A stretch of 64,000 bases of DNA from Pseudidiomarina homiensis. Lineage in GTDB: Bacteria; Pseudomonadota; Gammaproteobacteria; Enterobacterales; Alteromonadaceae. The DNA lies in assembly GCF_003987225.1 (NCBI RefSeq), contig NZ_PIPX01000001.1, forward strand, positions 124,001-188,000, in the 5' to 3' direction. Shown here one piece after another: positions 1 through 64,000 of the stretch. The position numbers were made by a program, and so were the translations under genes. The notes under the pieces were generated by a model. The model made no database searches. It had not been told where the DNA came from and was given only the letters and a program-made list of their open reading frames with translations. The first letter of the stretch is position 1, and each line of letters starts with the position of its first letter.

Positions 1-960
1 GAAGTTGGCGCAGTGACGCCAGAAGTCTCGGGGCATGTCGCTTATAATCCGGATTCAGAGGTGATCCCGACGATCCGCTATAACGGTGTGTCGCATGCCC
101 AAATCGTGCCGCAAGGCAACTTGGTCACTGGGCGTTCGAGTCTACTGCAGCTTGATGGTTGGACTTATGAAGACGCTGGTGAACGCCTGAATGTTGGTGT
201 GCATGTGAATTGGCCACGGGTTGGCATTAATACGTCTTGGTGGGAGCGTCGTTCACCAGAGGAGCAGCGCAAGGCCAACGCTGAAGCACGTAAAAACTTA
301 GAGCGCACTTTTGTGCAAGCTAAGGCGTATTATGACGCCAAGCTTGCCGGTGAGCTGCAAGGAACCGACTTGCGCTGGGAAGCCATGCTCGGTCTGTTTG
401 ACGGTAGCTCGACGCTCTTCGTCCATGCCAACGATAAGCGCCAAATTGAAGAAGCGATGGAGCTGACGCAAGAATGGGGCTTTGACTGGGTGCTAATGGG
501 CGCTCGCGATGCATGGCGTATGGCTGACGAGCTAGCCGAAGCTGACGTTCGCGTGGTATTCGGTGCGCCGTTCGGTTTGCCGAGTCGCCACGACGAAGGC
601 TTCGACCAAGCGTTTTCGACCCCAGCAGCATTGGCAGAAGCAGGAGTGAATTTCGCCATTAGCTATCCTGGTTATTGGGATGTGCGTAACTTGCCATTTG
701 CCGCAGGGAACGCTGTTGCTTACGGTCTGGACCGTGAAGCAGCGCTTGCAGCGATCACCTTAAAGCCAGCAGAGTTTCTTGGCGTGGCTGACCGCTTAGG
801 TTCTTTAGAAGCGGGCAAACAGGCTACCTTGGTGATCTCTGCCGGTGACTTACTGGATCCAATTGGTCAAAATGTAGAGACCTTATTTATTGAGGGACGA
901 ATGGTTGATTTAAACAATCGCCATCTGCAACTCTATAATAAATATAAGCAAAAACCTTAA
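1..960 (+). CDS. Amidohydrolase family protein, C-terminal part (5' end outside window)
   Basis: The reading frame is open from the first base, so the gene begins upstream of the window; the GTG at 13 is only the first start-like codon. The visible part is the second half of a metal-dependent amidohydrolase of the imidazolonepropionase/dihydroorotase type. A strand carrying LFVHANDKR supplies a likely metal-ligand His. ARNLP/YGL-like segments (VRNLPFAAG, AVAYGLDRE) follow, and then the closing composite domain (ITLKPAEFLGV, GSLEAGKQATLV, EGRMVDL). The ending NNRHLQLYNKYKQ resembles secreted amidohydrolases that often occur as tandem pairs in marine gammaproteobacteria (from memory). The late catalytic Asp of canonical members is not obvious. 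The substrate is unknown. A strong terminator follows at once. Confidence 0.85.
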   Translation, partial: EVGAVTPEVSGHVAYNPDSEVIPTIRYNGVSHAQIVPQGNLVTGRSSLLQLDGWTYEDAGERLNVGVHVNWPRVGINTSWWERRSPEEQRKANAEARKNLERTFVQAKAYYDAKLAGELQGTDLRWEAMLGLFDGSSTLFVHANDKRQIEEAMELTQEWGFDWVLMGARDAWRMADELAEADVRVVFGAPFGLPSRHDEGFDQAFSTPAALAEAGVNFAISYPGYWDVRNLPFAAGNAVAYGLDREAALAAITLKPAEFLGVADRLGSLEAGKQATLVISAGDLLDPIGQNVETLFIEGRMVDLNNRHLQLYNKYKQKP

Positions 961-977
961 GTAAAATGTTAACCGTT

Positions 978-1007
978 AAAGCCGATTCTGATGAATCGGC
1001 TTTTTTT
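978..1007 (+). terminator. Rho-independent terminator of the amidohydrolase gene
   Basis: An 11-bp stem (AAAGCCGATTC / GAATCGGCTTT) with a TGAT loop is followed by a run of T residues. It begins 17 bases after the stop codon. Confidence 0.9.
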
Positions 1008-1113
1008 GTGGCTTTGCCAGTGGAAAAGGGGCCTCAACGCTTGTGTTTAGTGGCTTCTGTTGGCACTATTTACAAGTCTCTTATCAAAATATAACAATTA
1101 GGGCAGGTCTAAA

Positions 1114-1419
1114 ATGTCGGTAACCCGTCACTTATCGAGCGATGGCAAGGAACTAACGATATCCATACACGGTAAATTCGACTTCGGCGTCGTGCATGAA
1201 TTTCGTCGCGCTTATAGCTCTCTTGGTGATGAAAAGCCGGTGGTCTATATTGACTTGAGAAATACGGAGTACCTTGATAGTTCGGCATTAGGAATGTTGT
1301 TGAACATGCGAAAAGCGATTATTAATCAAGTTGAATCGGTTGCCATCATCAATACCAACCCACAGGTGAAAAGTATTCTCGAGATATCCCGTTTTGATAA
1401 ACTTTTTAAAATCGAATGA
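1114..1419 (+). CDS. STAS-domain anti-anti-sigma factor (CrsA/HsbA-like)
   Basis: A 101-residue single-domain STAS protein. The hallmark segment YLDSSALGML (residues 53-62) contains the serine (S56 or S57) that is phosphorylated in SpoIIAA-type antagonists. The start has a purine-rich ribosome site (AGGGCAGG) a few bases upstream. The next gene, 10 bases away, encodes a PP2C phosphatase with a HATPase kinase domain, so the two form a partner-switching module. Its likely job is to bind or release a sigma factor or anti-sigma factor depending on phosphorylation. The arrangement resembles CrsA-CrsR of Shewanella (control of RpoS) and HsbA-HsbR of Pseudomonas; assignment to one of these is inference. 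Confidence 0.88.
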   Translation: MSVTRHLSSDGKELTISIHGKFDFGVVHEFRRAYSSLGDEKPVVYIDLRNTEYLDSSALGMLLNMRKAIINQVESVAIINTNPQVKSILEISRFDKLFKIE

Positions 1420-1429
1420 TGCGTAACCT

Positions 1430-3106
1430 ATGGCGAGTCAAGCTTCTGAAACCACGCCCCTAGAGTTGGTCATCTTTCACGATGACTCGCGTTTTGCGCA
1501 TGACACCATTCACTTGCTTTCAGGCTTTCCGTTCCTGATTATCAAAGAATCCTTAGGCCTTCCAGCCACTATTGCAGCTACCAAGAAGAAGCTAAAAGAG
1601 CGTTGGCCGACGGTCATTATTGGTCGTGAAGCTCCCAGTCTGATGAAGGAACTCGCGACCAGTTCGCACTTGTTGCTTATTACAGCGACAGAGTTAAGCG
1701 AGCAGATGTTAAATGCTTGGCAAGGCGATGTGCTGATGGGGGATTGCTCTCCTGCGATGGTTCGCAAGCGGCTTTCATTGTGGTGTGCCTCGCATCGTGT
1801 CGAAAACCAATTAGCTTCGTTTGAAGAGAGTTTGTCGTGGTATATGCAGCGCATTGAGCGTGAGCATGAACTGATCGAGCATATTTTTCGCAATGCGATG
1901 AGCCGTAATTATCTCGATTATCCGCATATTCGTACACTGCTGGCACCCGCGGAAAAATTTAATGGCGATTTATGCTTGGTCGCACCATCACCGACCGGCA
2001 GTTTATATGTGATGATGGCTGATTTTACCGGTCACGGACTCGCTCCGGCGACCGGGGCGCTGCCAGTTTCGCAAGCGTTCTTTGCTATGTCAGAGCGGAA
2101 TGTTTCGATCGCCGAGATGGTTACTGAGTTCAACTTCCGCTTGTCGCGGTTGCTCCCCGATAATATGTTTTGTGCGTGCTTTTTAATGGAGCTCTCGGCG
2201 AATGGCGAGCGCATCACTTATTGGAATGGGGGTATGCCGCCAGCGCTGGTGTTCGGCAGTGATGGTGAAATAAAACATCGCCTCACGGCAGAACATATGG
2301 CCTTGGGAATTGTGCCAACCGCAGATTTTGAAAGTGATGTTACGACACTTAAAGTCGGTTCAGGCGACTCTATTGCGTTATACACCGATGGCGTGATCGA
2401 GTTGTTGAGTCAGCAACGGGAATTTTTAGGTCTTGATGCGCTAGAAGATTTACTGCGCCGCTACCCAGAACGGGAGCGTTTTACCGATCTGCTGAGCGAG
2501 CTGGAACACTTTCGCGGTGAAGAACCCTTGCGAGATGACTTGTCGCTCGCGATCTTAGAGTGTCGTGAAACAGGTCTTGAGCCGCGCCGCGAAGAAAGCA
2601 ATCGCGATATTTTTCCGTTTCATTTTTCGACAACGCTTTCGCGTCGTGAATTACAACAAACCGATGTCGTATCAACATTAGTCTCGGCGTTGGGTCGGTT
2701 ACCGCCGCTAACGGCGCATCGAACGACTATTTATTTGCTGTTAGCTGAAGTGTTTAACAATGCGCTTGAGCATGGCCTGCTCGGGCTTGAATCGGAAATC
2801 AAGGCGCAAGACCAAGGCTTTGAGACGTATTATGAGTTACGCCAAGAAAAATTGTCGCAACTGGAGGATGGACAAATCACCATCCAGCTCACCTATTTTA
2901 GTGAAGCAAATCAGCTGCAATTTGAAGTAGAAAATAACGGTGCTGCTTGGCGTTTCTCCAGTGCAGCTCTTGATGCCGAAGCGACCGACGACGAGCAAGC
3001 GTACGGTCGTGGCTTGGCTTTGTTGATGCAGTTAGCAGACGGCCTTGAATGGTCGTCAGATGGGCGCAAAGTTAGCTTCCGTTACGATTTATCGCGACTT
3101 GGTTAA
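1430..3106 (+). CDS. PP2C-type (SpoIIE) phosphatase with N-terminal pseudo-receiver and C-terminal HATPase kinase domain (CrsR/HsbR-like)
   Basis: 558 residues in three parts. Residues about 11-120 have a receiver-like fold pattern, with the acidic pair D18/D19 after strand 1. The phospho-acceptor position after strand 3 reads IIGREAP (no Asp near residue 65), and the usual Lys near strand 5 is absent (LMGDCSP). Residues about 165-380 are a SpoIIE/PP2C domain with FNGD (D180), DFTGHG (D198), YTDGVIE (D320) and RDD (D369/D370). Residues about 400-558 are a GHKL kinase domain with an N box (E440, N443/N444, H448) and a glycine box (YGRGLALL). It probably both phosphorylates and dephosphorylates the STAS partner encoded just upstream. 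The stop codon overlaps the convergent yciH by 4 bases. Confidence 0.88.
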   Translation: MASQASETTPLELVIFHDDSRFAHDTIHLLSGFPFLIIKESLGLPATIAATKKKLKERWPTVIIGREAPSLMKELATSSHLLLITATELSEQMLNAWQGDVLMGDCSPAMVRKRLSLWCASHRVENQLASFEESLSWYMQRIEREHELIEHIFRNAMSRNYLDYPHIRTLLAPAEKFNGDLCLVAPSPTGSLYVMMADFTGHGLAPATGALPVSQAFFAMSERNVSIAEMVTEFNFRLSRLLPDNMFCACFLMELSANGERITYWNGGMPPALVFGSDGEIKHRLTAEHMALGIVPTADFESDVTTLKVGSGDSIALYTDGVIELLSQQREFLGLDALEDLLRRYPERERFTDLLSELEHFRGEEPLRDDLSLAILECRETGLEPRREESNRDIFPFHFSTTLSRRELQQTDVVSTLVSALGRLPPLTAHRTTIYLLLAEVFNNALEHGLLGLESEIKAQDQGFETYYELRQEKLSQLEDGQITIQLTYFSEANQLQFEVENNGAAWRFSSAALDAEATDDEQAYGRGLALLMQLADGLEWSSDGRKVSFRYDLSRLG

Positions 3107-3444
3107 CCACCAGCGAGTTTAACTTTAAAGCCTTGCCCCTTTAAAAAAGCCATGCTCGCTTCGCGCTGGTCACCTTGTAGTTCGATGGTGCCATTCTTCA
3201 CGCTACCGCCGACACCACATTGTTTTCGTAGGGCTTTGGCAAAGTCGTTAAGTAGCTTGGCGTCGTCGGGAAGGTCAAAAATTACTGTCACACCTTTGCC
3301 TTTGCGGCCTTTGGTTTGGCGTTGAATACGCACAGGAATGCTCGTGTCGAGCGCGCTTTCTTGTGAATTTTCTTGAGCTTGTTCAGATGAATCCGTGCTC
3401 GCTGAAAAACCTAAGTTTTTTAATTGATCGGATAAGCTTGACAC
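3103..3444 (-). CDS. yciH: SUI1/eIF1-family translation factor YciH
   Basis: 113 residues, starting at GTG with a GAGG ribosome site 8 bases upstream. The SUI1 domain spans about residues 45-112 and contains the conserved GKGVTVIFDLP and CGVGGSVKNG/IELQGD segments of bacterial eIF1-like proteins. E. coli YciH (108 residues) is the closest well-known relative; it associates with the 30S subunit and influences start selection, especially under stress. The N-terminal 40 residues are low-complexity and Ser/Gln-rich. Its 3' end overlaps that of the phosphatase gene on the other strand. Confidence 0.9.
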   Translation of the reverse strand: MSSLSDQLKNLGFSASTDSSEQAQENSQESALDTSIPVRIQRQTKGRKGKGVTVIFDLPDDAKLLNDFAKALRKQCGVGGSVKNGTIELQGDQREASMAFLKGQGFKVKLAGG

Positions 3445-3464
3445 AAGAACCTCATATTTTAAGC

Positions 3465-3492
3465 TTGGAATAACTAGTTAACGTGTTATATA
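3465..3492 (+). promoter_or_regulatory. Candidate sigma-70 promoter for cysB
   Basis: TTGGAA, a 16-base spacer and TATATA lie about 50 bases upstream of the cysB start, in the divergent gap with yciH. Each hexamer matches the consensus at four of six positions, so this is only a candidate. Confidence 0.35.
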
Positions 3493-3529
3493 TTTTTAGA
3501 ATAAGTCAACCGCCCGTCAGTGACGTTAG

Positions 3530-4513
<984 letters not shown>

Positions 4514-5887
4514 TTAACACTCGATAATATTCACAGCGAGACCGCCACGCGCGGTTTCTTTGTATTTTGTCTTCATGTCGTTACCGGTGTCCCACATGGT
4601 TTTGATCACTTTGTCGAGCGAGACTTTGTGATCGCCACTGCCACGCAGAGCTAATCGTGCGGCGTTAATGGCTTTGATGGCGCCCATAGCATTCCGCTCA
4701 ATACAAGGAACTTGGACGAGGCCACCTACTGGATCACAGGTAAGGCCTAGATTGTGCTCCATACCGATTTCAGCGGCATTTTCGACATTGCTGGCGTTGC
4801 CCCCCATAAGTTCTGCAAGAGCACCAGCCGCCATGGAGCAGGCTACACCTACTTCGCCCTGGCAACCTACTTCGGCACCGCTAATCGAGGCATTTTTCTT
4901 ATACAAAATACCGATTGCGGCTGAAGTAAGTAAGAAGCGCACCACGGTTTCTTCGTCTAACGGTGAGATAAATTTGTCGGCATATTTCATGACCGCTGGA
5001 ATAATCCCAGCCGCACCATTGGTTGGAGCTGTTACAACACGCCCACCGGCAGCATTCTCTTCGTTTACGGCAAGCGCAAACAAATCGACCCAATCCATGG
5101 TTTGCATTGGATCAGCGGATTTTTCGTTTTTCAGGCGTTGGTAAAGACCTGGCGCTCGGCGCCGCACTTTTAGTCCGCCGGGCAAAATACCTTCGGTCTT
5201 AATACCACGGTCGATACACTCGTCCATGGTCTGCCAAATGTGCATCAGGCGTTCGCGAATTTCTTTTTCGCTGCGAAACACTTTTTCATTGGCGAGCATT
5301 AATGAGCTAATCCGTAAGCCATGCTCATTACATTGCTCTAGTAATTCTGCCGCGCTGTCGAATGGGTAGGGGATTGGCTTGCTTGATTGCTCGATGGCTT
5401 CTTCCAAAGTGTCATCGAAGTCAGCATCACGCACGATAAAGCCGCCACCAATTGAGTAATAGAGGTCTTTATAGATAACTTCATCGCCTTTATACAGACG
5501 CAACTCCATCGCGTTGGCATGGCGTGGCATGGTCTTACGACGATGAAAAGTGATAGCGCCTTCCCGCGGGAACTTGATTTCGTGCTCGCCTAGCAGTTTC
5601 AACCGCTGGTTTTTTTCGGTATCCGCCAAAAAAGTATCCACTTCGGTGGTGTCGACCGTTTCTGGGTCTTCACCTGCGAGTCCAAGAATAACGGCTTTGC
5701 CGGTGCCATGCCCCTTACCGGTTTGCCCAAGCGAGCCAAATAACTCAACTTTGATGCCAGTAGCTTCGTTGAGATCTAAGGTTTTTGCTGCATCGTGCAG
5801 GAATTCCTTGGCCGCACGCATAGGTCCTACTGTGTGTGAACTTGACGGGCCAATACCCACTTTGTAGATATCAAAAACACTAATCAT
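4514..5887 (-). CDS. sdaA: L-serine dehydratase (iron-sulfur, single chain)
   Basis: 457 residues, the usual length for the fused type 2 L-serine ammonia-lyase. It converts L-serine to pyruvate and ammonia. The beta domain opens with [11 protein letters not shown] (residues 12-22). The alpha domain carries the three cysteines that bind the 4Fe-4S cluster in the characterised Legionella enzyme: C342 (GCQGE), C384 (LTCDPVGG) and C395 (VPCIERNA). It is the last gene of the pabB-nudL-sdaA unit, 11 bases after nudL; E. coli has the same order. Together with other amino acid catabolic genes here it fits a protein-fed lifestyle. Confidence 0.96.
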
Positions 5888-5898
5888 AAATGTAATCG

Positions 5899-6498
5899 TT
5901 AACCTTCGTTGAGAGAGCGATACAATGTGTGACGCTCAGGATACACGTGATCGGCCAATTCTCGCAAAATTCCAGCCGTCGCACCCCAAATATTTCTATG
6001 TTGATATGGAATAAAGTATACCTGATCGTAGATAAAGCGCCTTAAGCGATAGGCGAAATGCTGCTGTTGCTGCATTAAGTGCGCTAATGGCACGGTAAAA
6101 ATTTCTTCGACTTCGCGTGGATCCGCGCGTAACGGCTGAGTTGGCGTGATGAAGCCAACGTAGGGGCGGATCAAAAAATTGCTGATGACGGGGTAATCTT
6201 GTAGCACCCCAACGCATTCAACATCACTAGGTTTGAGCGCAATTTCTTCATGAGCCTCACGTAATGCGGTGGCGTAAAGGTCGGCATCATCAAGCTCCTG
6301 GCGACCGCCGGGAAAGCTAATTTGCCCGGCATGGTGGCGTAAATGATTGCTACGTTGGGTGAGGACGACCTGTAATTCGCCTTCGCGTTCCCACAATGGA
6401 ATCAACACCGCAGCAGGGCGTAGCCGCTTGAGCACTGGGCGCTCGTGACGGCGTTTATGGTGCAATTGAAAGCGGTGAAGAAATTCGTCGCGAGTCAT
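5899..6498 (-). CDS. nudL: Nudix hydrolase NudL (CoA pyrophosphatase family)
   Basis: 199 residues. The Nudix box spans residues 64-88 with the core REAHEE (R80, E81, E84, E85). It is preceded by the CoA-pyrophosphatase signature VLTQRS...[13 protein letters not shown] (residues 45-65). The box ends EEIAL where most members have EExGL, so the final Gly is replaced. Members hydrolyse CoA and derivatives to 4'-phosphopantetheine and 3',5'-ADP. The ATG overlaps the pabB stop codon (ATGA), which suggests translational coupling within the pabB-nudL-sdaA operon. Confidence 0.92.
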
Positions 6499-7895
6499 GA
6501 AGGTACCTTGTCCTTTTGTGTGGACGCCAATACCGGTAAGATTTTAGCAACTTTATCCAACGTTTCTTGGTATTCTGCTGCGCCTTCCGAGTCGACCACC
6601 AAGCCGCCGCCAGCCCAACAATGAATGCGTCCTTGTTCGGCGACGAGGGTGCGGATACAAATGTTGGTATCGCTAACGCCATGCTGTGAAATATAACCGA
6701 GACTACCGCAGTAATAACTGCGTCGGTGGGGCTCTAGCTCGTCGATGATGGCCATTGCGCGAACTTTCGGTGCGCCGGTGATTGAGCCGCCAGGGAAGCA
6801 TGCGGCAAGTAGATCTAACGGTTGTTGCGTGGTATTCAATTCGCCCTTCACGGTGCTTACCAAATGATGCACTGCGGCATAACTTTCGATTGCAAAGAGT
6901 TTCGGAACCTGCACTGTTCCCGGGCGACAAACGCGACTCAAGTCATTCCGCAACAAATCAACGATCATAACGTTTTCAGCACGATCCTTGGCGGCAGCTT
7001 GAAGCTCTGCTGCGAGTGCTTGATCGCGACTTGGATCGGGGTCACGTGGTCGCGTACCTTTGATGGGCTTGGTTTCGACCTTGCCATGTTCATCAACATG
7101 CAAAAAGCGTTCGGGCGAATGACTGAGGATTGCGCCATCTGACCAACGCAAAAAACCAGAGTAGGGAGCCTGATTCGTTGCACGCAAGCGTTGGTAGGCT
7201 GCCCATTCATCGCCTTCATAGTTCGCAGTAAAGCGCTGTGCGAGATTAATTTGGTAGCAGTCTCCAGCGCGCAAATAGTCCTGGACTTGGGCAAACTTCG
7301 TCAAATAATCCGCTTGCGACATGTTGCTTTGCCAGGCACTGGTCAAGGCAAAGTCAGTGGCGTTGGTTTGCGCCGTTGTTTGCTCTTTCCAGAAGGATTG
7401 CCAAAAGGTCTGCCAATGCGCAATTTCACTTTCTGGTGCCAGTAGCCAAATGCGGTCGCTGGCATGATCACGGATCAATGCGCGTGAGTACAAACCCACT
7501 GCGATTTCAGGTAGGTCGATGTCCGCCACGGCGCGTTCCGGGAGCTGTTCGAGGGCGCGACCGGCATCGTAACTCCAAGCACCAGCTAAGCCGCCCTGAA
7601 AAGGTAACTCGCTCGGCCCATCGTAGTCCGGCAACTGTGCCATAAGCTGTTGTAACCGTTGTGGCCACGACTCGCGCGCGGTGACAACCTCATCGGGTTG
7701 CCAAAATATGAAGTCGTAACGGCTGTTTGGGTGGCCGCAGCTATCGAGTAATAGGGCTCCAGGCTGCATAGCGATAGCGCTAAACAGTTCGGCAAAACTA
7801 ACATCCGTTGCGGATTTTTGACCCGCATTTATGTCCGCTTTTAGGTGCTCTTTTTTGCACTCTTTTAAGTAGAAAGGGACAGCAACAATAGTCAC
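6495..7895 (-). CDS. pabB: Aminodeoxychorismate synthase component I
   Basis: 466 residues of the chorismate-binding family. With the PabA glutaminase it makes 4-amino-4-deoxychorismate for p-aminobenzoate and folate. The diagnostic PIKGT (residues 277-281) has Lys at 279, as in PabB; anthranilate synthases usually have Ala there. Other conserved segments are DRAENVMIVDLLRNDL, FPGGSITGAPK and IHCWAGGGLVVDS. The start is GTG at 7893-7895 with a poor ribosome site; no better in-frame start is apparent. It is first in the operon with nudL and sdaA and divergent from the fumarase gene, with 120 bases between. Confidence 0.94.
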   Translation of the reverse strand: MTIVAVPFYLKECKKEHLKADINAGQKSATDVSFAELFSAIAMQPGALLLDSCGHPNSRYDFIFWQPDEVVTARESWPQRLQQLMAQLPDYDGPSELPFQGGLAGAWSYDAGRALEQLPERAVADIDLPEIAVGLYSRALIRDHASDRIWLLAPESEIAHWQTFWQSFWKEQTTAQTNATDFALTSAWQSNMSQADYLTKFAQVQDYLRAGDCYQINLAQRFTANYEGDEWAAYQRLRATNQAPYSGFLRWSDGAILSHSPERFLHVDEHGKVETKPIKGTRPRDPDPSRDQALAAELQAAAKDRAENVMIVDLLRNDLSRVCRPGTVQVPKLFAIESYAAVHHLVSTVKGELNTTQQPLDLLAACFPGGSITGAPKVRAMAIIDELEPHRRSYYCGSLGYISQHGVSDTNICIRTLVAEQGRIHCWAGGGLVVDSEGAAEYQETLDKVAKILPVLASTQKDKVPS

Positions 7896-7950
7896 AACAT
7901 CGTCACTCCAAAAACATTTGTTGTAAGCTTAACATAAGCGCGGCTAAAAC

Positions 7951-7979
7951 TGGTCAGAGTGACCTGAAAACGCTATGAT
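7951..7979 (+). promoter_or_regulatory. Candidate sigma-70 promoter for the fumarase gene
   Basis: TGGTCA (7951-7956), a 17-base spacer and TATGAT (7974-7979) lie 36 bases upstream of the start codon, in the divergent gap with pabB. Confidence 0.5.
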
Positions 7980-8015
7980 AGCGGGCAATTGTAACCGCAC
8001 GATGTAGAGGAAATC

Positions 8016-9527
8016 ATGGCCATTATTCGTCAGGCTGACTTTATTGAGAGCATCGCTGATGCCTTGCAGTATATTTCGTATTATCACCCACTCGACTTTG
8101 TTCAAGCGCTCGAAAAGGCTTATCACAAAGAGGAAAGTGAAGCCGCAAAAAATGCAATTGCTCAGGTCTTGACGAACTCGCGCATGGCTGCCCAAGGGCA
8201 CCGCCCAATTTGTCAGGACACCGGTATTGTAACCTGTTTTGTAAAAGTGGGCATGGGTGTGCAGTGGGACAAAACCGATATGACCGTGCAGCAGATGGTT
8301 GACGAGGGAACCCGCCAGGCTTACACCAACCCAGAAAACCCCCTACGCGCTTCGATTGTCGCAGACCCGGCAGGTAAACGTAAAAATACTGGTGATAACA
8401 CGCCAGCTGTTGTGCACATTGATATGGTGCCAGGTGACAAAATTGAAGTGATGATCGCTGCCAAAGGTGGCGGTTCAGAGAATAAATCGAAAATGGTGAT
8501 GCTTAACCCTAGCGATTCGATCGCTGACTGGGTGGTTGAAACAATGCCAAAACTTGGTGCTGGTTGGTGTCCGCCGGGAATGATTGGTCTTGGTATTGGC
8601 GGTACCGCCGAAAAGTCAGCAGTACTGGCGAAAGAAGCGTTGATGGACCCGGTGGATATTCAGGAACTATTGGAGCGTGGACCGCAGAACGCCGAAGAAG
8701 AATTGCGTCTGGAAATTTACGAGCGTGTAAATAAGCTAGGAATTGGTGCCCAAGGTCTTGGTGGTGTGACTACCGTCATGGATGTAAAAATCAAAACCGC
8801 ACCAACTCACGCAGCATCCAAGCCCGTGACGTTGATCCCAAACTGCGCTGCGACACGTCATGCGCATTTCTACCTTGATGGTTCAGGAACAGCTGATCTG
8901 CAGCCGCCGAAACTGGAAGACTGGCCAGATATTACTTTTGAGCTTGGTGATGATGCACGACGCGTTAATTTAGATGAGTTGACGCAGGCTGATATCGAGA
9001 CCTGGAAAACCGGTGAGACGGTATTGCTTTCCGGCAAAATGCTCACCGGCCGTGATGCTGCGCACAAACGTATCAAAGACATGCTGGATAACGGCGAAGC
9101 ATTACCAGTCGACTTTAAGAACAAGTTTATTTACTACGTTGGCCCAGTTGATCCCGTTGGTGATGAAGTGGTTGGCCCAGCAGGCCCAACGACTGCCACG
9201 CGGATGGATAAATTTACCGACTTAATGCTCGATAAAACCGGTATTTTGGGCATGATCGGTAAGGCTGAACGTGGTCCTGCAACCGTTGAAAGTATCAAAC
9301 AGCATAAAGCTGTTTATTTGATGGCTGTGGGTGGTGCCGCGTACCTCGTTGCCAAAGCAATTAAGAAAGCCAAAGTGGTGGCGTTTGAAGATCTTGGCAT
9401 GGAAGCGATTTACGAATTTGAAGTCGAAGACATGCCAGTCACTGTGGCCGTCGATAGCACTGGTGAAAACGCTCACGAAACCGGCCCGGCGATATGGCGG
9501 GTAAAACTGGAAGCCGCTGATGCTTAG
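8016..9527 (+). CDS. fumA: Fumarate hydratase, class I (iron-sulfur)
   Basis: 503 residues. It interconverts fumarate and malate in the citric acid cycle using a labile 4Fe-4S cluster. The three cluster cysteines lie in RPICQDTGI (C66), GAGWCPPGM (about residue 190) and IPNCAATRHAHF (about residue 277). The alpha and beta parts are fused, as in E. coli FumA/FumB. GAGGAAA precedes the ATG. The 3' end overlaps rmuC by 8 bases, so the two are probably co-transcribed. The choice of symbol among fumA, fumB and fumD-like classes is uncertain; the class I assignment is firm. Confidence 0.95.
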   Translation: MAIIRQADFIESIADALQYISYYHPLDFVQALEKAYHKEESEAAKNAIAQVLTNSRMAAQGHRPICQDTGIVTCFVKVGMGVQWDKTDMTVQQMVDEGTRQAYTNPENPLRASIVADPAGKRKNTGDNTPAVVHIDMVPGDKIEVMIAAKGGGSENKSKMVMLNPSDSIADWVVETMPKLGAGWCPPGMIGLGIGGTAEKSAVLAKEALMDPVDIQELLERGPQNAEEELRLEIYERVNKLGIGAQGLGGVTTVMDVKIKTAPTHAASKPVTLIPNCAATRHAHFYLDGSGTADLQPPKLEDWPDITFELGDDARRVNLDELTQADIETWKTGETVLLSGKMLTGRDAAHKRIKDMLDNGEALPVDFKNKFIYYVGPVDPVGDEVVGPAGPTTATRMDKFTDLMLDKTGILGMIGKAERGPATVESIKQHKAVYLMAVGGAAYLVAKAIKKAKVVAFEDLGMEAIYEFEVEDMPVTVAVDSTGENAHETGPAIWRVKLEAADA

Positions 9528-10866
9528 TTTGCAACTTTGGCAATGGCTAACTGCTGGCGCTGCGGCGCTGGCCGTTGGTGCCGTTGGCACTTGGTTGTGG
9601 CAACGCGCAAAAGTACAGCAGGCTGCCCAGCAGCTTGAACACCAAGCGGGTTTAGCAAGCCAGCGCGAAGCGCAGTTAGAAGATTCGCTTGAACAAATCC
9701 AGCAGCGCTTACAACTGGCTGAGCAAGAGCAACGTCAGTTGCAACAGCAACGTAGCCAACTCCAAGCAGATTTAGCTGCAAACCAAAGTAAGTTGGAAAG
9801 CACGCTTAAGCATGCCGAAGAAAAGCAGCGCTTGCTAGAAGCCAGTGAAGAGCGCATGAAAAAAGAGTTTGAGCGGCTGGCGCAGCAGATCTTTGAACAA
9901 AAGTCGGAACGCTTGCAACAGAGCAGTAAACAAACGCTTGAAGTGACATTGGCACCTTTCAAACAGCAACTTGAAGCCTTCAAGAAGCAAGTTGAAAGTC
10001 AATATACCGAAGAGCTCAAACAACGTGCCTCGTTAACGACCGAGATTACTTCGCTCAAAGAATTAAATAAACAAATGGCGACTGAAGCTGATGCTTTAAC
10101 TCGTGCGTTAAAAGGCGACACTAAGGCGCAAGGTAATTGGGGTGAAGTGGTTCTTGAGCGCATCTTGAATCAATCAGGATTACGTGAAGGCCACGAATAC
10201 GAAACGCAAAGCCATCATCGTGACGAAGATGGTAAGTCATTCAAACCTGACGTTGTCGTGCATCTGCCTAACGAAAAAGACGTGGTGATTGACTCGAAAG
10301 TATCGTTGGTCGCTTATGAGCGTTACTTTAACAGTGACGATGACAAAGAACGTGAGGCGGCTCTTGCTGAACACGTCAACTCGTTACGAGCGCACATCAA
10401 AGGGTTGTCGAAGAAAAATTATCAGCAGCTTGATAGCGTGCGAACGCTTGATTACGTGCTGATGTTTATCCCCATTGAGCCAGCTTTTTTGCTTGCAGTT
10501 GACCGTGATCCTGAACTTATTCGCTTAGCGCTTGAGCATAATATTATGTTGGTGAGCCCGACCAACTTATTGGTTGCCTTAAGAACGGTGAATAATATTT
10601 GGCAATACGAACAGCAGAACCGCAACGCGCAAAAAATTGCTGACGACGCGGGTAAGCTTTACGACAAGTTCGTTGGTTTTATTGAAGACATGCAAAAAAT
10701 TGGGAATAGCCTTGATACCGTGCGTAAGCATTATGACGGAGCTATGAACAAGCTTTCAACGGGCCGCGGTAACCTCATCGGTCGGGTTGAGAAATTCAAA
10801 GAAATGGGCGTGCAAACGTCGAAAAAACTCGATAGTAAACTGCTTGATGATGACAGCGACGCCTAG
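9520..10866 (+). CDS. rmuC: DNA recombination protein RmuC
   Basis: 448 residues. A membrane-spanning N-terminus (residues about 7-28, Ala/Gly/Leu-rich) is followed by a long Gln/Glu-rich coiled coil (about 30-170) and then the RmuC domain. That domain carries KGDTKAQGNWGEVVLERIL, FKPDVVVHLPN and VIDSKVSLVAYERYF, segments typical of the family and related to restriction-endonuclease-fold nucleases. RmuC limits inversions at short inverted repeats in E. coli. The start codon lies inside the end of the fumarase gene (8-base overlap). Confidence 0.93.
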   Translation: MLSLQLWQWLTAGAAALAVGAVGTWLWQRAKVQQAAQQLEHQAGLASQREAQLEDSLEQIQQRLQLAEQEQRQLQQQRSQLQADLAANQSKLESTLKHAEEKQRLLEASEERMKKEFERLAQQIFEQKSERLQQSSKQTLEVTLAPFKQQLEAFKKQVESQYTEELKQRASLTTEITSLKELNKQMATEADALTRALKGDTKAQGNWGEVVLERILNQSGLREGHEYETQSHHRDEDGKSFKPDVVVHLPNEKDVVIDSKVSLVAYERYFNSDDDKEREAALAEHVNSLRAHIKGLSKKNYQQLDSVRTLDYVLMFIPIEPAFLLAVDRDPELIRLALEHNIMLVSPTNLLVALRTVNNIWQYEQQNRNAQKIADDAGKLYDKFVGFIEDMQKIGNSLDTVRKHYDGAMNKLSTGRGNLIGRVEKFKEMGVQTSKKLDSKLLDDDSDA

Positions 10867-10880
10867 ACGTCGCTGTTCAT
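10853..10880 (+). terminator. Possible terminator hairpin at the end of rmuC
   Basis: A perfect 9-bp stem (ACAGCGACG / CGTCGCTGT) with a 6-base loop encloses the rmuC stop codon. The following sequence is T-rich (TCATTTGTCTATTT) but has no clean T run, so efficiency is uncertain. It lies between convergent rmuC and rimO. Confidence 0.5.
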
Positions 10881-10914
10881 TTGTCTATTTAGCTAGGCTA
10901 GAGCTAGCGCAGCG

Positions 10915-12270
10915 TTAACGTATAACGGTTCCCCATAAGTCATACTCATCGGCATGCTCGATCTGAACCTGTACGAGTTCACCCGGTTGCACCTCATACT
11001 CGCCATTCAGGTACACCAAGCCGTCAATTTCCGGCGCGTCGGCATAACTACGCCCGATAGCTCCTTCAGCATCAACCTCATCGATAAGAACTTGTAACGT
11101 GCGATCGATCTTTTGTTGCAAACGCGCCGCGCTGATCGCTTGCTGAACTTCCATAAAACGTGCGTAACGCTCCTGCTTTACGGTTTCAGGCACAGGGTCC
11201 GGTAAGTCGTTCGCTTTAGCTCCGTCGACGTCAGAATAGGTAAAACAGCCTACGCGATCGAGTTGTGCGTCGCGCAAGAATTGCAATAACTCTTCGAACT
11301 CTTCTTCGGTTTCTCCCGGAAAGCCGACGATAAAAGTGCTACGAATGGTTAGGTCAGGACAGATCTTACGCCAGTTTTGAATCCGTTCGAGCGTGCGGTC
11401 CGCTGAACCCGGTCGTTTCATCAGGCGCAAAATACGTTTGTTCGCATGCTGTAACGGGATATCAAGGTATGGAAGCAGCTTGCCCTCAGCCATCAATGGG
11501 ATAATCTCATCTACCGACGGATAAGGGTAAACATAATGCAGTCGCACCCAGATACCGAGTTTAGCTAGTGCTTGGCAGAGCTCTAGCATGCGCGTTTTTA
11601 CCGGCTGGCCATCCCAGAAGCCGGTTTTATGCTTCACATCAACGCCATAGGCACTGGTGTCTTGTGAAATCACCAATAATTCTTTCACCCCAGCATTAGC
11701 AAGCCGCTGTGCCTCCGCCAAGACGTCACCAATTGGGCGGCTCACAAGGTCGCCACGCATCGAAGGAATAATGCAAAACGTGCAGCGGTGATTACAGCCT
11801 TCAGAAATCTTTAAGTAAGCAAAGTGTCTCGGTGTTAACTTTACCCCGGTCTCGGGAACCAGATTTTCGAACGGAATACGCTCAGGTTGCGGCACGTGTT
11901 GATGGACATGTCCCATGACTTCTTCATAAGCATGAGGGCCGGTAATAGCTAACACATTCGGGTGCACCTCACGGATTTCATCGTCTTTAGCGCCCAAACA
12001 GCCGGTGACGATAACCTTACCGTTTTCGGTCAATGCTTCACCGATGGCATCGAGTGATTCTTGCACTGCACTATCAATAAAGCCGCAGGTATTTACAATG
12101 ACCATGTCGGCGTTATCGTAAGTATTGACGATGTTGTAGCCCTCGGTACGCAGCTGCGTAAGAATGCGTTCCGAGTCAACAAGGTTTTTCGGGCAGCCAA
12201 GGCTGACAAAACCGATTTTCGGCTGCTTTAGCGTGACGTTACTATCAGGGGTATAAGATTCAACGCTCAT
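10915..12270 (-). CDS. rimO: Ribosomal protein uS12 methylthiotransferase RimO
   Basis: A radical SAM enzyme that adds a methylthio group to an Asp of ribosomal protein S12. The N-terminal UPF0004 domain has three cluster cysteines (C26, C62, C91). The radical SAM motif C159-x3-C163-x2-C166 lies in [11 protein letters not shown], and a TRAM domain closes the protein ([20 protein letters not shown]). I place the start at the ATG ending at 12270 (451 residues). It has AAGG 5-6 bases upstream and avoids overlap with the nuclease gene, whereas the longer frame begins with TTG at 12300. It is last in a leftward run with the nuclease, binding protein and cysZ. Confidence 0.95.
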
Positions 12271-12271
12271 A

Positions 12272-13105
12272 TCAACCTTCGTTACTCGCAGCTTTAGCAA
12301 AGACGTCGTTGAGATAGGCAGCGATGCGTACGCCCCCTTGCTGTAAACGTTGCTTCATAATCGGGGTGTAATTATAGACATAATCCCAGCCCAAATAGGG
12401 TTCGTCAGTTTGTGGATAGACTTCGTCGCGTAACTTCGAACTTTCACGGATCCACGTGTACGGATCTGGTGTCGCCCAGGTGTTGGCTTGCTCGGCGGTA
12501 ATACGACGCTGCAACCAATGAGAAAACTCACTGTAAGACAATTGTTGATGGTCGACTAAGCCCGAGTCCCAGACTCGGTGCAGGTTACTTTGTTCGCCAA
12601 AGAACACCACTTTAACGTCATTGCCACCACGATCATTGAGCGCTGCGGAACCGACGTGCAACGGTTGATGTAAATCGCCAATAATATGCACAATAAAGCG
12701 CAGCGCCAGTTGTTTTTCTTGTCGGCTTGCGCTGTCACTCGTTAACGTTGCCGTGAAGTCCTCAAGTGCGCTAAAAGCGTCACCCTCGGGTGGGCAATCG
12801 TCAGCATGGTAGTCATGCGGCTGTTGCAAAGTCACATAGTGAAAAGGGTTCGCCGTCTCCTGCCAAAACTTATCTGGATTGGAGCGCATTTCGTCAGCGT
12901 AGGTTGAGGCTTCGGCCAGTGATTCGGGACCAAGTAAATCAGCAATCGCTGCGCGGGCGTCGTCGGTGAGGTAGTGTGTCGCAATTTTACCGGTAATGCG
13001 GTGTCCAGTTTTGCCCCAAGCATGTGCGGGCGTAGCGACCAAACTTGCCGCGGACGCTAAAGCGAATGCACCAGCAGCGGCAAGAGCAAGTTTCGATAAA
13101 TTCAT
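12272..13105 (-). CDS. Secreted S1/P1-type nuclease
   Basis: A 277-residue zinc-dependent nuclease of the S1/P1 family, which cleaves single-stranded nucleic acids in the periplasm or outside the cell. A signal peptide (residues 1-29, ending ATPAHA) would expose Trp30 as the mature N-terminus; in this family that residue binds zinc. Further ligand segments are [29 protein letters not shown] and GGNDVKV. I chose the ATG at 13105 over the upstream TTG at 13120 because it gives a normal signal peptide; neither has a clear ribosome site. One base separates its stop from the rimO start. It may serve nucleotide or phosphate scavenging (inference). Confidence 0.9.
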
Positions 13106-13138
13106 AGTGTCAGCCGTCAATGAAATGATGCTGATATT

Positions 13139-13984
13139 TTACGGGTTCTGTAGCAGAAGCCAACGATCTTTTGCGGCTTGAAAGGCTTCATCTTGTCGAA
13201 CTTGCGGAATGGCTTGATTGATGAGTTCAATGGCTCGGTTGCCCCAAGCCGTTGGCGGACAGCCGACTGCGCCTTCAACGTGTGTAGCTTGATTTTGTAA
13301 AATTGGAATGAACACCAAATCGATCGGTAATACCTGATTGTGGTAGTTCAACAACATCGGGTAGTCGATGACAAAATCGACCCTGCGGGCATTAACCATG
13401 GCGAGCATGTTGGCGTTTGCGTCTTTACCGGAAACCTCTGAGAAGTGCTCAGTATTGAGCAAAAAACGCTCAATATAAGGTTGCAGATCGCCATAGCGGC
13501 GGCCCATCGGTTGGGCGAAACGATAATTGCGTTGTTTCAGCAACTCGACAAGGTCAACGGGATTACCAAACTGCTTGGTGAACTCTTTTGCTAACTCTGG
13601 TCGGGTAATAATGCCATGTGCTGGGTACTCGAGCACAAGATCCGAGTAGGTGACAATATCTGCTGGGCGAACATTGCGAATCATACACGGGAAACAAAGA
13701 TCTTCGCCCTGCCGAATATGCGCAGCAATACGGCCCTGTGGGTAGTACTCGATACTCTGTTCAACGTCAGGTAACGCACGTTGAAATGCATCGATCATGA
13801 CATCGCAAACGCCTTGGTTAGCGTAATAGCCATCGGTGATGTGAAACGGCGGCGCATTATTCACGCCCCAGACAATGGAGTCCTTGGTTGCGCTGGCTTT
13901 CTGTGCGTGTGCCTTAGGGGGACTGACGACTTGTGTCGCTAGAACTAGGGCACTCAATGTCAGTGCTTGTATCACAAGACGCAC
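13139..13984 (-). CDS. Periplasmic solute-binding-like protein (family 3-type fold, unknown ligand)
   Basis: 281 residues with a clear signal peptide (about 1-27, ending PKAHA). The rest has the look of a type II periplasmic binding protein: VWGVNNAPPFHI near the mature N-terminus, CDVMIDAF, GRIAAHIRQGEDLCFPCMIRN and VDFVIDYPMLL. Similar proteins are usually annotated as uncharacterised amino-acid-type binding proteins without a transporter, and no permease gene is nearby. The paired cysteines in LCFPCM are notable. The start is GTG with GAGG about 8 bases upstream. No specific ligand is suggested. Confidence 0.75.
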   Translation of the reverse strand: MRLVIQALTLSALVLATQVVSPPKAHAQKASATKDSIVWGVNNAPPFHITDGYYANQGVCDVMIDAFQRALPDVEQSIEYYPQGRIAAHIRQGEDLCFPCMIRNVRPADIVTYSDLVLEYPAHGIITRPELAKEFTKQFGNPVDLVELLKQRNYRFAQPMGRRYGDLQPYIERFLLNTEHFSEVSGKDANANMLAMVNARRVDFVIDYPMLLNYHNQVLPIDLVFIPILQNQATHVEGAVGCPPTAWGNRAIELINQAIPQVRQDEAFQAAKDRWLLLQNP

Positions 13985-14045
13985 ACTTAAAACCTCGTAT
14001 GGCTAACATTAGGTTAACCATCATAACGATTGCTAAAGCGAAGCG

Positions 14046-14786
14046 CTAGCCTAAATTTTCTGCCCGCATATGATCCACCCACATTGCTGTCGAGCCACAA
14101 ACGGCTACGGGAATCATGATCAGGTTAATCAGTGGGATTGATGCTAGAAAGGCAACCACCACGCCAAAAGTGAGGCTTTTGCCTTGATGTCGGTGCAGGC
14201 TGCTGCGCATATCTCGAAATGGGACTTTATGATTGTCAAACGCATAGTCAGCGTACTGAATTGTCATCATCCATCCGCCCCAAAGTAGCCACAATACCTG
14301 ACCGATGACTGGCACAAAGATAAGCAGTAAGAAGAATCCCAAGGAGCGTGGGATAAAATAAAGTATTTTCTGGAACTCTCGACCTAGCGTCCGTGGAATG
14401 TCTTTAATCATACCACTCACCCCACCGTTAGCAGCGGGCACGCCGGTGAGCCGTTCTTCGACTTTTTCGGCCAGTAAGCTGTTAAAGGGCGAGGCGATGA
14501 TATTGGCCACACTAGTAAAGGTCATGGCAAATAACAGCAACACAGCAATGATGATGAGTGGCCAAAGAATGACTTCCAACCAATGCAGCCACTCTGGTAA
14601 CCATGCCATAAAGTCTGCAACCCAAAGCGTGGTGTAATGAAAGACCGCGGCAATAGCAACGCTAAAGAGCAGAACGTTAATTGTTAATGGAATCAGCGCA
14701 TAGCGGCGGACGCCTTTTTGAAAGGCAAGCTCAAAGCCGCGGGCAACGTAACTTGCGCCAAAATCACTGTAACCTGCTTGCGCCAT
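14046..14786 (-). CDS. cysZ: Sulfate uptake protein CysZ
   Basis: 246 residues, close to E. coli CysZ (253). Four strongly hydrophobic segments sit in the CysZ/EI24 pattern, with conserved IASPFNSLLAEKVEERL and LGREFQKILYF. CysZ is an inner membrane protein that brings sulfate in for cysteine synthesis. AAGGAG lies 6 bases before the ATG. It is divergent from smc-zipA-ligA, a variant of the cysZ-zipA-ligA neighbourhood of E. coli. CysB, the usual activator of sulfur genes, is encoded 10 kb away in this window. Confidence 0.93.
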   Translation of the reverse strand: MAQAGYSDFGASYVARGFELAFQKGVRRYALIPLTINVLLFSVAIAAVFHYTTLWVADFMAWLPEWLHWLEVILWPLIIIAVLLLFAMTFTSVANIIASPFNSLLAEKVEERLTGVPAANGGVSGMIKDIPRTLGREFQKILYFIPRSLGFFLLLIFVPVIGQVLWLLWGGWMMTIQYADYAFDNHKVPFRDMRSSLHRHQGKSLTFGVVVAFLASIPLINLIMIPVAVCGSTAMWVDHMRAENLG

Positions 14787-14874
14787 GCTTAACTCCTTGC
14801 TGGTTCCGACCGAAAAGAAAATAGTGTTTGCGAGAGCTTTACGCAGTATACAAACTTATAATCTCGAACTAACC

Positions 14875-14902
14875 TTGAAAATGTTACAAAATCTAGCATT
14901 AT
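14875..14902 (+). promoter_or_regulatory. Candidate promoter for smc-zipA-ligA
   Basis: TTGAAA (14875-14880), a 16-base spacer and CATTAT (14897-14902) lie about 50 bases before the smc start, in the 165-base divergent gap with cysZ. Nothing else stands out in that gap. Confidence 0.4.
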
Positions 14903-14951
14903 GAAGGTCTGCTAACACAAACCCTGACATAATAATTAAAAACAGGACCCC

Positions 14952-17900
14952 ATGCGCCTCAAACATATCAAACTTGTAGGCTTTAAGTCGTTCGTCGACG
15001 CTACCAAAGTGCCATTTCCGCACCAGATGACCTGTGTCGTCGGGCCGAATGGCTGTGGCAAGTCTAATGTGATTGATGCGGTGCGCTGGGTGCTTGGTGA
15101 AAGCTCGGCGAAAAACTTACGTGGCGATGCCATGACCGATGTTATTTTTAATGGCTCTGGCGCACGAAAGCCAGTATCGCAAGCCAGTGTCGAGCTGGTT
15201 TTTGATAATTCTGATGGGCGTATTCAGGGCGAGTATGCTAACTACGCAGAAATTTCTGTGAAACGACTCGTCACTCGTGATGGTCGCTCTGATTATTTTC
15301 TCAATAGTAGTAAGTGCCGCCGCCGTGATATTACGGACTTATTCCTTGGTACCGGGTTAGGTCCGCGTAGTTATGCGATCATTGAACAAGGTATGATCTC
15401 GCGGCTTATCGAGTCGAAACCTCAGGAACTGCGCGTATTTATTGAAGAAGCTGCGGGTATATCGAAATACAAAGAGCGTCGCCGTGAAACTGAAAACCGA
15501 ATGCAGCACACCCGTGACAATCTTGATCGTTTGAATGATGTGCGCGATGAACTTGGTAGCCAATTGGATAAACTGCAACGCCAAGCCGCCGCAGCACGCC
15601 GCTATAAAGATTTAAAGCAACAAGAGCGTAAATTTAAAGCTGAACTGCAAGCATTGCGTTGGTTAACCCAGGAACAGCAAGCTGAAAGGTTGCGACAAAC
15701 CATTCGGGAGCACGAGGCAGAACTTGAGCGTTGGCTCGCTGAGCAACGAGGTAGTGAACGCGGAACAGTGGAATTGCGGGAGCAGGCGAACGAAACCAAA
15801 ACTAAATTGGATGAAATCCAACAGCGCTTTTATCAGCTTGGTAATGATGTCACGCGCACCGAACATCAATTGCAAGCACTGCGCACGCAAGCGCAGCAGC
15901 GGGAACAACGGCAGCAACAATTACGAGCTGAACTGACGCAGTTGGATGAAACCTATCAACGTGACGTTGAGCAAGAGGTAGACATCAATTTGCAGCTCGA
16001 GCAGTTGCAACCCGAGTTGGAAATGGCCGCAGAGCAAGCTGAACAGGCCCAAGAAGCTTTCCAGCAGCATGAAGAAGCTTGGTTGCAATTGCAAAACGAC
16101 TACCAAGCGTTTTTAGCTGAACAGCAGCAGCATCGCGAGCGCCTGCAACAGTTACAGTTGCAACGCGAGCGTTGCACTGACCAGTTACAGCGCACTCAGC
16201 AACAGCGTCAAGACGCCGTAGAGCAAGCGCAACAACTTAAACGAGAGCTTGCAGAGCTGACTGAGCATGCAGCAGCGCAGGAATATGCACGGGCTGAACA
16301 AGAGCTTGCCGACGCTGAACTTGGCTTGACTGAGCAACAACAACGCCTCCAACAACTGCGCGAACAGCGTCAACAAGACCAGACGCAACTGACCGACGTG
16401 CAGCAGCAAGAGCAACAGTTAGTGGGCCGCGAAAGCTCGCTGCAAACTTTACTTGCCGCCGCACAAGCCGATTGGCCAGCAATTGTGGCGGAATGGCTAA
16501 GCGAGCAGGGGCTGCAACCACTTGGACAAGTGCGAGAGCTACTCGATGTGAGCGACGAGTGGCGCTTGGCCGCTGAACAAGCCTGTCACGCTTGGCTGGA
16601 TGCTTATGTGCTTGAAGAAGCTCCAGCTCATTGGCCGGAACAACTTGGTACACGGTTGGTGGTGCTAGGTAGCTCAAAGGCTCCGTCAGACAGTCTCGCG
16701 GGGCAAATCAAGGGACCGTTACAGCAGTGGGCTCTGCCGCAACAGATGCTGTTGTGCGACGATGCAACTCAGGCGAGCAGCTTATCTGCAGGCGTCTCGG
16801 CCCGTGTAACACTGACCAAGGAAGGCCAATTGTGGAGCGCTGGTGGTTATCAAGCGCAGCAGGTCGAAGCCCAAGAGAGCCAACTGTTACAACAACAAGA
16901 GCTTGAACAGACCTCCACACAATTGGCGAAGGTCCGTGCGCAGCGTACGGCTAAGCAGCAACAACTTGAGCAGAGCAATGCCCGGCGCGAAGCGCTGGAA
17001 GCAGAGTTGTCGAGCGCCCAAAAGCGCTTTAACGAGGCGCAGGCAAATGCAGCAACTTGGCGCGAAAAACAACGTTGGCAGGCTGAACAACAAAGCCAAT
17101 TGGAAAGTAAACTTTTACGCAGTGAAGAGCAGCAACAATCACTTGTTGAGACCGCCGAAACCTTGCAGTTACAGCTTGAAGAAGTGGTTTCTGCGCTAGC
17201 TGATGCTGAAGAGCAACAGCCGCGCAGCAACGAACAGGAATGGCAAAGTAAACGCGAGCTCCTGCAAGCCGAGCGTCAGCATTTACGCGAGCAGGCGCAA
17301 CACTATCAGCAGCAATGGCAAGACAAGAAACTCAAAGTAGAGCAATACAAGAGCCAGCTTCAGCACATGCAGACCTTGGTGCAGCGCTTACAGCAACAAC
17401 AACAACAAGCGCAAGAGCAGTTACAGCTATTGGCTGACGGTAGTGAAGATCAAGAAGAAACAGAAGTGTTAGCCTTACAACTGGAAGAGCTGCTGCAGCA
17501 GCGCGAGCAAGTTGACGAGGAACGGCGGGTCTGGGCCAATAAATTAGCTGAAATTGAGCAGCAGTTACATGATGTAAGTAGCGGTGTAAAAGGTGTCGAA
17601 ACGCAGATAGAAAAGGCTCGACAACAACTACAAAGTAGCCAAATGGAGCTCGCTGCGGTGCAAGAACGTAGTCGTAACGTACTGTCGGTGCTCGATGAAA
17701 TGCAGCAACCATTGAAGCCGGTTTTGGAGCAACTCCCAGAAGATGCTGACGAGAAAAAATGGCAGCAAGAGGTCGAACGTTTGCAAAGCGCGATTGCCCG
17801 CTTGGGCGCGATAAATTTGGCTGCGATTGAAGAGGCTGAAACTTTAGCAGAACGTAAAGAGTATTTAGATCAGCAGCACGAAGACTTAAGCTCAAGTTTA

Positions 17901-18419
17901 GAAACACTCGAAACGGCAATTCGTAAGATTGATCGCGAAACACGACAGCGTTTTAAAACCACCTATGACGCCGTCAATGGTGGTTTGCAAGAGCTGTTTC
18001 CAAAAGTGTTTGGTGGCGGTAGCGCTTATTTGGAACTTACCGAAGATGATCTACTCGAAACAGGTGTAGCGATCATGGCGCGACCACCAGGTAAGAAAAA
18101 CAGTACAATTCATCTGTTATCGGGTGGTGAAAAGGCGTTAACCGCTTTATCATTGGTGTTTGCGATTTTTCGTTTGAATCCAGCCCCGTTTTGTTTGCTG
18201 GACGAAGTCGATGCACCGTTAGATGATGCGAATGTCGGGCGGTTTTGCCGTTTGGTAGAAGAAATGTCGCAAACAGTGCAGTTTATTTATATTAGTCACA
18301 ATAAAGTGGCGATGGAAATGGCGTCACATTTAGCTGGAGTCACTATGCAAGAGCCTGGTGTCTCACGCTTGGTGGCTGTAGATGTCGATGAAGCTGTGGC
18401 CTTGACCGAAGCTTCATAA
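14952..18419 (+). CDS. smc: Chromosome segregation ATPase SMC
   Basis: 1155 residues with canonical SMC architecture. The N-terminal Walker A is GPNGCGKSN (residues 31-39). Two long coiled-coil arms flank a hinge (about residues 500-640). The C-terminal ABC signature LSGGEKALTAL has Ser at 1057, and Walker B is LLDEVDAPLDD (D1084, E1085). SMC dimers compact and help segregate the chromosome. Enterobacteria use MukB instead, so the presence of SMC narrows the lineage. The arms are exceptionally Gln-rich, including a run of six Gln codons at 17391-17408. It is probably co-transcribed with zipA (40-base gap). Confidence 0.97.
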   Translation: MRLKHIKLVGFKSFVDATKVPFPHQMTCVVGPNGCGKSNVIDAVRWVLGESSAKNLRGDAMTDVIFNGSGARKPVSQASVELVFDNSDGRIQGEYANYAEISVKRLVTRDGRSDYFLNSSKCRRRDITDLFLGTGLGPRSYAIIEQGMISRLIESKPQELRVFIEEAAGISKYKERRRETENRMQHTRDNLDRLNDVRDELGSQLDKLQRQAAAARRYKDLKQQERKFKAELQALRWLTQEQQAERLRQTIREHEAELERWLAEQRGSERGTVELREQANETKTKLDEIQQRFYQLGNDVTRTEHQLQALRTQAQQREQRQQQLRAELTQLDETYQRDVEQEVDINLQLEQLQPELEMAAEQAEQAQEAFQQHEEAWLQLQNDYQAFLAEQQQHRERLQQLQLQRERCTDQLQRTQQQRQDAVEQAQQLKRELAELTEHAAAQEYARAEQELADAELGLTEQQQRLQQLREQRQQDQTQLTDVQQQEQQLVGRESSLQTLLAAAQADWPAIVAEWLSEQGLQPLGQVRELLDVSDEWRLAAEQACHAWLDAYVLEEAPAHWPEQLGTRLVVLGSSKAPSDSLAGQIKGPLQQWALPQQMLLCDDATQASSLSAGVSARVTLTKEGQLWSAGGYQAQQVEAQESQLLQQQELEQTSTQLAKVRAQRTAKQQQLEQSNARREALEAELSSAQKRFNEAQANAATWREKQRWQAEQQSQLESKLLRSEEQQQSLVETAETLQLQLEEVVSALADAEEQQPRSNEQEWQSKRELLQAERQHLREQAQHYQQQWQDKKLKVEQYKSQLQHMQTLVQRLQQQQQQAQEQLQLLADGSEDQEETEVLALQLEELLQQREQVDEERRVWANKLAEIEQQLHDVSSGVKGVETQIEKARQQLQSSQMELAAVQERSRNVLSVLDEMQQPLKPVLEQLPEDADEKKWQQEVERLQSAIARLGAINLAAIEEAETLAERKEYLDQQHEDLSSSLETLETAIRKIDRETRQRFKTTYDAVNGGLQELFPKVFGGGSAYLELTEDDLLETGVAIMARPPGKKNSTIHLLSGGEKALTALSLVFAIFRLNPAPFCLLDEVDAPLDDANVGRFCRLVEEMSQTVQFIYISHNKVAMEMASHLAGVTMQEPGVSRLVAVDVDEAVALTEAS

Positions 18420-18459
18420 AAAAACAACAACAGAACATCAGAATCATGGAAAGCCTGCA

Positions 18460-21460
<3,001 letters not shown>

Positions 21461-21464
21461 ATGA

Positions 21465-21489
21465 CTGGGCTCGCAATGAACGAGCCCAG
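21465..21489. terminator. Hairpin between convergent ligA and mltD
   Basis: A perfect 9-bp stem (CTGGGCTCG / CGAGCCCAG) with a 7-base loop lies 4 bases after the ligA stop and 12 bases before the mltD stop. Neither side has a long T run, so it may be a weak bidirectional terminator. Confidence 0.5.
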
Positions 21490-21501
21490 CATTCGCAAGA
21501 T

Positions 21502-23112
21502 TTAGATGTCGTTCGTCATGCGCGTAACATCGACAATCAACTTTAAGCGTTGACCAGGTTGTAAATAGTTACTGCGGTTGATCTGATTCCACTTTTCGAT
21601 ATCGCGGATCGTCACATTGAATCGGTTGGCGATGCGCGCTAACGAATCCCCTGAACGGACCTGATAATGAATGCTGCGGGTAACGCCCGACGTTTTCTCC
21701 TCGCCTTGCCAAACCACAAGTTTACGTCCGGGGCGGAGCGGATCGGTTGGCGCTATGCCATTCCATTTTGCGAGTTGACGAAGGTTGACGTCATATTTTC
21801 GACTCAAGTCCCAAAGTGTATCACCGCGCTTTATGGTATGGTCGATTTTGTAGCTGCCTTGCTGGCGTGACTGGGTCGCCGATAAACGCTGATCAGCGGA
21901 AAGGCTGTAGTCATCGAGTTCACGTGCAGCCGCAGGCACTAGTAAATAATCACCAGCGCGGATCAAATGTCCAGAGAGGTTGTTCGCTTGCTGAATCGCG
22001 TGTGCCGTGGTGTGGTACTGCTTGGCAATCACAATGAGACTCTCGCCTGACTGTACCTTGTGACGGTGCCAGCGCACTAAGTCACTTTGTTCGGCATTCA
22101 CCAACCACTGTTCGAGACGTTCGGCATTTGCTAATGGTAGCAGCAGGCGGTGGGGGCCATCAGGGTCTGTCGCCCAGCGATTGTAGCCGGAATTATAGTG
22201 GTGTAATTGTTCCAGTTCGAGCCCAGACATTTCGGCGGCAAGCGCTAAGTCAATTTGGCTATCTGTTTCGACTACGCGTAAATAAGGCGTATTTTCAATC
22301 GGTAACCAGCTCACTTGATATTTTTCTTGGTGTCGTAAAATATCTGCCAGCGCGAGCAATTTAGGTACGTAAGCTCGTGTTTCGCGGGGTAAGTCAAGTG
22401 ACCAAAAGTCGGTTGGCTTGCCCGCTCGAGCGTTACGGCGAATTGCAGAATTGACGCGGCCACCCCCTGAGTTATAGGCAGCTAAAGCATGTAGCCAATT
22501 GTCAAAACGGTTATTCAAGGCGGTTAAATAGTCAAGTGCCGCATGAGTTGCGGAGTAAACGTCACGGCGGCCGTCATACCACCAGTTGATGTCCAAACCG
22601 TACTGACGAGCGGTACCGGGAATGAATTGCCAAATGCCAGCTGCACTGCCGTGGGAATAGGCAAAAGGATCGAAGGCACTCTCCACGATGGGTAATAGTG
22701 CTAATTCCAATGGCAAGTTCCGCTTTTCAATCTCTTCAACGATGAAATGCATGAACGGCGCCGCTCTTTTTGCGACCCGATCCATGTATGCTGGATGTTG
22801 CAGATAGAAGTTGCGCTGCGCTTCAACCCGAGCGTTTTCTGGAATAGGCATCGCGAGTTGGCGGCGAATACGCTGCCAAAGATCTGCTTCTTGTTGTGGC
22901 GTCACCTTTTCAACTAAGGGTAGTGGCGCGATCAGTTCAGGGTTGAGTAACTGCGTTTGCGACGGCGCTTCAGCTTGTTTTGCGCGTGGGGCTTTAACAT
23001 TAGCTCTTTGATCTTGCTGAGTTGTCGTTGTTGTTGTCGCGGTGTCCGTCGGTGTTGATTGGCAAGCAGCCAAAACCGACGCACTTAGCGTCAGCATTAT
23101 CAGTTTTTTCAT
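21502..23112 (-). CDS. mltD: Membrane-bound lytic murein transglycosylase D
   Basis: 536 residues. A lipoprotein signal ends LAAC with Cys17. A Thr/Gln-rich linker is followed by the SLT catalytic domain (about 115-260) with VESAFDPFAYSHGSAAGIWQ; Glu144 is the likely catalytic acid. Three LysM peptidoglycan-binding repeats follow (about 355-400, 430-475, 485-530), each opening with a VQSGESL, IKRGDTL or VRSGDSL type motif. It cleaves glycan strands to 1,6-anhydromuropeptides in the periplasm. The mltD-gloB neighbourhood is also found in E. coli. Confidence 0.96.
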   Translation of the reverse strand: MKKLIMLTLSASVLAACQSTPTDTATTTTTTQQDQRANVKAPRAKQAEAPSQTQLLNPELIAPLPLVEKVTPQQEADLWQRIRRQLAMPIPENARVEAQRNFYLQHPAYMDRVAKRAAPFMHFIVEEIEKRNLPLELALLPIVESAFDPFAYSHGSAAGIWQFIPGTARQYGLDINWWYDGRRDVYSATHAALDYLTALNNRFDNWLHALAAYNSGGGRVNSAIRRNARAGKPTDFWSLDLPRETRAYVPKLLALADILRHQEKYQVSWLPIENTPYLRVVETDSQIDLALAAEMSGLELEQLHHYNSGYNRWATDPDGPHRLLLPLANAERLEQWLVNAEQSDLVRWHRHKVQSGESLIVIAKQYHTTAHAIQQANNLSGHLIRAGDYLLVPAAARELDDYSLSADQRLSATQSRQQGSYKIDHTIKRGDTLWDLSRKYDVNLRQLAKWNGIAPTDPLRPGRKLVVWQGEEKTSGVTRSIHYQVRSGDSLARIANRFNVTIRDIEKWNQINRSNYLQPGQRLKLIVDVTRMTNDI

Positions 23113-23169
23113 GCATGCCTTCCTATCGGTAGGTTTAACTTGCTGCGTACTTTAACGCAGTTTAAGGTT

Positions 23170-23883
23170 TTAGAAATTATCTTTCCACTGCCTTAACTTG
23201 GCAAATTCTGCAGCGTCTTTAGCGCGCAGAAACGGATTAATCGCAAGCTCACGCTCAATGGTTGACGGCAGCGAAGGTTGCTGTTTTTCGCGCCATTGAT
23301 GAACTTCACTTTCGGCGGACTGAATAGCCTTGTTATCTGGCTCGGCAGCGCGTGCAAAACGTAAATTCGCGGTCGTGTATTCGTGCGTACAATAGACTCG
23401 AGTGGCCGGCGGAAGTTCGGCTAACTTGCGTAAAGATGAAAAAAATTGCGGGGCTGTACCTTCAAACATGCGACCACAACCGGCGCTAAAGAGGGTATCA
23501 CCGCAAAACAATAAACCCGGACTATAAAAGCTAAGATGGTCAAGTGTGTGTCCTGGCGTTTCGAGTACCTCGAATTCACACTCAAGCCCTGCCGGTGTGA
23601 AACGATCACCGTGTTTTAGTGTATGCTCAATGCCTTTGATTTTTGGATTGTCTGGGCCATAAACCGGCACCGCATAATGCTCAAGCAGTGGTAGCAAACC
23701 ATCGGTATGATCCCAGTGGTGATGCGTAATAAGAATACTGGCGAGACCGATGCCTTGTGCTGCTAGCCAAGCTAAGACAGGTTTTTCATCGCCGGGATCA
23801 ACAATAACGGCATCGTCATTCGCAGTTGGCTGAATAGCCCAAATGTAGTTATCATCAAAGGCAGGGATGGGCGTAATGATCAT
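23170..23883 (-). CDS. gloB: Hydroxyacylglutathione hydrolase (glyoxalase II)
   Basis: 237 residues. The frame is open much further upstream, but the family start is the ATG at 23883 (MIITPIPAFDDNYIW). The metal site THHHWDH has H54, H56, D58 and H59. Later ligand segments are ETPGHTLDH and FCGDTLFSAGCGR. The C-terminal domain contains the substrate-binding YCTHEYTTANLRFA. It hydrolyses S-lactoylglutathione to lactate and glutathione in methylglyoxal detoxification. It is divergent from the yafS-type gene with 56 bases between, as in the E. coli gloB/yafS block. Confidence 0.95.
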   Translation of the reverse strand: MIITPIPAFDDNYIWAIQPTANDDAVIVDPGDEKPVLAWLAAQGIGLASILITHHHWDHTDGLLPLLEHYAVPVYGPDNPKIKGIEHTLKHGDRFTPAGLECEFEVLETPGHTLDHLSFYSPGLLFCGDTLFSAGCGRMFEGTAPQFFSSLRKLAELPPATRVYCTHEYTTANLRFARAAEPDNKAIQSAESEVHQWREKQQPSLPSTIERELAINPFLRAKDAAEFAKLRQWKDNF

Positions 23884-23939
23884 GGCGCATTCATCTTTCG
23901 TTGCTAACATTGCAATAAGTATACAGGGCCTAGGGCACG

Positions 23940-24689
23940 ATGTTAAAACCAGCATTACGAGAACGAGTCGCAGCACCCCCGAAAAGTTGGCAGGATATTG
24001 CCAACGGCGAGTGGCTGCGTTGCCAAGTCGAGCAGATAGTGGCATCGCACATCGAGCGTTTGTATGGCTATCACTTCGCCACGGTAGGGCGCTTAACTGC
24101 GCAATTGCAGCTACCGCACTCCGCAATCAAACATTGTTTTAGTCTTGCTGGTGAAGCATCCAATAACGTGCAGGTTTGCGCGGAATCGATCCATTTGCCT
24201 TTTGCGGAAGCGAGCTTAGATGCTGTTCTTTTGGCTGGAGAACTTGAATTTGCCAAAGATCCCCACCAGATACTTAGAGAAGTGAATCATAGTCTTATTG
24301 CTGATGGTAAATTGATTTATGTCGGTTTTAACCCGTTAGCGTGGCACCAAATCCAGCAGCTATGGCCAGCGAATGTGAACCAATACCCGTGGTGTGGCCG
24401 TTCATTTACACGATCGAGAGTGCTGGATTGGTTAGCGTTGTTAAATTTTGAAGTGAGCGAAGCGCAGTATTTTGCTCCAGGTTTTTTGCAACAGCGGTGG
24501 CAATGGCCTGAGCGACTTGCCAGCAAGGTTCATAACTGGGTACCGCAGTTGGCGAGTTGTTATGTGATTGTCGCGCGCAAACGTGAGTACCCGTTAACGT
24601 TGTTACCCGAGCGTGCGCAACGTAAGCGGGTACAGCCGAATTTACAAACTGTTCCATTGGCGAATCAAACGCAAATAAAGGAGTTATGA
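23940..24689 (+). CDS. yafS: YafS-like putative SAM-dependent methyltransferase
   Basis: 249 residues, similar along the length to E. coli YafS, which is also next to gloB. Segments of class I methyltransferases are visible after motif I: LPFAEASLDAVLLAGELEFAKDPHQ, then LREVNHSL and GKLIYVGFNPLAW. The glycine-rich SAM loop (motif I) is not recognisable; the region reads HCFSLAGEA. LDWLALLNFEV and the IVARKREYPLTLLP ending match YafS. No substrate is known. The stop overlaps the rhodanese start (ATGA), so the two are likely translated together. Confidence 0.8.
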   Translation: MLKPALRERVAAPPKSWQDIANGEWLRCQVEQIVASHIERLYGYHFATVGRLTAQLQLPHSAIKHCFSLAGEASNNVQVCAESIHLPFAEASLDAVLLAGELEFAKDPHQILREVNHSLIADGKLIYVGFNPLAWHQIQQLWPANVNQYPWCGRSFTRSRVLDWLALLNFEVSEAQYFAPGFLQQRWQWPERLASKVHNWVPQLASCYVIVARKREYPLTLLPERAQRKRVQPNLQTVPLANQTQIKEL

Positions 24690-25078
24690 TGTTAAGTCCA
24701 CAAGAGTTATGTGCGAAGGCAAAAGGTAACGTGCAGGAGGTCGATATTGAGCAACTGCAGGAGCGAATTGCTGAAGGCGCTCGAGTGATCGATGTGCGTG
24801 AACCCGGTGAATATGCAGCCGGCCACATTCGTCAGGCCGTGAATATGCCGCGTGGTGTCTTAGAAATGCAATTAAACCAACATCCCGATGTTGCTGGGTA
24901 CGACGATGCGCTACAACGTATTGCCGAGCAACCGTTGTATTTAATTTGCCGTTCTGGCGGCCGTTCTGCGCTTGCTGCAGAATCATTGCAGCGTATGGGA
25001 TTTGACAAGGTTTACTCGGTTGACGGTGGCATGCAGGCTTGGGAAGAGAAAAAATACCCGCAAGTCACAGGTGAATAA
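24686..25078 (+). CDS. Single-domain rhodanese-like protein
   Basis: 130 residues. The rhodanese pattern is complete: VIDVREPGEYAAGHI (D36, R38), then LICRSGGRS with the active-site Cys88, and YSVDGGMQAWEE at the end. Such proteins carry or transfer sulfane sulfur through a persulfide on the cysteine; the physiological partner is unknown. It begins at the ATG that overlaps the upstream methyltransferase stop; a second ATG follows immediately. It converges on rnhA with 11 bases between and no clear terminator. This gene is an addition to the gloB-yafS-rnhA-dnaQ block known from E. coli. Confidence 0.9.
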   Translation: MMLSPQELCAKAKGNVQEVDIEQLQERIAEGARVIDVREPGEYAAGHIRQAVNMPRGVLEMQLNQHPDVAGYDDALQRIAEQPLYLICRSGGRSALAAESLQRMGFDKVYSVDGGMQAWEEKKYPQVTGE

Positions 25079-25089
25079 CCGTTCTCCGT

Positions 25090-25563
25090 CTAACCTTCGT
25101 AGCCAGTGTCATCAGCTAAATCTGAGCCACTGGCTGCTTGTCTTGCTAATTCGTCACAACGTTCGTTTTGTGGGTGACCAGCGTGACCTTTAACCCACTT
25201 CCAATGTATTGAATGACGTTGGGTTGCTGCATCCAGCGCACGCCACAGATCTGCATTCTTTACCGGTTTTTTCGCCGCCGTACGCCAACCATTAAGCTTC
25301 CAGTTGTGAATCCACTTTTGAATACCGTCTTTCAGGTACTGACTATCGGACGTCAGGGTGACGTCGCAGGGCTGGTTAAGCGCTTCTAAGGCTTTGACCG
25401 CAGCCAGCATTTCCATGCGGTTATTGGTGGTTAATCGAAATCCAGCACTAAGTTCCTTATGATGCTTACCGTATTCGATGACAATACCGTAGCCGCCTGG
25501 GCCTGGGTTACCTAAACAGGAACCATCGGTATAAATGTGTACCTTTTTCTTAGCTGCATTCAC
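25090..25563 (-). CDS. rnhA: Ribonuclease HI
   Basis: 157 residues from GTG at 25563, chosen because AGGAG lies 8 bases upstream and the GTG overlaps the dnaQ stop (GTGA); a TTG at 25581 would add six residues. Catalytic residues D13, E51, D73, H127 and D137 are all present, each exactly three positions beyond the E. coli numbering. The basic handle region ([21 protein letters not shown]) is intact. It degrades the RNA of RNA-DNA hybrids. It is co-directional with dnaQ here, whereas in E. coli the two are divergent. Confidence 0.96.
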
Positions 25564-26261
25564 GCGTTGGGCTCCTGCCAAAGTGGTGCATCAATTAGCT
25601 TCAAACGCTCTAAATGTGCTTGTTCTTCTTCAGCAGAGGCCTTAACGACGCGCAATTGAGGCTTATTGCTGACTCGACTCCAGTCGACGGTTTGGCCATT
25701 GTGTTGATGGCTTTTCTTTTGTGTAGCTAATTCGAGCTTCGTTTGCCCGCCAGTCATCATTAGATAGACGTCAGCCAACAGTTCCGCATCAAGTAATGCG
25801 CCGTGGAAGGTCCGATTGGAGTTATCGATGTCAAAGGCGCGACAAAGGGCATCGAGATTATTCTTTTGCCCCGGGCGCATTTCGCGTGCCAGCATTAGCG
25901 TATCGAGAATCTTGCAGTAATCGGTCGTCTTGCCAAAGCCATTACGTAGCAGGGCAAATTCATGGTCGATAAAGCCGACGTCAAACGCCGCATTATGAAT
26001 CACTAACTCACTACCATCGATGAACTTTAGAAAATCATCGGCAACTTGTGAAAAAACCGGTTTATCTTGCAGGAATTCGTTGGTAATGCCATGAACTTCG
26101 ATGGCTTCTTGTTCAACCACACGCTGCGGATTGATATACACATGGAACGTGTTCCCGGTCAGCTTGCGGCCAATCACTTCAACAGCACCAATTTCGATAA
26201 TGCGATGGCCGCGCGCGGGGTCGAGGCCGGTGGTTTCCGTATCGAGAACGATTTGTCGCAT
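25560..26261 (-). CDS. dnaQ: DNA polymerase III epsilon subunit (proofreading exonuclease)
   Basis: 233 residues. The DEDDh exonuclease motifs are complete: D7 and E9 in VLDTETTG, D94 in HNAAFDVGF, and H153/D158 in FHGALLDAE. The C-terminal quarter would bind the alpha subunit, whose gene dnaE is also in this window, 15 kb away. AAGGAAG lies 8 bases before the ATG. It is upstream of rnhA with overlapping stop and start codons. The tRNA-Asp pair begins 228 bases away on the other strand. Confidence 0.96.
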
Positions 26262-26409
26262 CGTAATGGCTTCCTTTGGTACGCGAGTAATGAATGAAAG
26301 AGTACCTTAAAGTGTAGGGTTTGCGAACCCGCGGCAAGGCTTAAAACTTGTAAAAATAGTACGATCTGATTGTTTTTCAGGCAAACGGAATAAATCTTCA
26401 AAAAAAAGG

Positions 26410-26438
26410 TTGACGGGAAAGAACAGCCCTCGTAATAT
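26410..26438 (+). promoter_or_regulatory. Promoter of the tRNA-Asp pair
   Basis: TTGACG (26410-26415), a 17-base spacer and TATAAT-like TAATAT (26433-26438) lie 50 bases before the first tRNA. A GC-rich segment (TCGCTCCGC) follows the -10 hexamer, as in growth-rate-controlled stable RNA promoters. The rest of the dnaQ-tRNA gap shows nothing else clear. Confidence 0.75.
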
Positions 26439-26488
26439 TCGCTCCGCATTCGGGGGGACCCACTCGGGAAACCCAGAATCAGGAAGTT

Positions 26489-26565
26489 GGAGCGGTAGTT
26501 CAGTTGGTTAGAATACCGGCCTGTCACGCCGGGGGTCGCGGGTTCGAGTCCCGTCCGCTCCGCCA
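26489..26565 (+). tRNA. tRNA-Asp (GTC), copy 1
   Basis: 77 bases including an encoded CCA. It folds as a standard cloverleaf: acceptor GGAGCGG pairs with CCGCTCC, the D arm is GTTCAG...., and the anticodon GTC is at 26523-26525. The T arm is GCGGGTTCGAGTCCCGT. The sequence differs from E. coli tRNA-Asp at only a few positions. Confidence 0.98.
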
Positions 26566-26592
26566 CTTTCCTGAAACGCAAATCACCGCTGC

Positions 26593-26669
26593 GGAGCGGT
26601 AGTTCAGTTGGTTAGAATACCGGCCTGTCACGCCGGGGGTCGCGGGTTCGAGTCCCGTCCGCTCCGCCA
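26593..26669 (+). tRNA. tRNA-Asp (GTC), copy 2
   Basis: Identical to the first copy over all 77 bases, including CCA, and separated from it by 27 bases. The anticodon GTC is at 26627-26629. It is presumably processed from the same transcript, and a downstream protein gene starts only 37 bases later. Confidence 0.98.
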
Positions 26670-26705
26670 TTTCAAACATGATTTTCTGTTGTGGAGTGTT
26701 GCGCG

Positions 26706-27053
26706 ATGAGTACGGTTTCGGCCTGCTTGACGTGTGGGGCTTGCTGCGCCACCTATCGTGTTTCGTTTTACTGGGGTGAAGCTACTGGCGCTCCTGCTGG
26801 TTTTGTTCCCTCTGAACTCACCGAAAACTTTCACCCGCATCTACTGTGCATGCAAGGTACTAACCAAGCTAGTCCGCGTTGCGTCGCCCTTGAAGGTACC
26901 ATCGGCAAGCAAGTAGGGTGCAGTATCTACAGCAACCGTCCGTCGCCTTGTCGTGAGTTTGTCGCCGGCGACGAAGCAGCGAATCCTTTTTGTGATAAAG
27001 CTCGGGCCAAACACGGTCTGCCACCATTAATTCCTGTTAAAGAAGTAGCGTAA
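26706..27053 (+). CDS. YkgJ-family cysteine cluster protein
   Basis: 115 residues. The N-terminal cluster CLTCGACC (C7, C10, C13, C14) and later cysteines (LLCMQG, PRCVAL, VGCSIYSNRPSPCREF, NPFCDKA) fit the YkgJ/CxxCxxCC family, thought to bind iron-sulfur or zinc. Function is unknown. I start at ATG 26706 because GGAG lies 9 bases upstream; an in-frame GTG at 26691 would be only 21 bases after the tRNA. No terminator separates it from the tRNA pair, so it may be read through from the tRNA promoter (inference). Confidence 0.82.
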   Translation: MSTVSACLTCGACCATYRVSFYWGEATGAPAGFVPSELTENFHPHLLCMQGTNQASPRCVALEGTIGKQVGCSIYSNRPSPCREFVAGDEAANPFCDKARAKHGLPPLIPVKEVA

Positions 27054-27187
27054 TCCGCTCAAATGCTGGTTTTGCGCTACGAAAAGCTCTTGAGCCCCTG
27101 TTTACCAACGGTTACATTATTGAACGTTATAACTCAGCCCTATCTGTTAAGGTAGAGAGCTACATTATTCACAGGGGAGTCCTACTC

Positions 27188-29386
27188 ATGCGTAAAAGCC
27201 TGATCGCCGTTGCTATCGGTGCAGCACTTACTGTTGCTGCATGTGCCGATAAAGAAGCAGCGCAAACAACTGACCAACAAGCAGAACAACAAGTTCAACA
27301 AGCCGAGCAGCAAACAGCTGCGGCGGAATTTAACGAAGCCAATCCGTTCTACGCGGAAAGCACACTGCCGTTCCACGCACCAGATTTCACTAAGATCGAG
27401 TTTGCTCACTATGAACCTGCATTATTAGCGGGTATGGAAGAGCATGCGGCAGAAATCGAAGCGATCGCAACCAATCCTGAGCCAGCGACTTTCGAGAATA
27501 CCATCGTCGCAATGGAAAAATCAGGTGCGTTACTTAGCCGCGTTAGTTCGGTCTTTGGCAACGTTGCTGGTTCTGCAGGTAATGATGACTTCCGCGCGCT
27601 GCAAGTCAAAATGGCACCGAAGTATGCAGCCCATGGTGACAATATCAGTTTAAACCCAGAACTATTTGCGCGGGTAAAAGCGATTTACGAAAACCGTGAT
27701 CAATTTGAAGGTGAAGAGCTTCGCCTTATCGAAGATACGTACAAAGGTTTCGTGCGCGCCGGTGCCGAGTTGAACGAAGAGCAAAAAACGCGCATTCGTG
27801 AAATTAATTCTGAGCTGTCTTCGTTAACGACCGAATTCCGTAACAACCTGATGAACTTGGTTGACGAAAACATGGTCGTGGTTGAAGACAAAGCTGAACT
27901 GGCTGGTTTGAGCGATTCACAGATTGCGCAATTAGCAGCAACTGCAGAAGCCAAAGAAATGCCTGGCAAATACGTGATCACTGTCACGAATACAACGCGT
28001 CAGCCAATTTTACAGTCGCTTGAAAATCGCGAGCTTCGTGAGAAAGTTTGGCGTGCGTCTGCCGAGCGTGGCACAGGTAACACAGCGACCGATAACCGTC
28101 CATTAGTGAAGAAAATGGCTCAGTTACGTGCCGAAAAAGCACAGTTGTTAGGCTACGAAAACTGGGGCGCCTACGTGCTTGAACAAAGCATGGCAGCGAC
28201 GCCAAGTGCGGCTCAGCAAATGCTGCGTGACTTAGTGCCAGCCGTAGTGAGCAACGTTGAAGCTGAAATGGCTGAGATCCAACAAGTCATTGATGGCGAA
28301 GGCGGTGAGTTCGACGTTCAACCGTGGGATTGGGCATTCTATGCTGAAAAAGTGCGTGAAGAAAAATACGCACTGGATTCGAACGAAGTGAAGCAATACT
28401 TCGAGTTCAATCGCGTGGTTGAAGATGGTGTGTTCTACGCCATGAATCAATTATTTGGTATCACTTTTGAAAAACGTGATGACATTCCAACGTATGCGGA
28501 CGACATCGTCGTTTACGAAGTCAAAGATGTTGACGGTGAAAGTCTTGGTTTGTTCTACGGTGACTGGTTCACGCGTGACGGCAAGCGCGGCGGTGCTTGG
28601 ATGAGTTCATTCGTAGGTCAATCACACCTACTCGGTAACAAACCCGTTATTCTAAATAACATGAACATCACCAAGGCAGCAGATGGCGAACCTACGCTAT
28701 TGAGCTTTGACGAAGTGAGTACCATGTTCCATGAAATGGGCCATGCCTTACACGGTATGTTCTCAGATGTAACTTACCCGTCATTGGCCGGTACTTCAGT
28801 ATCGCGTGACTACGTTGAGTTCCCGTCAACCTTCCAAGAAGATTGGACGTTGAACCCGAAAGTTATTGCGAACATGGCTAAACACCATGAGACCGGCGAG
28901 CAAATTCCACAAGAACTGCTCGACAAAGTGATGGCAGCGAAGAACTTCAACATGGGTTATGACACCCTTGAGTACATTGCTGCAGCATTGTTGGACTTGG
29001 AATATCACACACTGACGCCTGACGCAGCTGCCGGTATTGCCGACGTCAATAGCTTTGAGCAAGCGGCCCTCACTCGTAACGGCGTAGCGGTGGAAGCTGT
29101 TCCACCACGTTACAAATCTAACTTCTTTGCTCACGTATTTGCTGGCGGTTATTCCGCAGGTTACTACGCCTACATGTGGTCAGAAGTTTTAGCCGCTGAC
29201 GCGTTTAAGTTTGTTCAGGATAACGGCGGTCTTGCGTTGGAAAATGGACAAGCTTTCCGTGATGCCATCTTGTCAAAAGGCAACAGTAAAGATCCGATGC
29301 AACAGTACATTGACTTCCGTGGCCAGAAGCCAACCGTTGATGCGCTACTTGAGCGTCGTGGTTTAACAGCGCCAACAATCGACTAA
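27188..29386 (+). CDS. dcp: M3-family metallopeptidase, lipoprotein (peptidyl-dipeptidase Dcp-like)
   Basis: 732 residues. A lipoprotein signal ends VAAC (Cys about 19), followed by a Gln-rich spacer, so the enzyme is probably anchored in the envelope. The thermolysin-like zinc motif is H515-E516-M-G-H519 in FHEMGHALHGMF, with the third ligand Glu expected in DYVEFPSTFQEDW. Overall similarity is to peptidyl-dipeptidase Dcp and oligopeptidase A. E. coli Dcp (681 residues) removes dipeptides from the C-terminus of peptides. It probably processes imported peptides as a food source. GGGGAG precedes the ATG and a strong terminator follows. Confidence 0.92.
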   Translation: MRKSLIAVAIGAALTVAACADKEAAQTTDQQAEQQVQQAEQQTAAAEFNEANPFYAESTLPFHAPDFTKIEFAHYEPALLAGMEEHAAEIEAIATNPEPATFENTIVAMEKSGALLSRVSSVFGNVAGSAGNDDFRALQVKMAPKYAAHGDNISLNPELFARVKAIYENRDQFEGEELRLIEDTYKGFVRAGAELNEEQKTRIREINSELSSLTTEFRNNLMNLVDENMVVVEDKAELAGLSDSQIAQLAATAEAKEMPGKYVITVTNTTRQPILQSLENRELREKVWRASAERGTGNTATDNRPLVKKMAQLRAEKAQLLGYENWGAYVLEQSMAATPSAAQQMLRDLVPAVVSNVEAEMAEIQQVIDGEGGEFDVQPWDWAFYAEKVREEKYALDSNEVKQYFEFNRVVEDGVFYAMNQLFGITFEKRDDIPTYADDIVVYEVKDVDGESLGLFYGDWFTRDGKRGGAWMSSFVGQSHLLGNKPVILNNMNITKAADGEPTLLSFDEVSTMFHEMGHALHGMFSDVTYPSLAGTSVSRDYVEFPSTFQEDWTLNPKVIANMAKHHETGEQIPQELLDKVMAAKNFNMGYDTLEYIAAALLDLEYHTLTPDAAAGIADVNSFEQAALTRNGVAVEAVPPRYKSNFFAHVFAGGYSAGYYAYMWSEVLAADAFKFVQDNGGLALENGQAFRDAILSKGNSKDPMQQYIDFRGQKPTVDALLERRGLTAPTID

Positions 29387-29420
29387 TCGCGACTGCAACT
29401 TTAGTCGAAATTAGCGTATT

Positions 29421-29460
29421 AAAAAGCCCGACAAATCGTAAAGGTTTGTCGGGCTTTACA
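29421..29460 (+). terminator. Terminator after the M3 peptidase gene
   Basis: A 13-bp stem (AAAGCCCGACAAA / TTTGTCGGGCTTT), extendable to a 5-base loop by two more pairs, lies 36 bases after the stop. The A-rich 5' flank and T-rich 3' arm allow function on both strands. Confidence 0.85.
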
Positions 29461-29479
29461 TTATCATTACATTGTTATC

Positions 29480-29510
29480 TTGCTGAATTCCTTGGGTTAT
29501 GCCATATATT
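29480..29510 (+). promoter_or_regulatory. Tentative promoter of the TonB-dependent receptor gene
   Basis: TTGCTG (29480-29485) and TATATT (29505-29510) are 19 bases apart, which is long, so the assignment is weak. It matters because the palindrome at 29516-29534 would then cover the transcription start. Confidence 0.3.
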
Positions 29511-29515
29511 AAGTT

Positions 29516-29534
29516 CATATTCTTTAAGAATATG
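29516..29534. promoter_or_regulatory. Perfect 19-bp palindrome, candidate operator
   Basis: CATATTCTTTAAGAATATG has 9-base arms around a single T. An outer AGTT/AACT pair extends it if two bases bulge out. It lies 36 bases upstream of the receptor start codon. No Fur-box pattern is present. Confidence 0.5.
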
Positions 29535-29570
29535 TTAACTCATGTGGAACTTAATCCAGGGAATATAATC

Positions 29571-32147
29571 ATGAAAACACCATTTCAATTATCTCTATGT
29601 GCACTTGCTCTGAGTGCCTTTTACTCACCGCAAACAATGGCTCAAGCACTCGATGATAGTGCTGAAGCGGATGAGCGAATTCAAGTTACCGGTTCGCGTA
29701 TTAATCGCACCGACTTAGAAGGGGCATCGCCGGTTGATGTTATTTCGCGCGACGAAATTGAAGCCTCCGGTTTTTCTAACCTACAGCAATTGCTTGAACG
29801 TAATCCAGCTGCCGGTGTAGGCACGTTCTCAACACGTGGGAACAGTCAAGACTCCACCGCTAATGGTGGGGCTGCTGTTAGCTTGCGCGGTTTTGGAGCC
29901 GATGCGACGTTGGTTCTTGTTAATGGACGTCGGGTTAATGTGTCGGCTTTTGCTGAAGGTGTGGCGAATTCTTTTGTGGATATCAATACCATTCCAGTGG
30001 CGGCTATTGAGCGTATTGATATTTTGAAGGATGGCGCTTCGGCCATTTACGGGTCGGACGCCGTTGCCGGCGTGGTCAACGTTATTCTGCGTGACGATTA
30101 CGTGGGTACGGAGTTTAATGCTGGTTATGGTGGGACTACGGGACCATCTTATGACGAAACCACGTTTAGCACTGTTTGGGGAAATGGCGATTCGTCAGGT
30201 AACACCACGGTTATTCTGGATTATTTTAAAAATTCATCGATCATGGGTTACGAAATGGGGCGTTTTGGTACCGCAAACCAAGCACCTTATGGTGGTAACG
30301 ACTTCCGTTCATCGCGCGGCTATCCGGGCAACTTCATTCTCAATGGTGAAGTAGTCATCGACCCAGATTGTCCTGCGGAAAACGCCTTCGGGCAAACCTG
30401 TGTGTATGATTATGGTCCTTGGACCATGACCATTCCAGAAGCTGAGCGGGTCGGCGCACTGATTCTCGCCAACCGACAACTGAGCACTAACGTCGAGGGC
30501 TATGTCGAAATAGCGGCGCAACACAACTCGTCAATGGCAGGTGGTGCAGCGACACCATTAGATCTCGATGCGGGGCTCTACGTGCCAGCCGACCACCCAA
30601 ATAACCCTTGGGGTGAACGCGTCGACATTAACCGCTATCGCACTGTTGATGCAGGAAACCGTGTTTGGAGTATCGAGTCTGATACTTTACGCTTAGTAGC
30701 TGGTTTGCGCGGTATGGTCGGTATGTGGGACTGGGACGTTGCAGTGCAAAAAGCCCGAAGTCGTTCACTGCAAACAGGGGATAAGTCACAAGGCTGGGTT
30801 CGCACTGACTTTCTACAGCAAGAAATTAACGCAGGTCGCTACAATCCCTTTGGTGGTGTCACCAATCCACAAAGCGTTATCGATGCGATTACTACCAGCC
30901 TCGTACGCCGTGGCGAGTCGCATTTAACAGCAGTAGACGGCAGTATCACTGGTGAGGCATTTGAGCTTGGCGGACGTCAAGTTATGATGGCGGCAGGTTT
31001 TGAATACCGTGAAGAAGATGTTGAGGATATTCCAGACGACCAATTCCAGCGTGGTCTGATCTTTGGTACGGAATCGGTGTCGGCAAGTGCTGAACGTGAC
31101 CAGTGGGCAGCTTATGTAGAGTTCCTCGCACCGCTGACGGATGATCTTGAGCTAAGTGTTGCTGCTCGTCACGATGATTACAGCGATTTCGGTACCACAA
31201 CGAATCCACAGGTGAAGCTGCGCTGGACGGCAACTGATACCTTAAGCTTCCGCGCTTCTTACGGTGAAGGCTTCCGTGCTCCGTCATTGGCACAGATTGG
31301 CCTTGGTCCGTCACAAGTATCACAGTTCTTCCTCGATACCTATCGCTGTCCAGAGGTTGATCCGAGCAACCCAGCGTGTGCGGCAACCGACTATACGATT
31401 GTCTTTGGTGGTAACCCGAACCTTGAAGCTGAAACTTCGGAAAGCTGGAACCTTGGCGCAGTTTGGCAGGTAACTCGTGACTGGGATATCAGCGCGGACA
31501 TCTGGTCAATCACGCAAGACAATAAAATCGACCGAAATGACTATGAGTTGGTCTATCAGGCTGAGTGTGATAACCAAAACAGTACCGTATGCGTGCGTTT
31601 AGATCCGCTGCCCGGCGAAACCCTCGGTCCGTTGTCGCGGTTGTATAACAGCTACATCAATATCAGCTCGCAAGAGGCGAGTGGTATCGACTTCTCGACC
31701 AATTATGGGATGTCGCTTGATGACATGGGTGACCTCAAGTTTGCGTTGGATTGGTCGTATATGACTAAGTTCGAGAAAAACGGTATCGATTACGCTGGTG
31801 AATACAATTATCCTGAGCATCGTTGGGTTGCTTCGACCGACTGGACACGTGGATTTTTTGGTGCAACTGCAACTTTAACGTACATCGGTGAGTTTGAAGA
31901 TTACCAAGCTCCACAAGCTGTCGAGTCGAGTGAGGCGCGCACGATTGATGCGCAAACGCTCTTGGATCTGCAAGTACGCTATGACGTGTCAACCAGCATG
32001 CAATTAGTTCTGGGCGGCACGAACGTGCTCGACGAAGAACCACCGTTTGCAATTGGTGATGGTGATGGCGACCTTTATGGTTACGCATCATCTGTCCATA
32101 ACCCTCGCGGTAGCTTTGTGTACGGTAAATTCAGTTATAAGTTTTAA
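29571..32147 (+). CDS. TonB-dependent outer membrane receptor
   Basis: 858 residues from the ATG at 29571, which has CAGGGAA upstream and gives a clean signal peptide ending TMAQA; an in-frame ATG at 29499 would add 24 residues without one. A TonB-box-like stretch (ERIQVTGSRI) is followed by the plug domain (VDVISRDEIEASGF, VLVNGRRVN, IDILKDGASAIYGSDAVAGVVN). A long beta-barrel then ends with YGKFSYKF, finishing in an aromatic residue. It imports a bulky substrate using TonB energy. The family is large in marine gammaproteobacteria and often acts on peptides or glycans, but the substrate cannot be read from the sequence. The gene stands alone between terminators. Confidence 0.93.
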   Translation: MKTPFQLSLCALALSAFYSPQTMAQALDDSAEADERIQVTGSRINRTDLEGASPVDVISRDEIEASGFSNLQQLLERNPAAGVGTFSTRGNSQDSTANGGAAVSLRGFGADATLVLVNGRRVNVSAFAEGVANSFVDINTIPVAAIERIDILKDGASAIYGSDAVAGVVNVILRDDYVGTEFNAGYGGTTGPSYDETTFSTVWGNGDSSGNTTVILDYFKNSSIMGYEMGRFGTANQAPYGGNDFRSSRGYPGNFILNGEVVIDPDCPAENAFGQTCVYDYGPWTMTIPEAERVGALILANRQLSTNVEGYVEIAAQHNSSMAGGAATPLDLDAGLYVPADHPNNPWGERVDINRYRTVDAGNRVWSIESDTLRLVAGLRGMVGMWDWDVAVQKARSRSLQTGDKSQGWVRTDFLQQEINAGRYNPFGGVTNPQSVIDAITTSLVRRGESHLTAVDGSITGEAFELGGRQVMMAAGFEYREEDVEDIPDDQFQRGLIFGTESVSASAERDQWAAYVEFLAPLTDDLELSVAARHDDYSDFGTTTNPQVKLRWTATDTLSFRASYGEGFRAPSLAQIGLGPSQVSQFFLDTYRCPEVDPSNPACAATDYTIVFGGNPNLEAETSESWNLGAVWQVTRDWDISADIWSITQDNKIDRNDYELVYQAECDNQNSTVCVRLDPLPGETLGPLSRLYNSYINISSQEASGIDFSTNYGMSLDDMGDLKFALDWSYMTKFEKNGIDYAGEYNYPEHRWVASTDWTRGFFGATATLTYIGEFEDYQAPQAVESSEARTIDAQTLLDLQVRYDVSTSMQLVLGGTNVLDEEPPFAIGDGDGDLYGYASSVHNPRGSFVYGKFSYKF

Positions 32148-32164
32148 TTCGATGACCAAAGCAT

Positions 32165-32196
32165 AAAAAAGGGACGGCTCTACCGTCCCTTTTTTT
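32165..32196. terminator. Bidirectional terminator between the receptor and DUF2165 genes
   Basis: A GGGACGG / CCGTCCC stem with a 5-base loop is flanked by six A residues and seven T residues, so it works for both convergent genes. Confidence 0.92.
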
Positions 32197-32206
32197 ATGG
32201 CGAATT

Positions 32207-32698
32207 TTAAGTAGGTTCGGGTTGATAAACAAACCAGGTCACTAAGGCTACAGACGCTAGGTAAATGAATGCACCACGCATGGAAGCGTCGCCAAGCTCG
32301 GTTTGCCACATTTGGAAAAAGGCACCGCCGATGACTTGGAAAAAGCCAAACCAAACGAACAATGCAATTCCTGCACCTATAAGAACCCAAGACTTCTCGG
32401 CTTGGAAAAGTTTGGATGGGGCGTTGCGCACTTGGATGAGTTTCCATACAGCGACTAAAAACACTAGGCCAGCAGTGAGCTCGGCGGCAATAACCAATGC
32501 TGCTGCCAGCCATATAAGTGTGGGTTGTGAGATCGCAAAGGCAAAAGTAGCAGGATAGTAATTATGGTTTTCCATGCCCATCACCGCCGCCATTACACTG
32601 TATACCGCATCCAGATTGGCAATATTTTGCAGCGCGTAAAATAGGCACAGTAGCGCTAAGCTAGCGGTAAGTAAGATTTTAAGCCATTTAAGTACCAT
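32207..32698 (-). CDS. DUF2165 family small integral membrane protein
   Basis: 163 residues from the ATG at 32698, which has GAGGAAA six bases upstream; the longer frame from 32749 lacks support. Four hydrophobic segments are visible: near the N-terminus, at about residues 60-85, at about 105-130, and close to the C-terminus. The pattern and length match the DUF2165 (predicted small integral membrane protein) family, which has no known function. It is a single-gene unit, convergent with the receptor gene and divergent from the isocitrate dehydrogenase gene. Confidence 0.75.
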   Translation of the reverse strand: MVLKWLKILLTASLALLCLFYALQNIANLDAVYSVMAAVMGMENHNYYPATFAFAISQPTLIWLAAALVIAAELTAGLVFLVAVWKLIQVRNAPSKLFQAEKSWVLIGAGIALFVWFGFFQVIGGAFFQMWQTELGDASMRGAFIYLASVALVTWFVYQPEPT

Positions 32699-35178
<2,480 letters not shown>

Positions 35179-35211
35179 GTTTGACTAACGGATAAGTTAG
35201 GTAAAAGAAAC

Positions 35212-35241
35212 AAAAGCCGCAATTTAGATTGCGGCTTTTTT
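35212..35241. terminator. Terminator between idh and the GGDEF gene
   Basis: A 12-bp stem (AAAAGCCGCAAT / ATTGCGGCTTTT) with a TTAG loop is followed by T residues. The A-rich 5' side makes it suitable for both converging genes. Confidence 0.92.
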
Positions 35242-35245
35242 GTAT

Positions 35246-37255
35246 TTAATGCACCACCAGAGTTTCCGGCTCAGCACCTGGAACTTGGTAGCGTATTCGA
35301 TTGCGCCCTTCGCTCTTGGCCTGATAGAGAAGGGTATCGACATCTTTCACCGTGGTTTCCCAGTTTGGTGGTGTTCGGCTACTTGCGATGACCCGGCAAC
35401 CGCCACTTAAGGTGATATGCAAACGCCCAGCGCTGGTGTGAAATGGCTTTTCGCTAATGTCGTTGAGTAACTTGCGCGCAACTTGTAACACCTGTTCGGC
35501 ATTCACGTGTTCTAACACTAAAAGAAACTCTTCACCGCCCCAACGCACTGCCATATCGGTCTTCCGCACAGCTTGTTTTAATCGCCGCCCGAATTCGATG
35601 AGGACTTCGTCGCCTACACTGTGGCCGTGTTTATCATTAATGGTTTTGAAGTGATCGATGTCGATGATAAATACTGCATGATTGCCAGTGTATAGACGTT
35701 TTTCGTCGCGAAGTAACTGATCATAAACAGCACGACGGTTATAAAGACCGGTTAACGGATCGCGTAGCGATTGTTCGTGCAATTCGGCGTTCGCTTCATT
35801 CAGCAAGGCATTCAATTTACGCGTTTTACGGTAGCCGAAGGCGAAGAGTAGAATGAGCAAAACCAATGAGCCGGCGGCAAGAGCAAAAAGCTGTTGTTGA
35901 CGTTGTTGCACGGCGAGTTCTTGTGTTTGTAGGTCGGCCTGTTGTTCGAGAAGTTTAATTTCGTATGATTTCTCCGCAGCTTGGTAACGCACCTGTAGCT
36001 CGTTAACTTTCTGATCTCGTTCAGCCGCCGCGAGCTCTGACGTCATTTGCACTTGTTGTTTTAGTATTTCTGCTTGCTTTTGATACTTACCCGCAACCTC
36101 ATAAGCCTTGGCAATATGCGAAAGTAAGATGGCTTGCTCACGTTTTTGCGCAAAGCTATTAAATACTTCAGCGGCTGCCAACATCTCTTGCAGACCTTGC
36201 TCGTGCTGTCCTTGGAGTACCTTGATATAGCCTAAGTTAAACTCTGTCACCGAACGTTCGTTGACATTGCCGATTTGCTTGGCAATCGCTAGCCCCTGCT
36301 CCAAATAGAGTTTGGCCTCGTCGAGCTGTTCCATCAGCAGCTTGGCTGCTCCAGCATTGTTGTAGGCGAGCATCTCAACACGTGGATTATCCAGTTGTTT
36401 ACCGGCCTCAGCAGCTTTTAGAAAAGCAGCAACGATTTCATCAGAGGGGCCTTGTTGATATTGACGAGAGTAGGCTGCGATTAAATAGAGATCGGCAAGG
36501 TGATTAGTGTTGCCCGTGCGTAACGCTTCTGTGATGGCGCGCTCAGCAGTCTCTGCGGAAGCTTGCCAACGGCCTAAGTTGGCTTGAATGCGCGCTAAAT
36601 GAAGATTCAAAAACTGGCGCCGGCGCTGCTGTTCGCTGGGTTCGGTTTGCGGAATGAGTGTTTGTGCGGCAAGCAAATATTCCAAGGCTGCGGGAATTTG
36701 CCCGTTTTGTTGTAAGGTGCGAGCAATCAAGTGATTCGCATTGTAGCGCACGCGTGGGTTGGTGACATCGGGCAACCAAGCTTCTATTTTCTTGGTTTGC
36801 GCAAGAGCTGCCGCATAGTCAGAATTGGCAAGGTAGGCTTCAGCGATATCGATGTGTACTTCGGCTATCGCATTAGGATTCCCAGATTTTTCTGCAATAA
36901 TAAGAACCTCATCGGCGATCGCAAGTGCTGCAGGAAGCTTTTGTTCCATTGCCAATGAGACGATTTGATAGCCTTGCGCACGGACAAAGGTTTCGATTGG
37001 CGTACCGACATCAACGGTTCGCAGTAACTCTTCTAATGCAGCATGATTACTCGGCGTGAAGTCACCGTCCATGAGCTCATTTAAGCGCGCTTCAAGCTCG
37101 GGATCTTGTTGTGGTGTTGTCGTCGCAGGAGTAACGGGCGATTGTTCGTCGAAGAGTCCCGTGTAAGTTTCTTTCAATTCGGCGAACGCAGGAGTGCTTA
37201 GCAATGACAATGCAAAAACGATGAAGGTGATCGCAGGTTTGTTCTGATAGCGCAT
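35246..37255 (-). CDS. Diguanylate cyclase with periplasmic TPR sensor region
   Basis: 669 residues. A signal peptide or anchor (1-25, ending TPAFA) leads into a large helical repeat region of TPR type (about 60-400; for example LYLEQGLAIAKQIGNVNE). A coiled coil (about 400-450) and a transmembrane segment (LFALAAGSLVLLILLFAFGY) follow. The cytoplasmic GGDEF domain begins DPLTGLYNRRAVYDQ. Its active site is GGEEF (residues 573-577), with an inhibitory RxxD site (R564-D567) exactly five residues upstream, so product inhibition by c-di-GMP is expected. It probably couples an envelope signal to c-di-GMP synthesis. It stands alone; the ligand is unknown. Confidence 0.92.
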   Translation of the reverse strand: MRYQNKPAITFIVFALSLLSTPAFAELKETYTGLFDEQSPVTPATTTPQQDPELEARLNELMDGDFTPSNHAALEELLRTVDVGTPIETFVRAQGYQIVSLAMEQKLPAALAIADEVLIIAEKSGNPNAIAEVHIDIAEAYLANSDYAAALAQTKKIEAWLPDVTNPRVRYNANHLIARTLQQNGQIPAALEYLLAAQTLIPQTEPSEQQRRRQFLNLHLARIQANLGRWQASAETAERAITEALRTGNTNHLADLYLIAAYSRQYQQGPSDEIVAAFLKAAEAGKQLDNPRVEMLAYNNAGAAKLLMEQLDEAKLYLEQGLAIAKQIGNVNERSVTEFNLGYIKVLQGQHEQGLQEMLAAAEVFNSFAQKREQAILLSHIAKAYEVAGKYQKQAEILKQQVQMTSELAAAERDQKVNELQVRYQAAEKSYEIKLLEQQADLQTQELAVQQRQQQLFALAAGSLVLLILLFAFGYRKTRKLNALLNEANAELHEQSLRDPLTGLYNRRAVYDQLLRDEKRLYTGNHAVFIIDIDHFKTINDKHGHSVGDEVLIEFGRRLKQAVRKTDMAVRWGGEEFLLVLEHVNAEQVLQVARKLLNDISEKPFHTSAGRLHITLSGGCRVIASSRTPPNWETTVKDVDTLLYQAKSEGRNRIRYQVPGAEPETLVVH

Positions 37256-37352
37256 TGCAGTGCCATACCAAGATTGCGGTTACATGTACTAACCTTACTC
37301 GGTCAGCGAGAAGCTGTCTAGATTTTGTCCAAGCTTTTAGTGTCGAAAATGC

Positions 37353-37946
37353 CTAAAGTGCTGCGGAAAAAAACGCAACGATTTCCTTCGGATAACGAGC
37401 AAAGTCGACAAACCCATGATCGCCACCTTGCTCTATGGTGTGTTTTGCATCGGGGAGGGCAGCTGTCGCTTCACGATAGTCCAACAATTCATCGCCAGTT
37501 TGTACCAGTAACCAACAGGTTTGCGGTGTTAATGCTGATGGATAGTGAGGCTCAAGTTGCTGTAGCGTTTCGACGTAGCTTTCGCGCCATTCGTATGGGC
37601 TGTCATCGAAATAGTTGATCGCTTGTCCTAAAGCGCGCCGTAACGATTTGCCCGCGTGCATAGACGGATTGATAAGTGTGACCTTGAGGTCGTATTTCTG
37701 TGCCAATGCGTGAGCATAAAAACCACCTAATGATGATCCCATCAAGCACAATTGCTTAGGCGCTAACATTGCGTTGAGTTGTTCGACTAACTCTGTCAGG
37801 GTTTGCCATGCTAACGCCGGAATATGAGACAGCGACGGGGCGATAAACCTGATGTCGTGTGCGGCGCAATAGTCACGCATAATTTGTGCCTTGCTGCCAA
37901 AACCGTTAGAACCGAAACCATGAATAAACAAAATGACAGGTTGCAT
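37353..37946 (-). CDS. YqiA/YcfP-like alpha/beta hydrolase
   Basis: 197 residues. FIHGFGSN supplies the oxyanion region, GSSLGG (70-75) the nucleophile Ser72, TGDELLDY (D152) the acid and GGDHGF (H177) the catalytic histidine, giving a full triad. Size and motifs match the UPF0227/YqiA esterase family. E. coli YqiA has esterase activity on short acyl and palmitoyl-CoA substrates; the physiological role is unclear. It is a single-gene unit, 97 bases from the GGDEF gene start, on the same strand and upstream of it. Confidence 0.85.
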   Translation of the reverse strand: MQPVILFIHGFGSNGFGSKAQIMRDYCAAHDIRFIAPSLSHIPALAWQTLTELVEQLNAMLAPKQLCLMGSSLGGFYAHALAQKYDLKVTLINPSMHAGKSLRRALGQAINYFDDSPYEWRESYVETLQQLEPHYPSALTPQTCWLLVQTGDELLDYREATAALPDAKHTIEQGGDHGFVDFARYPKEIVAFFSAAL

Positions 37947-38067
37947 GCCTACCTCGATTGCACTGAGTCGTACGTGGGATGTATTTGTATCATAGTTACT
38001 GGTGACACTGCAGCAATTTGTGCTAGCTTATGAAATCATTTTTTAACAACTTTGAGACAAAGTACCC

Positions 38068-38745
38068 ATGACAAAGTTAATGCACTTTATTTATTGGTCG
38101 GTGATTATCATTTTAGCTATGTTGCTTTGGCGGGAGCACCAAGACATGCCGTCAAGTAGTGGTGTAACCACTATTGAGAAAAGTGCTGAAATCAATTCAG
38201 CGGCGCGCGAGGCAACGCAAACTGAAATCACGAGTGCAGATGTCGAATCTAATGATAGTGCGACCGCAACATGGGTATCTGCAGACGAAGCGAATGGCGT
38301 CCCACCAACAGCGGCGGCCGACGATGGCGCGCTAGCTGATAACGACGAGCAATTGCCGTCAGCGCCGGAAGCGACGAACAATGACGCCAATGAAGACGCG
38401 AATGCGCGCATGCTAGCACAGCTTCAACGTGCGCAAAATTATCCTCAACGTTTGCAGCGTGAGGGTGTTGATCAAGATTGGAACTATCAGGTAACCAGTG
38501 ATGTTGAGCGTGTATTTGCCGACGTTACCGGGCTTGATAAGGAACATTTGGGCGGCGTTACCTGTCGTATGACGTTATGTGAGGTGCTGGTGTCGGCACG
38601 TACAGGTTCGCCCATTGATACCATGATGCGGCTGCAAAAGCGTTTGATCGAGATGCCGTGGTACACCGAAGACTATTCAACAATCTTCGATGCCACGGAC
38701 AGTGACGGTTTTTATCGCATTTACTTAGAGCGCGAGCGCCCTTAG
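38068..38745 (+). CDS. Membrane-anchored protein of unknown function
   Basis: 225 residues; I do not recognise the family. An N-terminal membrane anchor (about 5-20) is followed by a long acidic Ala/Thr/Ser/Asp/Asn-rich stretch (about 28-110) that looks disordered. A small C-terminal globular part (about 115-225) contains VTCRMTLCEV, two cysteines four residues apart, and ends in a beta-like stretch (FYRIYLERERP). The layout suggests a periplasmic domain on a flexible tether. Its last 21 bases overlap the 3' end of the convergent beta-lactamase-fold gene. Base composition is not unlike its neighbours. Confidence 0.7.
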   Translation: MTKLMHFIYWSVIIILAMLLWREHQDMPSSSGVTTIEKSAEINSAAREATQTEITSADVESNDSATATWVSADEANGVPPTAAADDGALADNDEQLPSAPEATNNDANEDANARMLAQLQRAQNYPQRLQREGVDQDWNYQVTSDVERVFADVTGLDKEHLGGVTCRMTLCEVLVSARTGSPIDTMMRLQKRLIEMPWYTEDYSTIFDATDSDGFYRIYLERERP

Positions 38746-40122
38746 CACATCTCGGGTGAAGTCGTGCTCATTGAAACCGGGCTCACCAGCAATATCGTAG
38801 CCACGGCGAACGATGACGAGATTACGACTGGGGATAATCACTAAGAACTGGCCCCGATTTCCGCGCGCCGCAATGGTGTCATTGGGGAGTTCCGGAAAGC
38901 GTTCGTTGTATAGCCACCATTGTGCGCCGTAACCGGGAGCTGCTGTCGGCGGTTGTGCTGGAGCAGGGCTGCTGATGTAGTTCAGCCAGTCCGCGGGTAA
39001 GATTTGTTCGCCGTTCCAGACGCCATTATTGAGGTGTAAAACGCCGAGTCGCGCAAGATCACGGGCGGTGGTCCACACTTGCGACGAAAGAATGAAATCC
39101 CCCTGCCAATCGGTCTCTAAAAACGTGTGTTCCATGCCGACTTTGTCGAGCAATTGCGCATAAGGGAAGCGCAGGTAGTCGTCGAGTGTGGCGAACCGCT
39201 CGCGTAACGTACGTAGGGCAAGTAAGGTGTCATTATTAGCGTACTTCCAACGCTCACCTGGGGTGACTTCTAATGCGCTTTCTGTGGCGGTATCGCTAAC
39301 CAGTCCTCCCCCCATGTAGACACGGTCGGTGCGGTTACCCGCTTTATTACTGTCGAGCCCCGATGCCATGTGTAATAAGTTTTCGAGGGTTATGGCGCGA
39401 CGAGGGTCGAGTTCGTGGGACCAGTTTTCGAGACCTGCGGGTTCGTCAACTTCGAGCAAACGTTGCTGCACAGCGGCGCCAATGACGCTGGCGCCGATAC
39501 TTTTGGCAACCGACCAAGTGCGTTGTGCTGTTTCTGGTGTAAAACCCGGTTGATACTTCTCGGCGATAATATGTTCAGGACTAACCACCAACACAGCCGA
39601 TGTTCGGGCGCCGCTGCCGTACGCTTTGCCGAACGCGCGGTCAATCACTGCAGTTAAGGCTTGTTGCTGTTCATCGTTGAGTCGTAGAGGGCGTTCCGCC
39701 CACGGTGCGCCATCGTCGCCACTGGAAGCTACTGCATCAGCAAAAGGATTAGCGACCTTAGCGATAGCGTTGATGCTGGCACCTACCGGTAAGTCGACAC
39801 AACCGAGTTTTGGCCGCCAAACCGAAATGCGTGCACGTTGTCCTTCATCGTAGGTAACGCGAACATAGCGGTGGTCACGGTTGATTTCTGGCTCCATTTG
39901 CTGAACTTTGTCAGCCACCAGCGGATAGATCCCAGTGAGCTCGTCGCGACGAATAGCGCTAACTTCTTTGTTACCATTAAACACTGCGCTACAGGTAAAA
40001 CCGGCGAGGTAACCTGCAGCATAAGCGTTTTCGGTGGTTTCGGTTTCTGCCGCATTGCTTATCTGCAGAGCACTCAGCGCCAACAAGGCTGAGCTTAATG
40101 TGGTCATCGAAGTACGTCGCAT
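38725..40122 (-). CDS. Serine hydrolase of the class C beta-lactamase fold
   Basis: 465 residues. The SxxK motif is S204-V-A-K207 (TWSVAKSIG) and the YxN motif is Y294-A-N296. A signal peptide-like N-terminus (1-24, ending SNAA) and a domain of about 120 residues with cysteines C44 and C108 precede the hydrolase domain. Similar proteins are esterases, peptidases or of unknown activity; nothing here indicates antibiotic resistance. AAGGT lies 7 bases before the ATG. It follows the SMP-30 gene by 10 bases and is probably in its operon. Confidence 0.88.
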   Translation of the reverse strand: MRRTSMTTLSSALLALSALQISNAAETETTENAYAAGYLAGFTCSAVFNGNKEVSAIRRDELTGIYPLVADKVQQMEPEINRDHRYVRVTYDEGQRARISVWRPKLGCVDLPVGASINAIAKVANPFADAVASSGDDGAPWAERPLRLNDEQQQALTAVIDRAFGKAYGSGARTSAVLVVSPEHIIAEKYQPGFTPETAQRTWSVAKSIGASVIGAAVQQRLLEVDEPAGLENWSHELDPRRAITLENLLHMASGLDSNKAGNRTDRVYMGGGLVSDTATESALEVTPGERWKYANNDTLLALRTLRERFATLDDYLRFPYAQLLDKVGMEHTFLETDWQGDFILSSQVWTTARDLARLGVLHLNNGVWNGEQILPADWLNYISSPAPAQPPTAAPGYGAQWWLYNERFPELPNDTIAARGNRGQFLVIIPSRNLVIVRRGYDIAGEPGFNEHDFTRDVLRALAL

Positions 40123-40132
40123 GCTGAATACC

Positions 40133-40999
40133 TTAATTGGAATGGTTAAGCGTGATTTTAATCACCTCGGTTTGATTGGTCACGTACAGTACCCGCTTGT
40201 CGGTCTCAACTAATGTCACATTCGCCGTAAAGTTGGGTAGCGAAATGGTTTCTTTTAGTTCGCCTGTTGGCGCATAAACGTAAATTCCTTCAGGACCTGC
40301 CACGTACAAGGTACCATCGCCTGCTACCGCCATGCCGTCCATGCCTTGATCGTAGTCACCGTCGAGCTCGGCAAAGAGTCGTTTGTTACTTACTCCTTCG
40401 GCGGTGACGTCGTAAGCAAAAATTTGCCAACGGTAGGCGTCGGTTACATAAAGCGTTGTTTGTTGAGGGTTAAGGATAATGCCATTGGGGCGATGCAGTT
40501 CATCGTCGATGAGTGTCAATTCGCCAGTGGGAGACAGCGCAAAAACACCGGAAAAAGAGAGTTCTTGTTGTTCTTCGCTAATGGCAAAGGGCGGATCGGT
40601 AAAATAGAGTACGCCGTTGTCGCCCAGCACAAGGTCATTTGGACTGTTGAGGCGTTTGCCCTGATACTCCGTGGCAAGTGCTGTTTGGGTGCCATCTTTA
40701 TTTAACCGAGCGATGCGTCGCGCATAGTGTTGTGCCATCACTAACTGGCCGTCGTGGTCGACGATTAAGCCGTTTGCTTCGCTGGAGGGGCGCACCGCTA
40801 CTTCGGTTGTTGAGTCGGGCTGCCAACGCCAAATGGTGTTGGCGGGAATATCCGAAAACCATAGCGCGTTATCATGCCAAAGAGGGCCCTCAGTAAACTG
40901 GTGACCGTCACTAATCACCTCGATGTGATGCTCTTGCGCTACGGCGCATGGCGCAAGAACCACAAGCAAAAGTGTACTTAGCAGTATGTTTTTCATCAT
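40133..40999 (-). CDS. SMP-30/gluconolactonase-family periplasmic protein
   Basis: 288 residues with a signal peptide ending CAVA, then a six-bladed beta-propeller pattern. SMP-30 landmarks are FTEGPLW (metal-binding Glu), LNSPNDLVL and RPNGI (Asn ligands) and MDGMAVAGDG (Asp ligand). Members hydrolyse sugar lactones or other esters using a divalent metal. Two adjacent ATG codons begin the frame, preceded by GAGG. It shares an apparent two-gene unit with the beta-lactamase-fold hydrolase. The substrate is not evident. Confidence 0.87.
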   Translation of the reverse strand: MMKNILLSTLLLVVLAPCAVAQEHHIEVISDGHQFTEGPLWHDNALWFSDIPANTIWRWQPDSTTEVAVRPSSEANGLIVDHDGQLVMAQHYARRIARLNKDGTQTALATEYQGKRLNSPNDLVLGDNGVLYFTDPPFAISEEQQELSFSGVFALSPTGELTLIDDELHRPNGIILNPQQTTLYVTDAYRWQIFAYDVTAEGVSNKRLFAELDGDYDQGMDGMAVAGDGTLYVAGPEGIYVYAPTGELKETISLPNFTANVTLVETDKRVLYVTNQTEVIKITLNHSN

Positions 41000-41143
41000 T
41001 TAAACCTCATGAAATGGGTGTCGCCTGAGCTTAGCTGATTAACACAGAAAAGACACCATGACAGATGGAATCAGAACATGACATCGGTCGAAGCATGCGG
41101 CACAATAGATGCATAGTCTCACGATAAGAAAAGCCGATTGCGC

Positions 41144-44100
41144 ATGACGGAACAAGCTCAAGAATCAGCGCCGACCTTTATTCATTTACGGGTACACAGC
41201 GATTTCTCGATGATCGATGGCCTTGCCAAAGTTGGACCCATTTGCGGTGCGACCGCAGACCTTGGAATGCCAGCCTTGGCGTTAACCGATCAAATGAATA
41301 TGTGCGGCCTTGTGCGGTTTTATCGCACCACTCAAGGTAAAGGGCTAAAGCCCATTGTTGGCTGCGACTTATGGGTGTTACCAGAGGGCTGGACGCCGGA
41401 CCATCAAGAGCCCCCATTCCGCTTAACTGCGTTGGCGATGAACAATGACGGTTATCAGCAGCTTACCCAATTGATTAGCCGCGGCTATCTAGCCGGACAC
41501 CGCGCTGGGCGACCGTGCGTGAATAAGGAGTGGCTTGCTGAGCATGCAGAGGGCTTACTGTTACTAGGCGGTGGTCGTGAGGGTGATGTCGGTCGTAAAC
41601 TTTTACAAAACCGCAAAACCGAAGCAGAAGCCGAACTGGCGTTTTACCAACAGCATTTCCCTGATCGCTACTATCTCGAGTTACTGCGCACTGGGCGTCC
41701 GCAAGAAGATGATTATTTGCATGCGGCGGTGGCATTGGCGGCCGAACATGACGTGCCGGTGGTGGCGACCAATGAGGTAGTGTTCCTCAAACCGGATGAC
41801 TTTCATGCCCATGAAGTGCGGGTTGCAGTCGCCGATGGCTACACCCTTGATGACAAGCGCCGTCCGAAAAAATACAGCCGCGAGCAATACTTAAAAAGCT
41901 CCGCTGAAATGGCGGAGCTGTTCGCCGATATTCCAGAGGCACTCGCCAATACGGTGGAAATTGCCAAGCGCTGTAACGTCACCATCACGCTTGACGAGTA
42001 CGTTTTGCCTGAGTTTCCGACCGGTGGGATGACGCCAGCGGACTTCTTGGTCAAGAAATCGCAAGAAGGGCTCGAAGAACGATTACAACAACTCTTTGCT
42101 GACGAGATTGAGCGTACAGAAAAGCGTAAAGAATACGACGAGCGCTTAAAAATAGAGCTCGACGTGATTAATCAAATGGGCTTTCCTGGCTATTTTTTGA
42201 TCGTCATGGAGTTTATCCAGTGGTCAAAAGATAACAACATACCTGTCGGCCCCGGGCGTGGTTCAGGCGCTGGTTCATTGGTTGCCTATGCGTTAAAAAT
42301 CACTGACCTTGATCCGCTAGAACTCGATCTACTTTTCGAGCGATTCTTGAACCCCGAGCGGGTCTCTATGCCGGATTTCGATATCGATTTCTGTATGGAG
42401 CGCCGCGATGAGGTTATCGATCATGTGGCGGAACTGTATGGTCGTGAAGCGGTCTCGCAAATTATTACCTTTGGTACCATGGCCGCCAAGGCATCGATTC
42501 GTGATGTTGGCCGTGTCCTCGGCCACCCCTACGGTTTTGTCGATAAGATCACCAAATTAGTGCCGGGCGATCCCGGCATGACCCTTGAAAAAGCTTTTGA
42601 AGTCGAGCCACGTCTCCCTGAAATGTACGATCAAGATGAAGATGTGCGTGATCTGATTGATATGGCACGGATTCTTGAAGGGGTAACGCGTAATGCCGGC
42701 AAACATGCTGGTGGTGTCGTTATCGCACCCGAGAAAATCACTGATTTTTCGCCGTTGTACTGCGATGAAGAAGGGAAACAACCGGTTACTCAGTTCGACA
42801 AAAATGATGTCGAAGCTGCCGGCTTGGTGAAGTTTGACTTCTTAGGTCTGCGTACTTTAACCATTATCCAGTGGGCACTGGATATGGTGAATGACAAACG
42901 CGCGCGTACAGGTGATGGGCCGATTGCCATTGAGCGGATTCCACTCGATGATCCGAAGTGCTTTAAATTATTGAAGAAAGCCCAAACCACCGCGGTATTT
43001 CAGCTTGAATCGAGCGGCATGAAACAGCTGATTAAGAAGCTGTTGCCCGATAGTTTTGAAGATATTATCGCCTTGGTGGCGTTGTTCCGGCCTGGGCCAT
43101 TGCAGTCAGGCATGGTCGACAACTTTATCGATCGTAAGCATGGTCGCGAGCAGATCTCGTATCCCGATAAAGACTACCAACATGAGTTGCTGCAGCCGAT
43201 TCTGGAGCCTACCTACGGGGTTATTTTGTACCAAGAGCAGGTCATGCAGATTGCTCAGGTGTTGGCAGGTTATTCACTCGGCGGAGCCGATTTGCTGCGC
43301 CGTGCCATGGGTAAGAAAAAACCAGAAGAAATGGCCAAGCAGCGTGCGGTTTTTGCGGAAGGTGCTGAAAAGAACGGCATTGACCCAGATCTGGCGATGA
43401 AAATCTTTGACTTGGTAGAGAAATTCGCTGGTTATGGTTTCAACAAATCACACTCGGCTGCCTACGCTTTAGTGTCCTATCAAACGCTATGGATGAAAAC
43501 CCATTATCCCGCAGAGTTTATGGCAGCAGTTATGTCGGCCGATATGGATAACACTGACAAAATCGTTACCTTGGTCGATGAGTGTGAACAAATGGGACTG
43601 AAGTTGCTGCCACCTGACGTCAATGTCGGTCAGTACAAATTTACCGTGGATGATGAAGGTCATGTTGTCTACGGCATTGGTGCGATTAAAGGTGTCGGCG
43701 AGGGCCCGATTGAGGCAATTCTAGCGGCTCGTAATGAAGGTGGTGAATTCAGTGATCTCTTCGACTTTTGCTGTCGGGTGGATTTGAAAAAGCTCAATCG
43801 CCGAGTGTTGGAGCGCTTGATTCGTGCCGGTGCCATGGACTCATTGGGGCCACACCGTGCGGCGCTGATGGCAACCTTGGAAAAAGCCATGCGCCAAGCA
43901 GAGCAGCATGCGCGTGCGGAAGCAATTGGCCAGTCAGATTTGTTCGGGGTTCTTACGAGTGCAGCCGATACTGACACTATTGAACATGAGTTTGAGCAGG
44001 TTGCAGAGTGGCCCGAGGCAGTTTGGCTCGACGGCGAGCGGGAAACCCTTGGACTATACTTAACCGGACACCCGATCAATCGCTTTCGACGTGAATTACG

Positions 44101-44656
44101 CAATTATGTGCCCTGTAACCTAAGTGACGTACGGCCGACAGGGCGTGATCAAATGACCACCATTGCTGGGCTCGTGATCGACATGCGGGTTATGGTGAAT
44201 AAAAAAGGTGCGCGTTGGGCGATTGTGACGCTAGATGACAAAACGGCCCGGTTTGATGTACGCTTTTTTGCGCAAGATTATGAAAATTACGAGCATTTGC
44301 TGGCGAAAGACCAAATTTTGGTCATAAAAGGAGAGGTCAGCTTTGATGATTACTCGGGGGGCAATACAATGACCGCCCGAGAAGTGATGACCATTACGGG
44401 TATGCGTGAGCAATATGCGAAAGGTTTGCGCGTTGCGGTGCGGCCTGAACACCTTGAAGGTGCAGGTATGAAGCGCCTCCTCGCGACATTGCAAGCCTAT
44501 AAAGGCGGCGCTTGCCCGCTGTTGATCGACTATCAACGGCCCGATGTGAAAGCGAGCTATCAAGCCGCAACCGAATGGTTCATAACACCAGAAGATGAAT
44601 TAATTTATGAGCTGGAACAGCAGCTTGGACCGCAACAGGTCGCACTAGAATTTTGA
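41144..44656 (+). CDS. dnaE: DNA polymerase III alpha subunit
   Basis: 1170 residues, against 1160 in E. coli. An N-terminal PHP domain ([14 protein letters not shown]) is followed by the family C polymerase core with [14 protein letters not shown] and the catalytic acid cluster PDFDIDF (D411, D413 and D415). A fingers and helix-hairpin-helix region and an OB fold ([21 protein letters not shown]) follow. It is the replicative polymerase. I use the ATG at 41144; a TTG six bases upstream is in frame, and the ribosome site is weak for both. It heads dnaE-accA-tilS, an order shared with other gammaproteobacteria. Confidence 0.97.
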
Positions 44657-44659
44657 TCC

Positions 44660-44680
44660 GCAACGGCATATTGCCGTTGC
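44660..44680 (+). promoter_or_regulatory. Perfect intercistronic hairpin between dnaE and accA
   Basis: A 9-bp perfect stem (GCAACGGCA / TGCCGTTGC) with a TAT loop starts 4 bases after the dnaE stop and ends 5 bases before the accA ribosome site (GGGAG). There is no T run, so it is not a normal terminator. A role in transcript processing, stability or translation of accA is possible. Confidence 0.55.
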
Positions 44681-44694
44681 ATATGGGAGTCCAA

Positions 44695-45651
44695 ATGAAT
44701 TTGCAATTTTTAGAGTTCGAGAAGCCAATTGCTGAGCTACAAGCACAAATTGACGAGCTGAAGGCAGTCGGTGCCAAAGGTGACTTCGACATTTCCATCG
44801 AAGAAGAGATTGCTAAGCTGCAAGAGAAGCGGGAACAGCTGATCGAAAAGATTTTCGGTGACCTAGGCGCTTGGCAAGTCGCGCAGATGGCGCGTCACCC
44901 GTTGCGTCCTTATACCTTGGACTACATTGAGCATATTTTTACCGATTTTGACGAGCTCGCCGGTGACCGTGCGTTTGCCGACGATCGTGCAATTGTCGGC
45001 GGTACTGCGCGCCTTGATGGTCAACCAGTGATGATTATTGGTCACCAGAAAGGGCGTGAGACGAAAGAAAAAATCTTTCGTAACTTTGGTATGCCAAAAC
45101 CTGAGGGCTATCGCAAAGCGTTGCGTCTTATGGAAATGGCTGAACGCTTTAAGATGCCGATTATTACCTTTATCGACACGCCAGGGGCATACCCAGGTAT
45201 CGGTGCTGAAGAGCGCGGGCAATCAGAAGCTATCGCACGGAACTTGAAAGTGATGGCGCGCTTGAACGTACCTATTGTTTGTACTGTTATTGGTGAAGGT
45301 GGTTCAGGTGGTGCACTGGCGATTGGCGTCGGTGACCGCGTGAACATGCTGCAATACTCAACGTATTCGGTCATTTCGCCTGAAGGCTGTGCTTCGATTT
45401 TGTGGAAGAGCGCTGAGAAGGCCTCAATTGCTGCCGAAGCAATGGGCGTAACCGCAGATCGCAGTCTTGAGCTAGGCTTGATTGATCAGATTATTCCAGA
45501 GCCATTGGGTGGTGCGCATCGCGATTACACGGCCATGGCACAAAGCCTGAAGCAGCGTTTGTTAACCGACTTGAGTGAGCTGAAAGGTCTGGATAAAACC
45601 GCGTTGCTCGAGCAGCGTTACCAGAAGCTCATGTCGTTTGGTTATTGCTAA
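44695..45651 (+). CDS. accA: Acetyl-CoA carboxylase carboxyltransferase subunit alpha
   Basis: 318 residues from the ATG at 44695, one fewer than E. coli AccA; GGGAG lies 5 bases upstream. The N-terminal helix ([18 protein letters not shown]) and the crotonase-fold core ([50 protein letters not shown]) are intact. With AccD it transfers CO2 from biotin to acetyl-CoA, the first committed step of fatty acid synthesis. It is between dnaE and tilS. Confidence 0.97.
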
Positions 45652-45672
45652 ACAGCGGCGTCATCGACTTAC

Positions 45673-46680
45673 GTGAACACTGAGTATCGCGACCTTTATC
45701 CTGAATTTGCCGCAGCGTTAGCCAAACTAACGCTGCGACCGCACCAACAACTCGTTGCCTGTCTTGGCGGCGGCGCCGATTCGCAAACTATTCTTGATCT
45801 GCTCGACCGCTGGCGCAGCGAGCATCCTGACTTTAATTATTTAGCTATTCATCTTGATCACCGCTTTCATCCGAGTTCCGGTGAGTGGGCCGAAGGTCTC
45901 CGCCAGGACTGCCTGCGACGCAACTTTCCAATGCTCTGTGAAGTTTTGCCGGTGCCGCAGGGGGCAAGGATTAGCAAAGAAGCGGCGGGGCGTGAAGCGC
46001 GTTATCAGCGGCTCAATGAGCTTGCTGACGATGATGCGGTAATGCTGCTCGGACAGCATCGCAATGATCAAATCGAAACGTTTCTGCTACAGCTCAAGCG
46101 CGGAGCCGGACCAAAAGGCTTGGCCGCAATGGCTCAGACCATCGATGGCGAAGCCGCTCATCGTTCTGGCTCTCAGACGTGGCTGCGCCCTTTGCTGGGG
46201 GTAAGCAAAGCCGAAATCTACGCTTATGCTGAACACCACAAATTACACTGGATCGAAGACGACACCAATTATGACACAGCAATAGATCGTAACTTCTTGC
46301 GGCATGAGGTGGTGCCGAAACTTGAAGAGCGCTGGCCTCAGTTTGGTAATTCGGTGTTACGTAGTGCCCAGCTTTGTGCAGAACAGCAAGATGTTCTTGA
46401 AGAGTTACTGCATGAGCAACTGAAACCGGCGGTGAACGAAGCAGGGGAACTGGCGGTTGATCAACTGAAGTCGCATTCTGCGGCCACGCAGCGAGCTTTA
46501 CTGCGCGCTTGGCTGCACCAAAATGGTGCAACGATGCCGTCGTATGCGCAACTTGAACAAATACGCACTCAAATGGTGCAAACCGGCAATGATAAACAGC
46601 CCCAAGTCGCATGGGGGCGTTTTTTACTGACTCGGTCTCGCGACCGCTACTTGCAATTGCAGCAACGCACCAGCAGCTAA
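45673..46680 (+). CDS. tilS: tRNA(Ile)-lysidine synthase, short form
   Basis: 335 residues, about 100 fewer than E. coli TilS (432). The N-terminal ATP-pyrophosphatase domain and first C-terminal helical domain are recognisable: REARYQRL, LGQHRNDQIETFLLQLKRGAGPKGL, WLRPLLG, WIEDDTNYD and RNFLRHEVVP. The last domain appears absent. The P-loop reads LGGGADS (31-37) where the family has SGGxDS, so the first Ser is Gly. The HHG-type segment reads HLDHRF. The start is GTG at 45673 without a good ribosome site. TilS modifies C34 of the AUA-reading tRNA-Ile and is essential in studied bacteria, so this copy is presumably functional. Confidence 0.88.
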   Translation: MNTEYRDLYPEFAAALAKLTLRPHQQLVACLGGGADSQTILDLLDRWRSEHPDFNYLAIHLDHRFHPSSGEWAEGLRQDCLRRNFPMLCEVLPVPQGARISKEAAGREARYQRLNELADDDAVMLLGQHRNDQIETFLLQLKRGAGPKGLAAMAQTIDGEAAHRSGSQTWLRPLLGVSKAEIYAYAEHHKLHWIEDDTNYDTAIDRNFLRHEVVPKLEERWPQFGNSVLRSAQLCAEQQDVLEELLHEQLKPAVNEAGELAVDQLKSHSAATQRALLRAWLHQNGATMPSYAQLEQIRTQMVQTGNDKQPQVAWGRFLLTRSRDRYLQLQQRTSS

Positions 46681-46689
46681 GGATAGAAC

Positions 46690-47583
46690 ATGGCGGCTCC
46701 TCCAGTGGCACAGAACCAACGTCGTGCATTGATGTTTGGCTTAGCCGCAGTGGCGCTTTGGTCGACGGTGGCAACTGCGTTTAAGCTTGCTTTGGGCTAT
46801 CTAACGCCACTACATCTGTTGTTTCTCGCCGCACTGACCAGCACCCTTACCTTTTTTGCTCTGCTCGTCTGGCAAGGTCGCTGCATAGAAACCATAAGGC
46901 TAGGGCGGCAGCGTTGGCTGTTCTATTTGGGCCAAGGTGCACTTAACCCATTTGTGTATTATTGGGTGCTCTTCGCTGCCTATGACCAACTCCCCGCTCA
47001 GCAAGCCCAAGCCATCAACTATACGTGGGCGATTACCATGGCCTTGTTAGCAGTGCCGATGTTAAAACAACGCTTAACGAAACGGGAGCTGTTGGCAATG
47101 GTGGTGGCCTACGGTGGCGTGGTGTTGATAGCCACTGGAGGGCAATGGAATTTTGCCGAGACCAATTGGCTGGGAATAGGGTTAGCACTATTAAGTACCC
47201 TGTTGTGGGCGAGTTATTGGCTGATCAACACCAAAAATAAAGACGCACCTATCCCAGCAATGTTTTGGTGCTTTGCTTTTGGTAGCTTGTTGTTAGCGCT
47301 GGCGCTGTTGTTTGACCCGCGTCCGTTGCCTTGGCACGAGTGGCGAGCTCTGGCGGCAGCGGCCTATGTCGGCTTATTTGAGATGGGTATCACATTTTTA
47401 CTTTGGTTGACCGCCATGCGCACAGCCGAACGAACGTCGCAACTATCAATGCTGATTTTCTTGAGCCCGTTCATGAGTTTGTTACTTATTTACTTTATAT
47501 TGGATGAAGTTATTCAAGTTACGACCTTAATTGGACTAAGCTTGATTTGTCTTGGTCTATATCTACAAAGGAAAAAAGTATGA
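46690..47583 (+). CDS. EamA/DMT-family transporter
   Basis: 297 residues with about ten hydrophobic segments in two EamA repeats. The first starts LMFGLAAVALWSTVATAFK; the second, at about residue 158, has LGIGLALLSTLLWASYWLI. Members export or import small metabolites such as amino acids or nucleobases; the substrate cannot be told. AAGGA lies 6 bases before the ATG, which is 10 bases after tilS. Its stop overlaps the start of the following antiporter gene (ATGA). Confidence 0.9.
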   Translation: MAAPPVAQNQRRALMFGLAAVALWSTVATAFKLALGYLTPLHLLFLAALTSTLTFFALLVWQGRCIETIRLGRQRWLFYLGQGALNPFVYYWVLFAAYDQLPAQQAQAINYTWAITMALLAVPMLKQRLTKRELLAMVVAYGGVVLIATGGQWNFAETNWLGIGLALLSTLLWASYWLINTKNKDAPIPAMFWCFAFGSLLLALALLFDPRPLPWHEWRALAAAAYVGLFEMGITFLLWLTAMRTAERTSQLSMLIFLSPFMSLLLIYFILDEVIQVTTLIGLSLICLGLYLQRKKV

Positions 47584-49547
47584 ACGGAGCCTTCGCTGAC
47601 GTACTGCTGTTGCTAGCTATTGCGGTGGCATTGGTGTGGGCTTTTCGGCGCATAAAATTGCCTGCAATTTTGGCCTATTTGGTGGCCGGAATTATCGCTG
47701 GCCCCGACGTAACCGCTTGGATCAAAGATCCCAATGACTATCATTTCGTTGCTGAGTTAGGTGTCGTGCTCTTACTCTTCTCGCTCGGTTTGGAATTCTC
47801 ATTGCCGAAAATGATTGCCATGCGCCGCCTTGTATTTGGGCTCGGTGCTGGTGAGGTCATCATCTGCACGTTGATTTTTGCCGGATTAGCTTACATTTGG
47901 ATGGGCGATTGGACGGCGGCGATGGTTATTGGCGGTACACTGGCGTTGAGCTCAACGGCGGTGGTGATAAAACAATTAGGGGAGTCCTCCCAGCTGACCA
48001 CCCGCAAAGGGCAGGCCACGGTCTCCGTGTTGTTATTCCAAGATATCGCCGTGGTGCCAATGTTGATCATTATTCCATTACTTGCTGCTGAGAATGCACA
48101 AGTAGGTATCTGGGAGAGCCTCGGCATAGCGTTGCTCAAAGGGGCTGGTGTCGTGGTCGTCCTGATGGCCATTGGCAAATGGGTGCTACCCCACATCTTT
48201 CGCGAGATTGCGCGCTTGCGTACCGATGAACTCTTTGTCCTGGCAACGCTGTTGGTCGCATTGGTTGCTGGTGGTCTCACCCACGTGTTTGGGTTGTCGA
48301 TGGCGCTGGGGGCGTTCTTAGCTGGGATGATGTTGGGTGAAAGTAAGTACAAGCATCAGCTTGAAGCGGATATTCGCCCATTTCGCGATATTCTGATGGG
48401 CCTTTTCTTCATCACTGTAGGCATGCAGCTGAATCTGGCTGTGTTCTGGCAGAATCTACATTGGATTTTACTTGCCGTTGTGCTTATCGGCGCGATAAAG
48501 ATGGTCGTTGTGCGCCTGTTAGCTGGCGGTATGGGAGAGCGCGAGGAAGACGCATGGGGCGCCGGCCTGATGCTATTCCAAATGGGAGAATTCGGCTTCG
48601 TCTTAGTTTCGTTGGCACTGACCTATGCCTTACTACCACAGGACATCGCATCGCTACTGGTCGGGGTCGGTGTACTGGGAATGGCGGTCACGCCGCTGGT
48701 TATTCAACGCTGTCGGCAATTAGTGACGCCACTGGTTCGCGGCCGCTCGCGGAGTGACGAAGAAGACATCACTCAACCCGATGTATCTGAGCCTAAACGC
48801 GTCTTGGTGCTTGGGTTTGGACGTGTCGGACAGACCATTAGCCGCTTTTTAACCAATGAAGGCATTGACCATCTGGCCATTGATCACGACACCAAGCGCG
48901 TACAAGAGGCTATTGCTGGTGGCGCAAAGGTCTATTTTGGCGATGCTGCGCGGCGTGACATCTTAAAAGCTGTGCACGCCGATCAGGTAGAATTGATCAT
49001 CATTAGTTTTGCTGAAGACTATAAAGCTCTAGAAGTACTTAAAGCGATTCGTGAGGTCAACGACCACGCCGAAATCATTGTGCGCTCGCGTGATGACCTA
49101 CGATTACAAGAAATGATGGCGGCTGGGGCGACACAAGTCGTACCTGATACCTTAGAGGCGAGCCTCATGTTGGTATCGCAAGTCTTGAGTCGCTCAGGCA
49201 TTCCTATTCGCCGAATTTTGTCGCGCTTGGATCAGGCTCGGCGTTCACACTATGGCGACATGCACGGCTTTTACCCTGGTGAAACCACCGATATGGATCC
49301 AGAAAAAATTGACCGACTGTTGTTTTTACATGCGGTACAACTCAGCGACAATGCTTATGCGTGCGGTAAAGAACTTCGCCAGCTCGGTCTGGATGAACTC
49401 GCCGTACAAGTTAAGTCGGTACGCCGTGGTGACGAGGAATTCAGTGAGGTACACGGTGACTTTAGCTTGGCGAAGGGTGACGTGGTTTTGCTTGCCGGTG
49501 GTCCACGCGCAATAGAAGCGGGCGAAAGTTACCTACTGAACGGTTAA
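47580..49547 (+). CDS. CPA2-family cation:proton antiporter with RCK domains (KefB/YbaL-like)
   Basis: 655 residues from the ATG at 47580, which has AAAGGA upstream and overlaps the preceding stop codon. The first 380 or so residues are a Na+/H+ exchanger-type membrane domain with about twelve segments (FSLGLEFSLPKM, LLFQDIAVVPML, ITVGMQLNL). An RCK N domain with a Rossmann motif follows (LVLGFGRVGQTISRFL, then AIDHD), then an RCK C domain (about 560-650). Such proteins move K+ or Na+ against protons and are gated by nucleotides or glutathione adducts. A specific family member cannot be fixed. Confidence 0.92.
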   Translation: MNGAFADVLLLLAIAVALVWAFRRIKLPAILAYLVAGIIAGPDVTAWIKDPNDYHFVAELGVVLLLFSLGLEFSLPKMIAMRRLVFGLGAGEVIICTLIFAGLAYIWMGDWTAAMVIGGTLALSSTAVVIKQLGESSQLTTRKGQATVSVLLFQDIAVVPMLIIIPLLAAENAQVGIWESLGIALLKGAGVVVVLMAIGKWVLPHIFREIARLRTDELFVLATLLVALVAGGLTHVFGLSMALGAFLAGMMLGESKYKHQLEADIRPFRDILMGLFFITVGMQLNLAVFWQNLHWILLAVVLIGAIKMVVVRLLAGGMGEREEDAWGAGLMLFQMGEFGFVLVSLALTYALLPQDIASLLVGVGVLGMAVTPLVIQRCRQLVTPLVRGRSRSDEEDITQPDVSEPKRVLVLGFGRVGQTISRFLTNEGIDHLAIDHDTKRVQEAIAGGAKVYFGDAARRDILKAVHADQVELIIISFAEDYKALEVLKAIREVNDHAEIIVRSRDDLRLQEMMAAGATQVVPDTLEASLMLVSQVLSRSGIPIRRILSRLDQARRSHYGDMHGFYPGETTDMDPEKIDRLLFLHAVQLSDNAYACGKELRQLGLDELAVQVKSVRRGDEEFSEVHGDFSLAKGDVVLLAGGPRAIEAGESYLLNG

Positions 49548-49596
49548 TGTTACAGTTGTTACAACTCGCAACATAATCTGCCTTAATAATCACTTA

Positions 49597-49623
49597 AAGG
49601 TGGCGCATACTATGCGCCATCTT
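49597..49623. promoter_or_regulatory. 27-bp inverted repeat over the RND operon promoter, candidate operator
   Basis: The left arm AAGGTGGCGCATA and right arm TATGCGCCATCTT flank a single C. The inner 9 pairs are perfect and one G-T pair interrupts the outer part. A weak promoter, TTAATA (49583-49588), a 17-base spacer and CATACT (49606-49611), overlaps it. It ends 23 bases before the first RND gene. Confidence 0.55.
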
Positions 49624-49646
49624 CATGTTCGAATGGAATGATCTCA

Positions 49647-50885
49647 ATGGCTTTTAAGAAACGTGCTTTACTTCCCCCTCTGATCATCATTGTGGCGATT
49701 GCCCTTGTGGTTTTGCTCGGAATGTTGCGTCCGCAGCTACCGATGCGCTCAATGGAACGCCCAGCGGTACTTGTTGAAGTACAAGAGGCACAACCCGAAG
49801 ACATCAATTTGTTAGTCAGCGGGCAAGGTAACGTGATGGCCAAGCATACGACCAACTTAGTGACGCAAGTCAGTGGTCAAGTAATTGAGATCGCAGCTAA
49901 TTTCCACAATGGCGGCTACTTCAATGAAGGCGACATGCTGGTCAAGATTGATCCTCGTGACTACGAAGTGGCATTACAGAACGCGAAAGCCAACTTGGCT
50001 CAAGCTAAAGCTGCACTTGCAGAAGAAAGTGCCCGCGCAAAAGTCGCCAAGGAAGAGTGGGAGTCCTTACAACTGGGAGAAATTCCTGCTTTAGGTTTGC
50101 GTGAGCCTCAGGTTGCCAGTGCTGTTGCCGCCATGCAGTCGGCAGAAGCAGCTGTCGCGAAAGCGCAACGTGACCTTGATCGGACCGTGATCCGCGCACC
50201 TTTCGCCGGTTTATTACAAAGCAAAAATGTCGATCTCGGCCAATTTGTGAATGTCAGTAGCCAAGTCGCACAATTGATGGGAACGGAAGTGGCAGAGGTT
50301 CGTGTGCCGCTGAGCGATCGTGACCTCGCTTATTTAAACTTGCCTCGTCGCGAACAAGAAACAGACTTTCCACGTGTGCGCTTGAGCTCATTTGTTGCAG
50401 GTGAAAAGTATGAATGGCAAGGTCGTTTGGTACGTAGCGAAGGTGTTTTAGACAGTAAGAGCCGAGTTATTTACGGTGTGGTCGAAGTGCAAGACCCCTA
50501 TAACCGCGCGGGTGAGTCGCACGCAGAAATTTTACGCTTCGGTCGCTTTGTGCAACTCGAAATTGAAGGTAAGTATGTTGAAGATGTTTACCGCATTCCA
50601 CGTTACGCACTCAATACCGACGGCAACGTTTGGTTGGTTGACGAAGAGCGTCGCTTAAAGCGCCAACATGTTGAGGTGCTCCGAGCTGAAGAAAACCAAG
50701 TCATCGTGAGTGATGGCCTCGAAGCTGGCGATAAAGTAGTGTTAACCCAGTTAGCCAACGCCTTACCGAGCATGAAAGTACGTCTACCAGGCGATCCAAT
50801 GCCGCAACAAATGGAACAGCCAAAAGCGGCAGAAGATGATACTGCAGTGGCAGCGAAAGATAACGCTGACGCCAGCGGCGAATAA
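49647..50885 (+). CDS. RND efflux periplasmic adaptor (membrane fusion protein)
   Basis: 412 residues from the ATG at 49647; an ATG at 49638 is also in frame, and neither ribosome site is strong. An N-terminal membrane anchor (about 8-27) is followed by a lipoyl-like half (TNLVTQVSGQVIEIA), a coiled-coil hairpin (ALQNAKANLAQAKAALAEESARA), the second lipoyl half (TVIRAPFAGLLQ), a beta-barrel, and a membrane-proximal domain. It links the pump encoded 11 bases downstream to an outer membrane channel, whose gene is not in the window. The C-terminal 30 residues are acidic and Ala-rich. Confidence 0.92.
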   Translation: MAFKKRALLPPLIIIVAIALVVLLGMLRPQLPMRSMERPAVLVEVQEAQPEDINLLVSGQGNVMAKHTTNLVTQVSGQVIEIAANFHNGGYFNEGDMLVKIDPRDYEVALQNAKANLAQAKAALAEESARAKVAKEEWESLQLGEIPALGLREPQVASAVAAMQSAEAAVAKAQRDLDRTVIRAPFAGLLQSKNVDLGQFVNVSSQVAQLMGTEVAEVRVPLSDRDLAYLNLPRREQETDFPRVRLSSFVAGEKYEWQGRLVRSEGVLDSKSRVIYGVVEVQDPYNRAGESHAEILRFGRFVQLEIEGKYVEDVYRIPRYALNTDGNVWLVDEERRLKRQHVEVLRAEENQVIVSDGLEAGDKVVLTQLANALPSMKVRLPGDPMPQQMEQPKAAEDDTAVAAKDNADASGE

Positions 50886-50896
50886 GGAGCTTAGCA

Positions 50897-53800
50897 ATGC
50901 AAGTACCACAAAATTCGCCAGAATCAGGTCGCGAAACGGGACTGATCGCTTGGTGGGCCAATAACACGGTTGCTGCTAACCTATTGATGGCGCTCATCAT
51001 CATCACCGGTATTTTCATGGTGTTTGAAGTTCGTAAGCAGATGTTCCCCGAGATCGAGCTTAACACCATCAGTATTCAAGTTCCGTTTCCAGGGGCCGCA
51101 CCTCAAGAAGTTGAGCAAGGCGTTATCGTATTGATCGAAGATGCCTTGGAAGACGTCAATGGCGTTGAACGATTAACGTCGACGGCGCGTGAAGGAGGCG
51201 GTTCGGTAACTGTTGAAGTGGAAAGTGGCTATGATCCGCAAGTGGTGATGGACGAAGTGAAGATGCTCGTTGACGCCATCCCGAACTTTCCGCAGCAAAT
51301 TGAAAATCCAAATATTTATCGAATTCGACCACAGCGCCAAGTGATTTGGATTAGTGTCTTCGGTGATATGAGCGAGCGCAACCAAAAAGAGCTCGCCAAA
51401 CAAATCCGTGACGACCTGAAAAATATTGGTGGCATCACTAAGGTTGAGACGGTGGGGGCGCGTGACTACGAAATTTCGATTGAGATCTCTGAGCATGATT
51501 TACAGCGCTATAACTTGAGTTTCCAGCAGGTTGTCAACGCTGTGCGCGGTACCTCTATTGATGTGGCCGGTGGCTCTATTCGCACGCCAAATGGCGACAT
51601 TCTGCTGCGTGCCAATAATCAAGCGTACTATGGCGAGGAATTTGAAAAGATTGTCCTCATCAACCGCGCTGACGGAACACGTCTGACGCTTGGCGACATT
51701 GCCACGGTAAAAGACGAGTTTATCGAACGCCGCCGCTTTACTCGGTTTGACGGTAAACCAGCGACGTTTGTCCGAGTGGACTCAGTCGGCAATCAAAACG
51801 ATTTAGCCGTGGCAGAAGCAGTACGGAACTACATTGAGCGTAAGCAAAAAGAGTTGCCGCCAGAGGTCAACGTTGCACACTGGGGCGATTCGTCGTATTA
51901 CCTGCAAGGTCGCCTCGACCTGATGCTAGACAACATGATCACCGGTGGTTTTTTGGTGTTCTTAATGCTGTCGTTGTTCTTGCAGTTGCGTTTGGCTTTC
52001 TGGGTCATGATCGGCATTCCGATTTGTTTCTTGGGTACCATTGCTTTAATGCCGCTGCCGATGTTCGATATCTCGATCAATATGATCAGCTTGTTCGGCT
52101 TCATATTGGTGCTCGGGATAGTGGTGGATGACGCCATAGTTATAGGCGAAAGTGCCTACTCCGAAATTGAAAAATACGGCAAGAGTACCGACAACGTGGT
52201 GCGGGGGGCGAAGAAAGTCGCGATTCCTGCAACCTTTGGCGTGCTTACCACGATGGTCGCATTTATTCCGATGCTGATGGTTGATGGCGGCATGGGAGCG
52301 ATATGGGAATCCATCGCTTGGGTCGTGATTCTTTGCTTGGCGTTTTCGCTGGTTGAGTCAAAGCTCATTCTACCGGCGCATATTGCGGCAATGAAATTCA
52401 GCAAGGGCGGTGGAGAGAAGCTCAATGCCTTCCAACGTGGCCGCAATAAAATCTCCGATAGCCTACGAGTGTTCGTGGAGCGTTATTACCGTCCGTTCCT
52501 CGCCAAGTGCTTGCATTACCGTTACACCACACTCGCAAGTTTTATCGGCATGTTCATTCTGATGATCGGCTTGATCAGCGGTGGCGTGGTGCGTTGGGTG
52601 TTTTTCCCTAATATTCCTAGTGACTTCATTCAAACCAGCGTTGAAATGCAGCCTGGTTCGTCCGAAGACGCCACTATTCGTGCACTGCAAACCATTGAAG
52701 ATGCCTTGATGCGCGTGAACGAGCAAATCAAGGAGGAAGAGGGCGAAGGCGTGGTGCGTCATACCAACGTGTGGCTGCAGGGTACCACCAACGGCATGAT
52801 CATGAGCGAGCTGCAAAAAGGCGAAGATCGCGAAATTGACGGCTTTGGCATTATCAATCGTTGGCGCCAAGAGACCCCTGAAATTGCCGGTGTTAAAGCG
52901 ATTAACTTCCAAGGAAGTATCGGCGGCGGTGGCGGTTTTGACGTTGAGTTTCAACTTGCCGGTGACGATCTTGAGCAGCTATCGGCGGCCGCCAATGATC
53001 TCAAAGAAGTATTTGGCCAGTTTGACGGCGTCTATGATATTGAAGACACCTTTGGTGCCGGCAATGACGAAATTATTCTAGAAACCAAACCGCTGGCGAC
53101 GGCTATGGGGATCACCCTAAGCGATCTCGCTAATCAAGTGCGTTACGCCTTCTATGGTGCTGAAGCTCAACGTATTCAGCGTGGTGACGAAGAAGTTCGC
53201 GTGATGGTGCGCTACCCGATCAATGAGCGTCAGTCGGTAGGCAACCTTGAAGATATGAAGTTGCGTACCAGTGACGGTGCGTTGATACCGTTTACTGAGC
53301 TTGCCGACATTCGCTTTGCGAAGGGTTATAACACCATCACCCGTATCGACCGCGAGCGTTCCGTAAGGGTGCGTGCTCGGGTTGATAAAGAGCGCGTCGA
53401 ACCGTTTGAAGTTGTGCGGCAAGTTCGTGAACAACATATTCAGCCGATTTTAGATAACTATCCATCAGTGAGCTTCCAACTTGAAGGTGCCTCACAAGAT
53501 GAAGCTGAAGCCACGAACTCGCTGGCCATTGGTTTCGTGCTGGCGTTGTTCGCAATCTTTGCACTAATGGCAATACCGCTGAAGTCGTATAGCCAACCGC
53601 TTATCATCATGTCGGTGATTCCGTTCGGTATGATCGGTGCGGTGATCGGGCATTGGATTATTGGCATGCCGATTTCGATTCTGAGTCTGTTCGGGATCAT
53701 TGCCTTGGCAGGCGTGGTGGTGAATGACTCTTTGGTCATGGTGGATTATGTCAACCAAGCGCGCCGCGATGGAGTGAAGTTACGCCAAGCGGTACAAGAT

Positions 53801-54085
53801 GCAGGCTCAGCGCGTTTCAGAGCAATCATCCTGACCAGTTTGACGACTTTCTTTGGTCTGCTGCCCATCGTCCTCGAAAAGAGTTTGCAGGCGAAAATGG
53901 TGATTCCAATGGCGATTTCGTTGGCGTTCGGTATTCTGTTCGCCACGGTGATTACGTTGCTGTTGATTCCATGCTTGTATTTAATCTTGGATGACACCAA
54001 ACGTGGCTTCAAAACCATGTTGTCATGGTACGGTCTGGCTGAGAAGCCGGCACCAAAATCAGAGTCGGACAACATCGTCACATAA
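50897..54085 (+). CDS. RND family efflux pump, inner membrane permease
   Basis: 1062 residues with the AcrB-type layout: twelve membrane helices and two large periplasmic loops. Helix 4 carries the proton-relay pair D411-D412 in GIVVDDAIVIGE. The N-terminus NNTVAANLLMALIIITG and FPEIELNTISIQVPFPGA are typical of the more divergent hydrophobe/amphiphile group. AAGGAG lies 6 bases before the ATG. It expels hydrophobic compounds using the proton gradient together with the adaptor. No TolC-like gene or local regulator gene is present here. Confidence 0.94.
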   Translation: MQVPQNSPESGRETGLIAWWANNTVAANLLMALIIITGIFMVFEVRKQMFPEIELNTISIQVPFPGAAPQEVEQGVIVLIEDALEDVNGVERLTSTAREGGGSVTVEVESGYDPQVVMDEVKMLVDAIPNFPQQIENPNIYRIRPQRQVIWISVFGDMSERNQKELAKQIRDDLKNIGGITKVETVGARDYEISIEISEHDLQRYNLSFQQVVNAVRGTSIDVAGGSIRTPNGDILLRANNQAYYGEEFEKIVLINRADGTRLTLGDIATVKDEFIERRRFTRFDGKPATFVRVDSVGNQNDLAVAEAVRNYIERKQKELPPEVNVAHWGDSSYYLQGRLDLMLDNMITGGFLVFLMLSLFLQLRLAFWVMIGIPICFLGTIALMPLPMFDISINMISLFGFILVLGIVVDDAIVIGESAYSEIEKYGKSTDNVVRGAKKVAIPATFGVLTTMVAFIPMLMVDGGMGAIWESIAWVVILCLAFSLVESKLILPAHIAAMKFSKGGGEKLNAFQRGRNKISDSLRVFVERYYRPFLAKCLHYRYTTLASFIGMFILMIGLISGGVVRWVFFPNIPSDFIQTSVEMQPGSSEDATIRALQTIEDALMRVNEQIKEEEGEGVVRHTNVWLQGTTNGMIMSELQKGEDREIDGFGIINRWRQETPEIAGVKAINFQGSIGGGGGFDVEFQLAGDDLEQLSAAANDLKEVFGQFDGVYDIEDTFGAGNDEIILETKPLATAMGITLSDLANQVRYAFYGAEAQRIQRGDEEVRVMVRYPINERQSVGNLEDMKLRTSDGALIPFTELADIRFAKGYNTITRIDRERSVRVRARVDKERVEPFEVVRQVREQHIQPILDNYPSVSFQLEGASQDEAEATNSLAIGFVLALFAIFALMAIPLKSYSQPLIIMSVIPFGMIGAVIGHWIIGMPISILSLFGIIALAGVVVNDSLVMVDYVNQARRDGVKLRQAVQDAGSARFRAIILTSLTTFFGLLPIVLEKSLQAKMVIPMAISLAFGILFATVITLLLIPCLYLILDDTKRGFKTMLSWYGLAEKPAPKSESDNIVT

Positions 54086-54116
54086 TGGTAAACTAATGAC
54101 CTTAAACTAATTATCG

Positions 54117-54158
54117 AAGCCGCAGCTAAGACCATCAGGTCCACACTGCGGCTTTCGT
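54117..54158 (+). terminator. Probable terminator after the RND genes
   Basis: An outer 9-bp stem (AAGCCGCAG / CTGCGGCTT) encloses an inner GACC-ATCA-GGTC hairpin, giving a compound structure followed by TTTCG. The T run is short. Confidence 0.5.
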
Positions 54159-54187
54159 GCGTGTCACGTTAGCACAAGGTCTAGAGC

Positions 54188-54934
54188 ATGAACCTAAGTA
54201 CACTTGATATCGTCACCTTGGCGTTTTTTGTGACGGTTTGGGTTTTTTACACGCAGTTTGCGCGTATTCGTGCGCGCAGTACTTATAGTTTGTCGCATAT
54301 TCTGCGGCAACTGCGTATTGATTGGATGACCACCTTAACCCGCAAAGAACACCAGATTGCTGACGCGGCGCTACTTGGCAACGTCGAACGCACGGTGACT
54401 TTTTTTGCGTCCTCTACGGTACTGGTGTTAGCCGGTGTGCTTACTTTATTGGCCTCGGCAGATAAAGTGGTGACAGTGCTGCAATCACTGCCGTTAACTG
54501 CTGATACATCCCCAGAAAAAGTCCAGTTCAAACTGGCCGTGCTGGCGCTTATTTTTGTTTTTGCCTTTTTCAAGTTTACCTGGGCGATTCGCCAATTTGG
54601 CTTTGTCTCGGTGTTGCTTGGCGCCGCACCTCAATACCGCAGTACGGAATTCACTGATGAACAACGTGAAGTCTTTGCGCGGCAATCAGCCAAGGTGATA
54701 GACCAAGCCGGGCATGAGTACAACAATGGCCTGCGCGCTTACTATTTTGCCTTAGCGTTTCTTACTTGGTTCTTACACCCGATACTTTTCATTGTATCCA
54801 CCATTGTGGTTGTGTCCGTGTTGTACCGCCGTGAATATCGTTCACGAGTGTTACGTGCGTTATTAGCGACCAAAGGGTTAGAACCTGGACGAATTAAGCA
54901 ACAGGAGTCAGAAAGTGAATCAGAAGACAAATGA
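54188..54934 (+). CDS. DUF599 family membrane protein
   Basis: 248 residues with about four membrane segments: 7-25, 70-90, 115-135 and 180-215. The pattern (an N-terminal helix, then RIRARSTYSLSHILRQLRIDWM, a GNVERTVTFFASS stretch, and YYFALAFLTWFLHPILF) matches DUF599, which has no known function. The last 25 residues are charged and Glu/Ser-rich. The 3' end overlaps the astE-like gene by 20 bases, which suggests translation of both from one mRNA. Confidence 0.78.
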   Translation: MNLSTLDIVTLAFFVTVWVFYTQFARIRARSTYSLSHILRQLRIDWMTTLTRKEHQIADAALLGNVERTVTFFASSTVLVLAGVLTLLASADKVVTVLQSLPLTADTSPEKVQFKLAVLALIFVFAFFKFTWAIRQFGFVSVLLGAAPQYRSTEFTDEQREVFARQSAKVIDQAGHEYNNGLRAYYFALAFLTWFLHPILFIVSTIVVVSVLYRREYRSRVLRALLATKGLEPGRIKQQESESESEDK

Positions 54935-55973
54935 GCTAGCCGCCGTGAACGTCTTAGATTGGACGCTTGCCGGGTATAACGGCAACACCGTTGCCGCCAA
55001 TCAACAGCTGCTCAATGCTACCTTGAAGTACGACGGTGGCGAACTTCATTTCCCTGATTATGGCATTGTGATCGTTGAACCTGAGCAGCCAAGTGGCAAA
55101 GATGTAGTGCTGTCGTGTGCCGTGCATGGTGACGAAACCGCCCCGATAGAGATTGTTCGTGACATGATACACGGCATTATGCGCGGTGAACTTAAGCCGG
55201 TGCAACGCACGCTCTTTCTGATCGCCAACCCTGCAGCAATAGCCATTGGCAAACGTTTTGTTGAAATGAACATGAATCGTTTATTCAGCGGCGCTCACCA
55301 AGAAGGCAACAGCCGCGAACATCAACGCGCTGCGCAGCTTGAACAGGTGATTACTGACTTCTTCGCCGCCGCGCCAGAGGGACAGCGAGAGCGCTATCAT
55401 TACGACTTGCACACGGCAATTCGTGACTCGGAATTTGAGAAGTTTGCGGTTTATCCGTTTACTCACGGTGCGCCTTATAAAAAAGCGCAACTCACTTTCT
55501 TAGCCGAATGTGGGGTTGAAACGATTCTACTGAATCAGGCACCTACCACAACCTTCAGCTATTACAGTGTGCGTACCCATGGAGCTGACGCTTTTACCGT
55601 TGAACTTGGTAAAGTGCGGCCGTTTGGCGAAAATGACCATAGTAAATTTGCCGCCGCACAAACAATGTTCACTAAGCTTATTTGCGAGCGTGAGCTGAAA
55701 TTGCCGGAATTTGATGCAAATCGTACCCGCGTTTTTGACGTCTGCCGTACAATTAACCGTACAGTTGAGAATTTCACCCTGCATTTTCCCGATGATGTAG
55801 CCAATTTTACTGCCTTTGAGAAGGGGGAGTTGTTGGCTACCGATGGTGACCAAGAGTACCTAGTGGAACAGTCGGGGGAACGAATTATTTTCCCGAATGC
55901 CAAGGTGGCCCTAGGCCAGCGGGCATTGTTGACCGTTGTCGAAGTACCTTTTGCGCAATTGCAACTGGTCTGA
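54915..55973 (+). CDS. astE: Succinylglutamate desuccinylase/aspartoacylase-family enzyme (AstE-like)
   Basis: 352 residues from GTG at 54915, with AGGAG 7 bases upstream inside the DUF599 gene. Zinc ligands are H71 and E74 (AVHGDETAP) and H166 (YDLHTAIRD), with E230 (FTVELGKVRPFG) as the likely catalytic base. AstE removes succinate from succinylglutamate in the last step of the arginine succinyltransferase pathway. None of the other ast genes is here, so the enzyme is either a dispersed AstE or an acylase for another substrate. It is about 30 residues longer than E. coli AstE (322). It lies 87 bases before the bkd operon. Confidence 0.85.
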   Translation: MNQKTNELAAVNVLDWTLAGYNGNTVAANQQLLNATLKYDGGELHFPDYGIVIVEPEQPSGKDVVLSCAVHGDETAPIEIVRDMIHGIMRGELKPVQRTLFLIANPAAIAIGKRFVEMNMNRLFSGAHQEGNSREHQRAAQLEQVITDFFAAAPEGQRERYHYDLHTAIRDSEFEKFAVYPFTHGAPYKKAQLTFLAECGVETILLNQAPTTTFSYYSVRTHGADAFTVELGKVRPFGENDHSKFAAAQTMFTKLICERELKLPEFDANRTRVFDVCRTINRTVENFTLHFPDDVANFTAFEKGELLATDGDQEYLVEQSGERIIFPNAKVALGQRALLTVVEVPFAQLQLV

Positions 55974-56011
55974 TTTTTACGCAAATGCGTAGTCGCTTAT
56001 TTGCATGTCAG

Positions 56012-56027
56012 TTGACGTAAAGGTAAA
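56012..56027. promoter_or_regulatory. Possible LiuR-like box upstream of bkdA1
   Basis: TTGACGTAAAGGTAAA resembles, from memory, the LiuR (MerR-type) box of branched-chain amino acid degradation genes in gammaproteobacteria. Its half-sites TTGACGT and TTTACCT agree at five of seven positions. The same TTGACG could also serve as a -35 element. Confidence 0.35.
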
Positions 56028-56059
56028 GTGAGCGCAATTTTTCTGAGAACGAGAAAGTT

Positions 56060-57259
56060 ATGGCACAGGATAAACAACATCAGCTAGAAATCGTGACCAA
56101 ACCGAGCTTTTTAGACGGTTCTGCGTTGCAGATTCCAATGCTTCAGATCCTCAAAGAAGACGGTACCGTGCACAAGGGTGCTAAGGCACCTGAGATTGAC
56201 AAAGATCTTGCTTTGAAGATGTTTGATACCATGCAATTCATCCGCATTCTGGACGAACGCATGATTGCCGCGCAGCGCCAGGGGCGTATTAGCTTCTACT
56301 TGTCTTCGCTTGGCGAAGAAGCGGCAAGTATCGGTTCGGCAGCCGCGTTGGATGACGGCGACATGATCATGGGGCAATACCGTGAGCAGGGCGCGTTGGC
56401 GTACCGTGGTTTTACCGTTGAACAGTTCATGGACCAATTGTTCTCAAACGAGCGCGATCTCGGTAAGGGCCGCCAAATGCCGGTGCATTACGGCTGTGCA
56501 GACCTTAACTTTATGACCATCGCTTCACCACTAGCGACCCAGATCCCGCAAGCGACGGGTTACGCTTATGGCCAGAAGATGGACAAAACCGGCAACTGTA
56601 CCATTTGTTATTTCGGTGAAGGCGCTGCTTCTGAAGGTGACTTCCATGCCGCGTTGAACATGGCCGCGGTCTACAAAGTTCCAGCGATTTTCTTCTGCCG
56701 TAACAACGGTTATGCCATCTCGACGCCATCGCAAGGCGAGCAGTATGCTGGTGACGGCATTGCGCCACGCGGTGTCGCCTACGGCATGAAAACTATTCGT
56801 GTCGATGGTAACGATATCTTGGCCGTTTATTTAGCGACTCAAATGGCGCGTAAACTTGCCGTTGAAGAGAACGAGCCGGTGTTGATTGAAGGTATGTCGT
56901 ACCGTATGGCTGGGCACTCAACTTCAGATGATCCAACCGGTTACCGTACCCGTGATGAAGAAGACGCTTGGCGTGCAAAAGATCCGCTCGCGCGCTTCCA
57001 AACCTACTTGATCAAGAAAAAATGGCTGACCGAGAAAGATGCTGAAGAGATCTTCGCCGAGAAGAAAGCAGCAGTCTTGGCAGCACTGAAGAAATCAGAG
57101 AAAGTTCCAGCTCCGCATATTGATGAGTTGATTAATGACGTCTATGACACCCCAACGCAACAGCTTAAAGAGCAACTTGAGCAGTTGAAGGCGCACATTC
57201 GCAAATACCCAGAGGCGTATCCGAAAACAGCGTCACGTATTGATGGGGGAGACAAATAA
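56060..57259 (+). CDS. bkdA1: Branched-chain 2-oxoacid dehydrogenase E1 alpha subunit
   Basis: 399 residues. The thiamine diphosphate motif spans residues 186-200 (FGEGAASEGDFHAALN, then NN 30 residues on). The family-specific loop YRMAGHSTSDDPTGYR is present and matches the branched-chain enzyme rather than pyruvate dehydrogenase E1 alpha. With BkdA2 it decarboxylates the 2-oxo acids of valine, leucine and isoleucine. Three genes in a row (bkdA1, bkdA2, bkdB) form a tight operon; its stop codon overlaps the next ATG by one base (TAATG). Confidence 0.95.
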   Translation: MAQDKQHQLEIVTKPSFLDGSALQIPMLQILKEDGTVHKGAKAPEIDKDLALKMFDTMQFIRILDERMIAAQRQGRISFYLSSLGEEAASIGSAAALDDGDMIMGQYREQGALAYRGFTVEQFMDQLFSNERDLGKGRQMPVHYGCADLNFMTIASPLATQIPQATGYAYGQKMDKTGNCTICYFGEGAASEGDFHAALNMAAVYKVPAIFFCRNNGYAISTPSQGEQYAGDGIAPRGVAYGMKTIRVDGNDILAVYLATQMARKLAVEENEPVLIEGMSYRMAGHSTSDDPTGYRTRDEEDAWRAKDPLARFQTYLIKKKWLTEKDAEEIFAEKKAAVLAALKKSEKVPAPHIDELINDVYDTPTQQLKEQLEQLKAHIRKYPEAYPKTASRIDGGDK

Positions 57260-58236
57260 TGGCGAACATGAACTTATTACAAGCCATCAATAGTGCACTC
57301 GACATTGCGATGGCAAAAAATGACAAAGTCTATAGCTTTGGTGAAGATACTGGCGCATTCGGTGGGGTATTCCGCGCGACGTCTAAGTTAACGGATAAGT
57401 ACGGTCGTGACCGTAACTTTAATACGCCATTGGTCGAGCAGGGCATCCTTGGTTTTGCCAATGGTTTGGCCTCGCAAGGTAGTTATGCGGTTGCTGAGAT
57501 TCAATTCGGTGACTACATCTTCCCAGCATTTGACCAGATCGTGAATGAATCGGCGAAGTTCCGCTATCGTTCGGGTAACGAGTTTAACGTCGGCGGACTT
57601 ACCATTCGCACACCATACGGTGGCGGTATTGCCGGTGGTCACTATCACTCGCAGTCACCAGAAGCTTATTTTGCCCATACGCCAGGCCTGAAAATTGTCA
57701 TGCCGCGCAACCCATACATGGCGAAAGGCTTGTTGTTAAGCGCGATTTTTGATCCAAATCCAGTGCTCTTTATGGAGCCGAAGCGTTTGTATCGTGCGTC
57801 AACTGGCGAAGTACCTGAAGAAGAGTACACGCTAGAACTCGGCAAAGCTGACATTGTCCGCGAAGGTAAAGATTTGACCATCGTCGCTTGGGGGGCACAG
57901 GTTGAAATGGCCGAGAAAGCGGCTGAGAAAGCTGCCGAAGACGGCATTGACTGTGAAGTGATCGACTTGGTGAGCTTGTTACCGTGGGATATCGACACCG
58001 TAGCGAAATCAGTGATGAAAACTGGCCGTTTAGTGGTGACGCAAGAAGCGCCACTGACCAATGGTTTTGCCAGTGAAGTTGCAGCGACCATTCAAGACAA
58101 GTGCTTCTTGTATTTAGAGTCGCCGATTGCACGCGTATGTGGCCTTGATGTGCCTTATCCGCTGTGTCACGAGAAAGAATACTTTGTCGACCACCTGAAA
58201 GTGTACGAAGCCGTGAAAGCTTCGATGTTCTATTAA
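57259..58236 (+). CDS. bkdA2: Branched-chain 2-oxoacid dehydrogenase E1 beta subunit
   Basis: 325 residues, the standard length for E1 beta. Conserved segments are FGEDTGAFGGVFRAT, NTPLVEQGILGFANGLA, AEIQFGDYIFPAFDQIVNE, and the transketolase C-terminal domain with EVIDLVSLLPWD and VTQEAPLTNGFASE. It completes the alpha2-beta2 E1 heterotetramer with BkdA1 and contributes to the thiamine site. A 14-base gap leads to bkdB. GGGGGAG precedes the ATG. Confidence 0.96.
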   Translation: MANMNLLQAINSALDIAMAKNDKVYSFGEDTGAFGGVFRATSKLTDKYGRDRNFNTPLVEQGILGFANGLASQGSYAVAEIQFGDYIFPAFDQIVNESAKFRYRSGNEFNVGGLTIRTPYGGGIAGGHYHSQSPEAYFAHTPGLKIVMPRNPYMAKGLLLSAIFDPNPVLFMEPKRLYRASTGEVPEEEYTLELGKADIVREGKDLTIVAWGAQVEMAEKAAEKAAEDGIDCEVIDLVSLLPWDIDTVAKSVMKTGRLVVTQEAPLTNGFASEVAATIQDKCFLYLESPIARVCGLDVPYPLCHEKEYFVDHLKVYEAVKASMFY

Positions 58237-58250
58237 GAGGGCCGTAGACC

Positions 58251-59858
58251 ATGAGTAAAGATTTTATCTTACCGGACATCGGCGAAGGCATCGTTGAGTG
58301 CGAAATCGTTGAATGGCTTGTTGCTGAAGGCGACACCATCAAAGAAGACCAGCCGGTGGTCGACGTGATGACCGATAAAGCTTTAGTGCAGATCCCCGCC
58401 AAAGAAGACGGCGTGGTGAGCAAACTTTATTACGAAAAAGGCGACATCGCCAAAGTCCACGAACCGCTCTTTGCCATCACCGGCACCGACGATTCCAATT
58501 CAAATGGATCGGCGGACAACGACGTAGCCCGCAGTTCTACTGCGGGGGAACCTGAACCCAGCAGCAATGCCAGCTCAGGAAGCACCGTCACCGACTTCAT
58601 CCTTCCCGATATCGGTGAAGGTATCGTCGAATGCGAAATTGTCGAATGGCAAGTCAAAGAAGGTGACGTCATCGAAGAAGACCAGCCGGTCGTTGACGTA
58701 ATGACCGACAAGGCTTTGGTACAGATCCCCGCGAAAGAACACGGCGTCGTCGAAAAACTTTATTACGCCAAAGGCGACATCGCCAAAGTACACGAACCAC
58801 TCTTCGCCGTCCGCGTCGAAGGCGAAGTAGCCCGTAGTTCTACTACGGGTCAAACCAGCCACAACGACAATGCTCAAGCCAGCAATGCTCAAGCTTCCGC
58901 CGCCAACTCGTCCGCCGCCAACCCAAGTCAAGCCGACGCCCCACAAGCGGCGCGCCAAGGCAAAGCCATTGCGAGCCCGGCGGTTCGCCGACGTGCCCGC
59001 GAACTTGACGTCGACATCAGCCAAGTCCCCGGCTCCGGCGCCAAAGGCCGCGTGATGAAAGAAGACGTCGAAAATTACGTAGCCCGTGGTTCTACCACGG
59101 GGGAAGCTTCACCATCAGCACAAGTGTCGGCAAAACCAACTGCCACTTCTGGCGGCACCCGCACCGAAGCCATTCGTGGGGTGAAAGCGGCCATGGCAAA
59201 AGCGATGACCGAATCGGTCAGCACCATTCCGCACTTTACCTATGCCGATGAGTTCGATCTGACCAACGTCATGGCGCTGCAGAAACAGTTGAAAGAACGC
59301 TATAAAGATGAAGGTATTCGCATCACTATGATGCCATTCTTCATCAAAGCGTTGTCACTTGCGTTGAAAGAGTTCCCGATCATGAACGCGCAAGTAAATG
59401 CCGATTGCACCGAGATCACTTATTTTGATGATCACAACATCGGCATGGCAGTAGACACCAAGATTGGTTTGTTGGTACCTAACGTCAAACAGGTACAGAA
59501 CAAGAGCATTATCGATATTGCCAACGAAGTCACGCGCTTAACGCAAGCGGCTCGTGAAGGCCGTGTCGCGCAAGAAGATATGAAAGGTGGCACCATTTCC
59601 ATCTCGAACATTGGTGTGATTGGCGGTACCGTAGCGACGCCAATCATCAACAAACCGGAAGCCGCTATTGTGGCACTGGGTAAAGTTCAAGAACTCCCGC
59701 GCTTTGACGCTCAGGGTAACGTGGTCGCACGCAAAATCATGAATGTGAGCTGGTCAGGCGACCATCGCATCATTGATGGCGGCACCATAGCCCGCTTCAA
59801 CAAGCGTTGGCAGGAATACTTGGAAGACCCAACCTCGATGTTGGTGCATATGGTTTAA
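58251..59858 (+). CDS. bkdB: Branched-chain 2-oxoacid dehydrogenase E2 (dihydrolipoyl acyltransferase) with two lipoyl domains
   Basis: 535 residues. Two nearly identical lipoyl domains (about 1-78 and 113-190) have the lipoylated lysines K43 and K154 in MTDKALVQIPAK. An E1/E3-binding domain follows (about 240-276, SPAVRRRARELDVDI), then the acyltransferase core (about 305-535) with DHRIIDGG (H505, D509). Each of the three linkers contains a copy of VAR(S/G)ST(A/T)G(E/Q) encoded by a 19-bp palindrome. One lipoyl domain is usual for bacterial branched-chain E2 (from memory), so the second looks like a duplication. No E3 gene follows; a terminator does. Confidence 0.96.
   Translation: MSKDFILPDIGEGIVECEIVEWLVAEGDTIKEDQPVVDVMTDKALVQIPAKEDGVVSKLYYEKGDIAKVHEPLFAITGTDDSNSNGSADNDVARSSTAGEPEPSSNASSGSTVTDFILPDIGEGIVECEIVEWQVKEGDVIEEDQPVVDVMTDKALVQIPAKEHGVVEKLYYAKGDIAKVHEPLFAVRVEGEVARSSTTGQTSHNDNAQASNAQASAANSSAANPSQADAPQAARQGKAIASPAVRRRARELDVDISQVPGSGAKGRVMKEDVENYVARGSTTGEASPSAQVSAKPTATSGGTRTEAIRGVKAAMAKAMTESVSTIPHFTYADEFDLTNVMALQKQLKERYKDEGIRITMMPFFIKALSLALKEFPIMNAQVNADCTEITYFDDHNIGMAVDTKIGLLVPNVKQVQNKSIIDIANEVTRLTQAAREGRVAQEDMKGGTISISNIGVIGGTVATPIINKPEAAIVALGKVQELPRFDAQGNVVARKIMNVSWSGDHRIIDGGTIARFNKRWQEYLEDPTSMLVHMV
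58528..58546. repeat. bkdB linker palindrome, copy 1
   Basis: CCCGCAGT-TCT-ACTGCGGG: perfect 8-base arms and a 3-base centre. It encodes ARSSTAG (within residues 92-100) between the first and second lipoyl domains. It is preceded by GTAG, as are the other two copies. Confidence 0.85.
58831..58849. repeat. bkdB linker palindrome, copy 2
   Basis: CCCGTAGT-TCT-ACTACGGG: perfect 8-base arms. It encodes ARSSTTG (within residues 193-201) between the second lipoyl domain and the E1/E3-binding domain. Compared with copy 1, arm position 5 is T instead of C and its partner is A instead of G. Confidence 0.85.
59083..59101. repeat. bkdB linker palindrome, copy 3
   Basis: CCCGTGGT-TCT-ACCACGGG: perfect 8-base arms. 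It encodes ARGSTTG (within residues 277-285) between the E1/E3-binding domain and the catalytic core. Compared with copy 2, arm position 6 is G instead of A and its partner is C instead of T. Confidence 0.85.
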
Positions 59859-59876
59859 CTACCTAGCATGCAAACG

Positions 59877-59905
59877 AAAGCCAGCCTTCAAGGCTGGCTT
59901 TTTTG
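59877..59905 (+). terminator. Terminator of the bkd operon
   Basis: A 10-bp stem (AAAGCCAGCC / GGCTGGCTTT) with a TTCAA loop is followed by six T residues. It begins 19 bases after the bkdB stop. Confidence 0.93.
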
Positions 59906-59977
59906 TTCTTTTACACTGACTTGTTAAATTTATTCTGATATGTTGAATTTTTAAAGAAAAATAACAACAAGGTGTAC

Positions 59978-61114
59978 ATGTTGAAGTCTCTTTCTCCTCA
60001 ATTCAAAACCGCATTGTATGCGGCAGTATTCGGTGTTTTGGCGCTACAAGTTAACTCACCAACATTCGCATTCGAGCAAGTCGACGCAAAACAAGCGTTT
60101 CAGCAGTCGTATAAAGCTTATGAAACAGCAAATGCTGAAGCTTCGACACCTAGCAGCGAATTGCAAAAACTCGCCTTTGAGGCCTATTTATCGGGTCGCG
60201 ATTACTTTGGTAGCGAACATTTAAATACCGCAAACCTAGCGCTTAATTATCTATTTCTATTGAGTGCTAAGGAGCGCGTTAGTGAGCAAGCACATGCTCT
60301 AGCTGCTTTAGTCGTGCGAATTTATCAGCGCGAGTACGATTCTGCGGCAATCGAGCTGCTTGAACCGCTGCTACTTGCGTTTGAGACCATGCCAAGTCCT
60401 AACGAGGAGCTAATATCCCATTACGAATTGGCCATCACCGAAGTCTTCGTAGCGCAAGAAGCGGCCCATCCTGATGTGGTTTTGGCGGTCAAAACGGCAA
60501 TGGCAAAAGAATTTTTGCGCTTGAACCAAACTCGACCTGAACTCTGGTCTTCACTGTACGAAGTTTATGTGAAACGCAATGGAGCGAGTCATGTCATGAC
60601 TGTCACCAGTGCGTTTTATGCGGCAATGGAAGATGCCGGAGAGGGCGATGTCGATGATGCAATTGAAAAGCTTGAACAGGTTGTTGCGGTTGATGCAGAA
60701 GGCCGGAAGGCGATATCGCAATTGCAGTTAGCGGCAAGTCATCGACTAGTAATGCTTTATGCAAACGAGAAGAATGAAGAAGCTGTCGATCGTGCCTTGG
60801 CCCGCATTGCCGAGATGAGCGCGGAGTTAGGTGTCGAGTCGACAAATGAAGTTGTGTACCGAGTCAATCCATCTTATCCACAAGAGCACCTGAACTCAGA
60901 TGACGGTGGTCACGTTAAATTGAAGTTCGATATTAATACTTCAGGGCGCACCGAAAATATTCGCATTGAATCTGAGAGTGCACCTGAGTTCGGTCGCGAG
61001 GGACTTAAGGCGCTATCAAAGTGGTTGTACGTTCCGGCCTACGAAAATGGTCAACCGATTAAGGTGAAAGACGAAACCGTACAACTTGATTTTAGTATCC
61101 AAAAGTCAAATTAA
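59978..61114 (+). CDS. Secreted helical-repeat protein with a C-terminal TonB domain
   Basis: 378 residues from the ATG at 59978 (AAGG about 7 bases upstream; an in-frame GTG lies two codons before). A signal sequence (about 1-32) leads to a helical, TPR-like region (about 40-280). The last 90 residues fit a TonB C-terminal domain (YRVNPSYPQEHL, GGHVKLKFDINTSGRTENIRI, KWLYVPAYENGQP). The Pro-rich spacer of classical TonB is missing, so it is probably not the energy transducer itself. It may be a periplasmic protein using the fold for binding. The 3' end overlaps the convergent SDR gene by 4 bases. Confidence 0.8.
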   Translation: MLKSLSPQFKTALYAAVFGVLALQVNSPTFAFEQVDAKQAFQQSYKAYETANAEASTPSSELQKLAFEAYLSGRDYFGSEHLNTANLALNYLFLLSAKERVSEQAHALAALVVRIYQREYDSAAIELLEPLLLAFETMPSPNEELISHYELAITEVFVAQEAAHPDVVLAVKTAMAKEFLRLNQTRPELWSSLYEVYVKRNGASHVMTVTSAFYAAMEDAGEGDVDDAIEKLEQVVAVDAEGRKAISQLQLAASHRLVMLYANEKNEEAVDRALARIAEMSAELGVESTNEVVYRVNPSYPQEHLNSDDGGHVKLKFDINTSGRTENIRIESESAPEFGREGLKALSKWLYVPAYENGQPIKVKDETVQLDFSIQKSN

Positions 61115-61896
61115 CGCTTAGCCACCATGCGGCGCACAAAGCTCGGCGAGATGCGCTGCAAGAACGGGGCAAGCTTGGACATGCCGGAGCCAACCACGAC
61201 TTCGGCTTTGCCTTTTGCTATCGCCTGCAGAGACTGGCGGGCGCATTCTTCAGCCGAGATGCCACCAGCGTTGTCGGGATCTTCTTTACCAAGCGCAGAG
61301 CCGTCGCCTGATAGCGAATTGTGCGCAATCGCGGTATTGATAAAGCCGGGTAGAATTGAAGTCACCACCAAGCCATGTTGGTTCATTTCGGCACGTAACG
61401 AATCCATAAAGCCAAGCACCGCAAATTTTGCGCCGTTATAGCCACTACGTAGCTTAGTACCGACTTTACCTGCTACCGAAGACACTGTGACGATGTGTCC
61501 ACTGCGACGCTCTACCATACGCGGCAAAACCAGCTTGGTTAAAGCTACGACGCCAAAATAATCAATTTCCATCAACTGTCGATAGACCTTAAGGTCAGTG
61601 TCGAGAATCATCGATCGTTGTGAGACACCGGCGTTGTTGAGCAGGATATCAATCACTTGGTCACCAAGCGCAACCCGCGCTTGCTCCGCGGCAGCTTCGG
61701 GTTGGCTTAAGTCGAGCGCTAATACTTGATGATGCTCGGGGTGAGCAAGCTCGCTACGAACATCTTCCAGCACCTCGGCACGGCGCGAAGTAAGTATCAA
61801 ATGCGCACCGGCTTCAGCGAGTTGCTGCGCCATAGCTAAACCGATGCCTGAGGAGGCACCGGTTAGCCAGACGGTTTTACCCGAAAAATAACCCAT
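61111..61896 (-). CDS. Short-chain dehydrogenase/reductase
   Basis: 261 residues of the classical SDR type. The cofactor loop is TGASSGIG (12-19), followed by NNAG (87-90) and the active site S140, Y153 and K157 (SGYNGAKFAV). R38/R39 after strand 2 suggests NADP preference. Similarity is to the DHRS7-like branch; the substrate is unknown. It starts 3 bases after the end of the AbgT gene and has AGCAGG upstream, so it is very probably in that operon. Confidence 0.92.
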   Translation of the reverse strand: MGYFSGKTVWLTGASSGIGLAMAQQLAEAGAHLILTSRRAEVLEDVRSELAHPEHHQVLALDLSQPEAAAEQARVALGDQVIDILLNNAGVSQRSMILDTDLKVYRQLMEIDYFGVVALTKLVLPRMVERRSGHIVTVSSVAGKVGTKLRSGYNGAKFAVLGFMDSLRAEMNQHGLVVTSILPGFINTAIAHNSLSGDGSALGKEDPDNAGGISAEECARQSLQAIAKGKAEVVVGSGMSKLAPFLQRISPSFVRRMVAKR

Positions 61897-61899
61897 GGT

Positions 61900-63438
61900 T
61901 TAACCTGCTGGGTAGATGTAGTTGGCTTGAATACCCAGCGGGATACCCGCCATCCAATACAGCACAAGGAAGGCTGACCAGATCACCAACAGACTAACGG
62001 TAAACGGCAACATCAGTGCCACCAACGAGCCAATACCAGTATTCTTCACATAACGTTGGCAGTACAACACCACGAGCGGGAAGTAGGGTAGTAGTGGCGT
62101 GATGATGTTACTGGTGGAGTCACCAACGCGGTACGCAGCCTGAGTTAAATCTGGCGAGTAACCAAGTTGCATCAGCATAGGTACGAAAATCGGTGAAATC
62201 AGCGCCCACTTGGCCGAAGCTGAACCGACGAACAAGTTAATAAAGGCAACCAACAGAATGATACCGACCATGGTCACGCCACCTGACAGCTGTAACGAGC
62301 TCAAGAAGGTTGCGCCTTTAATCGATAATAAAATACCAAGGTTTGAGTCACCAAAAGCTTTGATAAACAAAGCACAGAAGAACGCCATAACCATGTAGTA
62401 GGCCATGCCCTCCATCGACTTGGTCATTGCGCCGATCACGTCTTGCGAGTTGGTGAAATTACCTGATACATAGCCGTGTACGATACCTGGCAAGATAAAC
62501 AGCAAGAAAATAAGCGGCACGATCATTTGCATGAGCGGGGCGCTAAATGATGCCAGTTCACCCGTCACAGGATCAGCTAATGGCGTATTTTCTGCGCTCG
62601 CCGCAAAGTACAAACCAATCAAACCAACGACCATAGTCGCAACACCAAGGTAGAATGCTTTGCGGTCACGTGGGGTGACATCATCAAGCGCAGGCATGTC
62701 TTCCTGATCGCCATCAATTGGTGTTTTGCTTAAGCGTGGTTCAATTACGCGGTCAGTTAAGTACCAACCCACAAGCACAACGATAATCGATGATGCTGCG
62801 GTGAAGAAATAGTTGTTCAGCGGGTTTAATTGAATCTGCGGATCAAGAATTTGTGCCGCCGACTGCGTGAAGCCCTGTAATAGTGGGTCAATCGCTGAAG
62901 GTACAAAGTTGGCACTAAAACCACCAGATACACCAGCAAAAGCTGCAGCAATACCTGCGAGTGGGTGACGGCCTGCGGCATAGTAGATTACACCACCAAG
63001 CGGAATGACCAATACATAACCGGCATCGACTGCAGTATGGCTGACAATCGCGATCAAGATCAGCACAGGTGTCAGCAATACTTTCGGCGTGACGTTCAAC
63101 ATGAGCTTAATCGCAACATTGATAAAGCCGCTTCGCTCAGCAACCCCAACACCTAGCATTGCGACGAGCACCACGCCCAACGGTGCAAAGCCCATAAAGG
63201 TGTTGACCATATTGGCTAAGAAATCCGCCATGGCTTCGCCACTAAGTAAGTTGGCAACTTGTACGTTTTCGCCCGTGAGTGGATGCTTGGCATCAAACTC
63301 AATACCAGAGAGCAAGAAGCTAAATACCCAAACAATAATCAGCAAGCCAAAGAACATGACTGCCGGATCAGGAAGTTTGTTACCCACCTTCTCGACTTTA
63401 TCGAGCATGCGGTTGAGTAACGAGGATGATTCGGACAT
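61900..63438 (-). CDS. AbgT-family transporter
   Basis: 512 residues with about eleven membrane segments. Family segments include NKLPDPAVMFFGLLIIVW near the start, MLGVGVAERSGFI, PLGGVIYYAAGRHPLAGIAAAFAGVSGGFSAN, and the NIITPLLPYFPLVV segment near the end. AbgT of E. coli takes up p-aminobenzoyl-glutamate; MtrF and YdaH export antimetabolites. Which of these applies here cannot be told. AGGGG lies about 8 bases before the ATG. The SDR gene follows after 3 bases. Confidence 0.93.
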   Translation of the reverse strand: MSESSSLLNRMLDKVEKVGNKLPDPAVMFFGLLIIVWVFSFLLSGIEFDAKHPLTGENVQVANLLSGEAMADFLANMVNTFMGFAPLGVVLVAMLGVGVAERSGFINVAIKLMLNVTPKVLLTPVLILIAIVSHTAVDAGYVLVIPLGGVIYYAAGRHPLAGIAAAFAGVSGGFSANFVPSAIDPLLQGFTQSAAQILDPQIQLNPLNNYFFTAASSIIVVLVGWYLTDRVIEPRLSKTPIDGDQEDMPALDDVTPRDRKAFYLGVATMVVGLIGLYFAASAENTPLADPVTGELASFSAPLMQMIVPLIFLLFILPGIVHGYVSGNFTNSQDVIGAMTKSMEGMAYYMVMAFFCALFIKAFGDSNLGILLSIKGATFLSSLQLSGGVTMVGIILLVAFINLFVGSASAKWALISPIFVPMLMQLGYSPDLTQAAYRVGDSTSNIITPLLPYFPLVVLYCQRYVKNTGIGSLVALMLPFTVSLLVIWSAFLVLYWMAGIPLGIQANYIYPAG

Positions 63439-63481
63439 GAGAATACCCCTTTTCTATTGTTATTATTTGTTAGACGAAAGT

Positions 63482-63509
63482 ATCATACCCCATCAACCCA
63501 GAAGCACAA
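63482..63509 (-). promoter_or_regulatory. Candidate promoter for the AbgT-SDR unit
   Basis: Reading leftward, TTGTGC (63509-63504), a 16-base spacer and TATGAT (63487-63482) lie about 45 bases before the start codon, in the short divergent gap with rnhB. Confidence 0.45.
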
Positions 63510-63528
63510 CAGAAGAACGTGAGATCAA

Positions 63529-64000
63529 ATGATTTGTGGAACCGATGAAGCAGGGCGTGGACCCATTGCCGGACCGGTGGTGGCCGCGGCGGTTATTCTT
63601 GACCCGCAACAACCGATTGAGGGGATCAACGACTCGAAGAAACTCTCGGAGAAAAAGCGCCAAGCCTTGAGTGAAGAAATCAAAGCGAAAGCGTTGTATT
63701 GGGCTATTGCGCAGTGCGATGCGGACGAAATTGACCAGTTGAATATTCTGCAAGCTTCGCTGATGGCGATGAAACGCGCAGTAGAAGCGCTGCCAGTTGC
63801 GCCAGAGAAAGTATTGGTCGATGGCAATAAGCTACCTAAGCTAGCCGTGCCTGCCGAGGCTGTGGTCGGTGGTGATGCTTTGCATGCGTGCATTGGTGCT
63901 GCGTCAATTCTGGCGAAAGTTGAACGTGACCGGCAGATGCTCGAGTGGCATGAGCTCTACCCGCACTACGACTTTGCGAAACACAAAGCGTATCCCACAC
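63529..64000 (+). CDS. rnhB: Ribonuclease HII, 5' part (3' end outside window)
   Basis: 157 codons are visible and the frame is still open at the window edge. The start [18 protein letters not shown] contains the first catalytic pair Asp6-Glu7 and the GRGP motif. The segments [12 protein letters not shown] and VDGNKLPKL, and [19 protein letters not shown] near the edge, are characteristic of RNase HII. It removes RNA primers and single ribonucleotides from DNA. A stop codon three codons upstream fixes the ATG at 63529 as the first possible ATG. In E. coli rnhB is next to dnaE; here they are about 20 kb apart. Confidence 0.95.

Follow-up and report, generated by a model that had tools for sequence, protein, structure and literature searches.

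The closest described counterparts of the repeats reported here are the GTAG-class REP elements with their RAYT/TnpAREP transposases (PMC3733652; PMC8266576). As in our case, the published accounts place GTAG directly 5′ of a palindrome and describe head-to-head pairs and a RAYT gene flanked by the repeats. According to PMC8266576, TnpAREP cleaves single-stranded REPs, and a Stenotrophomonas REP has an identical layout of stem, loop, and tag: in REPtron Sm, as here, GTAG is followed by 16 paired bases interrupted by three. In Marinomonas, the copies are likewise described as concentrated near the transposase. PMC3733652 describes intragenic REPs in several species, proposes linkers and loops as harmless sites, and gives the example of recB, in which two Xanthomonas species carry different REPs at nearly the same place; its main text makes no mention of Idiomarina. 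Two further systems concern palindromes in coding DNA. Rickettsia palindromic elements (RPEs; PMC2229807, PMC3767692) are described, like ours, as palindromes in frame in conserved genes, with same-site insertions in orthologues. Their reported length is 105-146 bp (PMC2229807) versus 23 bp here, and a RAYT partner gene, identified here, sets our element apart from the published descriptions. An earlier note on this DNA was reminded of RPEs: the in-frame insertion in conserved genes bears out the likeness, the 23-bp unit does not, and the element works like an RPE but is not one. PARCEL (PMC2996958) is palindromic coding DNA that is also thought to be mobilised; it is described as forming amphipathic domains of 25 residues, repeated in tandem in ORFs to which no function is assigned, whereas here about eight polar residues are added to housekeeping proteins.

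Three features distinguish the present repeats from known GTAG REPs. They have a stem sequence of their own, confined to this genus in the searched samples: the GTAG pattern with at most one mismatch occurs in 16 of 26 genus genomes, and the exact pattern in none of 196 genomes sampled from other genera of the order. They are inserted in the linkers of all three E2 enzymes, RodZ, and Der, and also in HscA; and their internal sense copies share a single frame. As intragenic REPs and the suggestion of linkers are already present in PMC3733652, this is a new REP family with unusually rich in-frame copies rather than a new kind of element. Judged by titles and the opening lines of abstracts, the searched literature contained no account of REPs in E2 linkers or in proteins of Idiomarinaceae. 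The name REP means extragenic, yet one genome has in-frame REPs in all three E2 enzymes, Der, RodZ, and HscA.

The window, i.e. the whole 64-kb stretch of DNA that was analysed, contains the gene of a BkdB-type E2 protein with the following features:

58251..59858, + strand: E2 gene (BkdB-type dihydrolipoyl acyltransferase), 535 aa, from the ORF list, with Pfam Biotin_lipoyl (twice), E3_binding, and 2-oxoacid_dh
58260..58478, + strand: first lipoyl domain, aa 4-76 (best stretch of Pfam PF00364)
58524..58546, + strand: REP copy 1, GTAG plus 8-bp stem, TCT loop, CA/TG arms, predicted peptide VARSSTAG
58593..58817, + strand: second lipoyl domain, approximate limits from similarity to the first (PF00364 counted twice in E2)
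58827..58849, + strand: REP copy 2, TA/TA arms, predicted peptide VARSSTTG
58968..59072, + strand: E3-binding domain, aa 240-274 (Pfam PF02817)
59079..59101, + strand: REP copy 3, TG/CA arms, predicted peptide VARGSTTG
59157..59843, + strand: catalytic domain, aa 303-531 (Pfam PF00198)

The second PF00364 stretch was counted by the Pfam scan and positioned by alignment to the first. The E2 ORF lies directly downstream of 399-aa and 325-aa ORFs, the putative E1 alpha and E1 beta genes. In the NCBIfam scan the E2 protein falls below every equivalog cut-off, and we take it to be BkdB from gene order, general knowledge, and the label in the earlier note.

That note had described three palindromes preceded by GTAG, in frame and one per linker, all opening on the middle base of a GCC codon, encoding VAR(S/G)ST(A/T)G(E/Q), and lying between folded domains. 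Each of these points holds. The copies begin at aa 92, 193, and 277, in the linkers joining the two lipoyl domains, the second lipoyl to the E3-binding domain, and the E3-binding to the catalytic domain, respectively, in agreement with the Pfam domain limits. The palindromes proper, without GTAG, span 58528-58546, 58831-58849, and 59083-59101, and the longer peptides are VARSSTAGE, VARSSTTGQ, and VARGSTTGE. The general unit is GTAG followed by CCCGNNGT-TCT-ACNNCGGG, in frame. With up to three mismatches, only these three sites match in the window (six rows, each palindrome matching on both strands), whereas 100 shuffles of the window gave 0.05 matches on average and never more than 1; chance is therefore excluded as their origin within the window.

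The host genome (G000; 2,612,526 bases, 2.61 Mb, 6 contigs) was searched with three patterns, which gave 83+98 matches (two mismatches, some places on both strands), 95+75, and 67+88 (no mismatch). A looser rescan covered the stretches fetched around the listed matches, and its total is thus a lower bound: at least 177 copies, 81 on the + strand and 96 on the - strand, in 77 clusters, 34 of which are exactly head-to-head '+-' pairs and 18 single copies. A strand bias, with mostly + copies near the RAYT gene, had appeared among the matches listed first; these later strand counts showed it to be an artefact of that shorter list. The majority of the copies lie outside identified genes. The unit totals 23 bp, with an 8-bp stem, a 3-nt loop, and GTAG outside the pairing at one end. 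Among 126 copies scanned with a demand of at least six pairs and 16/19 fixed bases, the arms are TG/CA in 62, CA/TG in 31, TA/TA in 31, and mismatched in 2, while all eight stem pairs are kept in 117, across the three arm types. The tag is GTAG in 104, GTAC in 11, GTAA in 8, and different in 3, a tally that is biased as the scan scores the tag too. The paired arm changes that the earlier note had seen between the E2 copies (CA/TG, TA/TA, TG/CA) are thus real, and are subtypes common to the whole family; the covariation reflects these few subtypes. One regular pair array places eight alternating copies in about 310 bases (C1:1176564-1176872).

A single Y1_Tnp gene was found in the host genome (C1:1244791-1245129). 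Its protein matches NCBIfam NF047646 (REP_Tyr_transpos, REP-associated tyrosine transposase) with 150.5 bits against a cut-off of 80, and the gene has REP copies on either side, the layout of a REPtron. Within 100 kb of it lie 119 of the 177 copies, versus 13.6 expected under an even spread over the genome. Given a dispersed family of at least 177 copies and a RAYT gene flanked by the same repeats, the E2 palindromes are GTAG-type REP elements; they have the tag, the short palindrome with a small loop, the high copy number, and the head-to-head pairs (BIME/REPIN) by which REPs are known. The earlier note, in which the GTAG REP/RAYT family went unrecognised, had proposed a genome scan, and the large dispersed family was found by that route. 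REPs also lie directly upstream of two pseudopilin-like genes (GFTLVEV), within over-called N-termini, in the host (C1:1235914-1236797, with a four-copy array) and in the relative G002 (C21:154100-154643); they are possibly leader elements.

Across the genus there are 25 Y1_Tnp loci, from 19 of the 26 genomes. GTAG palindromes occur within the fetched 1.5-kb flanks of eight, and seven of these eight are less than 1 kb from a der match, the exception being that of G014. For the other 17 loci (e.g. L142-L153 and L163-L165), the search found no such palindrome out to 1.5 kb; they may belong to other groups of the family. Wherever both are seen, RAYT-adjacent stems and in-gene copies are of the same subtype group: GGCG in G004, G025, and G022; TA, CA, or TG in G000, G021, G007, and G015. 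G014 has CCTGACGT stems beside its RAYT gene, and no in-gene copy was found in it. RAYT identity to the host protein falls in the same order as this grouping, from 99% in G021, 79% in G007, and 72% in G015 to 60-63% in G004/G025/G022 and 51% in G014. Against so simple a picture speak the copy-carrying genomes G002, G003, G012, and G019, where no RAYT like that of the host was found in the 6-kb stretches beside der; a partial match only was present in the 6 kb beside der of G010. Beside the RAYT gene of G014 (locus L155, about 755-1232), a divergent REP forms a tandem array in which GTAGCCTGACGTTCCACGTCAGG recurs every 159 bases.

The in-gene listing for the host covered single copies, together with clusters in which an ORF reaches 150 aa or more. 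Six identified genes contain 14 internal copies (BkdB 3, SucB 2, AceF 5, RodZ 2, Der 1, and HscA 1), all 14 in sense and in the same frame, with the predicted peptide VAR[S/G]ST[T/A]G or a near variant; three further copies form C-terminal protein ends, again in this frame. It reads GTA GCC CGY RGT TCT ACY RCG GG. Three of the six frames of the element are free of stops with TA arms and four of six with CA, TG, or GC arms, so that the use of one frame only is unlikely by chance. The other sense frame has a TAG stop with TA arms and aromatic residues with the remaining arm types; frame 0 gives small, mostly polar residues for every arm type. A recount of the six genes over the genus yielded 55 sense frame-0 and 2 antisense copies, to which HscA and a YjbH-like gene of G002, and a YjbH-like gene of G007 (YjbH being identified by Pfam for G002 only), add 3 sense and 1 antisense copies. 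Beyond the six genes, the census covered regions of three genomes, with 61 copies scanned in G002, 26 in G007, and 7 in G003. Altogether 58 of the 61 internal copies detected by script are in sense frame 0 and none is in another sense frame, a count that omits copies in the first part of ORFs with probably over-called starts, where other frames do occur. These omitted rows comprise ten host clusters (including both pseudopilin-like leaders and the RAYT leader), two pseudopilin-like leaders and four ORFs in G002, and two ORFs in G003. Also omitted were ORFs without a checked family, of 110 aa in G000 and of 128 and 134 aa in G007 (all sense, frame 0) and of 162 aa in G002 (sense, a frame other than 0), and the C-terminal copies, three in G000 and two in G002, all in sense frame 0. 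The three antisense copies (HscA of G012, RodZ of G015, YjbH of G002) each lie near a sense copy in the same gene and with it are complete head-to-head pairs in frame; visual inspection added one more antisense partner, in the G007 YjbH gene, which stands outside the three of 61.

Our explanation, which we consider very probable, is that RAYT-mobilised GTAG-type REPs survive in tolerant linkers and loops when in sense frame 0, and are later replaced, converted, or decayed. REPs would be unable to move autonomously, and the host RAYT would mobilise them in the form of single-stranded hairpins, with GTAGCCCGYRGTTCTACYRCGGG single strands as the expected target for binding or cleavage; this chemistry is taken from the described systems. 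Most insertions into genes would be purged. Retention would occur where a disordered linker or a surface loop accepts about eight more residues, as in the E2, Der, and RodZ linkers and a presumed loop of HscA, and selection for a harmless frame would leave the one that yields a small polar peptide. After insertion, copies may spread between the linkers of one gene, be replaced or converted by other family copies, or decay.

Presence among orthologues is patchy. Copies were detected in BkdB of 5 of 25 genomes, SucB of 3 of 25, AceF of 10 of 26, Der of 6 of 25, RodZ of 4 of 23, and HscA of 5 of 18, leaving 20 BkdB and 22 SucB orthologues without a detected copy; these counts include partial genes for AceF and Der of G018, BkdB of G017, and HscA of G010, G014, G022, and G024. 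In HscA of G010 and G014 the REP site is beyond the partial sequence, and the 331-aa BkdB fragment of G017, inspected to aa 300, has no such peptide. Among 80 named BkdB loci, a list that may leave out the host genome itself, in-frame copies occur in three, from Pseudidiomarina sp. CB1, P. halophila, and P. atlantica. On a tree of gap-free blocks of BkdB, SucB, AceF, and Der from 23 of the 26 genomes (without G017, G018, and G020), copy-carrying genomes fall mainly in two clades, with G015 (RodZ copies) apart. The first has the carriers G000/G021/G002/G003/G010/G007 and further includes three genomes that lack copies in these genes, G024, G013, and G016; G024, the sister of G007, nevertheless has five pattern matches in its genome. 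G002, adjacent to G000/G021 in the tree, is without the two SucB copies. The second clade has the carriers G004/G019/G025/G012/G022, next to G006 without copies; in AceF, Der, and HscA it carries GC-arm elements of its own (VARRSTPG), the arms being TC/GA in Der of G025. Hence AceF, Der, and HscA are occupied in both clades, by different arm subtypes. With many copies elsewhere, a REP-family transposase gene flanked by them, and presence or absence among orthologues, the mobile palindromic element that the earlier note had offered as one option is the one borne out. The linkers diverge too fast for an empty site with clear insertion ends to be read in the alignments of related species, though presence and absence are visible there.

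Subtypes also turn over at single sites. The same Der position has TA/TA arms in G000 and G021 and CA/TG arms in G002, G010, and G007; the HscA copies of G000 and G021 differ by exactly two paired changes, and their flanks differ strongly too, so that the two copies may have been inserted separately. Between species, most arm changes are paired. We infer conversion or re-insertion as the cause of this turnover: replacement or conversion by other copies of the host family would change both arms together, and best accounts for the paired switches. That the changes were instead made in place, by templated hairpin correction during replication without conversion or new insertion, is possible but rather unlikely. 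The two paired changes in HscA of the sisters G000/G021 would suit such a repair, as would a paired change at a third stem position in 5 of the 126 scanned copies, but the changes lead to arms of the types that prevail in the genome (TG, CA, and TA, 124 of 126 copies) and lie mainly at stem positions 5-6 rather than over the whole stem. In AceF of G004/G025, linkers 1 and 2 resemble each other in the bases 3′ of the REP, which points to some spread within one gene, probably by ordinary recombination between its linkers. Decay is seen as an ATAG tag in BkdB of G021, a broken pair in BkdB of G002 and in SucB of G000, and copies with only five and six pairs in G007. The palindrome is neither limited to a single gene nor free to take silent changes that break its stem, though some in-gene copies have decayed.

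Fourfold sites are more alike within shared in-gene copies than over the remainder of the genes: 8 of 40 differ against 442 of 1034 for G000 versus G002, and 4 of 25 against 541 of 995 for G002 versus G007, with P < 0.05 in 7 of 10 species pairs, which are non-independent and in which only copies recognisable in both species were compared. Their amino acids are no better conserved (e.g. 5 of 96 against 66 of 2985 differ between G000 and G021). Together with the shared arm subtypes, this bears out the copying at the nucleic-acid level suggested in the earlier note. It could also count against the RAYT-REP reading, as such synonymous conservation could come from selection acting on the nucleotides themselves. 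The palindrome would then be kept in genes by selection at the level of mRNA or DNA, e.g. as a ribosome-pausing hairpin between domains or for message stabilisation, and the E2 copies do lie between domains. The fold check gives such a hairpin mixed support: the predicted RNA folds of copies 2 and 3 beat shuffles (z -3.45 and -2.49), and copy 1 forms no hairpin in its flanks (z -0.45). Against it are also the many BkdB and SucB orthologues without a detected copy, the altered tags or broken stems in G021, G002, G007, and SucB of G000, and the restriction of the fourfold test to mutually recognisable, non-independent comparisons; we hold such selection to be improbable. Most improbable is that VAR(S/G)ST(T/A)G is itself a selected linker module with the palindrome as a by-product: it would suit a flexible linker and the one-frame census agrees, but most copies lie outside identified genes, orthologous linkers manage without it, antisense partners are likewise in frame in RodZ, HscA, and YjbH, the amino acids of shared copies are not favoured, and paired arm changes and silent-site conservation would be left unexplained.

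Under RAYT-mobilised insertion and turnover, the in-gene copies might even be a standing, translated REP subpopulation, in which RAYT-driven replacement or conversion rewrites the linkers of essential enzymes with the subtype of the host. We put this forward as a rather doubtful extension; if true, a mobile element dictates the sequence and length of flexible linkers across the genus. Within the genus, sites that are filled, empty, decayed, or switched in subtype form a natural series, which could be used to study the movement of REPs by RAYT, the insertions that are tolerated, and arm change by conversion versus templated repair.

Two other repeats were seen in the E2 linkers of relatives. 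In AceF of G006, G012, G017, and G022, a palindrome with 6-bp arms, GG[G/T]GTCTGAC[A/C/G]CC, is repeated in frame. It was considered as a second mobile palindrome (GGKGTCTGACVCC) of some clade-2 relatives and rejected as undispersed, since 12 of its 14 matches in the genus (in 6 of 26 genomes) are within AceF, those of the four genomes just named. In linker 2 of BkdB of G003, the 12-base GACGTAGCCCGT, which joins a codon upstream of the REP to the 5′ portion of the REP itself, stands three times consecutively in frame (DVARDVARDVAR).
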